Assembly: GCF_012275375.1 (NCBI RefSeq)
Contig: NZ_JAAZQJ010000004.1
Coordinates: 62,001 to 126,000 of the forward strand
Origin: Dyella sp. SG609
GTDB lineage: Bacteria; Pseudomonadota; Gammaproteobacteria; Xanthomonadales; Rhodanobacteraceae
Direction of reading: 5' to 3'
DNA: 64,000 bases
Made by a program: the position numbers and the translations under genes. The notes under the pieces were generated by a model. It did no database searches. It worked only from the letters and a program-made list of their open reading frames with translations, and was not told the DNA's origin. This document shows positions 1-64,000 of the stretch, one piece after another; positions within the stretch are counted from its first letter, which is position 1, and each line of letters begins with the position of its first letter.

Positions 1-1
1 G

Positions 2-367
2 CCCGCCGCCGACCGCGGCAAGGCCACGGTGAAGGTGCGCGTGGCGCTGGACCAGAAGGACCCGCGCATCGTGCCGGACATGGGTGTGCGCGTCTCGTTC
101 CTGGAGAAGGCCGCGCCGAAGCAGGCCGCCGAGCCGCCCAAGGGCGTGCTGGTGCCGGCCGGCGCCATCGCGCAGCGCGACGGCCACGACGCCGTGTTCG
201 TGGTCAGCGGCGACACCGCCCACGAGCGCGCGGTGCAGCCGGCGCCGCAGGCCTACGGCGAGATGCGCCTGCTGCCGGCCGGCGTGCAGGCCGGCGACAC
301 GGTGGTGGTCTCGCCGCCGGAAGCACTGAAAGACGGCATGCGCGTAAAGAGCGCGGCTAATCCTTGA
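2..367 (+). CDS. Periplasmic adaptor subunit of an efflux transporter (HlyD/MacA-like), C-terminal part
   Basis: The reading frame is open from the window edge and ends at the TGA at 365-367, so only the C-terminal ~121 residues are present. The visible part has the beta-rich end of an HlyD/RND-type membrane fusion protein: a barrel segment around VPDMGVRVSF, then a membrane-proximal domain with VLVPAGAIAQRDGHDAVFVV and a closing stretch on gain and potency (GDTVVVSPPEALKDGMRV). Such adaptors link an inner-membrane pump to an outer-membrane channel. The next three genes, close and on the same strand, are an ABC ATPase and two FtsX-type permeases, so this is most likely the MacA-like partner of that exporter. 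The N-terminal hairpin and lipoyl domains lie outside the window. Confidence 0.8.
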   Translation, partial: PAADRGKATVKVRVALDQKDPRIVPDMGVRVSFLEKAAPKQAAEPPKGVLVPAGAIAQRDGHDAVFVVSGDTAHERAVQPAPQAYGEMRLLPAGVQAGDTVVVSPPEALKDGMRVKSAANP

Positions 368-426
368 GCGCGGCCGGTGCCGCGCGAGATCACGACGAAA
401 GCCAACGCAGTTTCGGGAGAACAGGC

Positions 427-1119
427 ATGAGCATGGGCACGCTGATCGAAGTCCGCGATCTTTCCAAGGTGTACGAGCGCGGCAAGCAGAAAGTGGAAGT
501 GCTGCACCACATCAACCTCGATATCGCCGAGGGCGACTTCCTCGCGCTGATGGGTCCGTCCGGTTCGGGCAAGACCACCTTGCTCAACCTGATCGGCGGC
601 CTGGATTCGCCGACCGGCGGCAGCATCAGCGTGGGCGGCCAGCGCATCGACCAGCTCGGCGCCGGCGCGCTGGCCAAGTGGCGCGCGGCCAATGTCGGCT
701 TCGTGTTCCAGTTCTACAACCTGATGCCGATGCTCACCGCGCAGCGCAACGTGGAACTGCCGCTGCTGCTGACCAGGCTGTCGGCCGCGCAGCGCCGCAA
801 GAACGCCGCCATCGCGCTGCAGCTGGTGGGCCTGGACGAGCGCTCCACGCACAAGCCGAGCGAGCTTTCCGGCGGCCAGCAGCAGCGCGTGGCGATCGCG
901 CGCGCGATCGTGTCCGATCCCACCCTGCTGGTCTGCGACGAGCCGACCGGCGACCTGGACCGCCAGTCCGCCGAGGACGTGCTCGGCCTGCTACGCACGC
1001 TCAACCGCGAGCACGGCAAGACCATCGTGATGGTCACCCACGATCCCAAGGCGGCCGATTACGCCAACCACACGCTGCACCTCGACAAGGGCACCCTGGT
1101 CGAGCAGGCGCTGGCCTGA
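427..1119 (+). CDS. ABC transporter ATP-binding protein (MacB/LolD-type)
   Basis: This 230-residue ATPase has Walker A GPSGSGKT at about 43-50, the Q-loop in [10 protein letters not shown], the signature [14 protein letters not shown], Walker [13 protein letters not shown] and the H-loop in VMVTHDPKA. These are the hallmarks of the MacB/LolD/FtsE family, which powers mechanotransmission-type transporters rather than ordinary importers. The ATG at 427 is preferred over the upstream TTG at 364 because GGGAGAA lies just before it and the homologous region begins there. It sits 59 bases after the adaptor gene and 12 bases before the first permease, so a single operon is likely. It should act at the cytoplasmic face of the inner membrane. 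The substrate cannot be told from sequence. Confidence 0.92.
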
Positions 1120-1131
1120 GGGGATGCCGCG

Positions 1132-2295
1132 ATGAAATATCTTCATCTGATCTGGGCGGCGCTGTTCCGGCGCAAGACCCGCACCATCCTCACCCTGGTC
1201 TCGATCGTCACCGCGTTCCTGCTGTTCGGCATGCTCGACGCGGTGCGCACCTCGTTCGACCAGGCCGGCCAGAGCGCGAACGGCGCGCAGCGCCTGCAGA
1301 CCGGCTCGCGCCTGTCCTTCATCCAGACCTTGCCTTCCGGCCTCAACGGCCAGATCGCGCAGGTGCCGGGGGTGAAGTCGGTGGCATTCGCCAACTGGTT
1401 CGGCGGCGCCTATCAGGACCCGCACAACCAGGTCTTCAGCTTCGCGGTGAGCGACAACTACCTGGACCAGTTCCCGGAAATCGAAGCCAGCCCCGAGGCG
1501 CGCAAGGCGTTCCAGGACACGCGCACCGGCATCCTGGTGGGCGAGAAGCTGGCGCAGCGCTTCGGCTGGAAAGTGGGCGACAAGATCCCGCTGCAGTCGA
1601 CCATCTTTCCGCTGCATGACGGCAGCAAGAACTGGAGCTTCGACATCGTCGGCACGCTCAAGGCCAAGGAAGCCAGCGCGGGCTGGTACGACCAGACCGT
1701 GCTGATGCACTGGAAGTACTTCGACGAAGGCACCGCGTACAACCGCGGCATGGTCGGCTGGTATGTGAGCCGCATCAGCGACGTCAACCAGGCCGACCGC
1801 GTGGCCAAGGCGATCGATGCGATCTCCGCCAACTCCGACCATGAGACGCGCACGCAGACCGAACAGGCTGCGGCCGCGGCGTGGATGAAGCAACTTGCCG
1901 ATATCGGCCTGATCGTCGGGGCGATCATGGGCGCGGTGTTCTTCACCCTGCTGCTGCTGTCGGGCAACACCATGATGCAGGCGGTGCGCGAGCGCACTTC
2001 GGAACTGGCGGTGCTCAAGACCATCGGCTTCACCAGCCCCTCGGTGCTGATGATGGTGCTGGCCGAGTCGGTGCTGCTGCTGCTGATCGGCGGCGTGATC
2101 GGGCTGGGCCTGGCCTCGCTGCTGATTCCGATCGTGGCCAAGGGCAGCGGCGGCATGCTCAACCTGCCCGGCGTGACCGGCGGCAGCTGGATGCTCGGCC
2201 TGGGGATCATGGTGCTGATCGGACTGCTGGTGGGTGCGCTGCCGGCCGTCCGCGCGATGCGCCTGAACATTGTCGATGCACTGGCTGGACGCTGA
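1132..2295 (+). CDS. ABC transporter permease, FtsX/MacB-type (first of two)
   Basis: This 387-residue protein has the MacB permease topology. There is one N-terminal membrane segment (about 18-38, after the basic RRKTRT), a periplasmic domain of roughly 220 residues, and three C-terminal membrane segments in the FtsX domain (about 255-280, 305-335 and 350-375). The conserved cytoplasmic stretch RERTSELAVLKTIGF couples to the ATPase. It begins 12 bases after the ATPase gene and ends 12 bases before a second, dissimilar permease. MacB itself fuses ATPase and permease and works as a homodimer. Here the parts are separate and two different permeases probably form a heterodimer. Confidence 0.88.
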   Translation: MKYLHLIWAALFRRKTRTILTLVSIVTAFLLFGMLDAVRTSFDQAGQSANGAQRLQTGSRLSFIQTLPSGLNGQIAQVPGVKSVAFANWFGGAYQDPHNQVFSFAVSDNYLDQFPEIEASPEARKAFQDTRTGILVGEKLAQRFGWKVGDKIPLQSTIFPLHDGSKNWSFDIVGTLKAKEASAGWYDQTVLMHWKYFDEGTAYNRGMVGWYVSRISDVNQADRVAKAIDAISANSDHETRTQTEQAAAAAWMKQLADIGLIVGAIMGAVFFTLLLLSGNTMMQAVRERTSELAVLKTIGFTSPSVLMMVLAESVLLLLIGGVIGLGLASLLIPIVAKGSGGMLNLPGVTGGSWMLGLGIMVLIGLLVGALPAVRAMRLNIVDALAGR

Positions 2296-2307
2296 GGAGC
2301 CGACGCC

Positions 2308-3639
2308 ATGTCCAAATCCAAGAATTTCCTGTTCGGCTTCGGCCTCTTCGTGCTGGTGATCGTGTGCCTGGCGGTGTGGATCAAGCTGCCGCCGCTCATG
2401 GTCGGCGTGCTGGTGCTGGCCTTCGCGCTCTGGCTGGGCCTGACCCGCCGCGGCAGGCAGGCCGCCTCGGTGACCGGCGTGGGCATCAGCACCTTGAAGT
2501 CGCGGCTCGGTTCCTCCGCGGTGGTGGTGATCGGCATTGCCGGCGTGGTCGGTGTGCTGGTCGCGCTGCTGGCGATGGGCGAAGGCTACGCCGAGACGCT
2601 GCGCAAGACCGGCAGCGCCGATACCGCCATCGTGATGCGCGGCGGTTCGGCCAGCGAAGTGATGTCGGTGCTCGACCGCGACAGCGTGGTGGTGATTCCG
2701 CAGACCGCGGGCATCGCTCGCAATGCCAAGGGCGAGCCGATCGCGTCGTCCGAAATCGTGGTCGCCGCCAACCTGCCGGTGAAGGGCGGCAAGGGCGCCG
2801 ACGACGAGGGCAGCGTGCAGTTGCGCGGCATCGACCAGCAAGGCTGGGAGCTGCGGCCCAACCTCAAGATCGTCGCCGGCCGCAAGTTCAATCCCGGCAT
2901 GCGCGAGCTGGTGGTGGGCAAGGGTGCGCAGCGCCAGTTCGCTGGCCTGGAGCCGGGCCACGAGATCAAGCTGGGCAGCCAGCAATGGACCGTGGTCGGT
3001 GTGTTCGCCAGCGACGACGCGCTGGAATCGGAAGTGTGGGGCGATGCCTCGGTGGTGTCCGACACCTACCGCCGCGGCTCCAGCCGCGCCTCGGTGATCG
3101 TGAAGCTGGCCGACCCGAACGGCTTCAAGGCGTTCGAGTCCACCCTGGCCGCCGACCCGCGCCTGAAGGTCGATACCAGCACCACGCTGGACTACTTCAA
3201 CAAGCAGTCCGAGGGCACCAGCAAGGTGATCCGCATCATCGGCATCACGGTGGGCCTGATCATGGCGATCGGCGCGATCTTCGGCGCGCTCAACACCATG
3301 TTCGCCGCGGTGGCCTCGCGTGCCCGCGAAATCGCCACGCTGCGCGCGATCGGCTTCCGCGGCCTGCCGGTGGTGGTGGCGATCATGCTGGAGACCATGC
3401 TGCTGGCCTTGCTCGGCGGCGTGCTCGGCGGCGCGCTGGCATGGCTGATCTTCAACGGCTATACCGCCTCGACCTTGGCGCAGGGCTCGGTGGGGCAGCT
3501 CACCTTCGAGTTCCACGTCTCGCCGGCACTGCTGTGGACCGGCGTGAAGTGGGCGCTGGCGATCGGCTTCGTGGGCGGCCTGTTCCCCGCGGTGCGCGCG
3601 GCACGGCTGCCGGTGACGACGGCCTTGCGCGAGCTGTGA
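2308..3639 (+). CDS. ABC transporter permease, FtsX/MacB-type (second of two)
   Basis: This 443-residue permease has two N-terminal hydrophobic stretches (about 6-45) instead of one, then a further hydrophobic segment before a periplasmic domain. The C-terminal FtsX domain has three membrane helices and the coupling motif SRAREIATLRAIGF. It is longer than its neighbour and clearly diverged from it. The gene is last in the exporter operon and is followed by a strong bidirectional hairpin terminator. With the ATPase, the upstream permease and the adaptor it should form a tripartite export complex. The cargo (antibiotic, peptide or lipid) is unknown. Confidence 0.87.
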   Translation: MSKSKNFLFGFGLFVLVIVCLAVWIKLPPLMVGVLVLAFALWLGLTRRGRQAASVTGVGISTLKSRLGSSAVVVIGIAGVVGVLVALLAMGEGYAETLRKTGSADTAIVMRGGSASEVMSVLDRDSVVVIPQTAGIARNAKGEPIASSEIVVAANLPVKGGKGADDEGSVQLRGIDQQGWELRPNLKIVAGRKFNPGMRELVVGKGAQRQFAGLEPGHEIKLGSQQWTVVGVFASDDALESEVWGDASVVSDTYRRGSSRASVIVKLADPNGFKAFESTLAADPRLKVDTSTTLDYFNKQSEGTSKVIRIIGITVGLIMAIGAIFGALNTMFAAVASRAREIATLRAIGFRGLPVVVAIMLETMLLALLGGVLGGALAWLIFNGYTASTLAQGSVGQLTFEFHVSPALLWTGVKWALAIGFVGGLFPAVRAARLPVTTALREL

Positions 3640-3660
3640 TGCGCTGAATCGAAGTTGGAG

Positions 3661-3690
3661 AAAAGGGCCGCATCGCGGCCCTTTTTTTTA
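3661..3690. terminator. Bidirectional intrinsic terminator between convergent genes
   Basis: A GGGCCGC / GCGGCCC stem (3665-3671 with 3675-3681) has a 3-base loop. It is flanked by an A-run on the left and eight T on the right, so it works on both strands. It ends the exporter operon on the plus strand, and its T-run overlaps the stop codon of the convergent MFS gene. Confidence 0.85.
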
Positions 3691-5112
3691 TGCCTCCGGC
3701 GCCACCTGCACGCTGGCATTCGCCACGCCATGGCGGCCGAGCAGGCTGGCCAGCAGCGCGATGACGGCGAGCGCGACGACGTTGCAGCCCAGGCCCGTGG
3801 TGAAGGCGTGCGCGTACGCCGACGGGTCGCGCGCCGCGCCCAGCGTGCTGTAGAACACGCCGCCGATGACCGCCACGCCGAGCGCGGCGCTGATCTGCAG
3901 CGCGGTGATCACCATGCCGGAGGCGAGGCCGGCGTGGCGCGCATCGACGCTGCCGAGCACGGCGCGCATCAGCGACGGGAACGCGAAGCCGAAGCCGATG
4001 CCGGAGACGATCAGGCCCGTCTGCATGGCGGAGGCGTTCCTGATGCCGGCGATGATCAGCGCGAAGCCAACCGCCTGCGCCGCGAGCGACAGCGGCAGCG
4101 TGGCGCGTCCCAATCGGTGCATGACTGGCGCGGCAGTGACCGAGGCGAACAGATAGCCGAGCGTGAACGGCAGCGTCGCCAGGCCCGTATGCAAGGCATC
4201 GCGGCCCAGGCCGCCTTGCAGATAGGCCGCATAAGTGAACATGAAAGCCGAAGTCAGATAGAAACCCAGGGTAACGACGATGCCGAGCATGAATTCGCCA
4301 TGCCGCAGCAGGCTCACGTCGACCAGCGGCGCGCCGCCGTGGCGCGCCAGCTTCGCCTCGAAGCGCAGGAACAGCGCGAACAGCAGCAGCGAGGCGCCGA
4401 GCATGGCCCAGGTCCATGACGGCCAGCCCTGCTCGCGGCCTTCCACCAGCGGATAGACCAGCGCGGCGAGCGCCATGGAGAGCAGGGCCATGCCGCCGGG
4501 ATCGAGCTTCTTCGCCCGCGCCTCGCGTGACTCGCGCAGCCAGCGCAGGCCGCCGGCAAACGCGGCGATGCCCACCGGCAGATTCACCAGGAAGATCCAC
4601 TGCCAGCTCATGCCCCACCAGCCGGCCGCGATCAGCACGCCGCCGAGCACCTGGCCGAGCGTGGCCGCCAGGCCGAACGTCGCCGCGTACAGCGCCAGCG
4701 CACGCGGCTGCTCGGCGCTGGGGAACATCACGCGGATCGAGGCGAGCACCTGCGGCGCCAGCGCGGCCGCGGCCAGGCCCTGCAGCAGGCGGCCGGCCAG
4801 CAGCGCATCCGCCGACCAGGCCAGGCCGCACAGCAGGGAGGCCAGCACGAAGCCGGCGATGCCGAGCAGAAACAGCCGGCGGCGGCCGAACAGGTCGCCC
4901 AGGCGGCCGCCGGTGATCAGGCAGACGGCGTAGATCGCTGCATAGGCCGAGATCACGAACTGCGTCTGGGCGGCGCTGGCGTGCAGTGCGCCGCGGATCG
5001 AGGGCAGGGCCACGTTGACGATGAAGAAATCCAGCGGTGGCAGGAAGGCGCCGGTCAGCAGCACGGGCAAGGCCAACCAGCGGCGCGGGTCGCCCGCGTC
5101 GGTCGGGGTCAT
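3688..5112 (-). CDS. MFS multidrug efflux transporter, DHA2/EmrB-QacA type
   Basis: This 474-residue protein has about fourteen hydrophobic segments, as expected for the DHA2 branch of the major facilitator superfamily. The N-terminal half has PPLDFFIVNVALPSI, typical of the EmrB/QacA group, and the loop 2-3 motif GGRLGDLFGRRR (MFS motif A). Such proteins export drugs or other small hydrophobic compounds in exchange for protons. The ATG at 5110-5112 is preceded by an AGGAG-like site. A LysR-type gene starts 91 bases away on the opposite strand, the usual layout of a pump and its own regulator. There is no EmrA-like adaptor next to it, so it probably acts alone. The substrate cannot be inferred. 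Confidence 0.9.
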   Translation of the reverse strand: MTPTDAGDPRRWLALPVLLTGAFLPPLDFFIVNVALPSIRGALHASAAQTQFVISAYAAIYAVCLITGGRLGDLFGRRRLFLLGIAGFVLASLLCGLAWSADALLAGRLLQGLAAAALAPQVLASIRVMFPSAEQPRALALYAATFGLAATLGQVLGGVLIAAGWWGMSWQWIFLVNLPVGIAAFAGGLRWLRESREARAKKLDPGGMALLSMALAALVYPLVEGREQGWPSWTWAMLGASLLLFALFLRFEAKLARHGGAPLVDVSLLRHGEFMLGIVVTLGFYLTSAFMFTYAAYLQGGLGRDALHTGLATLPFTLGYLFASVTAAPVMHRLGRATLPLSLAAQAVGFALIIAGIRNASAMQTGLIVSGIGFGFAFPSLMRAVLGSVDARHAGLASGMVITALQISAALGVAVIGGVFYSTLGAARDPSAYAHAFTTGLGCNVVALAVIALLASLLGRHGVANASVQVAPEA

Positions 5113-5203
5113 GGCGGTCTCCTCGATGGGGAAGGAGGTGGGAATGGCGTGCAGCGTAGTACCGGCTTAAGATAAGAAAAACTGATCGACGGATATTTCA
5201 ATC
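5113..5203. promoter_or_regulatory. Divergent promoter region between MFS pump and LysR regulator
   Basis: These 91 bases separate two divergent start codons and must hold both promoters and the likely LysR operator. An A/T-rich stretch around 5167-5200 is the best place for the operator. I could not pick a convincing T-N11-A box or -35/-10 pair by eye. Confidence 0.5.
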
Positions 5204-6082
5204 ATGACGATCGAAAATGGTTCATTGATCCGGCCGCTGGATCTCGATGCGGTGCAGGCCTTCGTGCTGGTGGCGGATCTGAGCAGCTTCACCCGTGCGG
5301 CCGAGGCGCTGGATACCACCCAGTCGGCGGTCAGCCTGAAGCTCAAGCGGCTGGAGGAACGGCTGGGACGGCGGCTGCTGGAACGCACGCCGCGGCGCGT
5401 GCGGCTGTCGCAGGAAGGCGCGGCGTTTCTCGATGCCGCCCGCGACTTGCTGGAAGCCCATGAGCGCGCGCTGCATGGGCGCACGGAAGCGCGGCTCAGC
5501 CTGCGCGTCGGCATCAGCGATCAATCGGCCGGCACCGAGCTGCCGCAGCTGCTGGCGAAGATCGGCGCTTACGACCGCTCGCTGCGCATCGAGGTACGCA
5601 TCGGTTCCTCGGTCAGCGTGATGGCCGCCTATGACAACGGCGAACTCGACGCGGCCATCGTCTGCAGCGCCGACGGGCGTCCGGGTGGCGAGCTGCTCTT
5701 CAGCGAGCCGTATGCCTGGTACGCGCTGCCGGACTGGAAGCAGCCGGCGGGCGAGCCGCTGCGTCTTGCGGCACTCGCGGCGCCTTGCGCGGTGCGCGCG
5801 ATGGCCTTGAAGGCGCTGGACGATGCGGACGTGGCGTGGACCGAGGTGTTCGTCGGCGGCGGCTTGCCTGCGGTTGTGGCGGCTGCGTGCGCGGGATTGG
5901 CGGTGGCGCCGTTGCCAAGGCGCGTATGTCCGCCTTCGATCGTCGATGTGGGCGAGCCGCTGGGTTTGCCGCGCTTGCCGCTGACGCGCATCGTGCTGCA
6001 CCAGCGCGCCGCCGACCCGCGCACGCGCGAGGCGGTGCGCATTCTTGCCGCGGCCCTCAAAGCCAGCGTCAACGCAGCCTGA
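5204..6082 (+). CDS. LysR-family transcriptional regulator
   Basis: This 292-residue regulator has an N-terminal winged helix-turn-helix (about residues 12-70, with FTRAAEALDTTQSAVSLKLKRLEERLG). A C-terminal periplasmic-binding-like effector domain follows, beginning near LSLRVGISD. Length and layout are normal for LysR-type proteins. It is divergent from the DHA2 efflux gene, so it most likely controls that pump in response to a compound the pump exports. This role is inferred from position only. The helix-turn-helix region resembles regulators of the LrhA/PecT type, but the match is too general for a name. Confidence 0.9.
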   Translation: MTIENGSLIRPLDLDAVQAFVLVADLSSFTRAAEALDTTQSAVSLKLKRLEERLGRRLLERTPRRVRLSQEGAAFLDAARDLLEAHERALHGRTEARLSLRVGISDQSAGTELPQLLAKIGAYDRSLRIEVRIGSSVSVMAAYDNGELDAAIVCSADGRPGGELLFSEPYAWYALPDWKQPAGEPLRLAALAAPCAVRAMALKALDDADVAWTEVFVGGGLPAVVAAACAGLAVAPLPRRVCPPSIVDVGEPLGLPRLPLTRIVLHQRAADPRTREAVRILAAALKASVNAA

Positions 6083-6085
6083 TGT

Positions 6086-6176
6086 GCAGGTTGGAGTGAG
6101 CCGTAGGCGAACTCCAACGTGGCGCCCGGGTACATCGGGACATCCGTCGGGGTTCGCTGCGCTCACCCCAACCTGC
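6086..6176. repeat. Palindromic intergenic repeat, copy 1 (diverged)
   Basis: An inverted pair of arms faces each other: the left begins GCAGGTTGGAGTGAGCC and the right ends GCTCACCCCAACCTGC. Each arm also contains a smaller hairpin (TTGGAGT with ACTCCAA on the left). It lies between the convergent LysR and AtoE-like genes. It is the most diverged of six copies in the window; the others are at 32872, 37276, 45262, 46343 and 49814. Confidence 0.75.
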
Positions 6177-6184
6177 GCTGTGCG

Positions 6185-7600
6185 TTATGGCATCACTGGG
6201 GGCACATAAGTCAGGGTCATGCCCAGCAGCCACAGCAGGCCCAGCACCAGCGGCACGTGCACCACCAGCTGGATAAAGGTGAAGCCGACCACGTCGCGCG
6301 CCTTCAAACCGAGCACGCCCAGCAGCGGCAGCATCCAGAACGGATTGATCAGGTTGGGCAGCGCCTCGGCCGCGTTGTAGACCTGCACCGCCCAGCCCAG
6401 GTGCACGTGCAGGTCGTTCGCCGCCTGCATCACGTATGGCGCCTCCACCAGCCATTTGCCACCGCCGGACGGCACGAAGAAGCCGAGGATGGCGGAGTAC
6501 GCGCCCATCACCAGGGTGAAGCTCTCGGTGGAAGCGATGTGCACGAACAGGCCGGACAGGCGATGCGCCAGCGTGTCGCCGCCCAGCCCCGGCGCATGCG
6601 TGAGCAGCGCGGCGATGCCGCCGTACAGCGGGAACTGGATCAGCACGCCGGCCGTGCTGGGCACCGCACGCGCCACTGCGTTGAGAAAACTGCGCGGACG
6701 CCAGTGCAGCAGCAGGCCGACGGTGAGGAACAGAAAGTTGTAGGTATTGAGATTGGCGATGGCGGTGACCGCCGGCTTGCTGGCGAACTCATAGCCGAGC
6801 CAGCCCAGCCCGAGCAGGCCGATCAGCAGCGACAGCAGCGGGCTGTATTCCAGCCATTCGCCGGGCCGCGTGCGCGGCGGCAGCGGCGGCGTGGCGGTGG
6901 CTTCGCCCACGCCGAAATCTTCCGCGGTGCGCGCGCTCGCTTCCGACGGCGCGGTGAACCAGCAGATCAGCAGCGACACCGCGATCAGCACGGCGGTGAG
7001 CACGATCGATTGCCAGAGGAAAATGGTCTGGCTGAAAGGCAGCACGCCGGTGATGTTGAGCAGCCCCGGCGGCATGCTCTTGGGATTGGCCTGAAGTTGC
7101 GCGGCGGACGAGGAAAGCCCCATCGCCCACACCGCGCCCAGGCCCAGGTAGGCCGCGGCGCCGGCCGCGCGATAGTCCATGCGCAGCTCGCCGCGCCGCG
7201 CCAGCGCACGCACCAGCAGACCGCCGAACACCAGCGAGAAACCCCAGGACAGCAGCGAAGCCAGCATGCTGACCAGGCCCACGTAGCACACCGCGCCGCG
7301 GCCGCTGCGCGGCACGCGCGCCAGTAATTCGATAAAGCGCGCGACCACCGGCGCGGTGGCGACCACATAGCCGCCGATCACCACGAAGGCCATCTGCATG
7401 GTGAAGGGAATCAGGCTCCAGAAACCGTCGCCGAAGGCATTGACGGTGACCGTGGGCGTGGCGCCGAAGGCCAGCGCGGCGCCGGCCACCAGGATCACGC
7501 CCAGCGCGGCGAACACCCATGCATCGGGAAACCAGCGTTCGGCCCAGGCGGAACTGCGCAGGGCCGCGCGGGCCAGGGCACCTTCGTTCGCATTCGGCAT
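6185..7600 (-). CDS. Short-chain fatty acid transporter, AtoE family
   Basis: This 471-residue multi-membrane-segment protein matches the AtoE short-chain fatty acid transporter family along its length: WFPDAWVFAALGVILV near the N-terminus, FGDGFWSLIPFTMQM, GLSSSAAQ, the LNTYNFLFL helix, then FFVPSGGGKWLVEAPYVM and NLINPFWMLPLLG near the C-terminus. AtoE takes up acetoacetate or butyrate-like acids through the inner membrane. The ATG at 7598-7600 has a GGAGGG site six bases upstream. No ato catabolic genes are adjacent, so the true substrate remains open. It follows the EamA gene on the same strand at 65 bases. Confidence 0.88.
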   Translation of the reverse strand: MPNANEGALARAALRSSAWAERWFPDAWVFAALGVILVAGAALAFGATPTVTVNAFGDGFWSLIPFTMQMAFVVIGGYVVATAPVVARFIELLARVPRSGRGAVCYVGLVSMLASLLSWGFSLVFGGLLVRALARRGELRMDYRAAGAAAYLGLGAVWAMGLSSSAAQLQANPKSMPPGLLNITGVLPFSQTIFLWQSIVLTAVLIAVSLLICWFTAPSEASARTAEDFGVGEATATPPLPPRTRPGEWLEYSPLLSLLIGLLGLGWLGYEFASKPAVTAIANLNTYNFLFLTVGLLLHWRPRSFLNAVARAVPSTAGVLIQFPLYGGIAALLTHAPGLGGDTLAHRLSGLFVHIASTESFTLVMGAYSAILGFFVPSGGGKWLVEAPYVMQAANDLHVHLGWAVQVYNAAEALPNLINPFWMLPLLGVLGLKARDVVGFTFIQLVVHVPLVLGLLWLLGMTLTYVPPVMP

Positions 7601-7665
7601 GACCGCCCTCCCCAAATGCGGGGAGGGTGGCGCAAGCCGCGCACAGCGGCAATACGATCTTGGTC

Positions 7666-8586
7666 TCAGCCCTTCGCGCGCTGCTTGAACAGCGTGATGA
7701 TCGCCACGCCGAGCAGGATCACCGCCATGCCGGCGATGTCGTACGGGCCTACGTGCTCGCCGGCGATCAGCACGCCGAACAGCACCGCCACCGGCGGGTT
7801 CACGTAGGCATAGCTGGTGGCCACGGCGGGGCGCGCGTTCTTGAGCACGTAGAGGTAGGCGCTGAAGGCGATCAGCGAACCGAACACCACCAGGTAGCCG
7901 ACCGCCAGCGTCGCGTGCAGGGTCGGATGCGCGGGCAGGCGTTCGCCCGTGCCGAAGCCCACCAGCAGCAGGGCCACGCTGGCCGCCAGCATCTGAGCGG
8001 CGGTGTTCATCGGGCCGGCGGGCATGTCCTGGCGCTTGCTCCAGATCGAGCCGAAGGCCCAGCTCGCCGCCGCCACGATCAGCGCGATGGCGCCGATGCG
8101 CGACGCCGACAGGCTGCTGCCCAGGTTGAGCACCACCACGCCGGCGAAGCCGATCACCAGGCCGACGGTTTCGCGCCCGGTCGGCCACTGCCCGTACAGC
8201 CCGGAGAACAGCGCCGCGAACAGCGGCAGGCTGGCCACCGCCACCGCGGCGATGCCGGAACTGACGCTTTGCTCGGCGAAGCACACCAGGCCGTTGCCGA
8301 AGCCCAGCAGCAGCACGCCGGTGATGCCGGCATTGCGCCACTGCCGCGCGGTGGGCATGGCCACGCCGCGCAGGCGCAGCAGGCCGAACATCAGCACGCC
8401 GGCGCACAGGAAGCGGATGCCGGCGAGCAGGAACGGCGGATAGCTTTCCAGCGCCAGGCGGATGCCCAGATAGGTGGAACCCCAGATGATGTACAGCGCG
8501 AACAGCGCGAGCGGAATCATCACGCGCGTATCGGCGAACGGGCCTTGCGCCGCGCGGACGGCGTTGGAAACGGACTGGTCGGTCAT
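7666..8586 (-). CDS. EamA/DMT-superfamily exporter (YedA-like)
   Basis: This 306-residue protein has ten hydrophobic segments forming two EamA repeats. The first repeat carries the family signature IIWGSTYLGIRLALE near the N-terminus, and the second has SWAFGSIWSK in the middle of the protein and VNPPVAVLFGVLIAGE near the C-terminus. These features fit the drug/metabolite transporter superfamily and resemble E. coli YedA. It is probably an inner-membrane exporter of amino acids or other metabolites. The start at 8584-8586 gives the standard length. It is upstream of and on the same strand as the AtoE-like gene, with a 65-base gap that could allow cotranscription. Nothing nearby suggests a substrate. 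Confidence 0.87.
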   Translation of the reverse strand: MTDQSVSNAVRAAQGPFADTRVMIPLALFALYIIWGSTYLGIRLALESYPPFLLAGIRFLCAGVLMFGLLRLRGVAMPTARQWRNAGITGVLLLGFGNGLVCFAEQSVSSGIAAVAVASLPLFAALFSGLYGQWPTGRETVGLVIGFAGVVVLNLGSSLSASRIGAIALIVAAASWAFGSIWSKRQDMPAGPMNTAAQMLAASVALLLVGFGTGERLPAHPTLHATLAVGYLVVFGSLIAFSAYLYVLKNARPAVATSYAYVNPPVAVLFGVLIAGEHVGPYDIAGMAVILLGVAIITLFKQRAKG

Positions 8587-8734
8587 GGCGGGGATGGCGC
8601 GGGAGGGAAGGGGCGCGGCGACTAGTCTAGCGACCCGGCAAGATAATGCGTGGCCCGGACGGCGAGTAGCGAGCGGTTTGCAAGGCTACCTTGAGGGAGC
8701 ATCAAGGCGCAGCCGGAATTACCCGGTTTTAGGC

Positions 8735-9613
8735 TCAGGCCGAAGCCCGCCGCCGTTCCCGCGCCAGCAGCTCGCGCTTGCGTTCGACACCCCAGCGCCA
8801 GCCGCCGATGGAACCGTCCTCGCGCACCACGCGGTGGCAGGGCACGATCAGGGCCACCCGGTTGTTGCCGCAGGCCTGGCCTACCGCGCGCGCCGCCTTC
8901 GGCAGGCCGATGTCCCCGGCGATCTCGCCATAACTGCGCGTGCTGCCGGCGGGGATGCGGGTGAGGGCGTCCCACACGCGCCACTGGAACGCGGTGGCGG
9001 CGATATCCAGCGGCGGCAGCTCCGGCGCGGCGGCGTCGGTCCAGCCCAGTTCGGAAGCGATGCGCGCGATCACCGCGTCCAGCCATTCCTCGCGGCCGGC
9101 GTCGACGCGTTCCAGTTCGGCCTGGGGGAATTCCTCGCGCAGGCGGCGCTGCAGGTCAGCGTCGCCGTCGCCCAGGGTCACCGAGCAGATGCCGCGCGCG
9201 GTGGTCGCCACCAGCAGGCGGCCCAGCGGGGTGTCGGTGGTGGTGTAGCGGATGCTGGCGCCGAGGCCGCCGGCGCGGTAGCTGGCCGGGGTCATGCCGA
9301 GCAGGCGGTTGCTGTGCTCATAGACGCGGCTGCCGGAGCCGAAGCCGGCGTCGTAGACCGCGTCGGTCACCGCCGCGCCGTCGCGCAGCGAGGCCTTGAA
9401 CTGGCCGAAGCGGCGGGCGCGGTGGTATTCGGCCGGACTCATGCCATAGCGGCGGCGGAACGCGCGCTGCAGATAAGTGGGGCTCAAGCCCGCGGCTTCG
9501 GCCAGGGTGTCCAGGCTGGGCGCCTGCTCGGCGTCCTCGATCAGCGCACGCGCGCGTTCGAGCGCGGCTTCGGTGCCCTGGCGGTGGTTCATGGGAGTGG
9601 TGCGGATGTCCAT
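8735..9613 (-). CDS. AraC-type regulator fused to methylated-DNA-protein cysteine methyltransferase (Ada-like, lacks N-Ada)
   Basis: Of the 292 residues, about 15-115 are an AraC helix-turn-helix domain (SLDTLAEAAGLSPTYLQRAF, then VTDAVYDAGFGSGSRVYE). Residues 120-285 are a methylguanine methyltransferase with the acceptor motif PCHRVV; the reactive cysteine is about residue 259, preceded by GNNRVALI. This matches the C-terminal two thirds of E. coli Ada. The N-terminal Cys4-zinc domain that senses methylphosphotriesters is absent, so the classical switch to activator cannot operate in the usual way. It should repair O6-alkylguanine in a suicide reaction and may bind DNA. An internal ATG at 9590-9592 is an alternative start. 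Confidence 0.9.
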   Translation of the reverse strand: MDIRTTPMNHRQGTEAALERARALIEDAEQAPSLDTLAEAAGLSPTYLQRAFRRRYGMSPAEYHRARRFGQFKASLRDGAAVTDAVYDAGFGSGSRVYEHSNRLLGMTPASYRAGGLGASIRYTTTDTPLGRLLVATTARGICSVTLGDGDADLQRRLREEFPQAELERVDAGREEWLDAVIARIASELGWTDAAAPELPPLDIAATAFQWRVWDALTRIPAGSTRSYGEIAGDIGLPKAARAVGQACGNNRVALIVPCHRVVREDGSIGGWRWGVERKRELLARERRRASA

Positions 9614-9670
9614 GCCATCAGGCTAGCCATCCGGCATGGGCGGGACTATCCGCTTCTTGCGCGAACGCGC

Positions 9671-9952
9671 TCAGCGCGCGGCGTGGTGGTGCGACTGGTG
9701 CAGCACCACGAACTCGCCTTCCAGCACTTCCGGCTGGTGCGTGCCGGCGGCGCGCGGCGCCGCGGCGGAGGCATTACTCTTGCGGGTCCAGTGGCGCAGG
9801 GCCAGCCACAGGCCGCCACCGACCAGCAGCACGCCGGCCACGACCAGACCGAACACCAGCAGCACGCCCACCAGCGCCACGCCGACCAGCAGCGACAGGG
9901 CACGGACCAGCGGGTGGCGGGAACGACGCGGAGACGGCAGCGTGAAGCGCAT
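9671..9952 (-). CDS. Small membrane protein of unknown function
   Basis: This 93-residue protein has a basic N-terminus (about 1-14), then one long or two closely spaced hydrophobic segments (about 15-52, LVRALSLLVGVALVGVLLV and a second Leu/Val/Gly run). A polar C-terminal tail ends in a stretch with EVLEGEFVVLHQSHHH. The acidic-then-hydrophobic LEGEFVVL motif and the His-rich end look conserved rather than random, but I do not recognise the family. There is no clear ribosome-binding site before the ATG at 9950-9952. It is divergent from the Rieske gene, 78 bases apart. Confidence 0.6.
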   Translation of the reverse strand: MRFTLPSPRRSRHPLVRALSLLVGVALVGVLLVFGLVVAGVLLVGGGLWLALRHWTRKSNASAAAPRAAGTHQPEVLEGEFVVLHQSHHHAAR

Positions 9953-10030
9953 GTGTTAAAAATCCGTGTGGTAAAATCAATGACTTACGTGCGTAACGAT
10001 GGGGCTTTCACCCCCGAGAGACAAGTGCCG

Positions 10031-10372
10031 ATGGATACAGCCACCCCCGCCCAGCCACTCTGCCGCCTCGACGAAATTATCGACGGCGAAGCGATCGCCG
10101 TCGACGCCGCGCTGCCCGAGGGGGAAGAAAGCCTGATCGTGGTGCGCCACGGCGGCGCCGCGCAGGCCTATCTCAATATCTGCCCGCATGCGGGGCGCCG
10201 GCTGGACTGGGCGCCGGGCAAGTTCCTGATCCGCGACGGCGTGCTGGTCTGCGCCGCGCATGGCGCCAGCTTTAATACCGCCGACGGCCTGTGCATCGGC
10301 GGCCCCTGCCGCGGCGAGCACCTGCACGCGGTGGCGGTGGAGGTGGTGGACGGCGAAGTGCGCCTCGGCTGA
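10031..10372 (+). CDS. Small Rieske [2Fe-2S] domain protein
   Basis: This 113-residue protein is essentially one Rieske domain. The cluster ligands are visible as CPH (C51, H53) and CAAH (C74, H77), with the GASFN turn after the second pair and a third conserved cysteine at about 88. Length and spacing fit soluble Rieske ferredoxins that pass electrons to oxygenases or reductases, or the small NirD-like subunits. No oxygenase or reductase gene is adjacent, so the partner is unknown. It is convergent with the SLC13 gene, with only one base between the two stop codons. Confidence 0.88.
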   Translation: MDTATPAQPLCRLDEIIDGEAIAVDAALPEGEESLIVVRHGGAAQAYLNICPHAGRRLDWAPGKFLIRDGVLVCAAHGASFNTADGLCIGGPCRGEHLHAVAVEVVDGEVRLG

Positions 10373-10373
10373 C

Positions 10374-12215
10374 TCAACGGAACATCAGGTTGATCGCCAC
10401 CAGGGTGATCACCAGCACCATCGCGGTCAGCGGCAGGCCCACGCGCAGGAAGTCCTTGCCGCGGTAGCCGCCGGGGCCGGCCACCATCATCAGGGCGGGG
10501 TGGCCGGAGGTGAGCAGGAAGGTGTTGGACGAGGACACCGCCACGATCAGCGCATACGCCGACGGGTTGCCGCCGGTGGCCACTGCCACGCTGATGGCGA
10601 TCGGCACCATCATCACCGTGGCGCCGACGTTGGACATCACCTGCGAGAACAGCAGGGTGAGGATCGCCAGGCACAGCTGCAGCACGTAAGGCGAGGCATT
10701 GCCCAGGTGCTGCAGCACCTCCTGCGCCAGCCACGCGGCGGTGCCGGTGGCGTCCATCGACCAGCCCAGCGGAATCAGGCAGGCGGTGACGAAGATGGTC
10801 TTCCAGTTGATCGCCTTGTAGGCCTCGTCCATGTTCAGCACGCCGGTGAGCAGCATGCCGATGGCGCCGGTCATCATCGCCACCGACAGATCCAGGTGGG
10901 TGAACAGGGCCAGGCACTTGGCCAGCACGAAGAAGCCCACCGCCTGCCAGATCTTGCCGGGGCGCTGTTCCTCCTTCGGGATGTCGGTGACCACGACCAG
11001 GTCCTTGTCCTCCGACGCCAGCCCCAGGTCGCGCCAGCTGCTGTGCAGCACCAGGGTGTCGCCGGCGCGCAGGCTCACCGCGCGCACGTCGTCGCGGAAC
11101 ACCTGGTCGCCGCGGTTCACCGCCAGCACCGAGATGCCGTAGCGCTTGCGCAGGCGCAGTTCGGCGACACTCTGCTTGATGAAGCGCGAGCTGGGCGGGA
11201 TCACCGCCTCCGAAATGCCGGCGCGGCTGGAATTGAACAGCTCGCCCAGCTGGCGCATGCGCGGCGACAGCTTGCACAGCTGGTTGTTGGCGAACTGGCT
11301 GAGCTGCTCGCGCGGACCCAGCACGCCCAGCACCGAGCCCACCCAGATCACGTGGTCCACCGGCGGCGCCATGCGCGCCTCGGTGCCGCTCTTGATCGCC
11401 AGGATCAGCGGCGCGCCGTACAGCTGTTCCACCTCGCCGATGCTCATGCCGACCAGCGGGCTTTCCGCGGTGACGGTGAGCTCGGCGGTCTCGCCCACGA
11501 TGCCGTAGGTCTCGGCGAAGTAGCTCTCGGTGCGGCCCGGCGTCACTTTCAGGCGCTCGTCCTCGCGCTCCGGCAGCAGCTTGGGCGTGAACAGGTAGAA
11601 GAACAGCACGCCGCACAGCGCCAGCACCAGGCCGACCGGGGTCACGCTGAACAGGCCGAACTTCGGAATGGTGTGCGCGCCCGGCGGCAGGTTGGCGTTC
11701 GCGCTCGCGATCAGGTCGTTGAGCACGATCAGCGGCGAGTTGGCGATCAGCGTGGTGTTGGTGGCGGTGAGGATGCAGAACGCCATCGGCAGCAGCAGGC
11801 GCGACAGCGGCACGCCGGTGCGCGCGGCCAGGCGGCTGGTGACCGGGATCATCAGCGCGGCCAGCGCCTGGCTGGGGATCACCGCGCTGAACAGGCTGGT
11901 GACCAGGTTGATCACCACGCCCAGGCGCGATTCCACGCCGCGCGCCATGCGCATCACGAAGTTGGCGGTCAGGCCGAGCACGCCGGCGCGGTCGAGCCCC
12001 GCGCCCATGATCATGATCGCGATGATGGCGATCACCGCGTTGCCGGCGAAGCCGTTGAACACGCGGTCGGAGGGAATCAGGCCGGTCAGGCCGATCACCA
12101 CCACCACCAGCAGCGCCACCACGTCGGCGCGGATCCACTCCAGCACCAGCATCAGCATGGTGAAGCCCACCAGCCCGAGCACCAGGATCATTTCGGGGGT
12201 GAGCGAGAGTCCCAC
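10374..12215 (-). CDS. SLC13-family permease with two RCK_C (TrkA-C) domains
   Basis: This 613-residue protein has an N-terminal permease half, two soluble RCK_C regulatory domains (about 200-290 and 300-390, the second with RKRYGISVLAVNRGDQV), and a C-terminal permease half ending with SNTFLLTSGHPALMMVAGPGGY. That last motif is typical of the divalent-anion:Na+ symporter (SLC13/ArsB-like) superfamily. Proteins with this layout take up sulfate, citrate, dicarboxylates or other anions. The start is a GTG at 12213-12215 with AGGAAG seven bases upstream; no ATG fits better. No substrate-linked gene is beside it. Confidence 0.88.
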   Translation of the reverse strand: MGLSLTPEMILVLGLVGFTMLMLVLEWIRADVVALLVVVVIGLTGLIPSDRVFNGFAGNAVIAIIAIMIMGAGLDRAGVLGLTANFVMRMARGVESRLGVVINLVTSLFSAVIPSQALAALMIPVTSRLAARTGVPLSRLLLPMAFCILTATNTTLIANSPLIVLNDLIASANANLPPGAHTIPKFGLFSVTPVGLVLALCGVLFFYLFTPKLLPEREDERLKVTPGRTESYFAETYGIVGETAELTVTAESPLVGMSIGEVEQLYGAPLILAIKSGTEARMAPPVDHVIWVGSVLGVLGPREQLSQFANNQLCKLSPRMRQLGELFNSSRAGISEAVIPPSSRFIKQSVAELRLRKRYGISVLAVNRGDQVFRDDVRAVSLRAGDTLVLHSSWRDLGLASEDKDLVVVTDIPKEEQRPGKIWQAVGFFVLAKCLALFTHLDLSVAMMTGAIGMLLTGVLNMDEAYKAINWKTIFVTACLIPLGWSMDATGTAAWLAQEVLQHLGNASPYVLQLCLAILTLLFSQVMSNVGATVMMVPIAISVAVATGGNPSAYALIVAVSSSNTFLLTSGHPALMMVAGPGGYRGKDFLRVGLPLTAMVLVITLVAINLMFR

Positions 12216-12323
12216 TAGCTGGCTTCCTGTCGGACCAGAGGGCGAAGGTGGATGGCGTTGGGCGGTGCTTGCGTCACGCTGCGAAGACTCGTCCCTGTTT
12301 TTGTCAGCTTGCTCTGGCCGGCG

Positions 12324-12329
12324 AGTATA
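12324..12329 (-). promoter_or_regulatory. Candidate -10 element (TATACT) for the SLC13 gene
   Basis: On the minus strand TATACT lies about 109 bases before the GTG start. The same hexamer precedes ahcY and metF in this window. No good -35 element is visible at 16-18 bases, so this is a weak prediction. Confidence 0.3.
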
Positions 12330-12385
12330 GGCGGTGCCACTGCTTCACTGGTGAATCGGAGCCGTCCCTGGGGACACGCCGCACC

Positions 12386-13087
12386 TCAGGCGCGGCGATA
12401 GAGCAGATCCCACACGCCGTGGCCCAGCTTCAGGCCGCGCCGCTCGAAGTGGGTCTCGATGCGCCATGCGGGTTTCTCGGCGTATTGGCCGGGGCCGGCG
12501 TCGTTGCGCCAGTCCGGCGCCGCTTCCATCACTTCGAGCATGTGCTCGGCGTAGGGCTGCCAATCGGTGGCCAGGTGCAGCAGGCCGCCGGGCGCCATGC
12601 GCGAGGCCAGCAGCGCGACAAACTCCGGCTGCACGATGCGGCGCTTGTTGTGGCGCTTCTTGTGCCAGGGATCGGGGAACCAGATGCGCGCCTCGGCCAG
12701 GGTGCCGGGGGCGATCTCGTGTTCGAGCACTTCCACCGCATCGTGCTTGTACAGGCGCACATTGGCGGCATCGCGCGCGGCCAGCGCATTCATCAGCCGG
12801 CCCACGCCCGGGCCGTGCACCTCGATGCCCAGATAGTCGCGCGCCTGATCGTGCTCGCTGGCCCAGGCCAGCGCCTCGCCGTTGCCGAAGCCGATCTCCA
12901 TCACCAGCGGCGCCTGGCGGCCGAAGCGCGCGGGGTAGTCCTGCACGGTGGCGCTGTAGTCGATGCCGAAGCGCGCCCAGTGTTCGTCGAAGGCGCGCTG
13001 CTGCGCCGGCGTCATGCGGCCCTCGCGCAGCACGAAGCTGCGGATGCGGCGCAGGTACGGCGCGCTGTCTTCGCTGTGCTCGCCCAT
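12386..13087 (-). CDS. trmB: tRNA (guanine-N7-)-methyltransferase TrmB
   Basis: This 233-residue Rossmann-fold methyltransferase makes m7G46 in the variable loop of tRNAs using SAM. The SAM-binding motif [11 protein letters not shown] lies at about 64-74. The TrmB signature [17 protein letters not shown] at about 133-149 contains the catalytic aspartate and the basic tRNA-binding stretch. Length is normal for proteobacterial TrmB. It starts two bases after the thiG stop codon, so it is translated from the thiS-thiG-trmB operon, a gene order known from other xanthomonads. Confidence 0.95.
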
Positions 13088-13089
13088 GC

Positions 13090-13890
13090 TCAGCCGATGG
13101 TGCCGTCGATCGGACTGGACGCCGAGGCGTAGCGCTTGCGCGGGATGCGGCCGGCGCGGAAGGCGGCGCGGCCGGCCTCGATCGCCAGCTTCATCGCGTG
13201 CGCCATCAGCACCGGGTCCCTGGCGCCGGCGATGGCGGTGTTCATCAGCACGCCGTCGCAGCCCAGTTCCATCGCGATGGCGGCATCCGAGGCGGTGCCC
13301 ACGCCGGCGTCGACGATGATCGGCACCTTGGCGCTCTCGATGATTTCCAGCAGGTTGTAGCGGTTCTGGATGCCCAGCCCCGAGCCGATCGGCGCGGCCA
13401 GCGGCATCACCGCCACGCAGCCGATCTGTTCCAGGCGCCTGGCCAGGATCGGGTCGTCGCTGGTGTAGACCATGACGTCGAAGCCGTCGGCGACCAGGGT
13501 CTCGGCGGCTTTCAGGGTTTCCACCACGTCGGGGAACAGGGTGCGCTCGTCGCCGAGCACTTCCAGCTTCACCAGCTTGTGGCCGTCCAGCAGTTCGCGC
13601 GCAAGGCGGCAGGTGCGCACGGCGTCGACGGCGTTGTAGCAGCCGGCGGTATTGGGCAGCAGGGTGAATTCGCTGGGCGGCAGTGCGTCGAGCAGGTTGG
13701 GCTGGCTGGCGTCCTGGCCGATGTTCACGCGGCGGATCGCCAGGGTGACGATGTCGGCGCCGGCGGCCTGGGTGGCGCGGCGCGTTTCGTCGAAATCCTT
13801 GTACTTGCCGGTGCCGGTGAGCAGGCGCGAGCCGTAGCTCTTGCCGGCGATGACGAGCGGGTCGGCGACGTCGTGGGTCTTGGTGTTCAT
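13090..13890 (-). CDS. thiG: Thiazole synthase ThiG
   Basis: This 266-residue TIM-barrel enzyme joins deoxyxylulose phosphate, dehydroglycine and sulfur from ThiS thiocarboxylate to form the thiazole half of thiamine. Visible signatures are the N-terminal [15 protein letters not shown], the Schiff-base lysine region [12 protein letters not shown], and the phosphate-binding glycine stretches [11 protein letters not shown] and [12 protein letters not shown]. It lies 31 bases downstream of thiS and immediately before trmB. ThiH/ThiO, which supply dehydroglycine, are not in the window. Confidence 0.96.
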
Positions 13891-13921
13891 GGGGTCTCGG
13901 ACACGGGGGAGGGGCGGGGCA

Positions 13922-14122
13922 TCAGCCGCCGCCGATGGCGTGCACGATCTCGACCTGGTCGCCCTCGGCGAGGACCCAGCGGATGTGCATGCTGCGGGGG
14001 ACGATTTCGCGATTCACTTCCACCGCCACGCGGCGGTCGCCGTAGCCGGCTTCCTGCAGCAGCTGGGCGACGGTGATGGCGTTGGCGCAGTCGCGTGGGC
14101 TGCCATTGAGCATGATCTGCAT
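13922..14122 (-). CDS. thiS: Sulfur carrier protein ThiS
   Basis: This 66-residue beta-grasp protein ends in GGG, which supplies the C-terminal Gly-Gly needed for adenylation by ThiF and for the thiocarboxylate. The start [12 protein letters not shown] and the middle [13 protein letters not shown] are typical ThiS segments. It is the first gene of the thiS-thiG-trmB operon. I saw no THI-box (TPP riboswitch) in the short stretch upstream, because the DUF6600 gene and its terminator lie there. Confidence 0.94.
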
Positions 14123-14155
14123 CGCGGCATTGTAGCCGCTGCCGGCGTGATGCCC

Positions 14156-14184
14156 AAAGAAAGAGCCCGGCGTGTGCCGGGCTC
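14156..14184 (-). terminator. Intrinsic terminator after the DUF6600-like gene
   Basis: A perfect 9-bp stem GAGCCCGGC / GCCGGGCTC (14163-14171 with 14176-14184) has a 4-base loop. On the minus strand it is followed by TTTCTTT. It lies just after the stop codon at 14195 and separates that gene from the thiS operon. Confidence 0.85.
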
Positions 14185-14194
14185 GTGGGGCGCT

Positions 14195-16621
14195 TCAGTT
14201 CTGGTGCTCTTCCTTGCCGCGCGGCGGCGGACGGTGTTCGCCGCCGTGGTTCTGGTTCTGGGGCGGCTGCGGCCGGGCCTGTTCGCGCGGCTGCGGTTGC
14301 GGCGGCGGGTTCGGCCGCTCGTAGGCAGGCCGCGCTTCGCGCAGGCTGGGCTGCGGCATCGGCTCGGCCCGCTGCGGCGGGGCGCGTTCGATGCGCGGCT
14401 CCGGCTGCGGTTCATTGCGCTCCTGGCGGAACGAGGGCTGCGGCTGCGCCTGGCGGAAGTCGCGCGGGGCGGCGTTCTGCGGCATGGGCTGCGGGCGGTC
14501 CAGCTGGCGCTCCGGTTGCGGACGGTCGTCCTGGCGGTTGGGCTGCGGCTCGTAGCGCGGCTGGCGCGCTTCGGGCGCGGCGCCCGGCTCGTCGCGGCGG
14601 TTGAAGCGCTGCACGTCGGGCAGGTTGCGCGGCTGCGGGGTGGCCTGCGGCTGCGGCTGCATCTGCGCCTGGCGGGCACGGTCCTGCTCGGGGTTGGTGA
14701 CGAAGCTCACGCCAGGACGCGGGTTGTTGCCGCGGCCGTTGTCGTTGCCGATCGGCTGCCCGCCATCGCGGCGGTTCTGCCAGGCGGCGCGGTCGGCGGC
14801 GTCGGGGTGGGCGAAGCGGGCCGAGGGCAGTTCGTTCGGGCGCATGTCCGGGCGTGCGTTCGGCGCGTTCGCGGCGTTGTCCGGGCGGTTATTGGCTTCG
14901 AAGCGGCGCGGTGCGTTGTCGACGCTGGCGTTATCGGGGCGGTTGCCGACCGGCGGCAGGCGCGCCGGCACGGTGGCGGCGGTGTCGCGGCCTGGCATCG
15001 GACGATTCGCACCGTTCGGGCCCACCGGACCGGCGCTGCCCAGCACGCGCACGTTCGACGGCGGCGCCACCGGCATGCCGGGGCGCTGCTGGCCGAGGCG
15101 GTTCGGCCGCACGTCGTCGGCCACCGGGCGCGCCATGGGGTTGGCCGGCGGTGCGCGGCGCGCCACCACTTCACGCTGGAAGCCGGCCGCCGGCAGCGGC
15201 CGCGCATTGGCCGGGCGCGGCGGCGCGAAGCTGGCGCGGGTCGGCTGGATCGCCACGCCGCGGGCGAGCACCGGCGCGGCGGCGAAGCGGCCCGGATCGG
15301 CCTGGACCAGGTTGCGGCGCACGTTCTGCGCGCTGGCGAAAGTGCGGCCCGGCACGGCGCTGAAGGCGTGCGGCACGCCGCGGTTGGCGTAGGCGACGTT
15401 GGGCGCCGGGCGTCCGCTGCGGAAATAGTTGTACTGGTTGTTGATGTTATTGATCACCGTGGTGCGGTTGACGTTGCGCACATAGATATTGGTGACGTTG
15501 ACGTTGGTGTAGTAGTTGCGGCTGGCGCGGTACCACGGGTTGTAGACCTCGCGCGGGCCGAGCGGGAACCAGCCCACCGGCGCGCCGCCGCCGATACCGA
15601 TCGACACGCTCCAGTTGCCGCCGCCGACGAAGGCGACCAGCGCCGGCGCATACACCGGACGCACCGCCACCGGCCCCGGCACCCAGCCCCAGCGGTGGCC
15701 GACGAAGGCCCAGCGGCCGTAATGGAACGGGGCGAAGCCCCAGGGCGCGTCGTCCACCCAGGTCCAGCCCCAGGGGGCGACCCAGGCCCAGTGGCCGTCG
15801 CGGTACGGCGCCCAGTCGGCCGCCACCTGCGACGGGTACCAGACGGCGCCGTAGTCGGGATCGGTCTGCCAGTCGCCGTGATCGTCCAGGTCCTGGTAGC
15901 CGACCACTTCGTCGGAGACATAGCGGCGGCTCGGCGAATTCGCGTAGCGCTGGTCGCGCTGGTAGCACCAGTCGTCGAAGGCGTCGCCGCGGTCGCCGAT
16001 GTCCTCCAGCGACACCTGGTTCAGCGCCGCATCGCCAATGACGTAGCGCGTGCCGGCATTGACCATGCGCTGCGCATTGTTCTCGCCGTACAGCGTGGCC
16101 TGGCCGCGGAACACGGTGACGTCGGTGGTGTGGCCGTCGCGGTCGATGTCGACGCGGAAGGTGCCCGGCTGGGTGATCACCAGCGCGGCGGTGGGCGTGT
16201 CGATCTCGTAGCTCTCGCCTTCGCCGAGGTTGCGCACGGCGAGGTTGAGCGTGCCCTGGGTCAGTTCCACCTGGGCGACCTGGTCGTTCAGATCGAGCAG
16301 GCCGAAATCGGTGTTCTGCGCCATGCGCAGGCTGCCGCCGCCGAGTTCGAGCTCCGCGCGGCCGTCGGCGCCGGTGGACAGGCGGTCGCCGCTGGTGAGC
16401 GGGCGGTTGAGGCTGGCATCGCTCCAATCCTGCGTGCCGGAGGGGAGCATGCCGAGGTCGCCGGATTCATAGGAGAGCCGGGCGACGCGCGACGGCGGAT
16501 CGCCGGCGTCGCTGTCGGGTGGCTGCGACTGGGCCTGGACCAGGCCGGCCGCGCACCATAACAGCGCCGCCGCCGCGGCGAGCGGCCAGGCGCGTGCCAT
16601 GAAGGAATAGGGAAGACGCAT
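14195..16621 (-). CDS. Secreted FecR-domain / DUF6600-like protein with Pro-Arg-Gln-rich tail
   Basis: The 808 residues begin with a signal peptide (cleavage near VQAQSQ). A FecR-like beta domain follows (about 45-190: GDRLSTGADGRAELELGGGSLRM, then PTAALVITQPGTFRVDID). A region of repeated Trp/Gly/Tyr motifs comes next (DYGAVWYPSQV, WAPYRDGHWAWVAPWGW, APFHYGRWAFV) as in DUF6600 proteins. From about residue 400 the chain becomes low-complexity, rich in Pro, Arg, Asn and Gln, and probably disordered. Such proteins are exported and of unknown function; FecR domains elsewhere bind ligands or sigma regulators. A GGAG site precedes the ATG at 16619-16621. It is a single-gene transcript with its own terminator. 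Confidence 0.85.
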   Translation of the reverse strand: MRLPYSFMARAWPLAAAAALLWCAAGLVQAQSQPPDSDAGDPPSRVARLSYESGDLGMLPSGTQDWSDASLNRPLTSGDRLSTGADGRAELELGGGSLRMAQNTDFGLLDLNDQVAQVELTQGTLNLAVRNLGEGESYEIDTPTAALVITQPGTFRVDIDRDGHTTDVTVFRGQATLYGENNAQRMVNAGTRYVIGDAALNQVSLEDIGDRGDAFDDWCYQRDQRYANSPSRRYVSDEVVGYQDLDDHGDWQTDPDYGAVWYPSQVAADWAPYRDGHWAWVAPWGWTWVDDAPWGFAPFHYGRWAFVGHRWGWVPGPVAVRPVYAPALVAFVGGGNWSVSIGIGGGAPVGWFPLGPREVYNPWYRASRNYYTNVNVTNIYVRNVNRTTVINNINNQYNYFRSGRPAPNVAYANRGVPHAFSAVPGRTFASAQNVRRNLVQADPGRFAAAPVLARGVAIQPTRASFAPPRPANARPLPAAGFQREVVARRAPPANPMARPVADDVRPNRLGQQRPGMPVAPPSNVRVLGSAGPVGPNGANRPMPGRDTAATVPARLPPVGNRPDNASVDNAPRRFEANNRPDNAANAPNARPDMRPNELPSARFAHPDAADRAAWQNRRDGGQPIGNDNGRGNNPRPGVSFVTNPEQDRARQAQMQPQPQATPQPRNLPDVQRFNRRDEPGAAPEARQPRYEPQPNRQDDRPQPERQLDRPQPMPQNAAPRDFRQAQPQPSFRQERNEPQPEPRIERAPPQRAEPMPQPSLREARPAYERPNPPPQPQPREQARPQPPQNQNHGGEHRPPPRGKEEHQN

Positions 16622-16861
16622 GACGTTCTCCAGAGCGTTGCGCGTTGATGACGTCCGTAAGAACGCATGGGATGGCCGGACGCCGACGGCCCGATTATGT
16701 GCATGCCGCGCTGCGCGCCGTGCGCAAGGAATTCGTTCAGTCCCGCGCGCGATTCAGCCGGCCGCTATCTGCGGTTCACCGCGCGTTCGGACGCGTCCGC
16801 GGGGCAGCCGCCGCCGGGTTGTTCCCAAGCGCACGGCTCCCGGTTACCATCCGCCGTCGTT

Positions 16862-16935
16862 GCGGGTGTAGCTCAATGGTAGAGCTGTAGCTTCCCAAGC
16901 TACTGACGAGGGTTCGATTCCCTTCACCCGCTCCA
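16862..16935 (+). tRNA. tRNA-Gly (anticodon CCC), CCA encoded
   Basis: The cloverleaf is complete: acceptor stem GCGGGTG / CACCCGC, D-arm with AGCTCAATGGTAGAGCT, anticodon stem GTAGC / GCTAC with loop TTCCCAA giving anticodon CCC, T-arm GAGGGTTCGATTCCCTT, discriminator T and a genomic CCA at 16933-16935. It reads GGG codons. It stands alone, 49 bases before the rimB-like gene. Confidence 0.96.
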
Positions 16936-16984
16936 TTCCCGCCCTCGCCCCACCGAGCCCCTCTCCCGAATCAGTGCGCTGAAG

Positions 16985-17437
16985 ATGGCGGATGTGATCA
17001 CACTCGGCTGGCGGGAGCGCCTGGCATTGCCGGACCTCGGCATTCACTCGCTCAAGGTCAAGCTCGACACCGGCGCGCGCAGCAGCGCGCTGCACGTGGA
17101 AGAACTGGAAACCTTCGAACGCGACGGCGCCACCTGGCTGCGCTTCGTCGTGCGCACCGGCCGCGGCCATCGCGTGGGGCGGCTGTGCGAGGCGCCGGCG
17201 CACGACCGGCGCGTGGTCATCGACACCGGCGGCAGGCGCACCGAACGCTGGTTCATCCGCACCGGCCTGGTACTGGCCGGGCGCAGCTTCAGCGTCGACG
17301 TCAATCTGACCGATCGGCGGCATATGCTGTTTCCCATGTTGCTGGGACGCACGGCGCTGCACGGGCGCTTCGCGGTGGACCCGGCCCTCTCCTACACCCA
17401 ACCGCGCCATCCCCTCGCGGCCACGGATGTCCCATGA
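16985..17437 (+). CDS. Retropepsin-like protease partner of RimK (ATP-dependent zinc protease family)
   Basis: This 150-residue protein carries the family core [15 protein letters not shown] (about 22-36), a retropepsin-type DTG motif, and [10 protein letters not shown] near the end. It belongs to the family annotated as putative ATP-dependent zinc protease, which includes RimB of Pseudomonas. RimB cuts poly-glutamate tails that RimK adds to ribosomal protein S6. The gene overlaps rimK by four bases (ATGA at 17434-17437), which supports translational coupling and a joint role. A rimA-like gene is not seen nearby. Confidence 0.88.
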
Positions 17438-18324
17438 AGATCGCCATCCTCTCGCGCAATTCCCGCCTGTATTCCACCCAGCGCCTGGTCGAGGTGGCGC
17501 GCGAGCGCGGCCACGTGGTGCGCGTGCTCGACCCGCTGCGCTGCTACGTGCGCATCGCGCCCGGCGACGTGGCGATCCGCTACAAGGGCAAGCCGCTGAA
17601 GGACATCGATGCGGTGATCCCGCGCATCGGCACCACCAGCACCTTCTACGGCACCGCGGTGCTGCGCCAGCTGGAGATGATGGGCGTGTACACGCCCAAC
17701 CCGTCCGACGCCGTGCTGCGCGCGCGCGACAAGCTGCGCGCGCTGCAGATCCTGGCCTCGCAGGGCCTGGACATGCCGGTGACGGTGTTCGGCGACAACC
17801 CCGACGACACCGCCGACGTGCTGGCCATGCTGGGCGACCCGCCGCACGTCATCAAGCTCAACGAAGGCAGCCAGGGCACCGGCGTGGTGCTGGCGGAAAA
17901 GCGCAGCGCCTCGCAGAGCGTGATCGAGGCCTTCCGCGGCCTGTACGCGAACTTCCTGGTGCAGGAGTTCATCGGCGAGGCCAACGGCAGCGACCTGCGC
18001 TGCTTCGTGGTCGGCAACAAGGTGGTGGCGGCGATGCAGCGCGACGCCAGCCCCGGCGACTTCCGCGCCAACCTGCATCGCGGCGGCAGCGCGCAGGCGG
18101 CGACACTCAGCGCCGAAGAACGGCAGATCTCGATCCGCGCGGCCAAGGCGCTGGGCTTGGGCATTGCCGGCGTCGACCTGCTGCGTTCCAGGCGCGGGCC
18201 GCTCATTCTCGAAGTGAATGCGTCGCCCGGACTGGAGGGCATCGAAGCGGCGACGGGCGTCGACGTGTCGGCGCACATCATCAAGCACCTCGAGCAGCAT
18301 CAGCGGAAAGCCGCCGCACGCTGA
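17434..18324 (+). CDS. rimK: RimK, ribosomal protein S6 glutamate ligase
   Basis: This 296-residue ATP-grasp ligase adds glutamate residues to the C-terminus of ribosomal protein S6. The N-terminal preATP-grasp domain starts [15 protein letters not shown] and contains [10 protein letters not shown]. The ATP-binding core has [35 protein letters not shown] and the metal-binding end [16 protein letters not shown]. The ATG at 17434 overlaps the upstream protease gene and gives the standard RimK length. A possible terminator lies 138 bases downstream, but that hairpin may belong to a separate small RNA. Confidence 0.94.
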
Positions 18325-18401
18325 ACGGTTAACGGTGGCCTCAGTACGGGTTAACCACACCGTAACTCCACCGCCCCTATAAAGGTCCCACTGCAATTTG
18401 C

Positions 18402-18417
18402 TTGGCACTTCAACCGC
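18402..18417 (+). promoter_or_regulatory. Candidate sigma-54 (-24/-12) promoter
   Basis: TTGGCAC at 18402-18408 followed by GC at 18416-18417 gives the GG-N10-GC spacing of RpoN promoters, with a full TGGCAC at -24. The -12 block reads CCGC rather than TTGC. It points toward a strong terminator 45-90 bases on and then to the response regulator gene. A single match by eye could be chance. Confidence 0.35.
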
Positions 18418-18428
18418 TATGGTCTAGT

Positions 18429-18508
18429 GACAGCAGATTACGGTATCGGGGCAGTAGCTTGGGCCCGGATGGAGCGGCTTCCCGCCGCGCCTCCGGGCCT
18501 TTTCTTTT
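18429..18508 (+). ncRNA. Candidate small RNA or leader ending in an intrinsic terminator
   Basis: Between rimK (stop 18324) and the response regulator (start 18635) there are 310 bases with no credible coding frame. A sigma-54-like promoter is followed after about 12 bases by roughly 80 bases that end in a strong hairpin with a TTTTCTTTT tail. This is the structure expected of a free-standing small RNA or of a terminated leader. The 5' end is inferred from promoter geometry. The remaining bases of the gap (18325-18401, 18509-18624) show nothing further. Confidence 0.35.
18462..18508 (+). terminator. Intrinsic terminator upstream of the response regulator gene
   Basis: GGCCCGGA (18462-18469) pairs with TCCGGGCC (18492-18499) and GCGGC (18474-18478) with GCCGC (18484-18488) around a 5-base loop. 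TTTTCTTTT follows at 18500-18508. It ends either rimK transcripts or the candidate small RNA. Confidence 0.85.
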
Positions 18509-18634
18509 GGGCCCGATTCACGGCCGCGCAAGAGATTGCAGCCTGCTGCCGGCCTCGCGCCCACCTTCCCCGGCGCAAATTGTTAAGCTTGCCGCCATGG
18601 CCGGACCCAAGCCGGCGGCGACACGGAGTGGCGT

Positions 18635-19321
18635 ATGCGCGTACTGGTGATCGAAGACAACAGCGATATCGCGACCAATATCGGCGATTACCTGGAGGAT
18701 CGCGGCCATGTGGTCGATTTCGCCGGCGACGGCGTGACCGGCCTGCACCTGGCGGTGGTGAACGAATTCGACGTGATCGTGCTGGACCTGACCCTGCCCG
18801 GCATGGACGGCCTGGACGTGGCGCGCAAGCTGCGCCACGAGGCGCACAAGCAGACCCCGGTGCTGATGCTCACCGCGCGCGATGCGCTGGAGCAGAAGCT
18901 CACCGGCTTCGAGTCCGGCGCCGACGACTACATGACCAAGCCGTTCGCCCTGCAGGAACTGGCCGCCCGCCTGGAAGTGCTGGCGCGCCGCGGCAAGGGC
19001 CCGCAGAGCCGCGTGCTGAAGGTGGCCGACCTCACCTACAACCTGGACACGCTCACCGTCACCCGCGACAGCAAGTCGATCCAGCTCAACCCGATCGGCC
19101 TGAAGCTATTACAGGCGCTGATGGAAGCCAGCCCTTCGGTGGTCACCCGCCAGGATCTGGAACAGCGCGTGTGGGGCGAGGAACTGCCCGACAGCGACAG
19201 CCTGCGCGTGCATATCCACGGACTGCGCGCGGCGATCGACAAACCATTTGACAAGCCGCTGATCCACACGCGGCACGGTATCGGATATCGCATGGTCGAC
19301 CCGGATGCGGTCCAGACGTAA
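18635..19321 (+). CDS. OmpR-family response regulator
   Basis: The 228 residues form a receiver domain (1-115) and an OmpR/PhoB winged helix (about 125-222). The acidic pocket is E8-D9, the phosphoacceptor is D51 in VIVLDLTLPGMDG, the switch threonine is in LMLTARDALE, and the conserved lysine is in DDYMTKPFAL. GGAG precedes the ATG at six bases. It overlaps the histidine kinase gene by 17 bases, so the two form a pair. The receiver sequence is closer in character to the ColR/VgrR-type regulators of Xanthomonas than to PhoP, but I do not assign a name. Targets are unknown. Confidence 0.93.
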   Translation: MRVLVIEDNSDIATNIGDYLEDRGHVVDFAGDGVTGLHLAVVNEFDVIVLDLTLPGMDGLDVARKLRHEAHKQTPVLMLTARDALEQKLTGFESGADDYMTKPFALQELAARLEVLARRGKGPQSRVLKVADLTYNLDTLTVTRDSKSIQLNPIGLKLLQALMEASPSVVTRQDLEQRVWGEELPDSDSLRVHIHGLRAAIDKPFDKPLIHTRHGIGYRMVDPDAVQT

Positions 19322-20588
19322 GCTTCGTTTTCGCCTGGTCCTGAGCTTCGCGCTGTTCGGGTTCGGCCTCAGCGCCCTGTTTGCCTTCGCGGCGCTCAAC
19401 ATCCGCGAGCGCGTCGAGAACCAGCTCATCACCTCGGCCTTGCAGGACGAGGTGGACCGCCTCAACGAACAAGTCCTGGCCCACCCGGACCGGGCGCCTG
19501 CGTTCGAAATCATCAAGGCGGCATCCTGGAGCGACCGCACCATCTATAAGGCGCCGCTGTCCTGGCAGGCCCTGGATACCGGCGTGCACGACCTGTTCGA
19601 GACCGGTCCGGACGGCAAGCCGCATCATTACAAGCTGGCCGTGCGCCGCAAGGACGGCGTGATCAGCTTCGTGCAGTACGACGTCTCGCGCGACGAACTG
19701 GGCAAGCGCCAGCTGCTCACCGCGGTGCTCGCCGCGGTTTTCCTGTTCGGCCTGATCTCGCTGGCGCTGGGGCTGTGGCTGTCGCGCAAGGTGCTCAAGC
19801 CGGTGAGCGAACTGGCCCAGCGCCTGCGCGAGTTCCGCAAGAACGGCAAGGCCGAGCCGCTGGCGCCGCATTTCGCTGACGACGAAGTGGGCGAGCTGGC
19901 GCTGGCGCTGGACGAATACGCCAACCGCCTGACCTCGATGGTGGAGCGCGACCGCGAATTCAATTCCGACGTGAGCCACGAGCTGCGCACGCCGCTGGCG
20001 GTGATCGCCAGCACCACGGAACTGCTGCAGGGTTCGCCCGACCTTACCGACAAGCTGCGCGAGCGCCTGAAGCGCATCGAGCGCGCCTCGCGCCAGGCCA
20101 CCGAACTGATCGAAGCGCTGCTGCTGCTGTCGCGCGCGGAACGCCGCGGCCCCACGCGCGGCGAGACCACCGAGGTGGCCAAGGTCGCCTCCGACGTGAT
20201 CGAAAGCCAGCGCCCGCAGATGCGCGACAAGCCGCTCAACGTGGAGCTGGTGGTGAACGGCGGCCTGAGCATCAATGCGCCGGCCTCGGTGCTGTCGGTC
20301 GCGCTCACCAACCTGATCGGCAACGCCATCAAGTACACGCTGGAAGGCCAGGTCACGGTGAAGGTCGAGAAGGACCGCATCGAAGTGATCGACACCGGCC
20401 CCGGCATCAAGCCGGAAGACGCCGAGCGCCTGTTCCAGCGCGGCGTGCGCGGCGAAGGCGCCGGCGGCAGCGGCGCGGGGCTGGGCCTGGCGATCGTGCG
20501 GCGCTTGTGCGAGCTCTATGGCTGGGACGTGTCGATGCGTCCGCGGCCGGATACCAACGGGGCGATCGCCTGCATCGTGTTTCAGTGA
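19305..20588 (+). CDS. Sensor histidine kinase, HisKA/HATPase_c
   Basis: This 427-residue kinase has a membrane segment at about 11-31, a periplasmic sensor of about 105 residues, and a second segment at about 140-160. A HAMP linker follows, then the H-box DVSHELRTPLAV with the phospho-histidine near residue 225, the N-box LIGNAIKYT, and the G boxes DTGPGIKP and GAGLGLAIV. It starts inside the end of the response regulator gene. Its sensor domain has no motif I can match to a ligand. A strong hairpin follows the stop codon directly. Confidence 0.93.
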   Translation: MRSRRKLRFRLVLSFALFGFGLSALFAFAALNIRERVENQLITSALQDEVDRLNEQVLAHPDRAPAFEIIKAASWSDRTIYKAPLSWQALDTGVHDLFETGPDGKPHHYKLAVRRKDGVISFVQYDVSRDELGKRQLLTAVLAAVFLFGLISLALGLWLSRKVLKPVSELAQRLREFRKNGKAEPLAPHFADDEVGELALALDEYANRLTSMVERDREFNSDVSHELRTPLAVIASTTELLQGSPDLTDKLRERLKRIERASRQATELIEALLLLSRAERRGPTRGETTEVAKVASDVIESQRPQMRDKPLNVELVVNGGLSINAPASVLSVALTNLIGNAIKYTLEGQVTVKVEKDRIEVIDTGPGIKPEDAERLFQRGVRGEGAGGSGAGLGLAIVRRLCELYGWDVSMRPRPDTNGAIACIVFQ

Positions 20589-21193
20589 CGTGGCACATCG
20601 GCATGATTATCAGGTCATGCCGATGCGTGATTTCACATTAGTGAATTGACGGCCATTTCATGATCGGCCGGATAATGCGGTCAGATAATCCGCGCATTGA
20701 CGCGATTTTCATGCGGCGCAATAGTCCGCATTAATTCCGCGCTTCGTTGACAAATCCTTCGCCATTAATTTCTCATTTTCCTGGCAAACTCTTGCTGCGC
20801 CGCACAATCTGTGATGCGAAGCACATTTCCCCCGATGGACAAGCTCCCGTTCAGGCATGGACACTCAAAGCCGGGAACAGGGTAGGGGAAAAGTCTTAGC
20901 GTATTTTCCAATACGTCATGCGGAATCCCCCATTCCGTCACCCGCGTCACCCAGCAGATCCGTCACAGCTTGTCCCGGCCGTTGCGATGCCGGTGCTGGT
21001 AGCCGTCTGCGTCATAAAAATCGATGGTACGCGACATTTTGAAACATGGCCGTATTGGCCGTGGCGGACCGGTTCGGTCGCGATTATCCGATATTTCAAA
21101 TGCATTACCTGGGCGATTAACGCCGGCTAACGCGTGCCTGCTTTTCGTGCCGCAAAGGATCGTGCGGCGGAGCGGGCCGCAGGGGGAAAAACC
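20589..21193. promoter_or_regulatory. Long A/T-richer non-coding region before the NRPS operon
   Basis: These 605 bases have no credible gene and are visibly lower in G+C than both neighbours. They hold a strong hairpin at 20596-20625, a TTGACA hexamer at 20747-20752 without a matching -10 that I can see, and several short A/T runs. The region must contain the promoter of the biosynthetic operon, and its composition suits binding by nucleoid silencers or specific regulators. A short minus-strand frame at 20765-20950 is not supported by a start site or composition. Confidence 0.5.
20596..20625. repeat. Strong inverted repeat after the histidine kinase gene
   Basis: CATCGGCATGA (20596-20606) pairs perfectly with TCATGCCGATG (20615-20625) over 11 bases around an 8-base loop, starting seven bases after the kinase stop codon. 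There is no T-run behind it on the plus strand. It could be an mRNA-end structure or a DNA site rather than a standard terminator. Confidence 0.7.
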
Positions 21194-24100
21194 ATGAGCG
21201 ATGTGCGCGACGACGTGCTGCTGCCTTTGACCACCGCCCAGCGCGGCCTGTGGATGAACCACAAGATCGGCGGCGATGGCGCGATCATGAATATCGCCGA
21301 GGCGGTGGATATCCGCGGCCCGGTGCAGCCGCCGCTGTTCCGCCAGGCGCTGTACCGCCTCGTCTACGAGGCCGAGATGATGCGCGCCAACGTGATCGAG
21401 CGCGACGGCAAGCCGCTGCTGGTGGTGCGCCAGGTCTACGGCGGGCAGTTTCCCTATTTCGACATGAGCGCCGAAGCCGATCCGCGCGCGGCCGCCGAGG
21501 CGTGGATGCACGAGGAGTACTCGCGCAACCCGGACCTCGAACACGACCCGCTGTGGGTCAGCGTGCTGTTCAAGCTCGCCGACGACCACTACGTCTGGTA
21601 CCAGCGCGCGCACCACATCGTGCTGGATGGCTACGGCGGCGGCCTGCTCGCGCGGCGCCTGGCCGAGCTGTACACCGCCCTGGTGCGGGGCAGCGAGCCG
21701 CCGCCGTGCGAGTTCGCGCCCGCCGCCACCGCCAGTGCACTGGAAAGCGCGTATCGCGAATCGGACCGCTTCCGCCGCGACCGCGACTACTGGAAGGAAC
21801 TGCTGGCCGACCTGCCCGAGGCGGTGACGCTGTCGCGCCGCCAGCATCGCCCCGGCCTGGCCGACCGCCTGTGCCGCAGCACGGCGATCCTGCCGCCGGA
21901 AACCTCGCGCCGCCTGGCCGAACTGGGCAAGGCCACCGGCGCCAGCCTGCCGCAGGTGCTGATCGGCCTGGTCGCGGCGTATTACCACCGCGTCACCGGT
22001 GCGGAAGACCTGGTGTTCGGCATGCCGGTGACGGCGCGGCTCAATGCCGAGGCGCGCCGCATGCCGGGCATCTTCGCCAACGTGGTGCCGATCCGCCTGC
22101 AGTTCGCCGCGGAGCTCACCGCCGGCGGCCTGTTCGAACAGGTCTCCCGCGCGGTGCGGCAGACGCTGCGCCATCAGCAGTACCGCTACGAAGACCTGCG
22201 CCGCGACCTGGGCCTGGTCGGGCAGGGCCGTGCCGTGGCCTGGCTGGGCATCAATATCGAGCCGTTCGATTACCAGCTCGATTTCGCCGGCGCGGGTACG
22301 TCCTCGCACAACATGTCCAACAGTTCGGCGGAAGACCTGATGGTCTTCGTCTACGACCGCGGCACCGATGCCGGCCTGCGCATCGACCTCGACGCCAACC
22401 CGCTGCTGTACGACATGGACGAACTGGACGAGCACCGCCGCCGCCTGTGCCGCCTGATCGACGGCGTGCTGGCCGAACCGGAGGCGCGCCTGCGCGACAT
22501 CGACCTGCTCGGCGACGAAGAACGCCACCGCCTGCTGGTGGCCTGGAACGACACCGCCGCGCCGATCGAACTGAGCGGCCTGCCCGCGCACGTGGCGCAG
22601 CAGGCGGCGCTGCGGCCGGAGGCGCCGGCGGTGATCGCGGGCGACACCGTGCTGAGCTACCGCGAGCTGCACCGGCGCAGCGTGGCGCAGGCGCGGCAGC
22701 TGATCGACGACGGCATCGCGCCCGGCGACATCGTGGCCGTGGCGCTGCCGCGCAACGAGCAGCTGCTGATCGTGCTGCTGGCGATCATGCGCACCGGCGC
22801 CACGTATCTGCCGATCGATCCGGACGGCCCGGCCGAGCGCATCGCGCTGCTGCTGGACGATGCCGCGCCGATCGCGCTGATCGCCACCCGCGCCATCCAC
22901 GAGCGCCTGCCCATGGGCGGCGGCATGCAGCTGCTGCCGGAACAGCTGGACGCGCGCGCGCTGGAAGCCGTGCACGAGCCGGACCTGAGCCATCCCGACG
23001 GCGTTGCCTACGTGCTCTACACCTCCGGTTCCACCGGTCGCCCCAAGGGCGTGGAAGTCACCCACCGCAATCTCGCCAACTTCCTGCAGGGCATGGCGCG
23101 CCTGCTGGAACCCGTACCCGGCCATCGCTTCCTTGCCGTTACCACGGTGATCTTCGATATCGCGGGGCTGGAGCTGTACCTGCCGCTCACCGCCGGCGCC
23201 TGCGTGGTGATGGCCGGCAGCGGCGCCGCGCAGCAGCCGGTGGAACTGGCGCGGCTGATCCGCGCCAGCGGCGTCACCCATGTGCAGGCGACGCCGTCGC
23301 TGTGGCGCATCCTGCTGGGCAGCCCGGAAACCAGGCTGGACGAAGTGCATGCCATGGTGGGCGGCGAAGCGCTGGGTGCGGAACTCGCCGCGCGGCTCAA
23401 GGCCGCGGCGGCGCGGGTGACGCAGTTCTATGGCCCCACCGAAACCACGGTGTGGTCCACCGCTTACGAGCTGGAAGTGATCGGCTCCGGCATTCCGCCG
23501 ATCGGCCGCCCCATCCTCAACACGCGTCTGTACGTGCTCGATGCCGCGCGGCAGCCGGTGGTGACCGGCGCGATCGGCGAGCTGTACATCGGCGGTGCGG
23601 GCGTGGCCAAGGGCTATCTGCATCGCCCGCAGCTCACCGAGGAACGCTTCCCGGCCGACCCCTTCGCTGCCGACGGCAGCCGCATGTACGCCACCGGCGA
23701 CCTGGTGCGCTGGCGCGACGACGGCTTGCTGGAATTCATCGGGCGCGCCGACAGCCAGGTGAAGATCCGCGGCCATCGTATCGAGCTGGGCGAGGTCGAG
23801 AACCTGCTGGCCCAGCACGCCGGCGTCGCCGCTGCGGCGGTCACCACGTTCCGCGATGCGAACGGCAGTCTCGCCGTGGCCGCCTATGTGGTGCCGCGCG
23901 AGCCCGCCGCCGTCGATTCCGACCAGCTGCGCATGTTCCTGGCGCGCCGCCTGCCGGAGCCCGCGCTGCCGTCCAGCTTCACCTTGCTGGACGCGCTGCC
24001 GCTGACGCCGAACGGCAAGCTGGACCGCCGCGCGCTGCCGGCGCCGGACCGCATTGCGCGCGCCGCGTTCGTGGAACCGTCCACGCCGGTCGAACGCAAG

Positions 24101-25222
24101 CTGGCGGAACTGTGGCAGCGCCTGCTGCGCATCGAACGCGTCGGCCTGCACGACAACTTCTTCGAGCTCGGCGGCGATTCGCTCACCGCGGCGGAGATGG
24201 CGGTGGGCTTCCCCGCGGAATTCGGCGTGGAGCTGCCGCTGGGCAGCCTGTTCGAAGCGCCGACGGTGGCCAACCTGGCGGCCTTCGTCGACCGCCTCGG
24301 CGGCGACAGCGACGATCCGCTCGGCGAGGTGATCGTGCTGCGCGCGCCGCCGCGGTTGCGCGAAGTGGGCAGGGCGCCGGCGCGGCCGCTGTTCTGCATC
24401 CATCCGATGATGGGCCTGAGCCTGGGCTTCTCCGCGCTGCTGCGGCATCTCGACCCGGCCGTCCCGGTGTACGGCCTGCAGTCGCGCGGCCTGCGCGGCG
24501 ACCTGCGCCTGCCAGGCAGCATCGAGGAAGTGGCGGCGGATTATCTGGCGCAGATCCGGCGCATCCAGCCCGAGGGGCCGTACCGCCTGGTCGGGCGTTC
24601 GATGGGCGGACTGATCGGCCACGCCATCGCCGAGCAGCTGCTGGCGATGGGCGAGCGCGTCGAGCTGCTGGCGATGATCGACAGCTATCTGTTCACCGCC
24701 GGCGAGCGTTCGCGCCCGCGCGAGGAAGCCAAAGAAGTACGCGCCGCGCTGAACTTCCTCGGCCTGCACCAGCACGCCGGCGAAGACGCGCCGCAGACGC
24801 TGAAGGAGCTGGCCTCGCTGCTGCTGCACAGCTACAACGCGCGCTCGATCCCGCTGGTGCAGGAGATCATCAAGAGCCACCCGCAATTCATCGAGCATCT
24901 GTTCGCGGTGATGCGCAACAACCTGGAGCTGGCGCGCCAGTACACGCCGCGCCGGATCAACGTGGACCTTCTGTTCTTCCACGCCACCGAGCGCGAGGGC
25001 GACCTGGGCGGCATCCTCGACCACCGCCCCTCGGCGTGGCGGCCCTTCATCGGCTGGCGCATCGAGGTGCAGGAGCTGGCCTGCCATCACGAGGCGGTGC
25101 TGGAGCCGGCGCCGGCGGAGACGATCGGCACCGTGCTGCGCCATCGCCTGTTCGATATCCCGGACGAGCGCGCGGGCGCCGCCACGCCGCTGGCGCCGCA
25201 GCCGGGGCTGGCCGCCGCATGA
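21194..25222 (+). CDS. Single-module nonribosomal peptide synthetase, C-A-T-TE (glycine-type A domain)
   Basis: The 1342 residues contain four domains. Condensation (about 8-440) has the active-site motif HHIVLDG at 140-146. Adenylation (about 460-960) has YTSGSTGRPKG near 609, YGPTETTVW, ATGDLVRW and NGKLDRRALP. A carrier domain has LGGDSL with the phosphopantetheine serine near 996. A type I thioesterase has GRSMGG with the nucleophile near 1136 and a C-terminal histidine in CHHEAV. The layout recalls EntF. By-eye alignment with GrsA gives the code D-I-L-Q-V-G-F-V-W-K, close to known glycine codes. AGGGGG precedes the ATG at 21194. It is the first gene of a five-gene coupled operon. It probably condenses an acyl or aminoacyl donor with glycine and releases the product. 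Confidence 0.9.
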   Translation: MSDVRDDVLLPLTTAQRGLWMNHKIGGDGAIMNIAEAVDIRGPVQPPLFRQALYRLVYEAEMMRANVIERDGKPLLVVRQVYGGQFPYFDMSAEADPRAAAEAWMHEEYSRNPDLEHDPLWVSVLFKLADDHYVWYQRAHHIVLDGYGGGLLARRLAELYTALVRGSEPPPCEFAPAATASALESAYRESDRFRRDRDYWKELLADLPEAVTLSRRQHRPGLADRLCRSTAILPPETSRRLAELGKATGASLPQVLIGLVAAYYHRVTGAEDLVFGMPVTARLNAEARRMPGIFANVVPIRLQFAAELTAGGLFEQVSRAVRQTLRHQQYRYEDLRRDLGLVGQGRAVAWLGINIEPFDYQLDFAGAGTSSHNMSNSSAEDLMVFVYDRGTDAGLRIDLDANPLLYDMDELDEHRRRLCRLIDGVLAEPEARLRDIDLLGDEERHRLLVAWNDTAAPIELSGLPAHVAQQAALRPEAPAVIAGDTVLSYRELHRRSVAQARQLIDDGIAPGDIVAVALPRNEQLLIVLLAIMRTGATYLPIDPDGPAERIALLLDDAAPIALIATRAIHERLPMGGGMQLLPEQLDARALEAVHEPDLSHPDGVAYVLYTSGSTGRPKGVEVTHRNLANFLQGMARLLEPVPGHRFLAVTTVIFDIAGLELYLPLTAGACVVMAGSGAAQQPVELARLIRASGVTHVQATPSLWRILLGSPETRLDEVHAMVGGEALGAELAARLKAAAARVTQFYGPTETTVWSTAYELEVIGSGIPPIGRPILNTRLYVLDAARQPVVTGAIGELYIGGAGVAKGYLHRPQLTEERFPADPFAADGSRMYATGDLVRWRDDGLLEFIGRADSQVKIRGHRIELGEVENLLAQHAGVAAAAVTTFRDANGSLAVAAYVVPREPAAVDSDQLRMFLARRLPEPALPSSFTLLDALPLTPNGKLDRRALPAPDRIARAAFVEPSTPVERKLAELWQRLLRIERVGLHDNFFELGGDSLTAAEMAVGFPAEFGVELPLGSLFEAPTVANLAAFVDRLGGDSDDPLGEVIVLRAPPRLREVGRAPARPLFCIHPMMGLSLGFSALLRHLDPAVPVYGLQSRGLRGDLRLPGSIEEVAADYLAQIRRIQPEGPYRLVGRSMGGLIGHAIAEQLLAMGERVELLAMIDSYLFTAGERSRPREEAKEVRAALNFLGLHQHAGEDAPQTLKELASLLLHSYNARSIPLVQEIIKSHPQFIEHLFAVMRNNLELARQYTPRRINVDLLFFHATEREGDLGGILDHRPSAWRPFIGWRIEVQELACHHEAVLEPAPAETIGTVLRHRLFDIPDERAGAATPLAPQPGLAAA

Positions 25223-26544
25223 GCGCGCCCAGGCCGATCGTCATCTTCACCATCGGCACGCAAGGCGACGTGCGGCCCTGCGTGGCGCTGGGGCAGGGGC
25301 TGCAGCGCGCGGGTTATCCGGTGCGCATCGCCACCAGCGGTAATTTCGAGCCGCTGGTGCGCGAAGCGGGGCTGGCATTCTTTCCGCTCACCGCCGATTT
25401 CCAGGCCATGCTGGAAGCCGACCGCAGCATCGCCGAGCAGGGCCTCAACCTGCGCGCGATGGCGCGCATCTTCCGTCAGCGCTATGCGCTGTGGGCCGAG
25501 CGCTGGGCCGAGGAAGGCATGGCGGCGAGCGAAGGCGCGGGCCTGCTGATCGGCGTGAGCAACAGCACCTTGCTGGCCAAGGCGCTGTCGGAGTGGCGCG
25601 GCGTGCCGTTCGCCATCGCGCGCCTGCAGCCGTTGACGCCCTCGCGCCTGCTGCCGCCGATGGTGCTGAGCGGTTCGCGCGACCGCCTGCCCGGCCCGGT
25701 GAGCCTGGCCGCGCATCATCTGCTGTGGTTGCTGGTGTGGCATGTGATGCGGCCGGCGATCAACGACATCGTGCGGCCGCGGCTGGGCCTGCCGCGCTAT
25801 CCCTGGCATGGGCCTTATCTGGGCCGCCATGCGCTGGACGAGAAGGTGATCAACGGCTTCAGCCGCTACGTGCTGCCGCGGCCGGCGGACTGGCCGGACA
25901 GCTCACAGGTTACCGGCTACTGGTTCTTCGATCCGCCGGCGTGGACGCCGCCGGCGGAACTTGCCGAGTTTCTGGCTGCCGGCCCCAAGCCGGTCTATAT
26001 CGGCTTCGGCAGCATGGTGAGCAGCCGCGCCGCCGAGTTCACCCGCATCGTGCTGGACGGCGTGCGCAAGAGCGGGCGCCGCGCGGTGCTGGCGGCGGGC
26101 TGGGGCGGGCTGGAGATCGCCGAAGGCGCGCTGGACGAGCAGATCTATGGCCTGCGCCAGGCACCGCACGACTGGCTGTTTCCGCGCATGGCCGGCGCCG
26201 TGCATCACGGCGGCGCGGGCACTACGGCAGCGGCGGCGCGCGCCGGCATTCCGGCCGCGGTGGTGCCGTTCTACGGCGACCAGCCGTTCTGGGCGCGCTG
26301 CCTGCAGCGCCGCGGCGTGGCGCCCGCCGCGCTGGACCGGCGCAGCTTGAACGCCGATGCGCTGGCCGCGGCGCTCACCGCGATGGCGCAGCCGGAGATG
26401 CTGCGCGAGGCCGAAGCGCTGGGCCGCGCGATCCGCGCCGAGGACGGCGTGGGCGAAGCGCTGCGGCATCTGCGGCGCTGGGGCTTGCTGGAGGAAGTTG
26501 AAATGATGGAGGCCGCGATGGAACCGCAGCGGAGCGTGGCATGA
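25219..26544 (+). CDS. Glycosyltransferase family 1 (UGT/RhlB-like)
   Basis: This 441-residue GT-B enzyme starts PIVIFTIGTQGDVRPCVALG, the acceptor-binding opening of the UDP-glucuronosyl/sterol/macrolide glycosyltransferase superfamily. It ends with the nucleotide-sugar site MAGAVHHGGAGTTAAAARAGIP and the donor motif VVPFYGDQPFWA. RhlB, which makes rhamnolipids, and antibiotic Gtf enzymes share this fold. Its start codon overlaps the NRPS stop (ATGA at 25219-25222), so it should act on the NRPS product or on a lipid precursor. The donor sugar cannot be read with confidence. Confidence 0.9.
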   Translation: MSAPRPIVIFTIGTQGDVRPCVALGQGLQRAGYPVRIATSGNFEPLVREAGLAFFPLTADFQAMLEADRSIAEQGLNLRAMARIFRQRYALWAERWAEEGMAASEGAGLLIGVSNSTLLAKALSEWRGVPFAIARLQPLTPSRLLPPMVLSGSRDRLPGPVSLAAHHLLWLLVWHVMRPAINDIVRPRLGLPRYPWHGPYLGRHALDEKVINGFSRYVLPRPADWPDSSQVTGYWFFDPPAWTPPAELAEFLAAGPKPVYIGFGSMVSSRAAEFTRIVLDGVRKSGRRAVLAAGWGGLEIAEGALDEQIYGLRQAPHDWLFPRMAGAVHHGGAGTTAAAARAGIPAAVVPFYGDQPFWARCLQRRGVAPAALDRRSLNADALAAALTAMAQPEMLREAEALGRAIRAEDGVGEALRHLRRWGLLEEVEMMEAAMEPQRSVA

Positions 26545-27875
26545 GCGCGCGCAGGCCATTCGCGCTGTTCGAGCGCGGCATGTATCTGGACGGCCAGCGC
26601 GCGGTGGCGCTGGTGCTGCCCGCCACGCTGTCCGGCACGCTCGACGAACCGCGCCTGCGCCTGGCGCTGGAGCGCGTGCAGGCGCGGCATGCCGTGCTGC
26701 AAAGCCTGGTGGAGCACGACGCCGATGGACGTCCGTGGTTCGTGCAGCAGGACGCGCCCCCGCCGATCGCGCTGCGCATCGTCGATCGGCAGGGCGATGA
26801 CGACTGGCAGGAGCAGGCGCGGCTGGAATGCGAGCGCCTGTTCGACGGCAGGCGCGAGCCGCTGATCCGCATGATCTGGCTGCGCGGCGCCGGGCGCAGC
26901 GATCTGCTGCTGAGCTGCCATCACTGCATCTGCGACGGGTTGTCGGCGGTGAATCTGCTGCGCGACATCCTGACCGTGTGCGGCCGCCCCGACGCCAGGC
27001 TGGGGCCGCGCTTCGAACTGCAGGGCGGCGCCGACGTGGTGCCGCCCGAAGCCCTGCGTAATCGCTGGCTGCAGCGGCGCGCGCGCCTGAAGGCCGCGCT
27101 GTTCGGCGCCTTTATCCGCACGCGGCGCATCGGCGCGCCGGTGAGCTACGGCGCCGCCTATACGCAGCGCTGGTCGATCGAACCGGCGGCGGTGCAGGCG
27201 CTGGTGCGGCGGGCGAAGGACGCCGAGGTCGGCGTGTTCGCGGCGCTGTGCACGGCTTTCATGCTGGCCTGCTGGTCGGTGCGCGGCGTCCGCGGCGTGG
27301 AGAAGTTCGTCGCGCCGGTCGATGCGCGCCGCTATCTGCCGGCGCTGCAGGGTGGTGCCCTGTTCACCATGGCGCCGACGGTGCGGCTGACCTTCGGCGG
27401 GCGCAAGTCGCGCGATGCGGATTTCTGGGTGCTGGCGCGTGCTTTGCACGAGGATATGCGGCGGCAGATCGACCGCCTCGGGCCGGCGGTCCACGAACAG
27501 TTGCTGGGACTCGAACGGCTGCATCCGCTATTCGACCAGCTGCTCGCGTGGTCGCGCTCGAAGCGCAGTGGCGGCGGTGTGTCGCTTTCTTACCTGGGCC
27601 GCCTCGACGACTCCTCGCGCGACGAAGGCGGCGTCCGCCTGGAAGCGATCCACGCGCCCTCGGCCCTGCTCGAACCCACGCCGGCCAGCCTGATCACCAT
27701 CGTCGGTTTCGCCGAACGCCTGGACCTGGCCTTGATCTCGGACGAAAGCTCGTTGCCCAGCGCGCAGGCCGCGCAGATCCGCCAGCTGGCGATGGAGCTG
27801 CTGCAGGCGGCTTCGGCCTTGCCGGCGCCGGCCGCGGCCGGCTTGTCCGCTCCCGTACCCGTGGAAAGCGTATGA
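26541..27875 (+). CDS. Condensation-domain-like (PapA/WS-DGAT-type) acyltransferase 1
   Basis: This 444-residue, stand-alone member of the CoA-dependent acyltransferase/condensation superfamily has the complete catalytic motif HHCICDG (HHxxxDG) at about residues 127-133. A solvent-channel DFGWG-like motif is not obvious. Such free-standing enzymes acylate sugars or alcohols from CoA or carrier-protein donors, as PapA proteins do in mycobacterial glycolipids. It overlaps the genes on both sides by four bases. I infer that it acylates the glycosylated product of the operon, but it could also be a peptide-bond-forming condensation enzyme. Confidence 0.82.
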   Translation: MSARRPFALFERGMYLDGQRAVALVLPATLSGTLDEPRLRLALERVQARHAVLQSLVEHDADGRPWFVQQDAPPPIALRIVDRQGDDDWQEQARLECERLFDGRREPLIRMIWLRGAGRSDLLLSCHHCICDGLSAVNLLRDILTVCGRPDARLGPRFELQGGADVVPPEALRNRWLQRRARLKAALFGAFIRTRRIGAPVSYGAAYTQRWSIEPAAVQALVRRAKDAEVGVFAALCTAFMLACWSVRGVRGVEKFVAPVDARRYLPALQGGALFTMAPTVRLTFGGRKSRDADFWVLARALHEDMRRQIDRLGPAVHEQLLGLERLHPLFDQLLAWSRSKRSGGGVSLSYLGRLDDSSRDEGGVRLEAIHAPSALLEPTPASLITIVGFAERLDLALISDESSLPSAQAAQIRQLAMELLQAASALPAPAAAGLSAPVPVESV

Positions 27876-28849
27876 AAAGCTATGGCGTGATCTTCGTGCT
27901 GTACCACCCCAGCGAGGCCTTCCTGCGCCATCTGGAGAAAGCGGCGGCGTCGGGGCAGAACGTGGTGGCAATCGACAACTCGCCGCAGCCGGATCTGGCG
28001 CTGTACGACGTGCTGCAGCGGCAGGGCTGCACGGTGCTGCACAACGCCAATCGCGGCGGCCTGGCCGGCGCCTACAACCGCGGCGCGGAGCTGCTGCTCG
28101 AACGCGGCTGCGAGGTGATCTTCCTGCTCGATCAGGATTCGGATATCGGCGACGACTTTTTCGCCGCGATGATGCAGGCCTGCGAGCGCGAACCGGGCGA
28201 GGCTTTCGTCCTCGGGCCGAAGATCTACGAGATCAACCTGGAAAAGTTCATGGTGGTGATGCCGCCGGGACGGCGCTGGCCGAAGCCGCAGAAGATGCGC
28301 GAGCCGACGGAAGGCGTGTACGACACCTTGTTCGTGATCTCGTCCGGCTCGGCGATCTCGGCGCAGGCATACCGCCAGCTTGGCGCGTTCCGCGAGGATT
28401 TCTTTATCGAGTACATCGATATCGAATACGGCTTGCGTGCCAACACGCAGGGTGTGCCGGTGCGCATGAACGCGGCGGTGACGATGCGCCAGACCACCGG
28501 GCAGATCGAGCGCCACGGCCGCCTGTTCACCACCAACCATGCGGCGTGGCGCCGCTACTACGGCGCACGCAACGGCGTGTATACCTTGCGCTTGTATCGC
28601 GCGCACTGGGGGCTGCATTGGCTGGGCGGACTGCTCGCACTGCACCAGGCGTTCAACGTGCTGCTGTTCGAGCCGCAGAAGCTGCGCAAGGTGCTGGCGA
28701 TTGCCTGCGGCTACGTCGACGGGCGCCGCGGCCGGCTGGGCACCTTCGAAGACCTGCATCCGCGCATCGCCGCGTTCTGCAAGAAGGAGCCGGCGCGCAG
28801 CGGGGCGCTTGCCGGCGCTGCCACCGTCGCCACGGAGCAGACGCCATGA
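27872..28849 (+). CDS. Glycosyltransferase family 2 (rhamnosyltransferase-like)
   Basis: This 325-residue GT-A enzyme has the N-terminal nucleotide-sugar segment VIFVLYHPSEAFL, NANRGGLAGAYNRGAELLL, and the metal-binding LLDQDSDIG. Further on, FFIEYIDIEYGLRA is typical of RfbF/WbbL-like rhamnosyltransferases. A hydrophobic stretch near residues 248-270 may anchor it at the membrane. Start and stop codons overlap both neighbours (ATGA), placing it in the middle of the coupled operon. With the GT1 enzyme it implies a product carrying two sugars, or one of two alternative sugars. Confidence 0.88.
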   Translation: MKSYGVIFVLYHPSEAFLRHLEKAAASGQNVVAIDNSPQPDLALYDVLQRQGCTVLHNANRGGLAGAYNRGAELLLERGCEVIFLLDQDSDIGDDFFAAMMQACEREPGEAFVLGPKIYEINLEKFMVVMPPGRRWPKPQKMREPTEGVYDTLFVISSGSAISAQAYRQLGAFREDFFIEYIDIEYGLRANTQGVPVRMNAAVTMRQTTGQIERHGRLFTTNHAAWRRYYGARNGVYTLRLYRAHWGLHWLGGLLALHQAFNVLLFEPQKLRKVLAIACGYVDGRRGRLGTFEDLHPRIAAFCKKEPARSGALAGAATVATEQTP

Positions 28850-30135
28850 TGCGCAAGCTCACCACCATCGAGCGGCTGATCGACGGCAATATCACCTATC
28901 GCCTCACCATCGAAGGCGCGCTGCCGGTCGAACGCCTGCGCGCGGCGCTGGACCGCGTGCAGCGCAAGCATCCGGCGCTGCGCATGCTGCTGCGCGAGGA
29001 AAGCGACGGCTTGTACTACGCGCTGGACGCGGCCGGCCCGGTGCCGCTGCGCGTGGCGATCTGCACCTCGGAGCAGGTGCTGGCCGGGGAGATCGCGCGC
29101 GAGGAGGCCAGCGTCTTCGCGCCCGACGAACCGCTGCTGCGCGTGGCCTGGCTGCGCACGGCGCGCGGCGGCGTGCTGCTGATCACCACCGCGCACCGCA
29201 TCTGCGACGGCATGAGCATCCTCACCCTGGCGCGCGAACTGCTGGCCGGCCTGCACAGCGACGCGCCGCTGCTGCCGTATGCGCCGATCAGTCCGCTGGA
29301 CGTCGCCGCTCCGCCGGGCGGCCCGGAAGAACGCAGGCAGCGCATGGTCGCGGCGGTGATCAACGGGCTGATCGCGGCGATCCCGCCCTCGCGCCGGCCG
29401 CCGCGCCACGACACCTTGCGGCGGGAATGGCATGTGGATGCGGGGCTGACCGCGGTGCTCAAGCATCGCTGCCGGGTCGAGCAGGTGTCGATGCATGCGG
29501 CCTTGCTGGCGATCCTGGATCTGGCCTTGCAGTCGGCGCTGGGCAAGCGCGCGCCCACGCGCATCGACAATCCGATCGACGCGCGCCGCGGCCGGCTGGC
29601 GCAGCTGAAGGACGACATGCTGTTCTTCGGCGGCGGCAGCTTCAAGATCGAAGTGGGGTGCGAGCGCGGCGCGGACCTGTGGGAGCGGGCGCGCGACATC
29701 TATCGCGAGATGGCCGGCAAGATGGAGCAGGAACTGCTGGCGATTCCCGGCAAGTACCGCTTCTGCGAAATGCTGAAGCCGCCGTCGGAGCACAAGTTGA
29801 ACGCCATCGTGCGGCTGGGCGATGCGCTCAGCCGCAATGGCAACTGGAATCAGTTTTCCTTTTCCAACCTGGGGCCGATCGATCTGCTGGAGGCGCAGGC
29901 GCCGTTCCGGCTGGAGGATTTCACCTTGTCGGTGCGCTCCTTCGGCGTGCGTCCGCTGGGCCTGGTGGCGTTCGCGCTGCACGGTCGGCTGCGCTTCGTG
30001 TTCATCGGCGAGGAGCAGTGCATGAGCGCGGCGCAGGTGGATGCGCTGGAGCAGGCGTTCATGGGGGTGTTGCGGGAGCAGGCGGCGCATCGCAGGCGCG
30101 AGGTCGAGCCGGCGGTGACGTTGGCGGTCGACTGA
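28846..30135 (+). CDS. Condensation-domain-like acyltransferase 2 (first motif His replaced)
   Basis: This 429-residue protein belongs to the same superfamily as the enzyme at 26541 but is clearly diverged. The active-site region reads TAHRICDG at about 114-121, so the first His of HHxxxDG is Ala while the catalytic second His and Asp are kept. That arrangement is compatible with activity. The start is the ATG at 28846, overlapping the GT2 stop; a second ATG follows directly at 28849. It is the last gene of the operon and is followed 14 bases later by a large inverted repeat. It probably adds a second acyl group, or selects a different donor, in the same product. Confidence 0.82.
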   Translation: MMRKLTTIERLIDGNITYRLTIEGALPVERLRAALDRVQRKHPALRMLLREESDGLYYALDAAGPVPLRVAICTSEQVLAGEIAREEASVFAPDEPLLRVAWLRTARGGVLLITTAHRICDGMSILTLARELLAGLHSDAPLLPYAPISPLDVAAPPGGPEERRQRMVAAVINGLIAAIPPSRRPPRHDTLRREWHVDAGLTAVLKHRCRVEQVSMHAALLAILDLALQSALGKRAPTRIDNPIDARRGRLAQLKDDMLFFGGGSFKIEVGCERGADLWERARDIYREMAGKMEQELLAIPGKYRFCEMLKPPSEHKLNAIVRLGDALSRNGNWNQFSFSNLGPIDLLEAQAPFRLEDFTLSVRSFGVRPLGLVAFALHGRLRFVFIGEEQCMSAAQVDALEQAFMGVLREQAAHRRREVEPAVTLAVD

Positions 30136-30149
30136 TGCCTTGCCTATAG

Positions 30150-30274
30150 CGTCATTCCGGCGCAGGCCGGAATCCAGTAACGACAACATATGGATATGCG
30201 AAAGCGCTGACGTCCAGGCTTTCGCGACAACCGATCGATATCGTCACTGGATTCCGGCCTGCGCCGGAATGACG
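30150..30274. repeat. Large inverted repeat (ATTCCGGC-type intergenic element)
   Basis: A 29-base arm at 30150-30178, containing ATTCCGGCGCAGGCCGGAAT, is repeated exactly in inverse orientation at 30246-30274. Each arm is itself nearly palindromic. The 67 bases between hold further A/T-rich partial palindromes. It lies between the convergent NRPS operon and ilvE and could stop transcription from both sides. Elements of this look are common between genes in proteobacteria. Only this copy was seen in the window. Confidence 0.85.
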
Positions 30275-30304
30275 AGAGTGGGAAGTTGCGGCAGGGAACC
30301 GGTA

Positions 30305-31222
30305 TTACACCGGCTCCAGCCAACCCCACTGGTCGTTGGTCTTGCCATTGAACAGCCCGAAGAACAGCTCCTGCATCCGGCGCGTCACGCGGCCGGCCTT
30401 GCCCGAGCCGATCTTCTTGCCGTCGACCGAGCGGATCGGGGTGATCTCCGCGGCGGTGCCGCACATCAGCAGCTCGTCGCACAGGTACAGGTATTCGCGC
30501 GGGATGTCGCGCTCGATCACTTCGATGCCGTCTTCGCGCGCCAGCGTCATCAGCGTGTGGCGGGTGATGCCGGTGAGGATCGAGGCGCTGGCCGGCGTGG
30601 TGTGCAGCACGCCGTCGAAGACCAGGAACAGGTTCTCGCCCGCGCCTTCGCTGAGCAGGCCGGTATTGGCCAGCGCGATGCCTTCGCCGAAGCCCAGGCG
30701 GCGCGCTTCACGCGCGATCAGCTGGCCGGAGAGGTAATTGCCGCCGGCCTTGGCGCCGGCCGGAATGGTGTTCGGCGCGAAGCGCTGCCAGCTCGACACG
30801 CAGGCGTCGATGCCGCTTTCCAGCGCCTCCGGCCCGAGGTACGGGCCCATCGGCCACGCGGCCACCGCCACGTCGATCGGCGTTTCCGCTGACAGGCCGA
30901 AGCCGCCGAGGCCGCGGTAGGCGACCGGTCGCAGATACGCGGCGCCCAGGCCGTTCTGCTTGATCACGTCGCGGCAGGCCGCGGCGATTTCGTCCTGCGA
31001 ATAGGGCAGCACCATGTCGTAGATCTTGGCCGACTGGTACAGGCGCTTGAGATGGTCGGTGAGGCGGAAGATCGCGGCGCCGTCCGGCGTGGCGTAGCTG
31101 CGGATGCCTTCGAACACCGACGAGCCGTAATGCAGCGCGTGCGACATCACATGCGTGGTGGCCTCGCGCCAGGGCTTGATCTGGCCGTTCTGCCAGATCC
31201 ATTCGGGATACTGCTGCGCCAT
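30305..31222 (-). CDS. ilvE: Branched-chain amino acid aminotransferase IlvE
   Basis: This 305-residue fold-type IV PLP enzyme makes valine, leucine and isoleucine from their keto acids with glutamate. The PLP lysine is K158 in AGAKAGGNYLSG. Other family marks are HYGSSVFEGIRSY near the N-terminus, GEGIALANTGLLSEGAGENLF, and LMCGTAAEITPI. The ATG at 31220-31222 has GGAGA seven bases upstream and gives the usual IlvE length; an upstream in-frame start would add 17 unsupported residues. It stands alone between a large inverted repeat and a hypothetical gene. Confidence 0.95.
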   Translation of the reverse strand: MAQQYPEWIWQNGQIKPWREATTHVMSHALHYGSSVFEGIRSYATPDGAAIFRLTDHLKRLYQSAKIYDMVLPYSQDEIAAACRDVIKQNGLGAAYLRPVAYRGLGGFGLSAETPIDVAVAAWPMGPYLGPEALESGIDACVSSWQRFAPNTIPAGAKAGGNYLSGQLIAREARRLGFGEGIALANTGLLSEGAGENLFLVFDGVLHTTPASASILTGITRHTLMTLAREDGIEVIERDIPREYLYLCDELLMCGTAAEITPIRSVDGKKIGSGKAGRVTRRMQELFFGLFNGKTNDQWGWLEPV

Positions 31223-31329
31223 GTCGATTCTCCGAAAATGAGCGACATGATAACCGCTGGCGGGCGGGCTCATCTTTCAGCCGCCTTGCAGGGGTTCAAG
31301 CGCTCGTTCGAATCGCGGCGATGTGCGGC

Positions 31330-31911
31330 TCAGCCGGCGCTGCGCAGCCACAGGCAGCCGGAACGGCGCACGATGTCGAAGCGTGTTTCCTTCGGCTCGC
31401 CGCTGGCGTCGTCCGAGGCGGTGTGCACCACCAGCTGGCGCTCCTGCGGCGCGGGATGTTCGGCGGGCGGCGCATCGGGATCGTTGCCGCCGGTCTGCTC
31501 CGCCGCGCTCTGTTCGCCGAAATCCAGCAGCGGGCGTTTCATCAGCGCACCCAGGGAGCGGATGTCGGACACCACCGCATTGCGCCCCGCGCCTTCCCAC
31601 AGCATCAGGCCGGCGAGGCGGTTGGGATCGCGCGTGGCGAAGGCGTCGGTGACGCTCTGGCGCAGCTCGGCCACGCTGGTGGCGCACAGGATCGGCGGCG
31701 GCGCGGAGGCCACCGGCGCGTTGGGCGCGGGAGCGGCGGATTTCGGCGCGGCCTGCACCGGTGTGGCTTTCAGTGCGGCGCAGGGCTGGTCGGTGAACAG
31801 CGGATTGCCGTCGGGGCCGATGCAGCGGTGCACGCCCTCCTGCGCGTTGGCGGGAGCGGGCAGCAGCCAGAGGGAGAGGAACAGCGCGGAAGCAACGAGG
31901 AAGAGACGCAT
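31330..31911 (-). CDS. Secreted hypothetical protein with DUF4124-like N-terminus
   Basis: The 193 residues start with a signal peptide (cleavage near ANAQ). A short cysteine motif, HRCIGPDGNPLFTDQPC, follows as in DUF4124 proteins of Xanthomonadales. Next come an Ala/Pro-rich linker (about 45-75) and a C-terminal domain with two cysteines (ILCATS and SGCLWLRS). It is likely periplasmic with disulfides. The function is unknown. It is 107 bases upstream of ilvE on the same strand, but a shared transcript is not obvious. Confidence 0.78.
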   Translation of the reverse strand: MRLFLVASALFLSLWLLPAPANAQEGVHRCIGPDGNPLFTDQPCAALKATPVQAAPKSAAPAPNAPVASAPPPILCATSVAELRQSVTDAFATRDPNRLAGLMLWEGAGRNAVVSDIRSLGALMKRPLLDFGEQSAAEQTGGNDPDAPPAEHPAPQERQLVVHTASDDASGEPKETRFDIVRRSGCLWLRSAG

Positions 31912-31959
31912 GCCGCGCAGGATAACCCGCGCGGCCTGACTGAAAGCTCGACCTGCCGC

Positions 31960-32787
31960 TTAAATCGACAGCCGCTCCAGCACGGCCTGCGTCGCCTTGG
32001 CGCGGTTGAGCGTGTAGAAGTGCAGGCCCGGCGCGCCGCCGTCCAGCAGGCGCTGGCACAGCTGCGCCACCACGTCGGCGGCCAGTTCGCGGATCGATTC
32101 GGCATCGTCGCCATGCGCCTGCATGCGCTTGGCGATCCAGCGCGGGATCTCCGCGCCGCAGGCATCGGAGAAGCGCTTGAGCTGCGAGAAATTGCCGATC
32201 GGCATGATGCCCGGCACCACCGGTACGTCCACGCCCAGGCGGCGCACGTCGTCGAGGAAACGGAAGTAGGCGTCGGCGTTGTAGAAGTACTGGGTGATCG
32301 CGCCATTGGCGCCGGCGTCGACCTTGCTCTTGAAGTGGCGCAGGTCGGCCAGCGCGTCGTCGGCCTGCGGATGGGTTTCCGGATAAGCCGCCACTTCGAT
32401 ATGGAAATGCTCCCCGCTGTGCTGGCGGATAAAGCCGACCAGTTCGGCCGCGTAGCGGAAGTCGCCGGGCGAGGCCATGCCCGAGGGCAGGTCGCCGCGC
32501 AGCGCCACCAGGCGGCGGTAGCCGGCGGCGCGGTAGCCGTCCAGCAGTTCGGCGATCTCGGCGCGGGTGCCGCCCATGCAAGACAGATGCGGCGCCACGT
32601 CCAGGCCGTGCTCGCGGTGCAGGCGCGCCACCGTCTCGCCGGTGTAGCTGAGGGTGGAACCGCCGGCGCCGAAGGTCACCGAGACATAGTCCGGCCCGCG
32701 CCCCTTCAGCAAGCGGGCGGTGCGGTCGAGCTGGTCGCGTTGCTCGTCGGTCTTGGGCGGGAAGAATTCGAAGCTGATGGCCGGCAT
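31960..32787 (-). CDS. metF: 5,10-methylenetetrahydrofolate reductase MetF
   Basis: This 275-residue TIM-barrel flavoenzyme reduces methylene-THF to methyl-THF for methionine synthesis. Signatures are SFEFFPPKTDEQ at the N-terminus with the catalytic Glu, VSVTFGAGGST, APHLSCMGG, LVALRGDLP, and GANGAITQYFYNADAYFRF. The ATG at 32785-32787 gives the normal length. ahcY lies upstream on the same strand, separated by a terminator and a palindromic repeat, so metF likely has its own promoter. With ahcY and metK at 43 kb, much of the methyl cycle is in this window. Confidence 0.95.
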   Translation of the reverse strand: MPAISFEFFPPKTDEQRDQLDRTARLLKGRGPDYVSVTFGAGGSTLSYTGETVARLHREHGLDVAPHLSCMGGTRAEIAELLDGYRAAGYRRLVALRGDLPSGMASPGDFRYAAELVGFIRQHSGEHFHIEVAAYPETHPQADDALADLRHFKSKVDAGANGAITQYFYNADAYFRFLDDVRRLGVDVPVVPGIMPIGNFSQLKRFSDACGAEIPRWIAKRMQAHGDDAESIRELAADVVAQLCQRLLDGGAPGLHFYTLNRAKATQAVLERLSI

Positions 32788-32816
32788 CGTCGGAGTCTCG
32801 GTGGGCGATGCGGGCG

Positions 32817-32822
32817 AGTATA
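32817..32822 (-). promoter_or_regulatory. Candidate -10 element (TATACT) for metF
   Basis: TATACT on the minus strand lies 29 bases before the metF ATG, which would give a leader of about 24 bases. The region around it is A/T-rich (TATATCTC on the plus strand). No clear -35 is seen. Confidence 0.35.
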
Positions 32823-32871
32823 TATCTCTTGGTCGCGATGAAGCGATATATGGATGGATCGCAACCACGGC

Positions 32872-32964
32872 GTAGGTTGGGGTGAGCCGCCGGCGAACCC
32901 CAACATCGCAGGCTTGGCCAGGCCGCGCACTGTTGGGGTTCGCCTGCGGCTCACCCCAACCTAC
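32872..32964. repeat. Palindromic intergenic repeat, copy 2
   Basis: The left arm GTAGGTTGGGGTGAGCC...GGCGAACCCCAAC is matched by an inverse right arm ending GCTCACCCCAACCTAC. The arms pair almost perfectly, and each arm has its own inner hairpin (TTGGGG / CCCCAA). It lies between ahcY and metF, just past the ahcY terminator. Confidence 0.9.
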
Positions 32965-32991
32965 GCCGGTCGATGAGGCGGTGGCGGGCAT

Positions 32992-33020
32992 AAAAAAAGC
33001 GCGCGGTTCGCACCGCGCGC
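32992..33020 (-). terminator. Intrinsic terminator of ahcY
   Basis: A 9-bp stem GCGCGCGGT / ACCGCGCGC (32999-33007 with 33012-33020) has a 4-base loop and, on the minus strand, seven T directly after it. It sits 24 bases past the ahcY stop codon. Confidence 0.9.
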
Positions 33021-33044
33021 CTTTCGTTCCCGCTGGACCGACGC

Positions 33045-34478
<1,434 letters not shown>

Positions 34479-34549
34479 GGTGTGGCTCCGGAAATTTGTG
34501 CGGCAGCGAATGCCGCATCGGTTGACCGGGCGCCGTTTGACGATGAAAA

Positions 34550-34625
34550 CCATCGAGCCTGGCCGGACTCGTGCCGCCCTGTAACTGGGCAAGACACAGC
34601 CGCGGTCGCAGCGCCCCTCGATGGG
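34550..34625 (-). promoter_or_regulatory. SAH riboswitch upstream of ahcY
   Basis: Read on the minus strand, the leader begins CATCGAGGGGCGCTGCGACC and closes with GGCCAGGCTCGATG. The outer stem CATCGAG / CTCGATG is perfect. The invariant GAGGGGCGCTGCGAC segment and the CCAGGCTCG strand match the SAH riboswitch consensus, a pseudoknotted aptamer that turns on SAH recycling genes. It lies 72 bases before the ahcY start codon and just after a TATACT -10 element. Confidence 0.93.
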
Positions 34626-34633
34626 AGTTCGGA

Positions 34634-34639
34634 AGTATA
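34634..34639 (-). promoter_or_regulatory. -10 element of the ahcY promoter
   Basis: TATACT on the minus strand lies nine bases before the first stem of the riboswitch, so transcription would start almost exactly at the aptamer. No good -35 element is visible. The position relative to the riboswitch raises confidence. Confidence 0.5.
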
Positions 34640-34773
34640 GCCGCTGCGGCGTTCGGGATTCGTCACGCCGGCCCGGGTGCCCAGGCGGCCTGGACCATGA
34701 CGGATGGCCTAGGCCCGGCCGGCGCCGGGCCGGTAACGTCGCAAGTTTCTTCGTCCATAGGCCGTCTGCCCCC

Positions 34774-37254
<2,481 letters not shown>

Positions 37255-37275
37255 CGCTTGGCGCCAACGCCTGGC

Positions 37276-37367
37276 GTAGGTTGGGGTGAGCCATAGGCGA
37301 ACCCCAACATCGCGAAGCGTACGAGGGCACCGATGTTGGGGTTCGCCTATGGCTCACCCCAACCTAC
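37276..37367. repeat. Palindromic intergenic repeat, copy 3
   Basis: The left arm GTAGGTTGGGGTGAGCCATA and the right arm TATGGCTCACCCCAACCTAC are exact inverses. The inner AGGCGAACCCCAACAT / ATGTTGGGGTTCGCCT pair is also perfect. It lies between the S9 peptidase gene and ppc, both on the plus strand, 21 bases after the peptidase stop. It is the cleanest copy of the family. Confidence 0.93.
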
Positions 37368-37477
37368 CCCGGCTCATTCGTTTCATAAGCAACTTTGCGA
37401 GCTCATGCGGCGCCGCACAAAAGGCCATTCGTTCGGGGTAGTCTTGGAAGTCCAGACATCCGCCGACCCAGGTTCCG

Positions 37478-40186
37478 ATGGCCCAGCAGCGCAGTCCCGA
37501 GTTCGCTCCGCACGATGCCCCCCTGCGCGAAGACGTCCGCCGTTTAGGCACCCTGGTCGGCAACATGCTCGCCGAGCAGGTGGCGCCGGCATTCCTCGAT
37601 GAAGTCGAACGCGTGCGCACCGCTGCCATCGCGCGCCGCCACGAGGGCGCGCCGCTGGCTCTGCTGGCGGAACCGCTGACCGGTGTGGAGACCGCGCATG
37701 CCGAAGCGCTGGCGCGCGCCTTCGCAACGTATTTCCAGGCGGTGAACATCGCCGAGCGCGTGCACCGCATCCGCCGCCGCCGCGATTACCAGCGCGAGGA
37801 CCATGCGCCGCAGCCCGAATCGCTGCTCGATGCGCTCGGCCGCCTGAAGGAGCAGGGCGTCGGTGCGGCCGAGCTGCTGGAATGGCTGGCGCGGCTGCGG
37901 GTGGAACCGGTGTTCACCGCGCATCCGACCGAAGCGATGCGCCGCTCGCTGCTGGAGAAGGAACAGGCGATCGTGCGCGCGCTGATCGACAACTTCGATC
38001 CCAGCCGCACGCCGCAGGAACGCAAGGAAGACGACGACCGCATCTTCATGGCGCTGTCCTCCGCGTGGCAGACCGCCGAAGCTTCACCCGTGCGGCCCAG
38101 CGTGCAGGACGAGCATCACCACGTCGGTTTCTACCTGGCCAATCCGATCTACCGCATCGTGCCGGCGCTGTACGAGTCGCTGGCGGATGCGCTGCAGCAG
38201 GTCTACGGCGTGGCGGTGGCGTTGCCGCGCCTGCTGTCGTTCGCCACCTGGGTGGGCGGCGACATGGACGGCAATCCGAACGTGGGCGCGGACACCATCG
38301 CGGCCAGCCTCGGCAACCAGCGCGCGCACGTGCTGGAGCATTACATCGACGACATCGCCGGACTGGCGCGGCTGCTCAGCCAGACCGAGGGGCGCGTGGG
38401 CGTCGACGACGGACTGGCGCGGCGCCTGGCCGATTATCGCCAGCGTTTCCCGGAGGCCGCGGCGCAGGTGCGGCCGCGCCATGCGGACATGCCGTACCGC
38501 GCCTTCCTCGCCGTGGTCAAGGCGCGCCTGCAGGCCACGCACGACGACGATCATCCGGAAGCCTATGCGTCGCCGCAGGACCTGCTGGCCGACCTGCAGC
38601 TGATTGCCGACAGCCTGCTCGATCATCGCGGCCTGCATGCCGGCGCGTACGCGGTGCAGCGCCTGATCTGGCGCGTGCGCAGCTTCGGCTTCCATCTGGC
38701 GCGGCTGGACGTACGGCAGGACTCGCGCGTGCACGACGATGCGCTCGCCGCCCTGTTCGGCGAGGCGGACTGGCCCGAGCGCGACGACGCGGCGCGTGCG
38801 CAGGCCTTGCAGCCGTATGCGAGCGGCGAACGCGCGTTCGGCGACAGCGACGATGCCGGCGCGCAATCATTGAAGGCGGTGTTCGCCACGCTGCGCGATG
38901 CGCGCAAGCGTTACGGCAGCGATGCGGTGGGCCTGTACATCATCAGCATGGCGCGCTCCGCCGCCGACGTGCTGGCGGTGCTGGCGCTGGCGCGGCATGG
39001 CGGGCTGGTGGCCGAGGAAGACCGCGTGCCGCTGGACGTGGCTCCGCTGTTCGAAACCGTGGACGACCTGGCCAATGCGCCGGCAACCCTGCGCGCGCTG
39101 TTCGGCGACCCGGTCTACCGCGCCCATCTCGACCAGCGCGGCGGCCGCCAGTGGGTGATGCTGGGTTATTCGGACAGCGGCAAGGACGGCGGCACGCTGG
39201 CCTCGCGCTGGGGCCTGCAGCGCGCGCAGGTGGAGCTGCTGGAAGTGGCGAACGAGGCCGGTGTGCGGCTGTCGTTCTTCCATGGCCGCGGCGGTTCGGC
39301 CAGCCGCGGCGGCGCGCGCATCGCGCCGGCGCTGATGTCCTCGCCGCGCGGTTCGGTGGCCGGCGTGCTGCGCGTGACCGAGCAGGGCGAGGTGATCCAT
39401 CGCAAGTACGGCATCCGCGCCTTGGCGCTGCGCAATCTGGAACAGACCGTGGGCGCGGTGCTGCGCGCCAGCCTGCGTCCGCGCGAGCAGGACGAGCGCG
39501 AGGCGGTGTGGCGCGAGCGCATGGGCGAGCTGGCGGCGAACAGCCGCAAGACGTATCGCGCCTTCGTCGACCGCGACGGCTTTATCGATTATTTCCGCAG
39601 CGCCACGCCGATCGACGTGATCGAGCGCATGACCCTGGGCTCGCGTCCTTCGCGCCGCCGCAGCATGCGCGGCGTGCAGGATCTGCGCGCGATCCCGTGG
39701 GTGTTCGCGTGGACGCAGTGCCGCTCGATCATCACCGGCTGGTACGGACTGGGCACGGCGCTGGAGCAGGGCGCCGCGGCTTTCGGCGAGGAGGCGCTGG
39801 CGGAGATGGCAAGCGACTGGCCGTTCTTCGCCAATATGCTGGACGACGTGGAGATGGTGCTGGCCAAGAGCGACCTGGATATTGCCGAGGCCTTCTCGCA
39901 GTTGGCCGGCGAACTGCACGAGCCGTTCTTCGCGCTGATCCGCGAGGAATTCGAACGCACCACGCGCTGGGTGCTGCGCCTGAAAGGGGCGGACGAACTG
40001 CTGCGCGATGCGCCGAAGCTGAAGGTGTCGATCCGCCTGCGCAATCCCTATATCGATCCGATGAGCCTGCTGCAGGTGGATCTGCTGCGCCGCTGGCGCG
40101 CGGGCGGCAGCGAGGACGATGCGTTGCTGCGCGCGCTGGTCGCTTGCGTGAACGGCGTATCGCAGGGGCTGCAGAACACCGGTTGA
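37478..40186 (+). CDS. ppc: Phosphoenolpyruvate carboxylase
   Basis: This 902-residue enzyme makes oxaloacetate from PEP and bicarbonate to refill the TCA cycle. The catalytic histidine is near residue 149 in [12 protein letters not shown]. Further signatures are [31 protein letters not shown], the PEP/bicarbonate loop [12 protein letters not shown], and the C-terminal end QNTG with its allosteric asparagine. Length is normal. Only a weak ribosome-binding site (AGG) is seen before the ATG at 37478. It is the second gene after the palindromic repeat and has no obvious operon partner. Confidence 0.97.
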
Positions 40187-40273
40187 AAGGCCGCGCTGGA
40201 GAGGCCTGCCGGGAGCTTGCGCAAAATCTTTCGATCTCGCTAGGCTGGACGCTTTAGACCACGAGTTTTTCCC

Positions 40274-40882
40274 ATGCATGAAGCTCCCCGCCGCCTCGGC
40301 CCCTTGCCCTGGCTGATCTTCGGCTCCCGCTGGCTGCAGCTGCCGCTGTATCTGGGCCTGATCGTGGCGCAGTGCGTCTACGTGTTCCTGTTCGCCAAGG
40401 AGCTGTGGCATCTGATCCACGAAGCGCCGTCGCTGGGCGAACAGGAGATCATGCTGATCGTGCTCGGCCTGATCGACGTGGTGATGATCTCCAACCTGCT
40501 GGTAATGGTGATCGTCGGCGGCTACGAGACCTTCGTCTCGCGCCTGCGCCTGGAGAACCATCCGGACCAGCCGGAATGGCTGTCGCACGTGAACGCCTCG
40601 GTGCTGAAGGTGAAGCTGGCGATGGCGATCATCGGCATCTCCTCGATCCACCTGCTGAAGACGTTCATCGCCGCCGGCTCGCTGACGGGGTTGCCGTTCT
40701 GCTCGGCGGAGATGCTGGCGAGCATTGCCGAGAATGGCCCAGGCACGGCGCTGAAATGCGCCACGCTCACGCCGGTGGGCGTGATGTGGCAGACCATCAT
40801 CCACTTGGTGTTTATCGTGTCGGCGATCGGGATCGCGTGGACGGACCGGTTGATGCAGAGCGCGAAGCGCGAGGAGCATTGA
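40274..40882 (+). CDS. YqhA-like inner-membrane protein (UPF0114)
   Basis: This 202-residue protein has three to four hydrophobic segments (about 20-42, 55-80, 112-135 and 165-185). The UPF0114/YqhA core is clear in [13 protein letters not shown]-like [35 protein letters not shown] and [18 protein letters not shown]. Function is not established for the family. It is slightly longer than E. coli YqhA because of an insertion before the last membrane segment. It lies 87 bases after ppc and is followed by C/G-rich hairpin repeats. Confidence 0.88.
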
Positions 40883-40892
40883 GCTTTTCACT

Positions 40893-41053
40893 CCCTCTCC
40901 CCTCCGGGGAGAGGGTTGGGGTGAGGGGCCGGGCGGAGCGGTGAGTGGAGGGTCTCGATAAGCTCAAGAGCTTTTTCCTCTCTTCTTAGAAGCGCTACCG
41001 CGAGCACCCACCCCTCATCTGCCTGCCGGCATCTTCTCCCCGGAGGGGAGAAG
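40893..41053. repeat. Pair of C/G-rich hairpins (CCCTCTCCCC type) between yqhA-like gene and uup
   Basis: A perfect hairpin CCCTCTCCCC / GGGGAGAGGG (40893-40915) is followed by GTTGGGGTGAGGGG. After about 100 bases a related inverse element has CACCCCTCAT and the hairpin CTTCTCCCC / GGGGAGAAG (41033-41053). A short AAGCTC-AA-GAGCTT-T hairpin lies between at 40960-40976. The block separates two convergent genes and may end both transcripts. Elements of this kind are widespread between genes. Confidence 0.75.
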
Positions 41054-41064
41054 AGTTTCGGTCT

Positions 41065-42924
41065 TTAGCCTTCCAGCTCAGTCCACCGCGCGTACGCCAC
41101 TTCCAGCTCCGCCTGCAGCTTCGCCAGCGCCTCGTTGTGCCGCTGGATCGCCGCGTTGTCCTGCTGGTAGAACGCCGGATCGTTCATCGCCGCCGAACAC
41201 TCGGCGATATCCGTCTCCAGCTTTTCGATCAGCGCCGGCAGCTGCTCCAGCTCGCGCTGGTCCTTGTAGCTGAGCTTGCGCTTCGGCTCCGCGGCGCGCG
41301 GCGCTTCGGCGGGCTTCGCCGGCACCGGCACGGCTTCCACCGCCTTCGCCACCGGCCGCTGCCGCAGCCAGTCGCTGTAGCCGCCGACGTAGTCGCCGAC
41401 CCGGCCTTCGCCTTCCAGCACCAGCGTGCTGCTGACCACGTTGTCGAGAAACTCGCGGTCGTGCGACACCAGCAGCAAGGTGCCCTGGTATTCGGTCAGC
41501 AGTTCTTCCAGCAGCTCCAGTGTTTCCACGTCCAGGTCGTTGGTGGGTTCGTCCATCACCAGCAGGTTGGACGGCTGGGCGAACAGCTTGGCCAGCAGCA
41601 GGCGGTTGCGTTCGCCGCCGGAGAGGCGGGTGATCGGTGCGCGGGCGCGTTCGGGCGAGAACAGGAAATCCTGCAGGTAGCCGATGACGTGCTTGCGCTG
41701 GCCGTTGAGCTCGATGTATTCGCGCCCGCCGGCCACGTTGTCCAGCGCATTGAGCGCGTCGTCGAGCTGGCTGCGGTGCTGGTCGAAGTAGGCGATCTGC
41801 AGGCCGGTGCCCAGCGTCACCTCGCCGCGCTGCGGCGTGAGTTCGCCCAGCAGGATCTTGAGCAGGGTGCTCTTGCCGGCGCCGTTCGGGCCGACGATGC
41901 CGACGCGGTCGCCGCGCATGATCACGGTGTCGAGCTGGTCGATCAGCACGCGCCCGCCGTAGGCCTGGTGCACGCCGCGCGTCTCGATCACCTTCTTGCC
42001 GGAGGCCTGTGCATTGGCCAGGGTGATCCTGGCGTTGCCGCCCAGCTCGCGCCGCTCGGCACGCTCGCGGCGCAGCGCCTTCAGCGCGCGCACGCGGCCT
42101 TCGTTGCGGGTGCGGCGCGCCTTGATGCCCTGGCGGATCCACACTTCTTCCTGCGCCAGCTTCTTGTCGAACAGCGCATTGGCCTGCGCCTCGGCGTGCA
42201 GGCGTTCCTCGCGGCGGCGCAGGTAGTTGTCGTAGTCGCCGGGCCAGCTGGTCAGCTGGCCGCGGTCGATCTCCACGATGCGCGTGGCCAGCGAGCGCAG
42301 GAACGAGCGGTCATGGGTGATGAAGATCAGGCTGCCGGCGAAGGACTTGAGAAAACCCTCGAGCCAGCCGATCGCCTCGATATCCAGGTGGTTGGTCGGC
42401 TCGTCCAGCAGCAGCACGTCCGGCTTGCGCACCAGCGCCTGGGCCAGCAGCACACGGCGCTTCATGCCGCCGGACAGCGCGGCGAAGTCGGTGTCGGCCG
42501 GCAGTTCCAGCCGCTCCAGCACCTCGTTGACGCGGCGGTCCAGATCCCAGCCGTGCCGCGCCTCGATCTGCGCCTGCACGTCGCCCAGCGCGTCGAAGTC
42601 GTGCTCGGCGAGCAGGTGGTGGTAGCGCGCCAGCAGCGCGCCGAGATCGCCCAGGCCCGCCGCGACCACGTCGAACACACTGCCGGCGGTGTCCTGCGGC
42701 ACTTCCTGCGCCATGCGCGCGACCACGATGCCGGTCTGCAGGCGCAACTCGCCGTCATCCGGCTTGAGGTCGCCCGCGATCAGCTTGAGCAGGGTGGATT
42801 TGCCTTCGCCGTTGCGGCCGACGATGCACACGCGCTCGTTCGCCTCGATCGACAGATCGACGTGTTCGAGCAGGAGGGGGCCGCCGACGCTGAAGTCGAC
42901 ACGCTGGAGTTGGATCAGGGACAT
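41065..42924 (-). CDS. uup: ABC-F ATPase Uup
   Basis: This 619-residue soluble protein has two ABC ATPase domains. The first has Walker A GRNGEGKS near 36-43, the signature LSGGMKRRVLLAQ and LLLDEPTNHLD. The second has GPNGAGKS, LSGGERNRLLLAK and VMDEPTNDLD. A linker of charged helices lies between. The C-terminal part after about 530 is a coiled coil (YKDQRELEQLPALIEKLE), the DNA-binding end of Uup. Uup binds ribosomes and branched DNA and affects transposon excision. Its start is 85 bases from the metK stop, with the metK terminator between them. Confidence 0.94.
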   Translation of the reverse strand: MSLIQLQRVDFSVGGPLLLEHVDLSIEANERVCIVGRNGEGKSTLLKLIAGDLKPDDGELRLQTGIVVARMAQEVPQDTAGSVFDVVAAGLGDLGALLARYHHLLAEHDFDALGDVQAQIEARHGWDLDRRVNEVLERLELPADTDFAALSGGMKRRVLLAQALVRKPDVLLLDEPTNHLDIEAIGWLEGFLKSFAGSLIFITHDRSFLRSLATRIVEIDRGQLTSWPGDYDNYLRRREERLHAEAQANALFDKKLAQEEVWIRQGIKARRTRNEGRVRALKALRRERAERRELGGNARITLANAQASGKKVIETRGVHQAYGGRVLIDQLDTVIMRGDRVGIVGPNGAGKSTLLKILLGELTPQRGEVTLGTGLQIAYFDQHRSQLDDALNALDNVAGGREYIELNGQRKHVIGYLQDFLFSPERARAPITRLSGGERNRLLLAKLFAQPSNLLVMDEPTNDLDVETLELLEELLTEYQGTLLLVSHDREFLDNVVSSTLVLEGEGRVGDYVGGYSDWLRQRPVAKAVEAVPVPAKPAEAPRAAEPKRKLSYKDQRELEQLPALIEKLETDIAECSAAMNDPAFYQQDNAAIQRHNEALAKLQAELEVAYARWTELEG

Positions 42925-42958
42925 CCGCGCATTGTAGCCGTTGCGCGGGGCCCCGACG

Positions 42959-42986
42959 AAAACGGGCCGCTTGCGCGGCCCGTTTT
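42959..42986 (-). terminator. Intrinsic terminator of metK
   Basis: A 12-bp perfect stem AAAACGGGCCGC / GCGGCCCGTTTT has a 4-base loop. On the minus strand the stem runs into TTTTCG. It lies 23 bases past the metK stop codon. Confidence 0.88.
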
Positions 42987-43009
42987 CCTGCAGCGGATGA
43001 AACGTCCGC

Positions 43010-44209
43010 TTACTTCAGCTTGGCGTCCGCGCGCAGCGCCTCGGCCTTGTCCGTCTTCTCCCAGGAGAAAGCGGTGTAGGTCTTGCCGTCCGGACCCTTC
43101 ACTTCGTACGGCGAGCGGCCGAAGTGGCCGTAGCTGGCGGTCTGCTGGTACATCGGATGGATCAGGTCCAGCATCTTGATGATGCCGTACGGGCGCAGGT
43201 CGAAATGCTTGCGGATCAGCTTTTCGATCTTGTCGTCCGAGATCTTGCCGGTGCCGAAGGTGGTCACCGAGATCGAGGTCGGCTCGGCCACGCCGATGGC
43301 GTAGGAGACCTGCACTTCGCAGCGGTCGGCGATGCCGGCGGCCACGATGTTCTTGGCCACGTAGCGCGCCGCGTAGGCGGCCGAACGGTCGACCTTGGAC
43401 GGGTCCTTGCCCGAGAACGCGCCGCCGCCGTGGCGGGCCCAGCCGCCGTAGGTGTCGACGATGATCTTGCGGCCGGTCAGGCCGCAGTCGCCCACCGGGC
43501 CGCCGATCACGAACTTGCCGGTCGGGTTGATGTGGAACTTGGTGCCCTTGTGCAGCAGCTTGGCCGGCAGCACGGGCTTGAGGATGTGCTCGCGCACGGC
43601 CTCGACCAGGTCCTTCTGCTTGATGTCCGGATCGTGCTGGGTCGACAGCACCACGGCGTCGATCGCCACGGCCTGGTCGTTCTCGTAGCGCAGGGTGACC
43701 TGGCTCTTGGCGTCCGGGCGCAGCCACGGCAGCGGCGACTTCTTCGCCTTGCGCACCTTGGCCTGCTGCTCGACCAGGCGGTGCGAGTAGTACACCGCCG
43801 CCGGCATGTAGTCCTTGGTCTCGTTGGTGGCGTAGCCGAACATCAGGCCCTGGTCGCCGGCGCCCTGTTCTTCCGGCTTCTTGCGGTCCACGCCCTGGTT
43901 GATGTCGGGGGACTGCTTGCCGATCAGGTTCAGCACGCCGCAGGTCTCGCCGTCGAAGCCGACGTCGGAGGAGTTGTAGCCGATGTCGACGATGACCTTG
44001 CGGGTCAGCGCCTCGAGGTCGATCCAGGCGCTGGTGGTGATCTCGCCGGCCACGATGGCCACGCCGGTCTTCACCAGGGTCTCGCAGGCCACGCGCGCAC
44101 GCGGATCCTGGGCCAGGATGGCATCGAGGACGGCGTCGGAGATCTGGTCGGCGACCTTGTCCGGATGGCCTTCGGAAACCGATTCGGAGGTGAAGAGGAA
44201 GTTGCTCAT
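43010..44209 (-). CDS. metK: S-adenosylmethionine synthetase MetK
   Basis: This 399-residue enzyme makes SAM from methionine and ATP. Signatures are [20 protein letters not shown] at the N-terminus, [13 protein letters not shown] (substrate loop), [18 protein letters not shown] (P-loop-like, phosphate binding), and [11 protein letters not shown]. Length is slightly above average, as usual for xanthomonads. The ATG at 44207-44209 has GGAAGGA about 11 bases upstream. The leader holds a small palindrome but I saw no known SAM riboswitch. It is transcribed alone and ends at the terminator at 42959-42986. Confidence 0.97.
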
Positions 44210-44514
44210 CGCGGGTTATATCCTTCCTTACGGATAGAGAGATAAATAAAGGGTGCGGCATGATACATGCCGGCCCCCGGTTTTGCAGCTACAGCATGCG
44301 GCCGGCAGGTGACGATTTCATGCCGATTCAGCCGTTTGGACGGCCAGGAGGCCGAATGTCGCAGGCTTCCGGCGGCCTGCCGGGCGGCCGCGCAAGCGCC
44401 CGAGGATAGCTCACGGCCGTCCCGGCCGTTGCTGCGCTGCGGGTAGGCGGGGCGGGGATTTCCGGGCCCGATCCGCTACATTCGGGCGGATCGGCACGAC
44501 TCGCGGAGGCCTGC
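44210..44514. promoter_or_regulatory. Divergent region between metK and the GDSL hydrolase gene
   Basis: This 305-base gap holds both promoters. The metK leader has an A/T-rich stretch (44235-44250) and the palindrome at 44256-44272. The half nearer the hydrolase gene is very G/C-rich, with many short inverted repeats (CGGCCGTCCCGGCCG). No gene or known riboswitch is seen. Confidence 0.5.
44256..44272. promoter_or_regulatory. Perfect palindrome in the metK leader
   Basis: CGGCATG-ATA-CATGCCG has 7-base perfect arms and lies 47-63 bases before the metK ATG. It could be an operator or a small RNA hairpin. It does not match the riboswitch classes I know for SAM. Confidence 0.45.
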
Positions 44515-45255
44515 ATGACCCGGAACCACACCATCCATCCCGCCCGCTGGCTGCTGGCCCTGGCCTGGCTGCTTCTGGCCTCGGCCGCCGCCGCCCAGAC
44601 CGTCCAGACCGTCCAGACCAAGGGGCCGGCCGAATGGCTGCCCGCCATGGACGCCTTCGCCAGGCAGGACCAGGCCCAGCCCCCGCCGCAGCAGGCCGTG
44701 CTGTTCATCGGCAGCTCCTCGATCAATTACTGGCATTCGCTGGCCGAGGATTTCCCCGGCGTGCCGGTGATCAACCGCGGCTTCGGCGGTTCGGCGATCG
44801 AGGACAGCACCTACTACGCCGACCGCATCGTTACGCCGTACCACCCGCGCCTGATCGTGATGTACGCCGGCGACAACGACGTCTACGAAGGCCACTCCGC
44901 GCAGCAGGTGGCGGACGACTTCAAGGCCTTCGTGGCGCGCGTGCGCAAGGACCTGCCGGCGGTGCCGGTGGTGTACATCTCCATCAAGCCGAGCGTGGCG
45001 CGCTGGTCGCTGTGGCCGGCGATGAGCCAGGCGAACGGCCTGATCCGCGACTGGGCGGCGACGCAGCGCGGCGTGCGCTTCGTGGATATCGCGCCGCTGA
45101 TGCTCGATGCGCAGGGCAAGCCGCGCGCGGAGCTGTTCCGCGACGACGGCCTGCATATGAAGCCGGCCGGCTATGCGCTGTGGATCCAGGCGCTGCGCCC
45201 GGTGCTGGCCTCATATGGCTTCAAGGCGAAGCCGCCAGCCGCCGACGCACCGTGA
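44515..45255 (+). CDS. Secreted SGNH/GDSL-type hydrolase
   Basis: The 246 residues start with a signal peptide (cleavage near AAAAQT). The SGNH-fold blocks are present: FIGSSSINYW (about 64-73, nucleophile Ser in GSSS), INRGFGGSAIED with the oxyanion glycine, MYAGDNDVYEG with the Asn, and the catalytic pair in RDDGLHMKPAGY. These match the GDSL-like lipase/acylhydrolase family; the close relatives act on acetylated sugars or lipids. It should work in the periplasm or be secreted. It is followed by a palindromic repeat carrying the 75-nt insert. Confidence 0.88.
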   Translation: MTRNHTIHPARWLLALAWLLLASAAAAQTVQTVQTKGPAEWLPAMDAFARQDQAQPPPQQAVLFIGSSSINYWHSLAEDFPGVPVINRGFGGSAIEDSTYYADRIVTPYHPRLIVMYAGDNDVYEGHSAQQVADDFKAFVARVRKDLPAVPVVYISIKPSVARWSLWPAMSQANGLIRDWAATQRGVRFVDIAPLMLDAQGKPRAELFRDDGLHMKPAGYALWIQALRPVLASYGFKAKPPAADAP

Positions 45256-45261
45256 TACGGC

Positions 45262-45429
45262 GTAGGTTGGGGTGAGCCCGTAGGCGACTGCGAAGGCAGG
45301 ATGCCGTAGCGAACATCCGCGTAGCGGATGGCCCGAAGGGCTGGCTGCTGATGCAGCCAGTAACCCCAACGTCGAGACCTCCAGGCGCACCGCAGCGTTG
45401 GGGTGCGCCTGCGGCTTACCCCAACCTAC
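45262..45429. repeat. Palindromic intergenic repeat, copy 4, carrying the 75-nt insert
   Basis: The left arm starts GTAGGTTGGGGTGAGCC and the right arm ends GGCTTACCCCAACCTAC, as in the other copies. The left arm is split after AGGCGA by a 75-base insertion (45288-45362) and resumes with ACCCCAAC. It lies between the convergent hydrolase and methyltransferase genes. Confidence 0.88.
45288..45362. repeat. 75-nt multi-hairpin insert, copy A
   Basis: The 75 bases start CTGCGAAGGCAGG and end GCAGCCAGTA. They fold into three successive perfect hairpins: ATCCGC-GTA-GCGGAT (45315-45329), GCCC-GAA-GGGC (45331-45341) and CTGGCTGC-TGAT-GCAGCCAG (45341-45360). Nearly identical copies lie at 46361-46435 and 49840-49914, each inside a copy of the palindromic repeat. 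Confidence 0.85.
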
Positions 45430-45441
45430 CGCAGAGCACGC

Positions 45442-46272
45442 TCAGTACACGCTGGCCCGCGCCTGCACGAAGGCGAAGAAGAACACTGCGTTCGGGTCGT
45501 TGCGCACGGCCTGCAGTTCCTTACGCATGCCGGCGACGGTGGCTGCATCGACCTGGCCGCCGTCGAGCAGGGCATCGGCCGCCGACAGCAGCAGTTCTTC
45601 CCAGAACTCGATCATGTGCTTGCGCCTGCCTGGCTGGCGGTTGTCGAGGTGGATGGTTTTCACCTCGGTATGCACGTCGTGGTAGCCGCCGGCCAGCAGC
45701 AGGTTGCCGAGCTTGGCGCCGATGAAGGGATCGCCGCCGGCGTCGTACTGGTGGTCGTTGAAGGCCAGCCAGTAGCGCAGCAGGTGCGGCGAATACGGGT
45801 CGAGGAAGAACGAGGCGTTCAGCACCTCGGTGACGTAGACGGTGGCGCCCGGGCTCAGCACGCGGCGCACTTCGCTCAGCACGCGCGCGGGGCTGGGCAT
45901 GTGTTCCAGCACCCAGCACAGGTAGGCGGCGTCGAAGCTGCGTTCGCCGAACGGCAGGTCGGTGGCGTCGGCCTGTTTCAACGTGTAGCGCGCCTCGCAC
46001 CAGGCGGTGGCGGCGAGGTTGCGCTCGGCGGCGGCGAGCTGGGCCGCCGAGCGGTCGATGCCGGTGACGTGCAGCTGCGGGAAGCGGCGCAGCAGGATCT
46101 CGGTCTGCGCGCCGACGCCGCAGCCGACTTCGAGCAGGCGGGTGGCGTCGCTGTAGTCCACGTGGCTGAACAGGCTGGGTTCGAACATGCGCGCCTGGCG
46201 CACCAGGCGGGCCTGTTCCTCGGTCGAGAAGCCGTGGATATAGGGGAAATCGCCGGTGGGTTCGGTGGCCAT
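45442..46272 (-). CDS. SAM-dependent methyltransferase (class I)
   Basis: This 276-residue Rossmann-fold methyltransferase has the SAM motif LLEVGCGVGAQTE, the acidic post II GIDRSAAQL, ADATDLPFGERSFDAAYLCWVLEH and the following VTEVLNASFFLDPYSPHLL. The order fits the UbiE/Methyltransf_11-like group; the C-terminal part suggests small-molecule substrates. The ATG at 46270-46272 is chosen because GGAGG lies just before it; an upstream in-frame ATG lies inside repeat DNA. The substrate is unknown and no pathway partner is adjacent. Confidence 0.86.
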   Translation of the reverse strand: MATEPTGDFPYIHGFSTEEQARLVRQARMFEPSLFSHVDYSDATRLLEVGCGVGAQTEILLRRFPQLHVTGIDRSAAQLAAAERNLAATAWCEARYTLKQADATDLPFGERSFDAAYLCWVLEHMPSPARVLSEVRRVLSPGATVYVTEVLNASFFLDPYSPHLLRYWLAFNDHQYDAGGDPFIGAKLGNLLLAGGYHDVHTEVKTIHLDNRQPGRRKHMIEFWEELLLSAADALLDGGQVDAATVAGMRKELQAVRNDPNAVFFFAFVQARASVY

Positions 46273-46342
46273 GGGGCCTCCGCAGCGGGGCTGGAAGGAA
46301 AGCTTAGGCCTCGGCCGTGGCGCGCTCAAGATTGGCGCACGT

Positions 46343-46502
46343 GGGGGTAGGCGTAAGCGACTGCGAAGGCAGGATGCCGTAGCGAACATCCGCGTAGCGG
46401 ATGGCCCGAAGGGCTGGCTGCTGATGCAGCCAGTAACCTCGACGATGCGCGCGGAAACCCGCTCGGTGCGCAGGCATGGCGTTGGGTATCACCCCAACCT
46501 AC
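46343..46502. repeat. Palindromic intergenic repeat, copy 5, degraded, carrying the 75-nt insert
   Basis: The left arm is worn (GTGGGGGTAGGCGTAAGCGA) and the right arm is reduced to TTGGGTATCACCCCAACCTAC, while the insert at 46361-46435 is intact. The dusB stop codon (46499-46501) lies within the right arm. Confidence 0.75.
46361..46435. repeat. 75-nt multi-hairpin insert, copy B
   Basis: This copy appears identical to copy A across all 75 positions, including the three hairpins, even though the surrounding repeat arms are degraded. That contrast suggests either recent arrival or selection on the insert. Confidence 0.85.
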
Positions 46503-47485
46503 GCGGCGAGTTCGAGGCCGTTTTCCAGTGCCTGGAAATATTCGCGCGTCAGGCGCAGCTGGTCCTGCGCGCTTTCGGCGCGGTTGACCACCTCGCGGAA
46601 GGCGGCGTTTTCCGGGCGATCCTTGGCGTACCAGCCCAGGTGCTTGCGCGCGATGCGCACGCCGGACTGCTCGCCGTAGAACGCGTACAGATGTTCCAGA
46701 TGCGCCAGCAGGATCGCGGCCACTTCCGCCGGACCCGGCTCGGGCAGGCGCTCGCCGGTGGCGAGGTAGTGCGCGATCTCGCGGAAGATCCACGGCCGGC
46801 CCTGCGCGCCGCGGCCGACCATCACCGCGTCGGCGCCGGTCGCATCGAGCACGTGTTTGGCCTGCTCCGGCGTGGTGACGTCGCCGTTGGCGAAGATCGG
46901 CATGCGCACGGCGGCCTTGACCGCGGCGATGGTGTCGTACTCCGCCTCGCCTTCGTATTTGTCGGCGCGGGTGCGGCCGTGCACGGCCAGCGCGGCGATG
47001 CCGGCGTCCTCGGCGATGCGGGCGATGGTGAGCGCGTTCTTGTTCTGGCGGTCCCAGCCAGTGCGGATCTTCAGCGTCACCGGGATGTCGACCGCATCGA
47101 CCACCGCCTTGACGATGCGCGCCACCAGCGGCTCGTCCTGCAGCAGGGCGGAGCCGGACCACACGTTGCAGACCTTCTTGGCCGGGCAGCCCATGTTGAT
47201 GTCGACGATCTGCGCGCCGTGCCCGGCGTTGTAGCGCGCGGCCTCTGCCAGCATGGCCGGGTCGTAGCCGGCGATCTGCACGCTCACCGGTTCGGGTTCG
47301 CCGGCGTGGTCCATGCGGTGCAGCGACTTGCGCGTCTGCCACAGGCGCGGGTCGGCGGTGGTCATCTCGGACACGGCCAGGCCCGCGCCCAGCCGTTTGC
47401 ACAGCAGGCGGAAGGGCTTGTCGGTGACCCCCGCCATGGGCGCGAGCACCACGGGCGGGTCGATGCGGTAGGGGCCGATCTGCAT
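46499..47485 (-). CDS. dusB: tRNA-dihydrouridine synthase DusB
   Basis: This 328-residue FMN-binding TIM barrel reduces specific uridines of tRNA to dihydrouridine. Signatures are VVLAPMAGVTDKPFR, VDINMGCPAKKVCN with the catalytic cysteine, TLKIRTGWDRQNKN, AVHGRTRADKYEGEA, FANGDVTTPEQA and VMVGRGAQGRPWIF. The QIGPYRIDPPVVLAPMAG start is typical of the DusB branch. In many gammaproteobacteria dusB precedes fis; here no fis follows, and the stop codon falls in a palindromic repeat. Confidence 0.94.
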   Translation of the reverse strand: MQIGPYRIDPPVVLAPMAGVTDKPFRLLCKRLGAGLAVSEMTTADPRLWQTRKSLHRMDHAGEPEPVSVQIAGYDPAMLAEAARYNAGHGAQIVDINMGCPAKKVCNVWSGSALLQDEPLVARIVKAVVDAVDIPVTLKIRTGWDRQNKNALTIARIAEDAGIAALAVHGRTRADKYEGEAEYDTIAAVKAAVRMPIFANGDVTTPEQAKHVLDATGADAVMVGRGAQGRPWIFREIAHYLATGERLPEPGPAEVAAILLAHLEHLYAFYGEQSGVRIARKHLGWYAKDRPENAAFREVVNRAESAQDQLRLTREYFQALENGLELAA

Positions 47486-47517
47486 CCGGCCATTTTAGCC
47501 GGGAGCGGCCCCGCCGG

Positions 47518-49734
47518 TCAGAAATCCACCGAAGCCTGCACGAAGAAGGTGCGCGGCTGGCCCACGTAGAGGCCGTTGTTGTTGTCGGTGGAACGGGTGA
47601 AATAGCGCCGGTCGAACAGGTTCTTCACGCCCACGCCGAGCTTCAGATACGACAGCGCCGGGCCGAAGCGGTACTCGCCGCGCAGGTTCCAGCTGGTCCA
47701 GCCGGGGATGTCGCCGTAGTCGCCCGCCGGCGTGCCGACGGTGATGTACTGCGAAGGCCTGGTCGGATCGAAGCTGGGCGAACCGGGCGAATGCTGGCGC
47801 GACTGGGTGAAGGCATCCAGGTTCAGCGTCCACGGGCCGCGCTCGTAGCGCACGCCGAGGTTGGCGGTGCGGCGCGAATAAAACGGCAGGTCGCGGCCGG
47901 CGAACGAGCCGTAGTTATAGGTGGCCTTGGTGTAGGTGAAGGTGCTCCACAGGGTGAGGCCGCGCAGGTTCGGATCGAACGCGCCGGCATCGAGGTGGGC
48001 GGCGGTTTCCAGGCCCTTGTGGGTGGTGGCGCCGAGGTTGGTCCAGCCGTCGTGCGAATCGGCCACGCCGGGAATCTTGCCCACCAGCTGCAGCTCATGG
48101 TCGAAGTTGATGCGGAACAGCGTGGCTTCCGCGCCCCAGGCGCCGTTGTCGTAGCGCGTGCCGGCTTCGTAGGTGCGCGCGGTTTCCGGGGCCAGGCCGC
48201 TGGCGAACTGGTTATCGGCGTTCTTCTGGCCGATCTGGAAATACTGCAGGCTGCCGAACGAGGTCTCGGCGTTGGCGTAGAGCTTCCAGCGCTCGGACAG
48301 GTGATAGATCACATTGAGCGACGGCAGCGGCTTGGAATATTTCTCGCGCCGGAAAGCGGGGCCTTTCACGATCACCGTGGCGTCGGGCAGCGCGCGCCAC
48401 CAGGTGTTGATGCGCTCGTAGCGCAGGCCGGGGGTGATGGTCCAGCTGCCGGCGTTGATGGTGTCGTCGATGTACAGCGCATGCGCTTCGGTGCCGCCGG
48501 CGTTGTTGCCCGAACGCACGTACGCACCGTTGTACGGATTGCTGTCGAACGGTGTGTAGTACAGCGGCGAGTCGTACTTGTTGTTGCGCAGCGTGCGCTC
48601 GTGCATCGCTTCGTTGAGATAGCGGTAGCCGACGCCGATCTCGTGCGTCCAGCCGCCGAAATCGAACAGCTGCGAATAGCGCGGTTCGATCGCGAAGGTG
48701 TGGTAGTTGCGCGGGTAGGCGTTGAGCTGGTGCGTGTAGATGCCGGTCTTGGCGTTCTGCGTGATCGTCTCGATATGGCTGCCGCGGAAGCTGTCGGTGT
48801 AGTAGGTCTGCACCTCGAAGCTGCGGGTGTCGTCGACGTGGCTGTACTTCAGCGCGGCGTCCTTGCGCAGGCCGCGGAAGTCGTCGAACGGGCGGCGCGA
48901 CTGGAACGGGTTGGCGTCGTAGTCGGCCTGGCTTAAGCCCCCGGGCATGCCGGCCTGGCCGCGGTAGTAGTGCAGGCTGCTGCTGAGCGTGTCGGTGGCG
49001 CTGAAGCGGTAGCTGGACTTCAGCATCACGTCGTCGATGTTGGTGTTGTTCTCGTGCTCGCGGTAGCCCGGGCCCTTGGTGCCGGAGTAGAGCAGGGCGA
49101 TGCCCAGTCCTTGCGCGGTGGTGCCGCCGATGAAAGCGTTGCTCTGGGTCTGGATGCCGCCATGCGCGCCGCCCTGCAGCAGTACGCCGGCGCTGCCGCC
49201 GAAGGTCTCGGGAATCTCGCGGGTGACGAAGTTGACGATGCCGCCCACGTTCTGCGGCCCGTAGCGCACCGAGCCGCCGCCGCGCACCACGTCCACCGCT
49301 TCGAGGTTGGCCACCGCCATCGGCATCATCGACACCTGCGGCTGGCCGTACGGCGCCACCGCCACGGGGATGCCGTCGAGCAGGATGGTGGAGCGCGGCG
49401 ACAGGCGCGCGGTCAGGCCGCGCACGCCCACGTTCAGCGACACGTCGCTGCCGCCGGTGCCGTTGCTTTCCTGGATCTGCACGCCGGGAATGCGCCGCAG
49501 GATGTCGCGCACCTGGGTAGGCGCGGCCTCGACGATCTGCTCGCGGCGGATCGTGGTGCGCGCGCCGGGGTGGTTCTGCACGTCCCGCGCGGTGGCGTCG
49601 CCCAGCCAGTCGCCGGTGACGCGCACGGCCGCCAGGTCTTTCGCCTGCTGCTGGTCCGGCGTGTCATCGGCGGCATGGGCGGAGGCGGCGCTGGCCAGCA
49701 GGGCCAGGGCGATGGTGCGGGAAAGACGGGGCAT
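47518..49734 (-). CDS. TonB-dependent receptor, FecA-like
   Basis: The 738 residues have a signal peptide (cleavage near AHAADD), a plug domain (about 50-170) with LLDGIPVAVAPYGQPQ and DVVRGGGSVRYGPQNVGGIVNFVTR, and a 22-strand barrel ending in the outer-membrane aromatic residue F. The plug closely resembles E. coli FecA (ferric dicitrate receptor), but the N-terminal signalling domain of FecA is missing, so it should not signal to a FecIR system, and none is adjacent. A Fur box 35 bases upstream of the ATG indicates iron repression. Ferric citrate or another siderophore is the likely substrate. Confidence 0.92.
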   Translation of the reverse strand: MPRLSRTIALALLASAASAHAADDTPDQQQAKDLAAVRVTGDWLGDATARDVQNHPGARTTIRREQIVEAAPTQVRDILRRIPGVQIQESNGTGGSDVSLNVGVRGLTARLSPRSTILLDGIPVAVAPYGQPQVSMMPMAVANLEAVDVVRGGGSVRYGPQNVGGIVNFVTREIPETFGGSAGVLLQGGAHGGIQTQSNAFIGGTTAQGLGIALLYSGTKGPGYREHENNTNIDDVMLKSSYRFSATDTLSSSLHYYRGQAGMPGGLSQADYDANPFQSRRPFDDFRGLRKDAALKYSHVDDTRSFEVQTYYTDSFRGSHIETITQNAKTGIYTHQLNAYPRNYHTFAIEPRYSQLFDFGGWTHEIGVGYRYLNEAMHERTLRNNKYDSPLYYTPFDSNPYNGAYVRSGNNAGGTEAHALYIDDTINAGSWTITPGLRYERINTWWRALPDATVIVKGPAFRREKYSKPLPSLNVIYHLSERWKLYANAETSFGSLQYFQIGQKNADNQFASGLAPETARTYEAGTRYDNGAWGAEATLFRINFDHELQLVGKIPGVADSHDGWTNLGATTHKGLETAAHLDAGAFDPNLRGLTLWSTFTYTKATYNYGSFAGRDLPFYSRRTANLGVRYERGPWTLNLDAFTQSRQHSPGSPSFDPTRPSQYITVGTPAGDYGDIPGWTSWNLRGEYRFGPALSYLKLGVGVKNLFDRRYFTRSTDNNNGLYVGQPRTFFVQASVDF

Positions 49735-49768
49735 GGTGTTAGGAGGCCGTGAAAACAGGCATCTTAAA

Positions 49769-49783
49769 TGAGAATAATTCTCA
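49769..49783 (-). promoter_or_regulatory. Fur box upstream of the FecA-like receptor gene
   Basis: TGAGAATAATTCTCA is a perfect 7-1-7 palindrome and differs from the Fur consensus TGATAATNATTATCA at only two symmetric positions. It lies 35 bases before the receptor ATG, in an A/T-rich patch, where bound Fur would block transcription. Confidence 0.85.
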
Positions 49784-49813
49784 CCACAAATTCATGCGCC
49801 GGCCCCGCCAGAC

Positions 49814-49982
49814 GTAGGTTGGGGTGAGCCGTCAGGCGACTGCGAAGGCAGGATGCCGTAGCGAACATCCGCGTAGCGGATGGCCCGAAGGGCGGGCTGC
49901 TGATGCAGCCAGTAACCCCAACAGTGCGAGGCGTATGCAGGTGGCCATGTTGGGGTTCGCCTGACGGCTCACCCCAACCTAC
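49814..49982. repeat. Palindromic intergenic repeat, copy 6, carrying the 75-nt insert
   Basis: The left arm GTAGGTTGGGGTGAGCCGTC and the right arm GACGGCTCACCCCAACCTAC are exact inverses. The left arm is split after AGGCGA by the insert at 49840-49914. It lies between the nucleoside transporter stop and the receptor promoter, both on the minus strand. Confidence 0.9.
49840..49914. repeat. 75-nt multi-hairpin insert, copy C
   Basis: This copy differs from copies A and B by one base (CGGGCTGC for CTGGCTGC), which breaks one pair of the third hairpin. Position and boundaries inside the host repeat are the same as in the other copies. Confidence 0.85.
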
Positions 49983-49992
49983 GCCATGTGTT

Positions 49993-51255
49993 TCAGTGCG
50001 CCGCGCGCGCCGCCGCCACTGCCGCCGGATCGTGCTTGTGCTTGAACAGGAACACGAACAGCACCGCCACCACCAGCGAGTAGGCCGAGAACGCCGTCCA
50101 GATGCCGTGCCAGTTCTTGCTGCCGTCGGCATGGGTGAAGAAGGCATCGATCATCCAGCCGCTGACCGAGCTGCCCAGCACCGCGCCGATGCCGTTGGTC
50201 ATCAGCATGAACAGGCCCTGCGCGCTGGCGCGGATCGACGGATCGGCCTGGCCTTCCACGAACAGCGAGCCGGAGATATTGAAGAAGTCGAAGGCCATCC
50301 CGTAGACGATGCACGACAGCACGATCATCCACAGCCCCGCGCCCGGGTCCCCATAGGCGAACAGGCCGAAGCGCAGCGTCCAGGCCAGCATGCTGATCAG
50401 CATCACGGTCTTGATGCCGAAGCGCTTCAGGAAGAACGGAATGGCCAGGATGAACAGCGTTTCGGAAATCTGCGAGATGGACATGATGATCGCCGGATAG
50501 CGCACGGCGAGCAGGTCCTTGTACTGGTCCATCGTGGCGAAGTCGTGCAGGAAAGTATCGCCGTAGGCGTTGGTGAGCTGCAGCGCCGCGCCCAGCAGCA
50601 TGGCGAACACGAAGAAGATCGCCATCTGCGCGTTGCGGAACAGCGCGAACGAGGTCAGGCCCAGCGTATCGAGCAGCGACTGGTGCTCCTTGCGCTCGAA
50701 GCGCGGCGGGCACTTGGGCAGGGTGAATGCGTACAGGCCCAGCAGCAGGGCGGCGGCGCCGGCCACGTGGAACTGGCCTTCGGTGGTTTCCAGGTGCAGC
50801 AGGCTCACCGTCCACAGCGCGGCGATGAAACCCACCGTGCCCCACACGCGGATCGGCGGAAACACCGTGACGATGTCTTCGCCGCCTGTCTTCAACGCGT
50901 TGTACGCCACTGCGATCGAGAGCGAGATCGTGGGCATGTAGAACATCATGTTCAGCAGCATCACCCAGAACATCAGCCCGGGCGAATTGATGCTGGGCAC
51001 GATGAACAGCATGATCGCGCCACCGATATGCATCAGGCCGAACAGCTTCTCGGCGTTGATCCACTTGTCGGCGATCACGCCGGCGATCGAGGGCATGAAC
51101 AGCGAGGCGATGCCCATGGTGGAGAAGATCGCGCCGAACTGGGTGCCGGGCCAATGCTTGTTCTGGAACCAGTACGCCCCGATGGTCAGCAGCCACGAAC
51201 CCCATACGAAGAACTGCAGGAAGTACATGATGACGAGGCGGAGTTTGATGCTCAT
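49993..51255 (-). CDS. MFS nucleoside permease (NupG/XapB-type)
   Basis: This 420-residue protein has twelve hydrophobic segments and the signature features of the nucleoside:H+ symporter family: LRLVIMYFLQFFVWGSWLLTIGAYW at the start, GIASLFMPSIAGVIADKW, and the central PPIRVWGTVGFI. The long C-terminal half keeps FDFFNISGSLFVEGQADPSIRASAQGLF. It should import nucleosides with protons across the inner membrane. The start at 51253-51255 gives the standard length. No nucleoside hydrolase or kinase gene is beside it. Confidence 0.9.
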   Translation of the reverse strand: MSIKLRLVIMYFLQFFVWGSWLLTIGAYWFQNKHWPGTQFGAIFSTMGIASLFMPSIAGVIADKWINAEKLFGLMHIGGAIMLFIVPSINSPGLMFWVMLLNMMFYMPTISLSIAVAYNALKTGGEDIVTVFPPIRVWGTVGFIAALWTVSLLHLETTEGQFHVAGAAALLLGLYAFTLPKCPPRFERKEHQSLLDTLGLTSFALFRNAQMAIFFVFAMLLGAALQLTNAYGDTFLHDFATMDQYKDLLAVRYPAIIMSISQISETLFILAIPFFLKRFGIKTVMLISMLAWTLRFGLFAYGDPGAGLWMIVLSCIVYGMAFDFFNISGSLFVEGQADPSIRASAQGLFMLMTNGIGAVLGSSVSGWMIDAFFTHADGSKNWHGIWTAFSAYSLVVAVLFVFLFKHKHDPAAVAAARAAH

Positions 51256-51509
51256 CGGGCTTTATCGGTCCTGGTGATTCGTTAATATCGCGGAGCGGTC
51301 CGTCGGGCACACGCCGGGCGGGGCAGCCAGCCGAGCTGGTGCTGCCCTTCCGGTGAACGCGCTGATCCCCCGCGGGCGGCCTAGGACTGGTCTTAGGTCC
51401 TGGCCAAACGTCCGCCAGCGTAGGGAATCGGCCCGGCGGGAACAAGTTGCGCAGCCGCAAAATACCCGTGCCTTATTCCGAGCGTCCTTTCCACGCCGAG
51501 AGTGACCCC

Positions 51510-52145
51510 ATGAGCCTGTTCCTCACCATCGCCGCGATCCAGCTGATCGCCCTGGCCAGCCCCGGCCCGGATTTCTTCTTCGTCTCCCAGACCGCGGTCA
51601 GCCGCTCGCGCCGGCAGGCCATGTTCGGCGTGGCCGGCATTACCCTGGGCGCGCTGGTATGGGCGGCGCTGGCCCTGCTGGGCCTGCAGATCGTGTTGCA
51701 CCAGATGGCCTGGCTGTCGCGCCTGATCGCCATCGCCGGCGGCCTCTACCTGGCCTGGATGGGCGTGAAGATGCTGCGCGGCGCGTGGAAGACGCCGGCC
51801 GGCGGGGCTACCCGGACCGTGGTGGTGGAGCGCAGCGACTTCGCCGCCCTGCGCGCCGGCCTGCTCACCAACCTGGCCAACCCCAAGGCCCTGGTCTACT
51901 TCGGCTCGGTGTTCTCGGCCTTCGTCGGCGACGGCGTGGGCGCGGCGGCGCGCTGGGGCCTGTGGGGCATGATCATCGCCGAGACGTTTCTATGGTTCTC
52001 GCTGGTCGCGGCGTTCTTCGCGCTGCCGGCGATGCGGCGCGGCTATCTGCGGCTGGTCCGCTGGATCGACGGCTTCGCCGGGGCGGTGTTCGTGCTGTTC
52101 GGGCTGCACCTGATCCTGCGCGGGACAGGTAACCGCGCAGCGTGA
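51510..52145 (+). CDS. LysE/RhtC-family amino acid exporter
   Basis: This 211-residue protein has about six membrane segments. The family signature SPGPDFFFVSQTAVSRSRRQAMFGVAGITLG lies at about 17-47 in LysE/RhtB-type order, and the second half has LLTNLANPKALVYFGSVFS. RhtC-like members export threonine, homoserine or other amino acids. The ATG at 51510 has AGAGTGACC upstream; an upstream in-frame start is not supported. It is divergent from the nucleoside permease; the 254 bases between them hold no gene and no recognised element. Confidence 0.88.
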   Translation: MSLFLTIAAIQLIALASPGPDFFFVSQTAVSRSRRQAMFGVAGITLGALVWAALALLGLQIVLHQMAWLSRLIAIAGGLYLAWMGVKMLRGAWKTPAGGATRTVVVERSDFAALRAGLLTNLANPKALVYFGSVFSAFVGDGVGAAARWGLWGMIIAETFLWFSLVAAFFALPAMRRGYLRLVRWIDGFAGAVFVLFGLHLILRGTGNRAA

Positions 52146-52233
52146 CGGGTCCGATGGCCGCCGATCGTGTGCCGAGCGAAAGCCTTGGCGCCACCTCCAC
52201 TGATGAGATGGCGCCAAGGCCGGCAATGGGTCT

Positions 52234-52731
52234 TCAGGACAGCCAGCCAACCCCGTCCTTGCCCGCGAAGCAATAGGATCGATCCTGCAGTTGCAGGCAT
52301 CCGGTCATTTCGGTCCCTCCGACTCTCATGGTGAATCGAAATACGCCCAGCTTCGCACCGCCCGGCTGCGTCGACCGGATCTCACCGTGCAGGCTCCGAT
52401 AGGAGGATTGCGCCCGTTGCGCGGTTTCCTCCCAGTTGACCAGGAACGTCACCGCGCCGGCATAGTCCAGGCCGAGCTGCGCCGTGAAGGATGCTCCCGG
52501 AGTGAGCCTGGATATCTTGTCGCCCTCGTAGATGACGTAGGGGAAGTAAAAATTCGGCCTTAACGGCTGCTGGAACAGCCAGGCCGACTCCCGGCCGCTG
52601 TGTTCGACGGCGTACTTGTCCACGCCGGCCTGGAAGATGGGCGGACTCTGGGCGTACGACGCATGAACGGGAATGGCCAGACCGAGACATGCCGTGAACG
52701 CAGCGAGGGTGCGATAGATGGAATGATTCAT
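52234..52731 (-). CDS. Small secreted protein downstream of the metzincin
   Basis: The 165 residues start with a signal peptide (MNHSIYRTLAAFTACLGLA, cleavage near YAQSPP). A mature domain of about 125 residues follows with no match I recognise; it has GASFTAQLGLDYAGAVTFLVNWEE in the middle and a cysteine pair in TGCLQLQDRSYCF near the end, likely a disulfide. The ATG at 52729-52731 has GAGG in place. It begins seven bases after the metzincin stop, so the two are cotranscribed. An inhibitor, chaperone or helper of the protease is the obvious guess from position alone. Confidence 0.75.
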   Translation of the reverse strand: MNHSIYRTLAAFTACLGLAIPVHASYAQSPPIFQAGVDKYAVEHSGRESAWLFQQPLRPNFYFPYVIYEGDKISRLTPGASFTAQLGLDYAGAVTFLVNWEETAQRAQSSYRSLHGEIRSTQPGGAKLGVFRFTMRVGGTEMTGCLQLQDRSYCFAGKDGVGWLS

Positions 52732-52738
52732 TGGAGCC

Positions 52739-54535
52739 TCACCGATATCCGGACACGTAGGGCGAAAATTCATTCATTGCGTCCATGGCGTCGTAGCGGT
52801 CCTTCATTCCCATAGGCAGGCCGTAATCCCGCGTGTATCGATGCGGTGTCGAATAGAACGCGACCTTGTTGCCGGCCATGATCGTGCCGACCAGCGGGTA
52901 GCCGGACCGGCCGTATGCCCAAGGCGGCGTGTCATCGTAAATGCCGAGCAAATGGCCTAATTCATGCCGCATCACCGACGTGGAGCAATGGGTTGATCCC
53001 GCTGCTGCAAAAGATTTTTCTGATGGGCCGACGGCATAAGCGACCCCGCAAGAGCCTTCCTGCTTTTCGGTTCCCTCGTAGTAAACCAAGTCCGCCTTGA
53101 GGTTATCCCGCCATTTCGCTACCTGAGGATGGCTGCCGATCAATTGCGATACCGCCGATAGATCCTTCCAGGCGGCCGGCGCATTGATTCTCCTGAAACC
53201 GACCAGTCTCATCGTGAAAGTAGCGCCTGAATTCTCCAGTGCCTGGTTGGTACCCAGGATTCCGCTGAGCAGCCGGCTGCGCATGTATTCCTCGCCGTAG
53301 GTCGAGGCCGCGGCGCTGCTGTAAACGGCAAGGACGTCGATGGTGACGGCTTCCGGCATCCACTTCTGGCCATCGCTCACGAACGCGGGTGTTTCGCCGA
53401 TACCGACCGAATGCGGTGTGCTGCTTCCGTCGCTCGCCAGGAGCACGTTGAAAGGGTTGGAGGCCTCGCCCCTGAAGAGGATCCGCGCGCCTTTCTTCTG
53501 CGGCCCTTGCGGCAGCTGGATGTTCGGCACATAGGACGCTCGATCCGACACGTAGATAGTGCGCGGAGTGGCTGGGTCAGGCATGACCCCCTTACGCAGA
53601 TTCGCTGCCGTATAGATCGTGTCTGGCGCGTCCATGACGACCCAGCGCTTCTTCTCGCCGATATACATGAACGTATATTCCTGGCCGCGGCTCAGGCCGA
53701 ACATGCCTTTTTCCTCGACGCCGCCTCCTTCGATCAGCGCGGTTCGCGCGGTCGACGATCGAATCGTGATGCGGTCGCGGTCGCCGGCACCTGCCGGCAG
53801 CTTGATGTTGGGAATCCAGCCGTCGTCGGTCAGCGTGAAGACGGAGCGTGGCGCTTTGGTGCGGGCGTCGGGCGATTTCAGGTCGATCAATCGCTCCGGA
53901 GATTTCTCTATCGCCCATTTCTTGAAGTCGGCGACATAGCGGAGCATGTATGCATCGCCATTCTCGATCGTGGCCGTGGATGCATGGAGCAGGTCATCCG
54001 GGTTTATCCGTGACGAAAGTTGCGACGACGATCGGATATAGATGATCGATCCAGCCACCGCGGTGGCGGGCAGCGAGATGCGCGGATGGCTGTCGCCGGG
54101 TTTTATGTCGTAGACGGTATACGGTCCGTTTCCCGCAGGAATGGAGCTCCGTTCGGAGGAATAGTATTTGACCTTTGTTCCGGTGACGCTCCACAGGCCA
54201 GTTTTTTTCTCGTAGCGGAACTGGCAAAAGGCACCGCAAGCCCAGATTGCGACGCTGTCGCGCGGCAGATCGAGTTTTTCGCTGTGCACGGTGTATCTGC
54301 TGCTTCCATCCGTGCCGAAGAGAACCCAATCCTGGTCCTTGGGGTTCTGTGGAAGCTTCAGTATGTAGGGCTGCTCTCCTTGGGTGAAATTAAAAAGAAT
54401 GCCCGCATATCCACTCGGCAGCTGTCCATCGGGAATGTTGGAGGGTGTCAGCGAGGTGGTTGCGGTTATGGCCAGGCATGCCGTGCTGATCAGCAATGCG
54501 GGTATCAGTAGGAGTGAGGTGCGACGTATTTTCAT
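52739..54535 (-). CDS. Secreted metzincin zinc metalloprotease with four-fold N-terminal beta repeat
   Basis: The 598 residues begin with a signal peptide; STAC at 17-20 could also be a poor lipobox. Four related ~70-residue units follow at about 45-120, 138-210, 231-302 and 325-393. Each has a line of the type I-x-LP-x(4-6)-G near the start, and most end with a KKW/KRW/KW-like pair. The C-terminal catalytic domain (about 397-598) has the zinc motif HELGHLLGIYD at 524-534 and the Met-turn TIMAG at M553, so it is a metzincin of the reprolysin/peptidyl-Asp-endopeptidase kind. G+C and codon choice are visibly lower than in neighbouring genes. A small secreted protein is encoded directly downstream. 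Confidence 0.88.
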   Translation of the reverse strand: MKIRRTSLLLIPALLISTACLAITATTSLTPSNIPDGQLPSGYAGILFNFTQGEQPYILKLPQNPKDQDWVLFGTDGSSRYTVHSEKLDLPRDSVAIWACGAFCQFRYEKKTGLWSVTGTKVKYYSSERSSIPAGNGPYTVYDIKPGDSHPRISLPATAVAGSIIYIRSSSQLSSRINPDDLLHASTATIENGDAYMLRYVADFKKWAIEKSPERLIDLKSPDARTKAPRSVFTLTDDGWIPNIKLPAGAGDRDRITIRSSTARTALIEGGGVEEKGMFGLSRGQEYTFMYIGEKKRWVVMDAPDTIYTAANLRKGVMPDPATPRTIYVSDRASYVPNIQLPQGPQKKGARILFRGEASNPFNVLLASDGSSTPHSVGIGETPAFVSDGQKWMPEAVTIDVLAVYSSAAASTYGEEYMRSRLLSGILGTNQALENSGATFTMRLVGFRRINAPAAWKDLSAVSQLIGSHPQVAKWRDNLKADLVYYEGTEKQEGSCGVAYAVGPSEKSFAAAGSTHCSTSVMRHELGHLLGIYDDTPPWAYGRSGYPLVGTIMAGNKVAFYSTPHRYTRDYGLPMGMKDRYDAMDAMNEFSPYVSGYR

Positions 54536-54794
54536 GAATATCGTGCCCTTGATAAATGGAAGCCGTACCCGGGTGTGGCGCGATATTTAAAGCAGCTGCC
54601 CGATGCGGGCGATATGGATTTGCCGATGAATTAGGAGTACTTCGCGGTGTTTCGAGTGCGGCGGGCAGGCCGGCTTCTCATCAGGGCACCAGCGAGCATC
54701 GGCTTGGCGGACACGATGGTTGCCCCAGGCGAGGCGTAATCCGGGTTGTGCTCCTAGGACGAAGCGATCGAAAAGCCGGGTCGCGGCGCAGCGC
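54536..54794. other. Intergenic stretch without recognised features
   Basis: These 259 bases separate the metzincin start from the end of the flavin oxidase gene, both on the minus strand, and must contain the protease promoter. The part next to the protease (54536-54640) is A/T-richer. No repeat, terminator or small gene was recognised. Confidence 0.5.
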
Positions 54795-56165
54795 TCAGGG
54801 CAGCAACTTGCCCGGATTGAGAATCCCGTCCGGATCGAACGCCGCCTTCACTGCGCGCATCAGCCCCAGCGTCGACGGCTGCAGCGCCAGCGGCATGAAT
54901 TCGCGCTTGACCAGCCCGATGCCGTGTTCGCCGGACAGCGTGCCGTCCAGGCGGATCACCAGTGCGAATACTTCGGCCAGGCAGGCATGCGCGCGTTCGC
55001 GTTCGGCGTCGTCGCGCGGCAGCAGGTTCACGTGCAGGTTGCCGTTGCCGGCGTGGCCGAAGCTGACGATCAGCACGTCGTGCTTCGCGGCGAGGCGCTT
55101 GATGCCGTCGACCAGCTCGGGCAGGCGGCTGACCGGCACCACCACGTCCTCGTTGATCTTGTTCGGCGAGATGGTGCGCTGCGCCGGCGACAAGGCTTTG
55201 CGCGCGGACCACAGCGCCTGGGTTTCCTCGGCGGTCTGCGCCACCTGCAGGCTGTCCAGGCCGTCGCCGCGGGCGGCGCGCGAGACGGCTTCCACGGCAC
55301 CGTCGAGCGTGTCCGGCTCGCCGTCGACTTCGATCATCAGCATGGCGCCGGCCAGCGGCACGCTGTCGCCGCCGTGGTCGCGGGCCAGCTTCAGCGCCAC
55401 GTCGTCGATGAATTCCAGCGCGCAGGGCGTCACCGGCTGGGCCATGATGCGCGCCACCGCGTGGGCGGCGGCGCCGACGTCGCGATAGGTGGCGCGCAGC
55501 GTGCGCAGGCCGCTGGGCTTGGGCGTGAGCTTGAGCGTGGCCTCGGTGATCAGTGCCAGCGTGCCTTCCGAACCGATCAGCAGGCGGGTCAGGTCGTAGC
55601 CGGTGGAACCCTTGCTGGTGTAGGTGCCGCAGCGGAAGCCTTCGCCGGTGCCGGCGACCGCGCGCATTCCTAAGGTGTTCTCGCGCGGGCTGCCGTACTT
55701 CACCGTGCGCGGGCCGGCCGAATTGCAGGCCAGGTTGCCGCCGATGCTGCACCAGGGCGAGGAGGTGGGATCGGGCGGCCAGAAGAAGCCGTGCGGCTTC
55801 AAGGCCTGCTGCAGGTCGCCGTTGAGCACGCCGGGTTCGACTACAGCGAGGCGGTTGTCCGGGTCGATGCGCAGGATGCGGTTCATGCGCTCGAAGCTGG
55901 CCACCACGCCGCCGCCCACCGGCACCGTGGCGCCGGTGGTATTGGTGCCGCGGCCGCGCGCCACCAGCGGCACGCCGTGTGCGCGGCAGGCGCGCACCAG
56001 CGCTTCGGTCTGCTCGTGCGTGGTGGGAAACACCACGGCGTCGGGCAGGGCGTTGCGGCGGGAGTTGTCGTAGGCGTAGGCGAGGCGCTCGGCTTCGGCC
56101 AGCGACAGGGCGTCGCCGGCGAAGCTGGCATGGAGGGCCTCGAGCAGGGCGGAGGGCAGCGTCAT
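54795..56165 (-). CDS. FAD-linked oxidase, D-lactate dehydrogenase/GlcD-like
   Basis: This 456-residue flavoprotein has the FAD-binding domain of the PCMH/VAO type: PLVARGRGTNTTGATVPVGGG, VEPGVLNGDLQQ, CSIGGNLACNSAGPRTVKYG and RLLIGSEGTLALITEATLKL. The C-terminal cap has SFGHAGNGNLHVN and the final GEHGIGLVKREFM...NPGKLLP typical of D-lactate dehydrogenase and glycolate oxidase GlcD. It should oxidise a 2-hydroxy acid and feed electrons to quinone or a partner. No GlcE/GlcF-like gene is adjacent, so a stand-alone D-lactate or D-2-hydroxyglutarate dehydrogenase is more likely. Confidence 0.9.
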   Translation of the reverse strand: MTLPSALLEALHASFAGDALSLAEAERLAYAYDNSRRNALPDAVVFPTTHEQTEALVRACRAHGVPLVARGRGTNTTGATVPVGGGVVASFERMNRILRIDPDNRLAVVEPGVLNGDLQQALKPHGFFWPPDPTSSPWCSIGGNLACNSAGPRTVKYGSPRENTLGMRAVAGTGEGFRCGTYTSKGSTGYDLTRLLIGSEGTLALITEATLKLTPKPSGLRTLRATYRDVGAAAHAVARIMAQPVTPCALEFIDDVALKLARDHGGDSVPLAGAMLMIEVDGEPDTLDGAVEAVSRAARGDGLDSLQVAQTAEETQALWSARKALSPAQRTISPNKINEDVVVPVSRLPELVDGIKRLAAKHDVLIVSFGHAGNGNLHVNLLPRDDAERERAHACLAEVFALVIRLDGTLSGEHGIGLVKREFMPLALQPSTLGLMRAVKAAFDPDGILNPGKLLP

Positions 56166-56233
56166 GCGCCAAGTCTAGCGCCGACGCCGCCCGGGTTCGT
56201 CCAAGTTGGCCCGGATCGGCCCGGTTCGCGGCC

Positions 56234-57913
56234 TCAGATCTTCAAGGTGGGAATATCGACCTTGGGCAGCAGGCGCGAGGTGAAGTAGCTGTCCTTGTAG
56301 TAGCGGATCTTCTCGCACATCACCGGATGCGGGATGCCCTCGTACAGGAACACTTCCTTGTCCGCGCCCATGGCCTTCAGTTCCTGCGGCAGCATCAGCG
56401 CGCGGCGTTCCTCGGACTCGCTGCGCGAGCGGTCGCCGCCCTTGCCGCGGGTGATGTTTTCCTTGCGCACGGTGGTGTAGCCGAGCATCTCGGAGTAGTC
56501 ATTGGCGTCCTGCTGCTCGCGCGGCGCGTAGACGATCTGCAGCGCGTGGTTGGTGATCAGGGTGCGCGCCACTTCCTTGCCGTAGGTGGCGTCCAGCTGG
56601 GCCACGCTCTGGATGATCGGCAGCAGGCGGATGTTGTAGCCGGCCATGTACGACACGGCGGAGGAAATGATGTCCACCTTGCCGATCGAGGTGAACTCGT
56701 CCATCAGCAGCAGGCACTGGTGCTTGAGCGCCTTGTTGTTCTGCGGCAGTTCCTTGGTGTTCTGGTTGATCAGCTGGCTGAAGAACAGGTTCACGATCAG
56801 CCGGCTCTCGGCCAGCTTGTTGGGCTGGATGCCGATATAGATGGTCATGCGCTTCTTGCGCACGTCGGTGAGCAGGAAGTCGTCGTCGCCGGTGGCGGCG
56901 TCCAGCACCGGGTTGATCCAGGCGTTGAGCGGCTCCTTGAAGGTGCCGAGGATCGAGGCGAAGGTTTCGTTCGCCTGCGACAGCAGGTTGGCGAAGGCCG
57001 ACTGCGCATTGCTGCTGAGGAAGGGCTGCTGCGACATCCACTGGTACAGCTGGCGCAGGTCTGTGCCGTCGCCGGAAGAGAGCCGGTACACCGCGCCCAG
57101 GGTGGGTTTGTCGCGCAGCACCAGGGGCAGGCCCTTCTGCTCATCGTGCTCCCACTTCTCGCACAGGTACAGGGTGAAGGCCATGAAGGCGTTGCGCGCC
57201 TGGCTCACCCAGAATTTCTGGTCGTCCGCGCCGTCCGGGTAGAGCATGGCGGAGATGCTCATCAGGTCGGACACGCGGAAGGACGGGTCCTTGGACACGT
57301 AGCTCAGCGGATTCCAGCGGTGCGAGCGGCGGTCTTCGGCGAAGGGGTTGAACAGGTAGATCTCGTGGCCCTGGCTGGCGCGCCAGCCGGAGGTGAGCTC
57401 GTAGTTCTCCTGCTTGATGTCCAGCACCACCATGGATTCCTGGTAGTCCAGCAGGTTCGGGATCACCACGCCCACGCCTTTGCCCGAACGGGTCGGCGCG
57501 GCCAGGATCACGAACTGCTGCCCGCCCAGGCGCACCAGGTCGCCCTTGTACTTGCCGACCAGGATGCCGTTGGCCTGCTCCTTGAACATGCCGGCCTTGC
57601 GCAGGTCGCCGCCGTGGGCGAAGCGCGCGTCGCCGTGCATGGAGGGCTTGTGGGTGCGGGCGATGAAATAGAACACCACCATCCACAGCGCCACCGGGAT
57701 GCCGAAGCCGATGTAGCCGGCGGCCTTGATGCGGCCGGCGTAGGCCTGCACCTGCGGCACGTCCAGCGCGCTGGCGTACTGGTAGTAGGTGTTCCACGAC
57801 AGCGGAACCTCCACTTTCAGCAGCAGGCGCACCAGCCAGCCGGAAAAGAACATGCCGCCGACGAGGGCGGCCAGCAGCAGGCCGGCGGCCCAATACCATT
57901 TCGTCTTGCTCAT
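56234..57913 (-). CDS. virD4: VirD4 type IV secretion coupling protein
   Basis: This 559-residue AAA+-type ATPase recruits effectors to the type IV secretion channel. There are two N-terminal membrane segments (about 8-31 and 66-86), Walker A APTRSGKGVG at about 139-148, Walker B LLLMDEFTSIGK, and IIQSVAQLDATYG. Length fits the VirD4 of Xanthomonas antibacterial systems. The ATG at 57911-57913 is chosen for that reason; an ATG seven codons upstream is possible. The gene lies downstream of effector genes with the XVIPCD domain, which in Xanthomonas binds VirD4. A 9-bp hairpin stem (57975-57983 with 57999-58007) lies in its leader. The virB channel genes are not in the window. Confidence 0.94.
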   Translation of the reverse strand: MSKTKWYWAAGLLLAALVGGMFFSGWLVRLLLKVEVPLSWNTYYQYASALDVPQVQAYAGRIKAAGYIGFGIPVALWMVVFYFIARTHKPSMHGDARFAHGGDLRKAGMFKEQANGILVGKYKGDLVRLGGQQFVILAAPTRSGKGVGVVIPNLLDYQESMVVLDIKQENYELTSGWRASQGHEIYLFNPFAEDRRSHRWNPLSYVSKDPSFRVSDLMSISAMLYPDGADDQKFWVSQARNAFMAFTLYLCEKWEHDEQKGLPLVLRDKPTLGAVYRLSSGDGTDLRQLYQWMSQQPFLSSNAQSAFANLLSQANETFASILGTFKEPLNAWINPVLDAATGDDDFLLTDVRKKRMTIYIGIQPNKLAESRLIVNLFFSQLINQNTKELPQNNKALKHQCLLLMDEFTSIGKVDIISSAVSYMAGYNIRLLPIIQSVAQLDATYGKEVARTLITNHALQIVYAPREQQDANDYSEMLGYTTVRKENITRGKGGDRSRSESEERRALMLPQELKAMGADKEVFLYEGIPHPVMCEKIRYYKDSYFTSRLLPKVDIPTLKI

Positions 57914-58092
57914 GAGAACCTGACTCGCATCCATTGCTCCGAAGCCAAGGTGCTTCGGCCCCTGTGCTCTTGCCATGCCGCGGTGGGAGCAGGCCCCGCC
58001 GCGGCATCCCTTCGTACTGTCATTGGAACCTAGTGTAAACGGGTTTCGGTGACAGGTCCGGTGATCGCCTTCGCGTCCGCGCTGACTCAGCC

Positions 58093-59508
58093 TCAGGCGC
58101 CCTGGTGCTGCGGCTGGCCGGGCGCCGGCCCCTGCTGCAGCCCCGGCCTGGCCGCCTGCTGCTGCGCCGCTGCCTGCTCCAGCTGGGCGCTGCTGCGTTC
58201 GACCGGCGTGTTCACCGCCTGCTGGGTCGGCACCTCGGCCACGCGCTTGAACGGCGAGTTCAGATCGCCCTGCACGGCGTAGGCGCGGCTGCCGTCTTCG
58301 CTGAGCATCACGCGGTCGATGCGCTCCAGGCCGGCCTTGCGCGAAGCCACCACCAGCGCGCCGGAGAGATTGTCGCTCTGCTGGTCGGAAGCGCGCTGGC
58401 GCGAGGCGTCCAGCGCGCGCACCGCATCGCGCGCCTGCTGGAACAGGGCATGGTCCGGGTGGCCGGGCTGGTCGAGCGGGGGCTTGGCGTGATGCCACTC
58501 GCCGGGGTGGGTGAGCGTATGGAGGGCGTGGGAGGCGCCGTCGCCGAAGTGCTCCAGCTTCTCCTCCACCTCGTGCACCGCGTGGCTGACCGCGTTGCCC
58601 ACCGCATGCACGCCTTCGGAAACTTTCTCGCCCACTTCCTGCGCCACGTGCTCCACGCCGTGCACCACGGCGCGCGGCACTTCCCACGGCGCCGACAGCA
58701 CGGTGCGGATGTCGCGCACGTCCTCGCGGTAGCGGTCGATCATGCCCTTGTGTTCCTGGTACAGGGCGGCGTTCCCGGCGCTGACGATGGAATGGCCGAG
58801 CAGCTTGTTGTCCGGCACGAAATTGTCGATCGCGTGCGCGCTGAAGTCGGTGGCCTTCAGCGGATTGCGCGGGCTGAGCGGGCCGCTGTCGTCGCGGTAG
58901 CCGGCCTTGCTCAAGGTGTCGATGTCCTGCGGCGCGGCATAGATGCGCACCTCGCCGAAGTGCGGGCTGGCCGCGCTGACCAGGTCGCCGGCGCGGATAT
59001 GGTCGATCACCTGGTGGCCGCCCTCGGGCAGGCCGTAGAGCAGGCCGGCGGCGCCGTAGGCGTTGAAGGTTTCGCCCTTCAGGTTCAGCCGCGCGGCGGT
59101 GAGTTCGGCCAGGGTGCCGCCGAGCGAATGGCCGGTGACGGTGACGTCGTAAGGCACGCCCAGCTGTTCCGATTGCTGGTGCGCCTTGTCCATCACGCGC
59201 TGGGTGAACGCGGTGGCGTCCGGCGCCTGCGCGTTGAGGCCGGTGAGCACCATGCCGGCGTCGGTGCCGCCGTCCTGCAGCAGCTCGCGGTCGAATTCCG
59301 AGCCGCGGTGGGCGATCACGATCGCGCCGGTGTCCACGCGCTGGTAGGCGGTGCCCTGGTAGCCGGTGCGCGGGTCGTCGGTGTGGTCGAAGATGCGGTA
59401 TTTGACGCCGCCGAGTTCGACCGTCTGGTTGATCTGGCGGTCCTGGTAGGCGTCGCGCGCGAGCAGGGCGTAGTCGGTGGTGCTGATGCCGGTGCTGTCC
59501 GTGCTCAT
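58093..59508 (-). CDS. Type IV secretion antibacterial effector: lipase with XVIPCD
   Basis: Residues 1-260 of 471 form a class 3-like lipase domain with the nucleophile elbow GHSLGG (Ser128), a likely acid at Asp175 and a histidine at 225 or 239. A helical amphipathic linker (about 280-335) follows. The XVIPCD secretion domain is at about 348-445 with the marker GDLNSPFKRVAEVPTQQAVNT, and the tail is Gln-rich. This is the architecture of X-Tfe phospholipase effectors that kill rival Gram-negative cells. The start ATG overlaps the stop of the upstream secreted-protein gene (59505-59508), the usual layout for an immunity-effector pair. Confidence 0.92.
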   Translation of the reverse strand: MSTDSTGISTTDYALLARDAYQDRQINQTVELGGVKYRIFDHTDDPRTGYQGTAYQRVDTGAIVIAHRGSEFDRELLQDGGTDAGMVLTGLNAQAPDATAFTQRVMDKAHQQSEQLGVPYDVTVTGHSLGGTLAELTAARLNLKGETFNAYGAAGLLYGLPEGGHQVIDHIRAGDLVSAASPHFGEVRIYAAPQDIDTLSKAGYRDDSGPLSPRNPLKATDFSAHAIDNFVPDNKLLGHSIVSAGNAALYQEHKGMIDRYREDVRDIRTVLSAPWEVPRAVVHGVEHVAQEVGEKVSEGVHAVGNAVSHAVHEVEEKLEHFGDGASHALHTLTHPGEWHHAKPPLDQPGHPDHALFQQARDAVRALDASRQRASDQQSDNLSGALVVASRKAGLERIDRVMLSEDGSRAYAVQGDLNSPFKRVAEVPTQQAVNTPVERSSAQLEQAAAQQQAARPGLQQGPAPGQPQHQGA

Positions 59509-60116
59509 GGGGCCGTCTCCCTGGCCGTCAGCGTCATCGAGAAGATGTCGGTGCGCGTGGTGGGCTTGAACAGCGCGCGGTTGGGTGTGCCGAAGGCGGT
59601 GCGCTCGTCGCTGCTGTTGAAGTATTCGCTGCGCACGAAATACGTGGGCACCGGCTTCTGGGCCAGCAGTTCGCGCGAATCCATCGCGGGCGAGAATTCC
59701 ACGCCCTTGATGCGCAGCGTGGCCCAGGCGGTGTTCACCGCCCAGTGGCACACGCCCATGCCGTAGTAGTCCTCGTCCTGCAGCAGGTCGGCGTAGAGCG
59801 AGCCCTTGTACTCATGGTCGCTGATGCGGACGAAGTCGATGGCGACGTCCTGCTCCGGCGTGAGCGTGGCGCCGCTGACCGGCGTGGCCGGTACGCAGCG
59901 TTCGTTCTGCACCTTGTAGTGCACGGTGCCCTTGATGGAATCGAACGGCCCCGGTGCGCCCTCGATGCTGAGGGTCAGCTCGTAGCGTTTCTTCGGATGC
60001 GGATTCTGCTTGATCTCTGGAGTCTTCATGGGAGAACCGAAAGCGGTGGTGGACGCGAGCGCCAGCAGCAGCGCATGGACGGCGCGGCGCGGTCGCGGAT
60101 GCACGGTGACACCCAT
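59505..60116 (-). CDS. Secreted protein overlapping the lipase effector gene, probable immunity protein
   Basis: The 203 residues begin with a signal peptide (cleavage near AFGSPM). The mature part is beta-rich, with RYELTLSIEGAPGPFDSIKGTVHYKV and a cysteine pair (NERCVPA, GVCHWAV) that may form a disulfide. I do not recognise the fold. The gene ends in a four-base overlap with the lipase effector and starts two bases after another secreted-protein gene. In Xanthomonas systems the gene next to an effector encodes a periplasmic or lipoprotein inhibitor, so immunity against the lipase is the likely role. Evidence is positional. Confidence 0.8.
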   Translation of the reverse strand: MGVTVHPRPRRAVHALLLALASTTAFGSPMKTPEIKQNPHPKKRYELTLSIEGAPGPFDSIKGTVHYKVQNERCVPATPVSGATLTPEQDVAIDFVRISDHEYKGSLYADLLQDEDYYGMGVCHWAVNTAWATLRIKGVEFSPAMDSRELLAQKPVPTYFVRSEYFNSSDERTAFGTPNRALFKPTTRTDIFSMTLTARETAP

Positions 60117-60118
60117 GC

Positions 60119-60757
60119 TCAGTGCAGGGTGACCGTGAACGTAAGATGCTTGTCCGGGTCGGCCAGCCGGAAGTATTCGCCACTGATGGCCAGGCCGTTC
60201 TTGCCGGCGAGGCGGAAGGCGTCCTCGCCCTTGTCGACCCACGCCGAGGTGGCTTCGGCGGCGCCGGGCATCGGCACCTCGCGGTTGCCGGTGACGCTGC
60301 CGGTGGCGGCATCCAGCTCGATCACCCGCAGCTGGGTCTGCGACAGCGACTGCGCCGCCTGCGTGTCGGCCTGCAGCAGCACGTAGACGGTGCCGCCCTT
60401 GTGCAGGCAGTGGGTGGCCCGGCCCTGGAAGGTGTTGGACGGCAGCTCCAGCGGGCGGGTCCACAGCACGCGGTTGGCGGCGGTGTCCTCCACGTAGACG
60501 AACGGCTTCTGGTTCATGCCGTCCGCGTCGGCGACGGCGCCGACCACGCACTGCTTGTTGTCCCCGGCCGGCTCCGCCGCATAGGAGGAAAAGCCCTGCG
60601 GCACGCTGGCGGCGGAGGGTGCGCCGACGGCGGCGGGCTTTGGCGGCGCCGTGTCCTTGGTATCGGCAGCCGATGCGCCCTGGACGAGCAGCAGCAACAG
60701 CAGCAGCGGGAGAGTGAAGCCCTTCCCGGTTTTGAGTGATGCGGTTCTGATCGACAT
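60119..60757 (-). CDS. Secreted protein of the lipase effector operon, second candidate immunity or accessory protein
   Basis: The 212 residues have a long signal peptide (LPLLLLLLLVQGASA, cleavage near ADTKD) and an Ala/Pro-rich linker. A domain with two cysteines (KQCVVGA and ATHCLHKG) follows, with NRVLWTRPLELPSN and VIELDAATGSVTGNREVP, which looks like beta-propeller or lipocalin-like beta structure. No family was recognised. It stands two bases upstream of the probable lipase immunity gene, so all three are cotranscribed. It may be a second inhibitor for the same or a lost effector. Confidence 0.78.
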   Translation of the reverse strand: MSIRTASLKTGKGFTLPLLLLLLLVQGASAADTKDTAPPKPAAVGAPSAASVPQGFSSYAAEPAGDNKQCVVGAVADADGMNQKPFVYVEDTAANRVLWTRPLELPSNTFQGRATHCLHKGGTVYVLLQADTQAAQSLSQTQLRVIELDAATGSVTGNREVPMPGAAEATSAWVDKGEDAFRLAGKNGLAISGEYFRLADPDKHLTFTVTLH

Positions 60758-60779
60758 GGCTGGTCTCTGCGGAAGAAGC

Positions 60780-60805
60780 CGGGCCTGTCCGTGCGGACAG
60801 GCCCG
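60780..60805. repeat. Perfect hairpin between effector operons
   Basis: CGGGCCTGTCCG (60780-60791) and CGGACAGGCCCG (60794-60805) form a 12-bp perfect stem with a 2-base loop. It sits between the peptidoglycan-hydrolase effector stop (60817) and the next gene start (60757). There is no T-run after it on the minus strand, so it may only reduce read-through or protect the mRNA end. Confidence 0.75.
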
Positions 60806-60816
60806 GGCGTTGCCGG

Positions 60817-62205
60817 TTAGTGGGAAACGCTGGGACCCGCCTGCGCGGGCGCCTGCTGCTGCTTCTGCTGCTGGTGCTGCGCGTTCTGCGTCTGCGTGCT
60901 GGCGGCGTGCTCCAGCGCCGTGGTGCTCTTTTCCAGCGGCGTGTTCACCGCCTGCGCGGTGTCCACGCCGGCCACGCGCTTGAACGGCGAGTTCAGATCG
61001 CCCTGCACCGCGTAGGTGTGCTTGGCGTCGTCGCTGAGCACGGCGTGGTCGATGCGCTGCAGGCCTTCCTCGCGTGCGCGCGCCGCGAGCGAGCCGGCGA
61101 GCTGGCCGCTCTGGTGGTTCGGTTCGCGCTGGTGGGCGGCGTCGAGGCGGTGCACGGCGTCCAGCGCCTGCTTGTACAGGGCGTTTTCCGGATGGGCCGG
61201 GTTGTCCAGGCGCATCGGCGCCTTCGGCTCCTGGCCGTGCTGCTTCTGCTGCTCGAGCTGGTGGCGCACCGCGTCCATGGTCCTGGGCCCGGCAATGCCA
61301 TCGGGTTCCAGCTTGTGATCGTGCTGGAACTTGCGCAGCGCCTCGTCGGTGAGGCCGCCGAACTTGCCGTCGGGATGCACCGGATAGCCGAGCCTGGTCA
61401 GCTCCTGCTGCAGGCTCATCACGTCGCCGCCGCGGGCACCCTTGTGCAGGTAATTCTCCTGCGCGTGCTTGTGCTCCGCCGGATGGGCCGGGGGCTGGTG
61501 CGCAGGCGCTGCCGGCGTGGCGGGCGGGTGCGGGGCTGCGCCGTGGCTCGGCGGCGTGGGCGCGTGATGGCCGGCCGGGTGATGGCGCGTGACCATCGGG
61601 CCGTTCGGCGCCTCCGGGATATTGACCTTCTCATGCCCGTGCAGCGGCTGGTGCACCTGGAACTCGGGCTTGGGGCGCATCGCGCCGACGATCTTGAAAT
61701 CGCCGCCGTTCCAGTAGCCCTCCTTGGTGTCGGTCGGGCCCATCGCCTTGCTCAGCGCGGGGCCGGTGCTGACCTGGGAGCCGTAGAACTCGATGTTTCC
61801 CTTGTCGTCGTAGCCCTTGAAGATGGCCACGTGGCGTCCGTGCTTGCTGTCGAACATCAGCAGGTCGCCCGGCTGCAGCGAGCCGGGCGTCTTGCGCGCG
61901 TCCTCGGCCGGCACGATGTCGAAGTGCTGCTTGGCGTAGCCGGTGAAGCCACCGTCGTAGAGCTTGGACGTGGCGAACGGTTCGTTGCCGACGTCGTAGC
62001 CGGCGTTCTTCATGCCGCGCCAGACCAGGGACGAGCAATCGACGCCGTAGTAGCCGTCCTTGTCGAGGTCCTGCTCGGTGCGGCTCGGATCCGAGCGGTG
62101 ATTGGGGGAGCCGTTCTTCAGGCTCATGTCGCCGCGGCCGTATTCGTACTTGCGGCCTTCCTGCGCAAAATGACGGTAAGCCTCATCCAGAATTTCGCGA
62201 CCCAT
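60817..62205 (-). CDS. Type IV secretion antibacterial effector: NlpC/P60-type peptidoglycan hydrolase with XVIPCD
   Basis: The 462 residues hold three domains. Residues 1-180 are a cysteine amidase/endopeptidase domain of NlpC/P60-CHAP type with Cys57 in YYGVDCSSLVWRG and His125 in GRHVAIFKGY. A His/Pro-rich linker follows (about 183-250), then a peptidoglycan-binding domain at about 250-316 (KGARGGDVMSLQQELTRLGY, FQHDHKLEPDGIAG). The XVIPCD is at about 336-430 with GDLNSPFKRV, and the Gln-rich tail closes the protein. It has no signal peptide, as expected for VirD4-dependent export. It should cut peptidoglycan peptides in the target periplasm. A lipoprotein gene lies 32 bases upstream. Confidence 0.92.
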   Translation of the reverse strand: MGREILDEAYRHFAQEGRKYEYGRGDMSLKNGSPNHRSDPSRTEQDLDKDGYYGVDCSSLVWRGMKNAGYDVGNEPFATSKLYDGGFTGYAKQHFDIVPAEDARKTPGSLQPGDLLMFDSKHGRHVAIFKGYDDKGNIEFYGSQVSTGPALSKAMGPTDTKEGYWNGGDFKIVGAMRPKPEFQVHQPLHGHEKVNIPEAPNGPMVTRHHPAGHHAPTPPSHGAAPHPPATPAAPAHQPPAHPAEHKHAQENYLHKGARGGDVMSLQQELTRLGYPVHPDGKFGGLTDEALRKFQHDHKLEPDGIAGPRTMDAVRHQLEQQKQHGQEPKAPMRLDNPAHPENALYKQALDAVHRLDAAHQREPNHQSGQLAGSLAARAREEGLQRIDHAVLSDDAKHTYAVQGDLNSPFKRVAGVDTAQAVNTPLEKSTTALEHAASTQTQNAQHQQQKQQQAPAQAGPSVSH

Positions 62206-62237
62206 ACATCCTCCGAGTGGTCAGAAAGAAAGGCTGC

Positions 62238-62942
62238 TTACAGTCCCATCGAGAACTCTGCGTACTGCGATGCGCTTACCCAGCCGGCGGCGCAATCCAC
62301 GTACTGCCCGTGCTCCAGCCGGCAGGCGCCCTGCGGCGCCGGCTTGATCCACTCCACCTTCGGCGCGCCGGGCTCGCCGCACAGCTCGCTGTGCTTGCAG
62401 GCCGCGACGGATTCCGCCGGGATCGCCACCACGTAGTGCCATTCCGGCTGCCCCGCCTGCTTGTGCGCGTTGGCCATGACGCAGACGAACTGCATGTCGT
62501 GCAGCCTGGCCACCGGCGTGGACGGGAAGGGCGGGAACGCCGTGGCCAGCACCGCGGAGGGCTGGTCGTTGGCCTGGATCTGGCCGTAGATGCCGTCCGT
62601 GCCGCAGCCTTCCGTGTTCACCACGATCTGGTACTCGCCGGCCGTGCATTCCGGCGCCCAGTCTTTTTTCTTCTGGGTGCAGGCAATGCCCGGCAGGTTG
62701 GCGACAGGTAGCGGCAGCGGTCCTTCCATGGACATGTCCTTGGGCACCGAGGCATCGGCGGCCGGCGCGGTGCCGGCCGGTGCGGGTGCATGCAGTGCCG
62801 GCCGGGCGGAAACGGCGGTGGCCGGTGGCGTGGCAGCGGCTTCGCCGGAAGGCACCGGCAGCTGGCCCTCGCTCGCCGAATGGCTGCACGCTGCCAGCAG
62901 CAGGCAGGGCAGGAGGCGGAGGCTGGATCGGCTGACGGTCAT
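62238..62942 (-). CDS. Lipoprotein, probable immunity protein for the peptidoglycan-hydrolase effector
   Basis: The 234 residues carry a lipoprotein signal with lipobox LLAAC (Cys19). An Ala/Pro-rich spacer (about 25-75) follows, then a domain with six or more cysteines (GIACTQKKKDW, PECTAGEY, TEGCGTDGIYG, FVCVMAN, ACKHSELCGEP, GACRLEHGQYVDC) that implies several disulfides in the periplasm. This fits the immunity lipoproteins that sit beside Xanthomonas T4SS effectors. The gene is 32 bases upstream of the hydrolase effector on the same strand. The inhibitor role is inferred from position and export signal. Confidence 0.83.
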   Translation of the reverse strand: MTVSRSSLRLLPCLLLAACSHSASEGQLPVPSGEAAATPPATAVSARPALHAPAPAGTAPAADASVPKDMSMEGPLPLPVANLPGIACTQKKKDWAPECTAGEYQIVVNTEGCGTDGIYGQIQANDQPSAVLATAFPPFPSTPVARLHDMQFVCVMANAHKQAGQPEWHYVVAIPAESVAACKHSELCGEPGAPKVEWIKPAPQGACRLEHGQYVDCAAGWVSASQYAEFSMGL

Positions 62943-63108
62943 GTTGATGTTTCCTTCCGGAGCGGGTTTGCGGTGGTGCGGAGCGGGAGCGGCTGTCGCG
63001 TGAGAAACGGCCGCGTGCCGGGCATCGAAGTTCGACAGGTTGTTCAGGGACTTTCACAGTCGGTTGACTGGGCCGCGGCCGGCGCCTGTTCCGGCCGCGG
63101 CACAGCGA

Positions 63109-64000
63109 TTACCTGTGCTGCGGCGTAGTCGCCTGGGCCTGCTGAGCCTCGTGCGTCTGCGTCTGCGGTTTGCCGGCGGCCTGCTGTTCGCCGAGCTTGG
63201 CCATCTCGCGGCTGCTCTGCTCCAGCGACGTGTTCACCGCCTGCTGCGTCGGTACCTCTGCCATGCGCTTGTGCGGCGAGTTGAGGTCGCCCTGCACGGC
63301 GTAGACGCGGCTGCCGTCCTCGCTCATCACCACGTGGTCGATGCGGCTGAGCCCGGCGCGCTGCGCGGCGACGGCGAGCGAGCCGGCCACGTTCTGGCTG
63401 ATCTGGTCCGGCGCGCGCTGGCGGTCGGCGTCGATCTTGTGCACGCCGTCCAGCGCCTGCTTGAACACGCCGTGCGCGGGGTGCGCCTGGTCGCCGAGGT
63501 GCTTGCCGTCGCGCCCGGCGTGCTGCTTCAGCTCGCGGTCGAGCGCGGCCTTGGTCTGCGGGCCGTACTGGCCATCGGACTTCAGGCCGTGGTCGTGCTG
63601 GAAGGCCTTGAGCTTCGCTTCGGTCTGCGGGCCGAACTGCTTGTCGGCCTTCAGGTCGTAGCCCAGGCGGTTGAGTTCCTCCTGCAGCTTGCCGACCTCG
63701 GCGCCATGCGCACCCTGCTTGAGCACACCCGGCGCGCTGTCGCGGGCCGGTTCCGGGGCGTGCTGCCCAGGTGCGCGCTTCATCAGCTGGTCCAGGCCAT
63801 CACGGTTGCGCGTGATGTCGTGCATGTAGTCGTAATTGCTGGTGCCGTTGCTGTCGCGCATCACGCGGCCGCCGGTGACCGCCGCCACGGCGCCGCCGTA
63901 GCCGGCGATATGGCGCGCCTTGAGGAAGCCGGCGATCTTTTCGGGCTTGTCATCCTCGTGCAGCACGCCGTTCTTCAGCGCCTGCTTGTAGGCGTGGTCG
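63109..64000 (-). CDS. Type IV secretion effector with peptidoglycan-binding domain and XVIPCD, N-terminus outside the window
   Basis: The frame is open to the right edge, reading DHAYKQALKNGVLHEDDKP at the border, so the N-terminal catalytic part is missing. Visible parts are LKARHIAGYGGAVAAVTGGRV followed by NGTSNYDYM, a segment typical of the end of lysozyme/transglycosylase-like modules; a peptidoglycan-binding domain (KQGAHGAEVGKLQEELNRLGY, FQHDHGLKSDGQYG); and the XVIPCD (GDLNSPHKRMAEVPTQQAVNT) with a Gln-rich tail. It is a third antibacterial effector. The 166 bases between it and the lipoprotein gene downstream show no other gene. Confidence 0.88.
   Translation of the reverse strand, partial: DHAYKQALKNGVLHEDDKPEKIAGFLKARHIAGYGGAVAAVTGGRVMRDSNGTSNYDYMHDITRNRDGLDQLMKRAPGQHAPEPARDSAPGVLKQGAHGAEVGKLQEELNRLGYDLKADKQFGPQTEAKLKAFQHDHGLKSDGQYGPQTKAALDRELKQHAGRDGKHLGDQAHPAHGVFKQALDGVHKIDADRQRAPDQISQNVAGSLAVAAQRAGLSRIDHVVMSEDGSRVYAVQGDLNSPHKRMAEVPTQQAVNTSLEQSSREMAKLGEQQAAGKPQTQTHEAQQAQATTPQHR

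Follow-up and report, generated by a model that had tools for sequence, protein, structure and literature searches.

An NRPS-glycosyltransferase-acyltransferase operon of Dyella and its relatives as a candidate source of acylated diglycosyl N-acylglycine lipids

Operon architecture and encoded enzymes

What would be made by an operon in which a one-module NRPS is followed by two glycosyltransferases and two free-standing acyltransferases, and has such a gene set been described before? Five intact open reading frames of this kind span positions 21194-30135 on the forward strand of the window, the whole 64,000 nucleotide stretch of the soil bacterium Dyella sp. SG609 (genome size 5.13 Mb) analysed here. 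They encode the NRPS (21194..25222, +), a GT1/GT28-like glycosyltransferase proposed to add sugar 1 (GT1; 25219..26544, +), a PapA-like acyltransferase (termed PapA; 26541..27875, +), an RhlC/rhamnosyltransferase-like GT2 glycosyltransferase proposed to add sugar 2 (GT2; 27872..28849, +) and a second PapA-like acyltransferase (termed PapB; 28846..30135, +). All five start with ATG (21194, 25219, 26541, 27872 and 28846) and the PapB stop codon ends at 30135. A preliminary description of the sequence had proposed the order C-A-T-TE NRPS, GT1, PapA-like enzyme, GT2, PapA-like enzyme, with a four-base ATGA overlap at every junction; the order is borne out by the reading frames and their Pfam domains, and the junction letters are ATGA at all four (4/4), including that at 25219 where the GT1 gene overlaps the 3' end of the NRPS gene. 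The four overlaps are also present in Dyella marensis, the nearest named relative for the operon genes (86-90% protein identity), and three other Dyella relatives retain ATGA at junctions 2 and 3 only. The overlaps are conserved less than gene order, which is kept well beyond the species; since different genera and two phyla share that order, the arrangement goes beyond chance.

Upstream of the operon lie a response regulator and a histidine kinase (18635-20588), and downstream, on the opposite strand, a class IV aminotransferase; genes of like length occupy the flanking places in several relatives. Promoter and terminator scans gave nothing above chance. Directly 3' of the operon is an inverted repeat with two 45-base arms (30139-30285 in the window), a dispersed REP-like element. 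Its exact 28-base core has 55 genomic copies, often paired in inverted orientation at a spacing of about 105 bases, against 0 in a reversed control.

The NRPS comprises, by Pfam, C, A, PCP and TE domains in one module, and its HHIVLDG, LGGDSL and GRSMG motifs and A-domain code are conserved in relatives. The ten-residue code, with positions taken from motifs and not from a structural alignment, is DILQMGFVWK. Relatives mostly carry DILQLGFVWK or DILQLGLIWK, the second of which we take to be a glycine code, and the window code reads as glycine-type; three clades have deviating codes (DILWLGLVLK, DVLQLALVYK and DIFQLTLVWK). The same genome holds another NRPS open frame, 10608 aa long, on contig C6 (~231749-235366). 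GT1 matches Pfam EryCIII-like_C, Glyco_transf_28 and UDPGT. GT2 has the Pfam GT2 domain, and its nearest family is the TIGR01556 rhamnosyltransferase, matched at 152.5 bits (152.8 in the genome scan), below the cut-off of 200.55; the genome carries RmlD, and rhamnose is a plausible GT2 sugar at this sub-cut-off score.

PapA and PapB match Pfam Condensation in their N-terminal part only. Their AlphaFold models (mean pLDDT 88 each) match condensation-fold PDB enzymes over the full length in Foldseek, and on these models both have the condensation/PapA fold. For each the top structural match is 8s6l (AzeD), with PapA5 (1q9j) within the top six. Like PapA5 and its kin they are free-standing condensation-fold proteins with a catalytic His and Asp, but they share only 15-18% identity with PapA5 (Foldseek TM about 0.6-0.7), match PapA5 family models partially and below cut-off, and have AzeD as the nearest solved structure instead. 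Both had been expected to be HHxxxDG enzymes. This is true of PapA, which has the full motif (HHCICDG), whereas PapB reads xHRICDG and has lost the first His; in 8/8 aligned PapB orthologues the motif is xHRICDG or xHRVCDG, and the complete HHxxxDG occurs in PapA alone. The catalytic His and Asp are nonetheless invariant in 31 PapB sequences (His117 and Asp121) and 25 PapA sequences.

Known systems and a proposed pathway

The preliminary description recognised no characterised cluster, which is too strong for the NRPS-GT1 core and, within the searchable literature, holds for the extended five-gene version. ‘Short NRPS’ genes (C-A-PCP-TE) overlapping a glycosyltransferase gene have been described in Xanthomonas albilineans, other Xanthomonas and Alcanivorax borkumensis, with a predicted product of the same type, in which amino acid, beta-hydroxy acid and sugar are joined (PMC3849588), and by its gene content the NRPS-GT1 core belongs to this kind. 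The X. albilineans pairs XALc_0364/0365 and XALc_1145/1144 have starter-type C domains, with a Gly signature in XALc_0364 and not in XALc_1145 (PMC3849588). As likened by the published description, they share with the Dyella operon the C-A-PCP-TE module, the overlapping glycosyltransferase gene and, in one pair, the Gly signature; they differ in being described as NRPS and glycosyltransferase alone, while PapA, GT2 and PapB follow in Dyella. Another family of the order has core-only loci that may be of the X. albilineans type and are 48-53% identical. The short NRPS/glycosyltransferase pair is still without an assigned function (PMC4584326).

In A. borkumensis the pair is ABO_1784 (NRPS) and ABO_1783 (glycosyltransferase), with the PPTase gene ABO_1782 alongside (PMC3849588). 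The likeness, again by description, is in a one-module NRPS, its domains in the same order, beside an RhlB-like glycosyltransferase. The differences are the adjacent PPTase gene, which was sought in the Dyella operon and is absent (two PPTase-family genes lie elsewhere in the genome), and the GT2 and acyltransferases, which are unreported in Alcanivorax. The A. borkumensis glycine-glucolipid contains four ester-linked 3-hydroxy acids, glucose and amide-linked glycine; according to PMC10710537, the full route to it is yet to be worked out. Its combination of glycine, 3-hydroxy acids and sugar matches the product type proposed for the Dyella operon, with one sugar there against two predicted sugar steps here. 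The rhamnolipid enzymes RhlB and RhlC (PMC6669457) offer a parallel for a GT1-type then a GT2-type enzyme acting on hydroxy fatty acids, but the Dyella operon has no RhlA-like gene, the NRPS would supply the acceptor and GT2 falls under the TIGR01556 cut-off.

For the PapA-GT2-PapB extension no description was found in the searchable literature, outside which most subscription journals lie. The Alcanivorax cluster was also sought in class samples: in one genome (G160) GT1 had only a weak match and the NRPS none, and six (G327, G330, G057, G230, G200 and G140) have NRPSs with no GT1 match nearby. The Rouxiella glucoselipid operon (PMC12299268), which encodes GNAT, PlsC-type and HAD proteins, is unrelated.

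With moderate confidence we favour an acylated diglycosyl N-(3-hydroxyacyl)glycine lipid as the product of the operon, which would make it a more elaborate relative of the glycine-glucolipid known from Alcanivorax. The analysis shows which genes are present, their intact motifs, the folds of both acyltransferases, a glycine-type code, the conserved order and the nested co-occurrence; from these we infer all of the chemistry, which sugars are used, where acylation takes place and where the product resides. The A domain would activate glycine, and fatty-acid metabolism would supply the 3-hydroxyacyl or oligo-3-hydroxyacyl chain with which a putative starter-type C domain would N-acylate this glycine; the TE domain would then free the acyl-glycine. 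GT1 would put sugar 1 on the acyl-chain hydroxyl, GT2 would attach sugar 2, plausibly rhamnose, PapB would O-acylate the diglycoside and PapA would attach a further acyl group. PapA-GT2-PapB look like an extra set through which another sugar and additional fatty acids are added. The operon has no exporter gene, and the product would most likely be an amphiphile associated with the envelope or surface.

The glycosylated, acylated glycine lipid first suggested from the sequence is well supported as a product type by the glycine-type A code, the two glycosyltransferases and the condensation/PapA folds, and finds further support in the known Alcanivorax lipid; in that earlier interpretation it is the product type that survives, and the absence of any characterised relative that does not. 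The PPTase genes and RmlD elsewhere in the genome also count for the pathway. Against it count the differing A codes of some clades, the sub-cut-off GT2 score, a Lysobacter locus that holds the four other genes without the NRPS, and three loci with GT2 and a penicillin-acylase family gene and neither PapA nor PapB.

Distribution, nested gene sets and gene trees

A scan of named genomes seeded with gene 5 (PapB) returned 26 loci, in Dyella, Lysobacter, Luteimonas and Acidobacteriota (Granulicella, Edaphobacter, Bryobacterales and other MAGs), most of which have the order NRPS-GT1-PapA-GT2-PapB. Among the Acidobacteriota there are duplications, with two PapA genes in L056, L058 and L061 and three PapB genes in L059, L062 and L069. 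Within the 26 loci, PapA is absent from L050 and L064, and a penicillin-acylase gene follows GT1 in L052, L063 and L072. As these loci were selected by gene 5, they are silent on how often gene 5 is absent.

A less biased scan, with the GT1 alignment, covered 398 genomes from the order and gave 41 orthologues at 490 bits or above; the neighbourhoods of 35 of the 41, a partly non-random choice, were read. The NRPS is present in 34/35 of these Xanthomonadales loci, in each adjoining the GT1 orthologue, GT2 in 16/35, PapB in 13/35 and PapA in 11/35. By gene set, 19/35 loci have NRPS-GT1 only (one of them, L125, on a contig that stops about 500 bases past GT1), 8/35 the full five genes, 3/35 NRPS-GT1-acylase-GT2 without PapA or PapB, 2/35 NRPS-GT1-GT2-PapB, 2/35 all six genes (the five plus the acylase) and 1/35, in Lysobacter antibioticus HS124, GT1-PapA-GT2-PapB without the NRPS. 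The sets are nested: PapB always occurs with GT2, PapA always occurs with GT2 and PapB, and GT2 without PapB is seen solely where the acylase gene is present. This nesting is the main argument for the proposed order of steps, although the counted loci are kin and few independent events lie behind the counts.

The genus-level group g18 shows one such difference between close relatives. D. acidisoli (L111) carries GT2-PapB between GT1 and a shared flank, which in L107, L108, L109, L112 and L118 comes directly after GT1. These sister loci have the A code DILWLGLVLK, as opposed to the glycine-type code of L111, and amino acid and decoration may change together in this group.

Several loci depart from the common plan. 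Six distinct loci (L044, at 8666-10870, L043, L052, L106, L110 and L119) carry an alternative insert, a penicillin-acylase family gene (PF01804) placed after GT1 and ahead of the later genes. In L. antibioticus HS124 (L117, also L055) no NRPS is found upstream of GT1, which may be a true loss or a fault of the draft assembly. In Granulicella sp. S190 (L073, ~9664-11181) an N-terminal fragment of an NRPS C domain continues directly into PapB sequence, with neither GT1 nor GT2 nearby, and the stretch looks like a decayed or fused remnant. In Dyella silvatica (L045, 9659-12298) a GT1-like gene and a PapA relative form a second pair apart from the first, near an eCIS_core-domain protein.

Gene trees, all rooted by midpoint only, give differing histories. 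In the NRPS tree the window's Dyella clade is sister to Acidobacteriota, within Xanthomonadales (support 100, by a quick method), and the GT1 tree again groups the two, with weak support (81/80); in the GT2 and PapB trees the Dyella clade is not beside Acidobacteriota. Acidobacteriota form one group in every gene tree. The simple reading would be transfer between Xanthomonadales and Acidobacteriota, and the operon may be a mosaic.

Alternative readings and wider meaning

The acyltransferases might build the lipid tail instead of decorating the sugars, with PapA and PapB esterifying 3-hydroxyacyl units together as an estolide and only the glycosyltransferases touching sugar. Condensation-fold enzymes can form esters, the Alcanivorax lipid contains four ester-linked 3-hydroxy acids, and PapA/PapB copy number differs among loci as it might in a system that sets chain length. 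However, 19 loci have NRPS-GT1 only and, as published, the Alcanivorax locus comprises NRPS, glycosyltransferase and PPTase, so that the tail is probably formed without PapA or PapB, and the strict dependence of PapB on GT2 in the 35 loci better fits acylation of the GT2 product; we regard an estolide role as unlikely. Somewhat less probable again is that the last three genes serve another glycoconjugate, such as an envelope polysaccharide, and are merely co-transcribed with NRPS-GT1. The many genomes in which NRPS-GT1 occurs by itself would be explained in this way, as would the disagreement of the trees, in which the NRPS joins the Dyella clade to Acidobacteriota strongly, GT1 weakly and GT2 and PapB not at all. 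Yet the order NRPS-GT1-(PapA)-GT2-PapB is held in Dyella, Lysobacter, Luteimonas and Acidobacteriota, and PapA or PapB occurs without GT2 in 0/35 loci. The best NCBIfam matches of the NRPS, MxcG (722 bits) and EntF (637 bits), would suggest an aryl-capped or siderophore-like product, but these scores are far under the cut-offs of 2300 and 2400, the A code is glycine-type, the operon has no aryl-acid gene and no gene of the genome reaches the cut-off for a DHB-AMP ligase. A siderophore is accordingly very improbable, and was rejected on the A code and the genome's lack of a DHB-AMP ligase over cut-off.

Our preferred reading of the operon, a source of glycosylated and acylated glycine lipids, leads to a broader and more tentative proposal, to which we give slightly less than even chances: that acylated diglycosyl N-acylglycines are a lipid class undescribed in the searchable literature, made in Xanthomonadales and Acidobacteriota by an operon that can be extended stepwise (NRPS-GT1, GT2, PapB, PapA, with the penicillin-acylase gene as an alternative insert) and that probably moved between phyla. 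The extended variant, PapA-GT2-PapB on NRPS-GT1, is new as far as the searchable literature goes, and its NRPS-GT1 core is known and little studied. The orphan Xanthomonas gene pair noted in 2013 is now tied to an extended family; there, the complexity of the product may be predictable from the genes present. The natural ladder of gene sets makes the order of biosynthetic steps testable, and the PapA/PapB group offers acyltransferases that could be studied as biosurfactant enzymes. Glycine glycolipids would be predicted to occur in soil Acidobacteriota.
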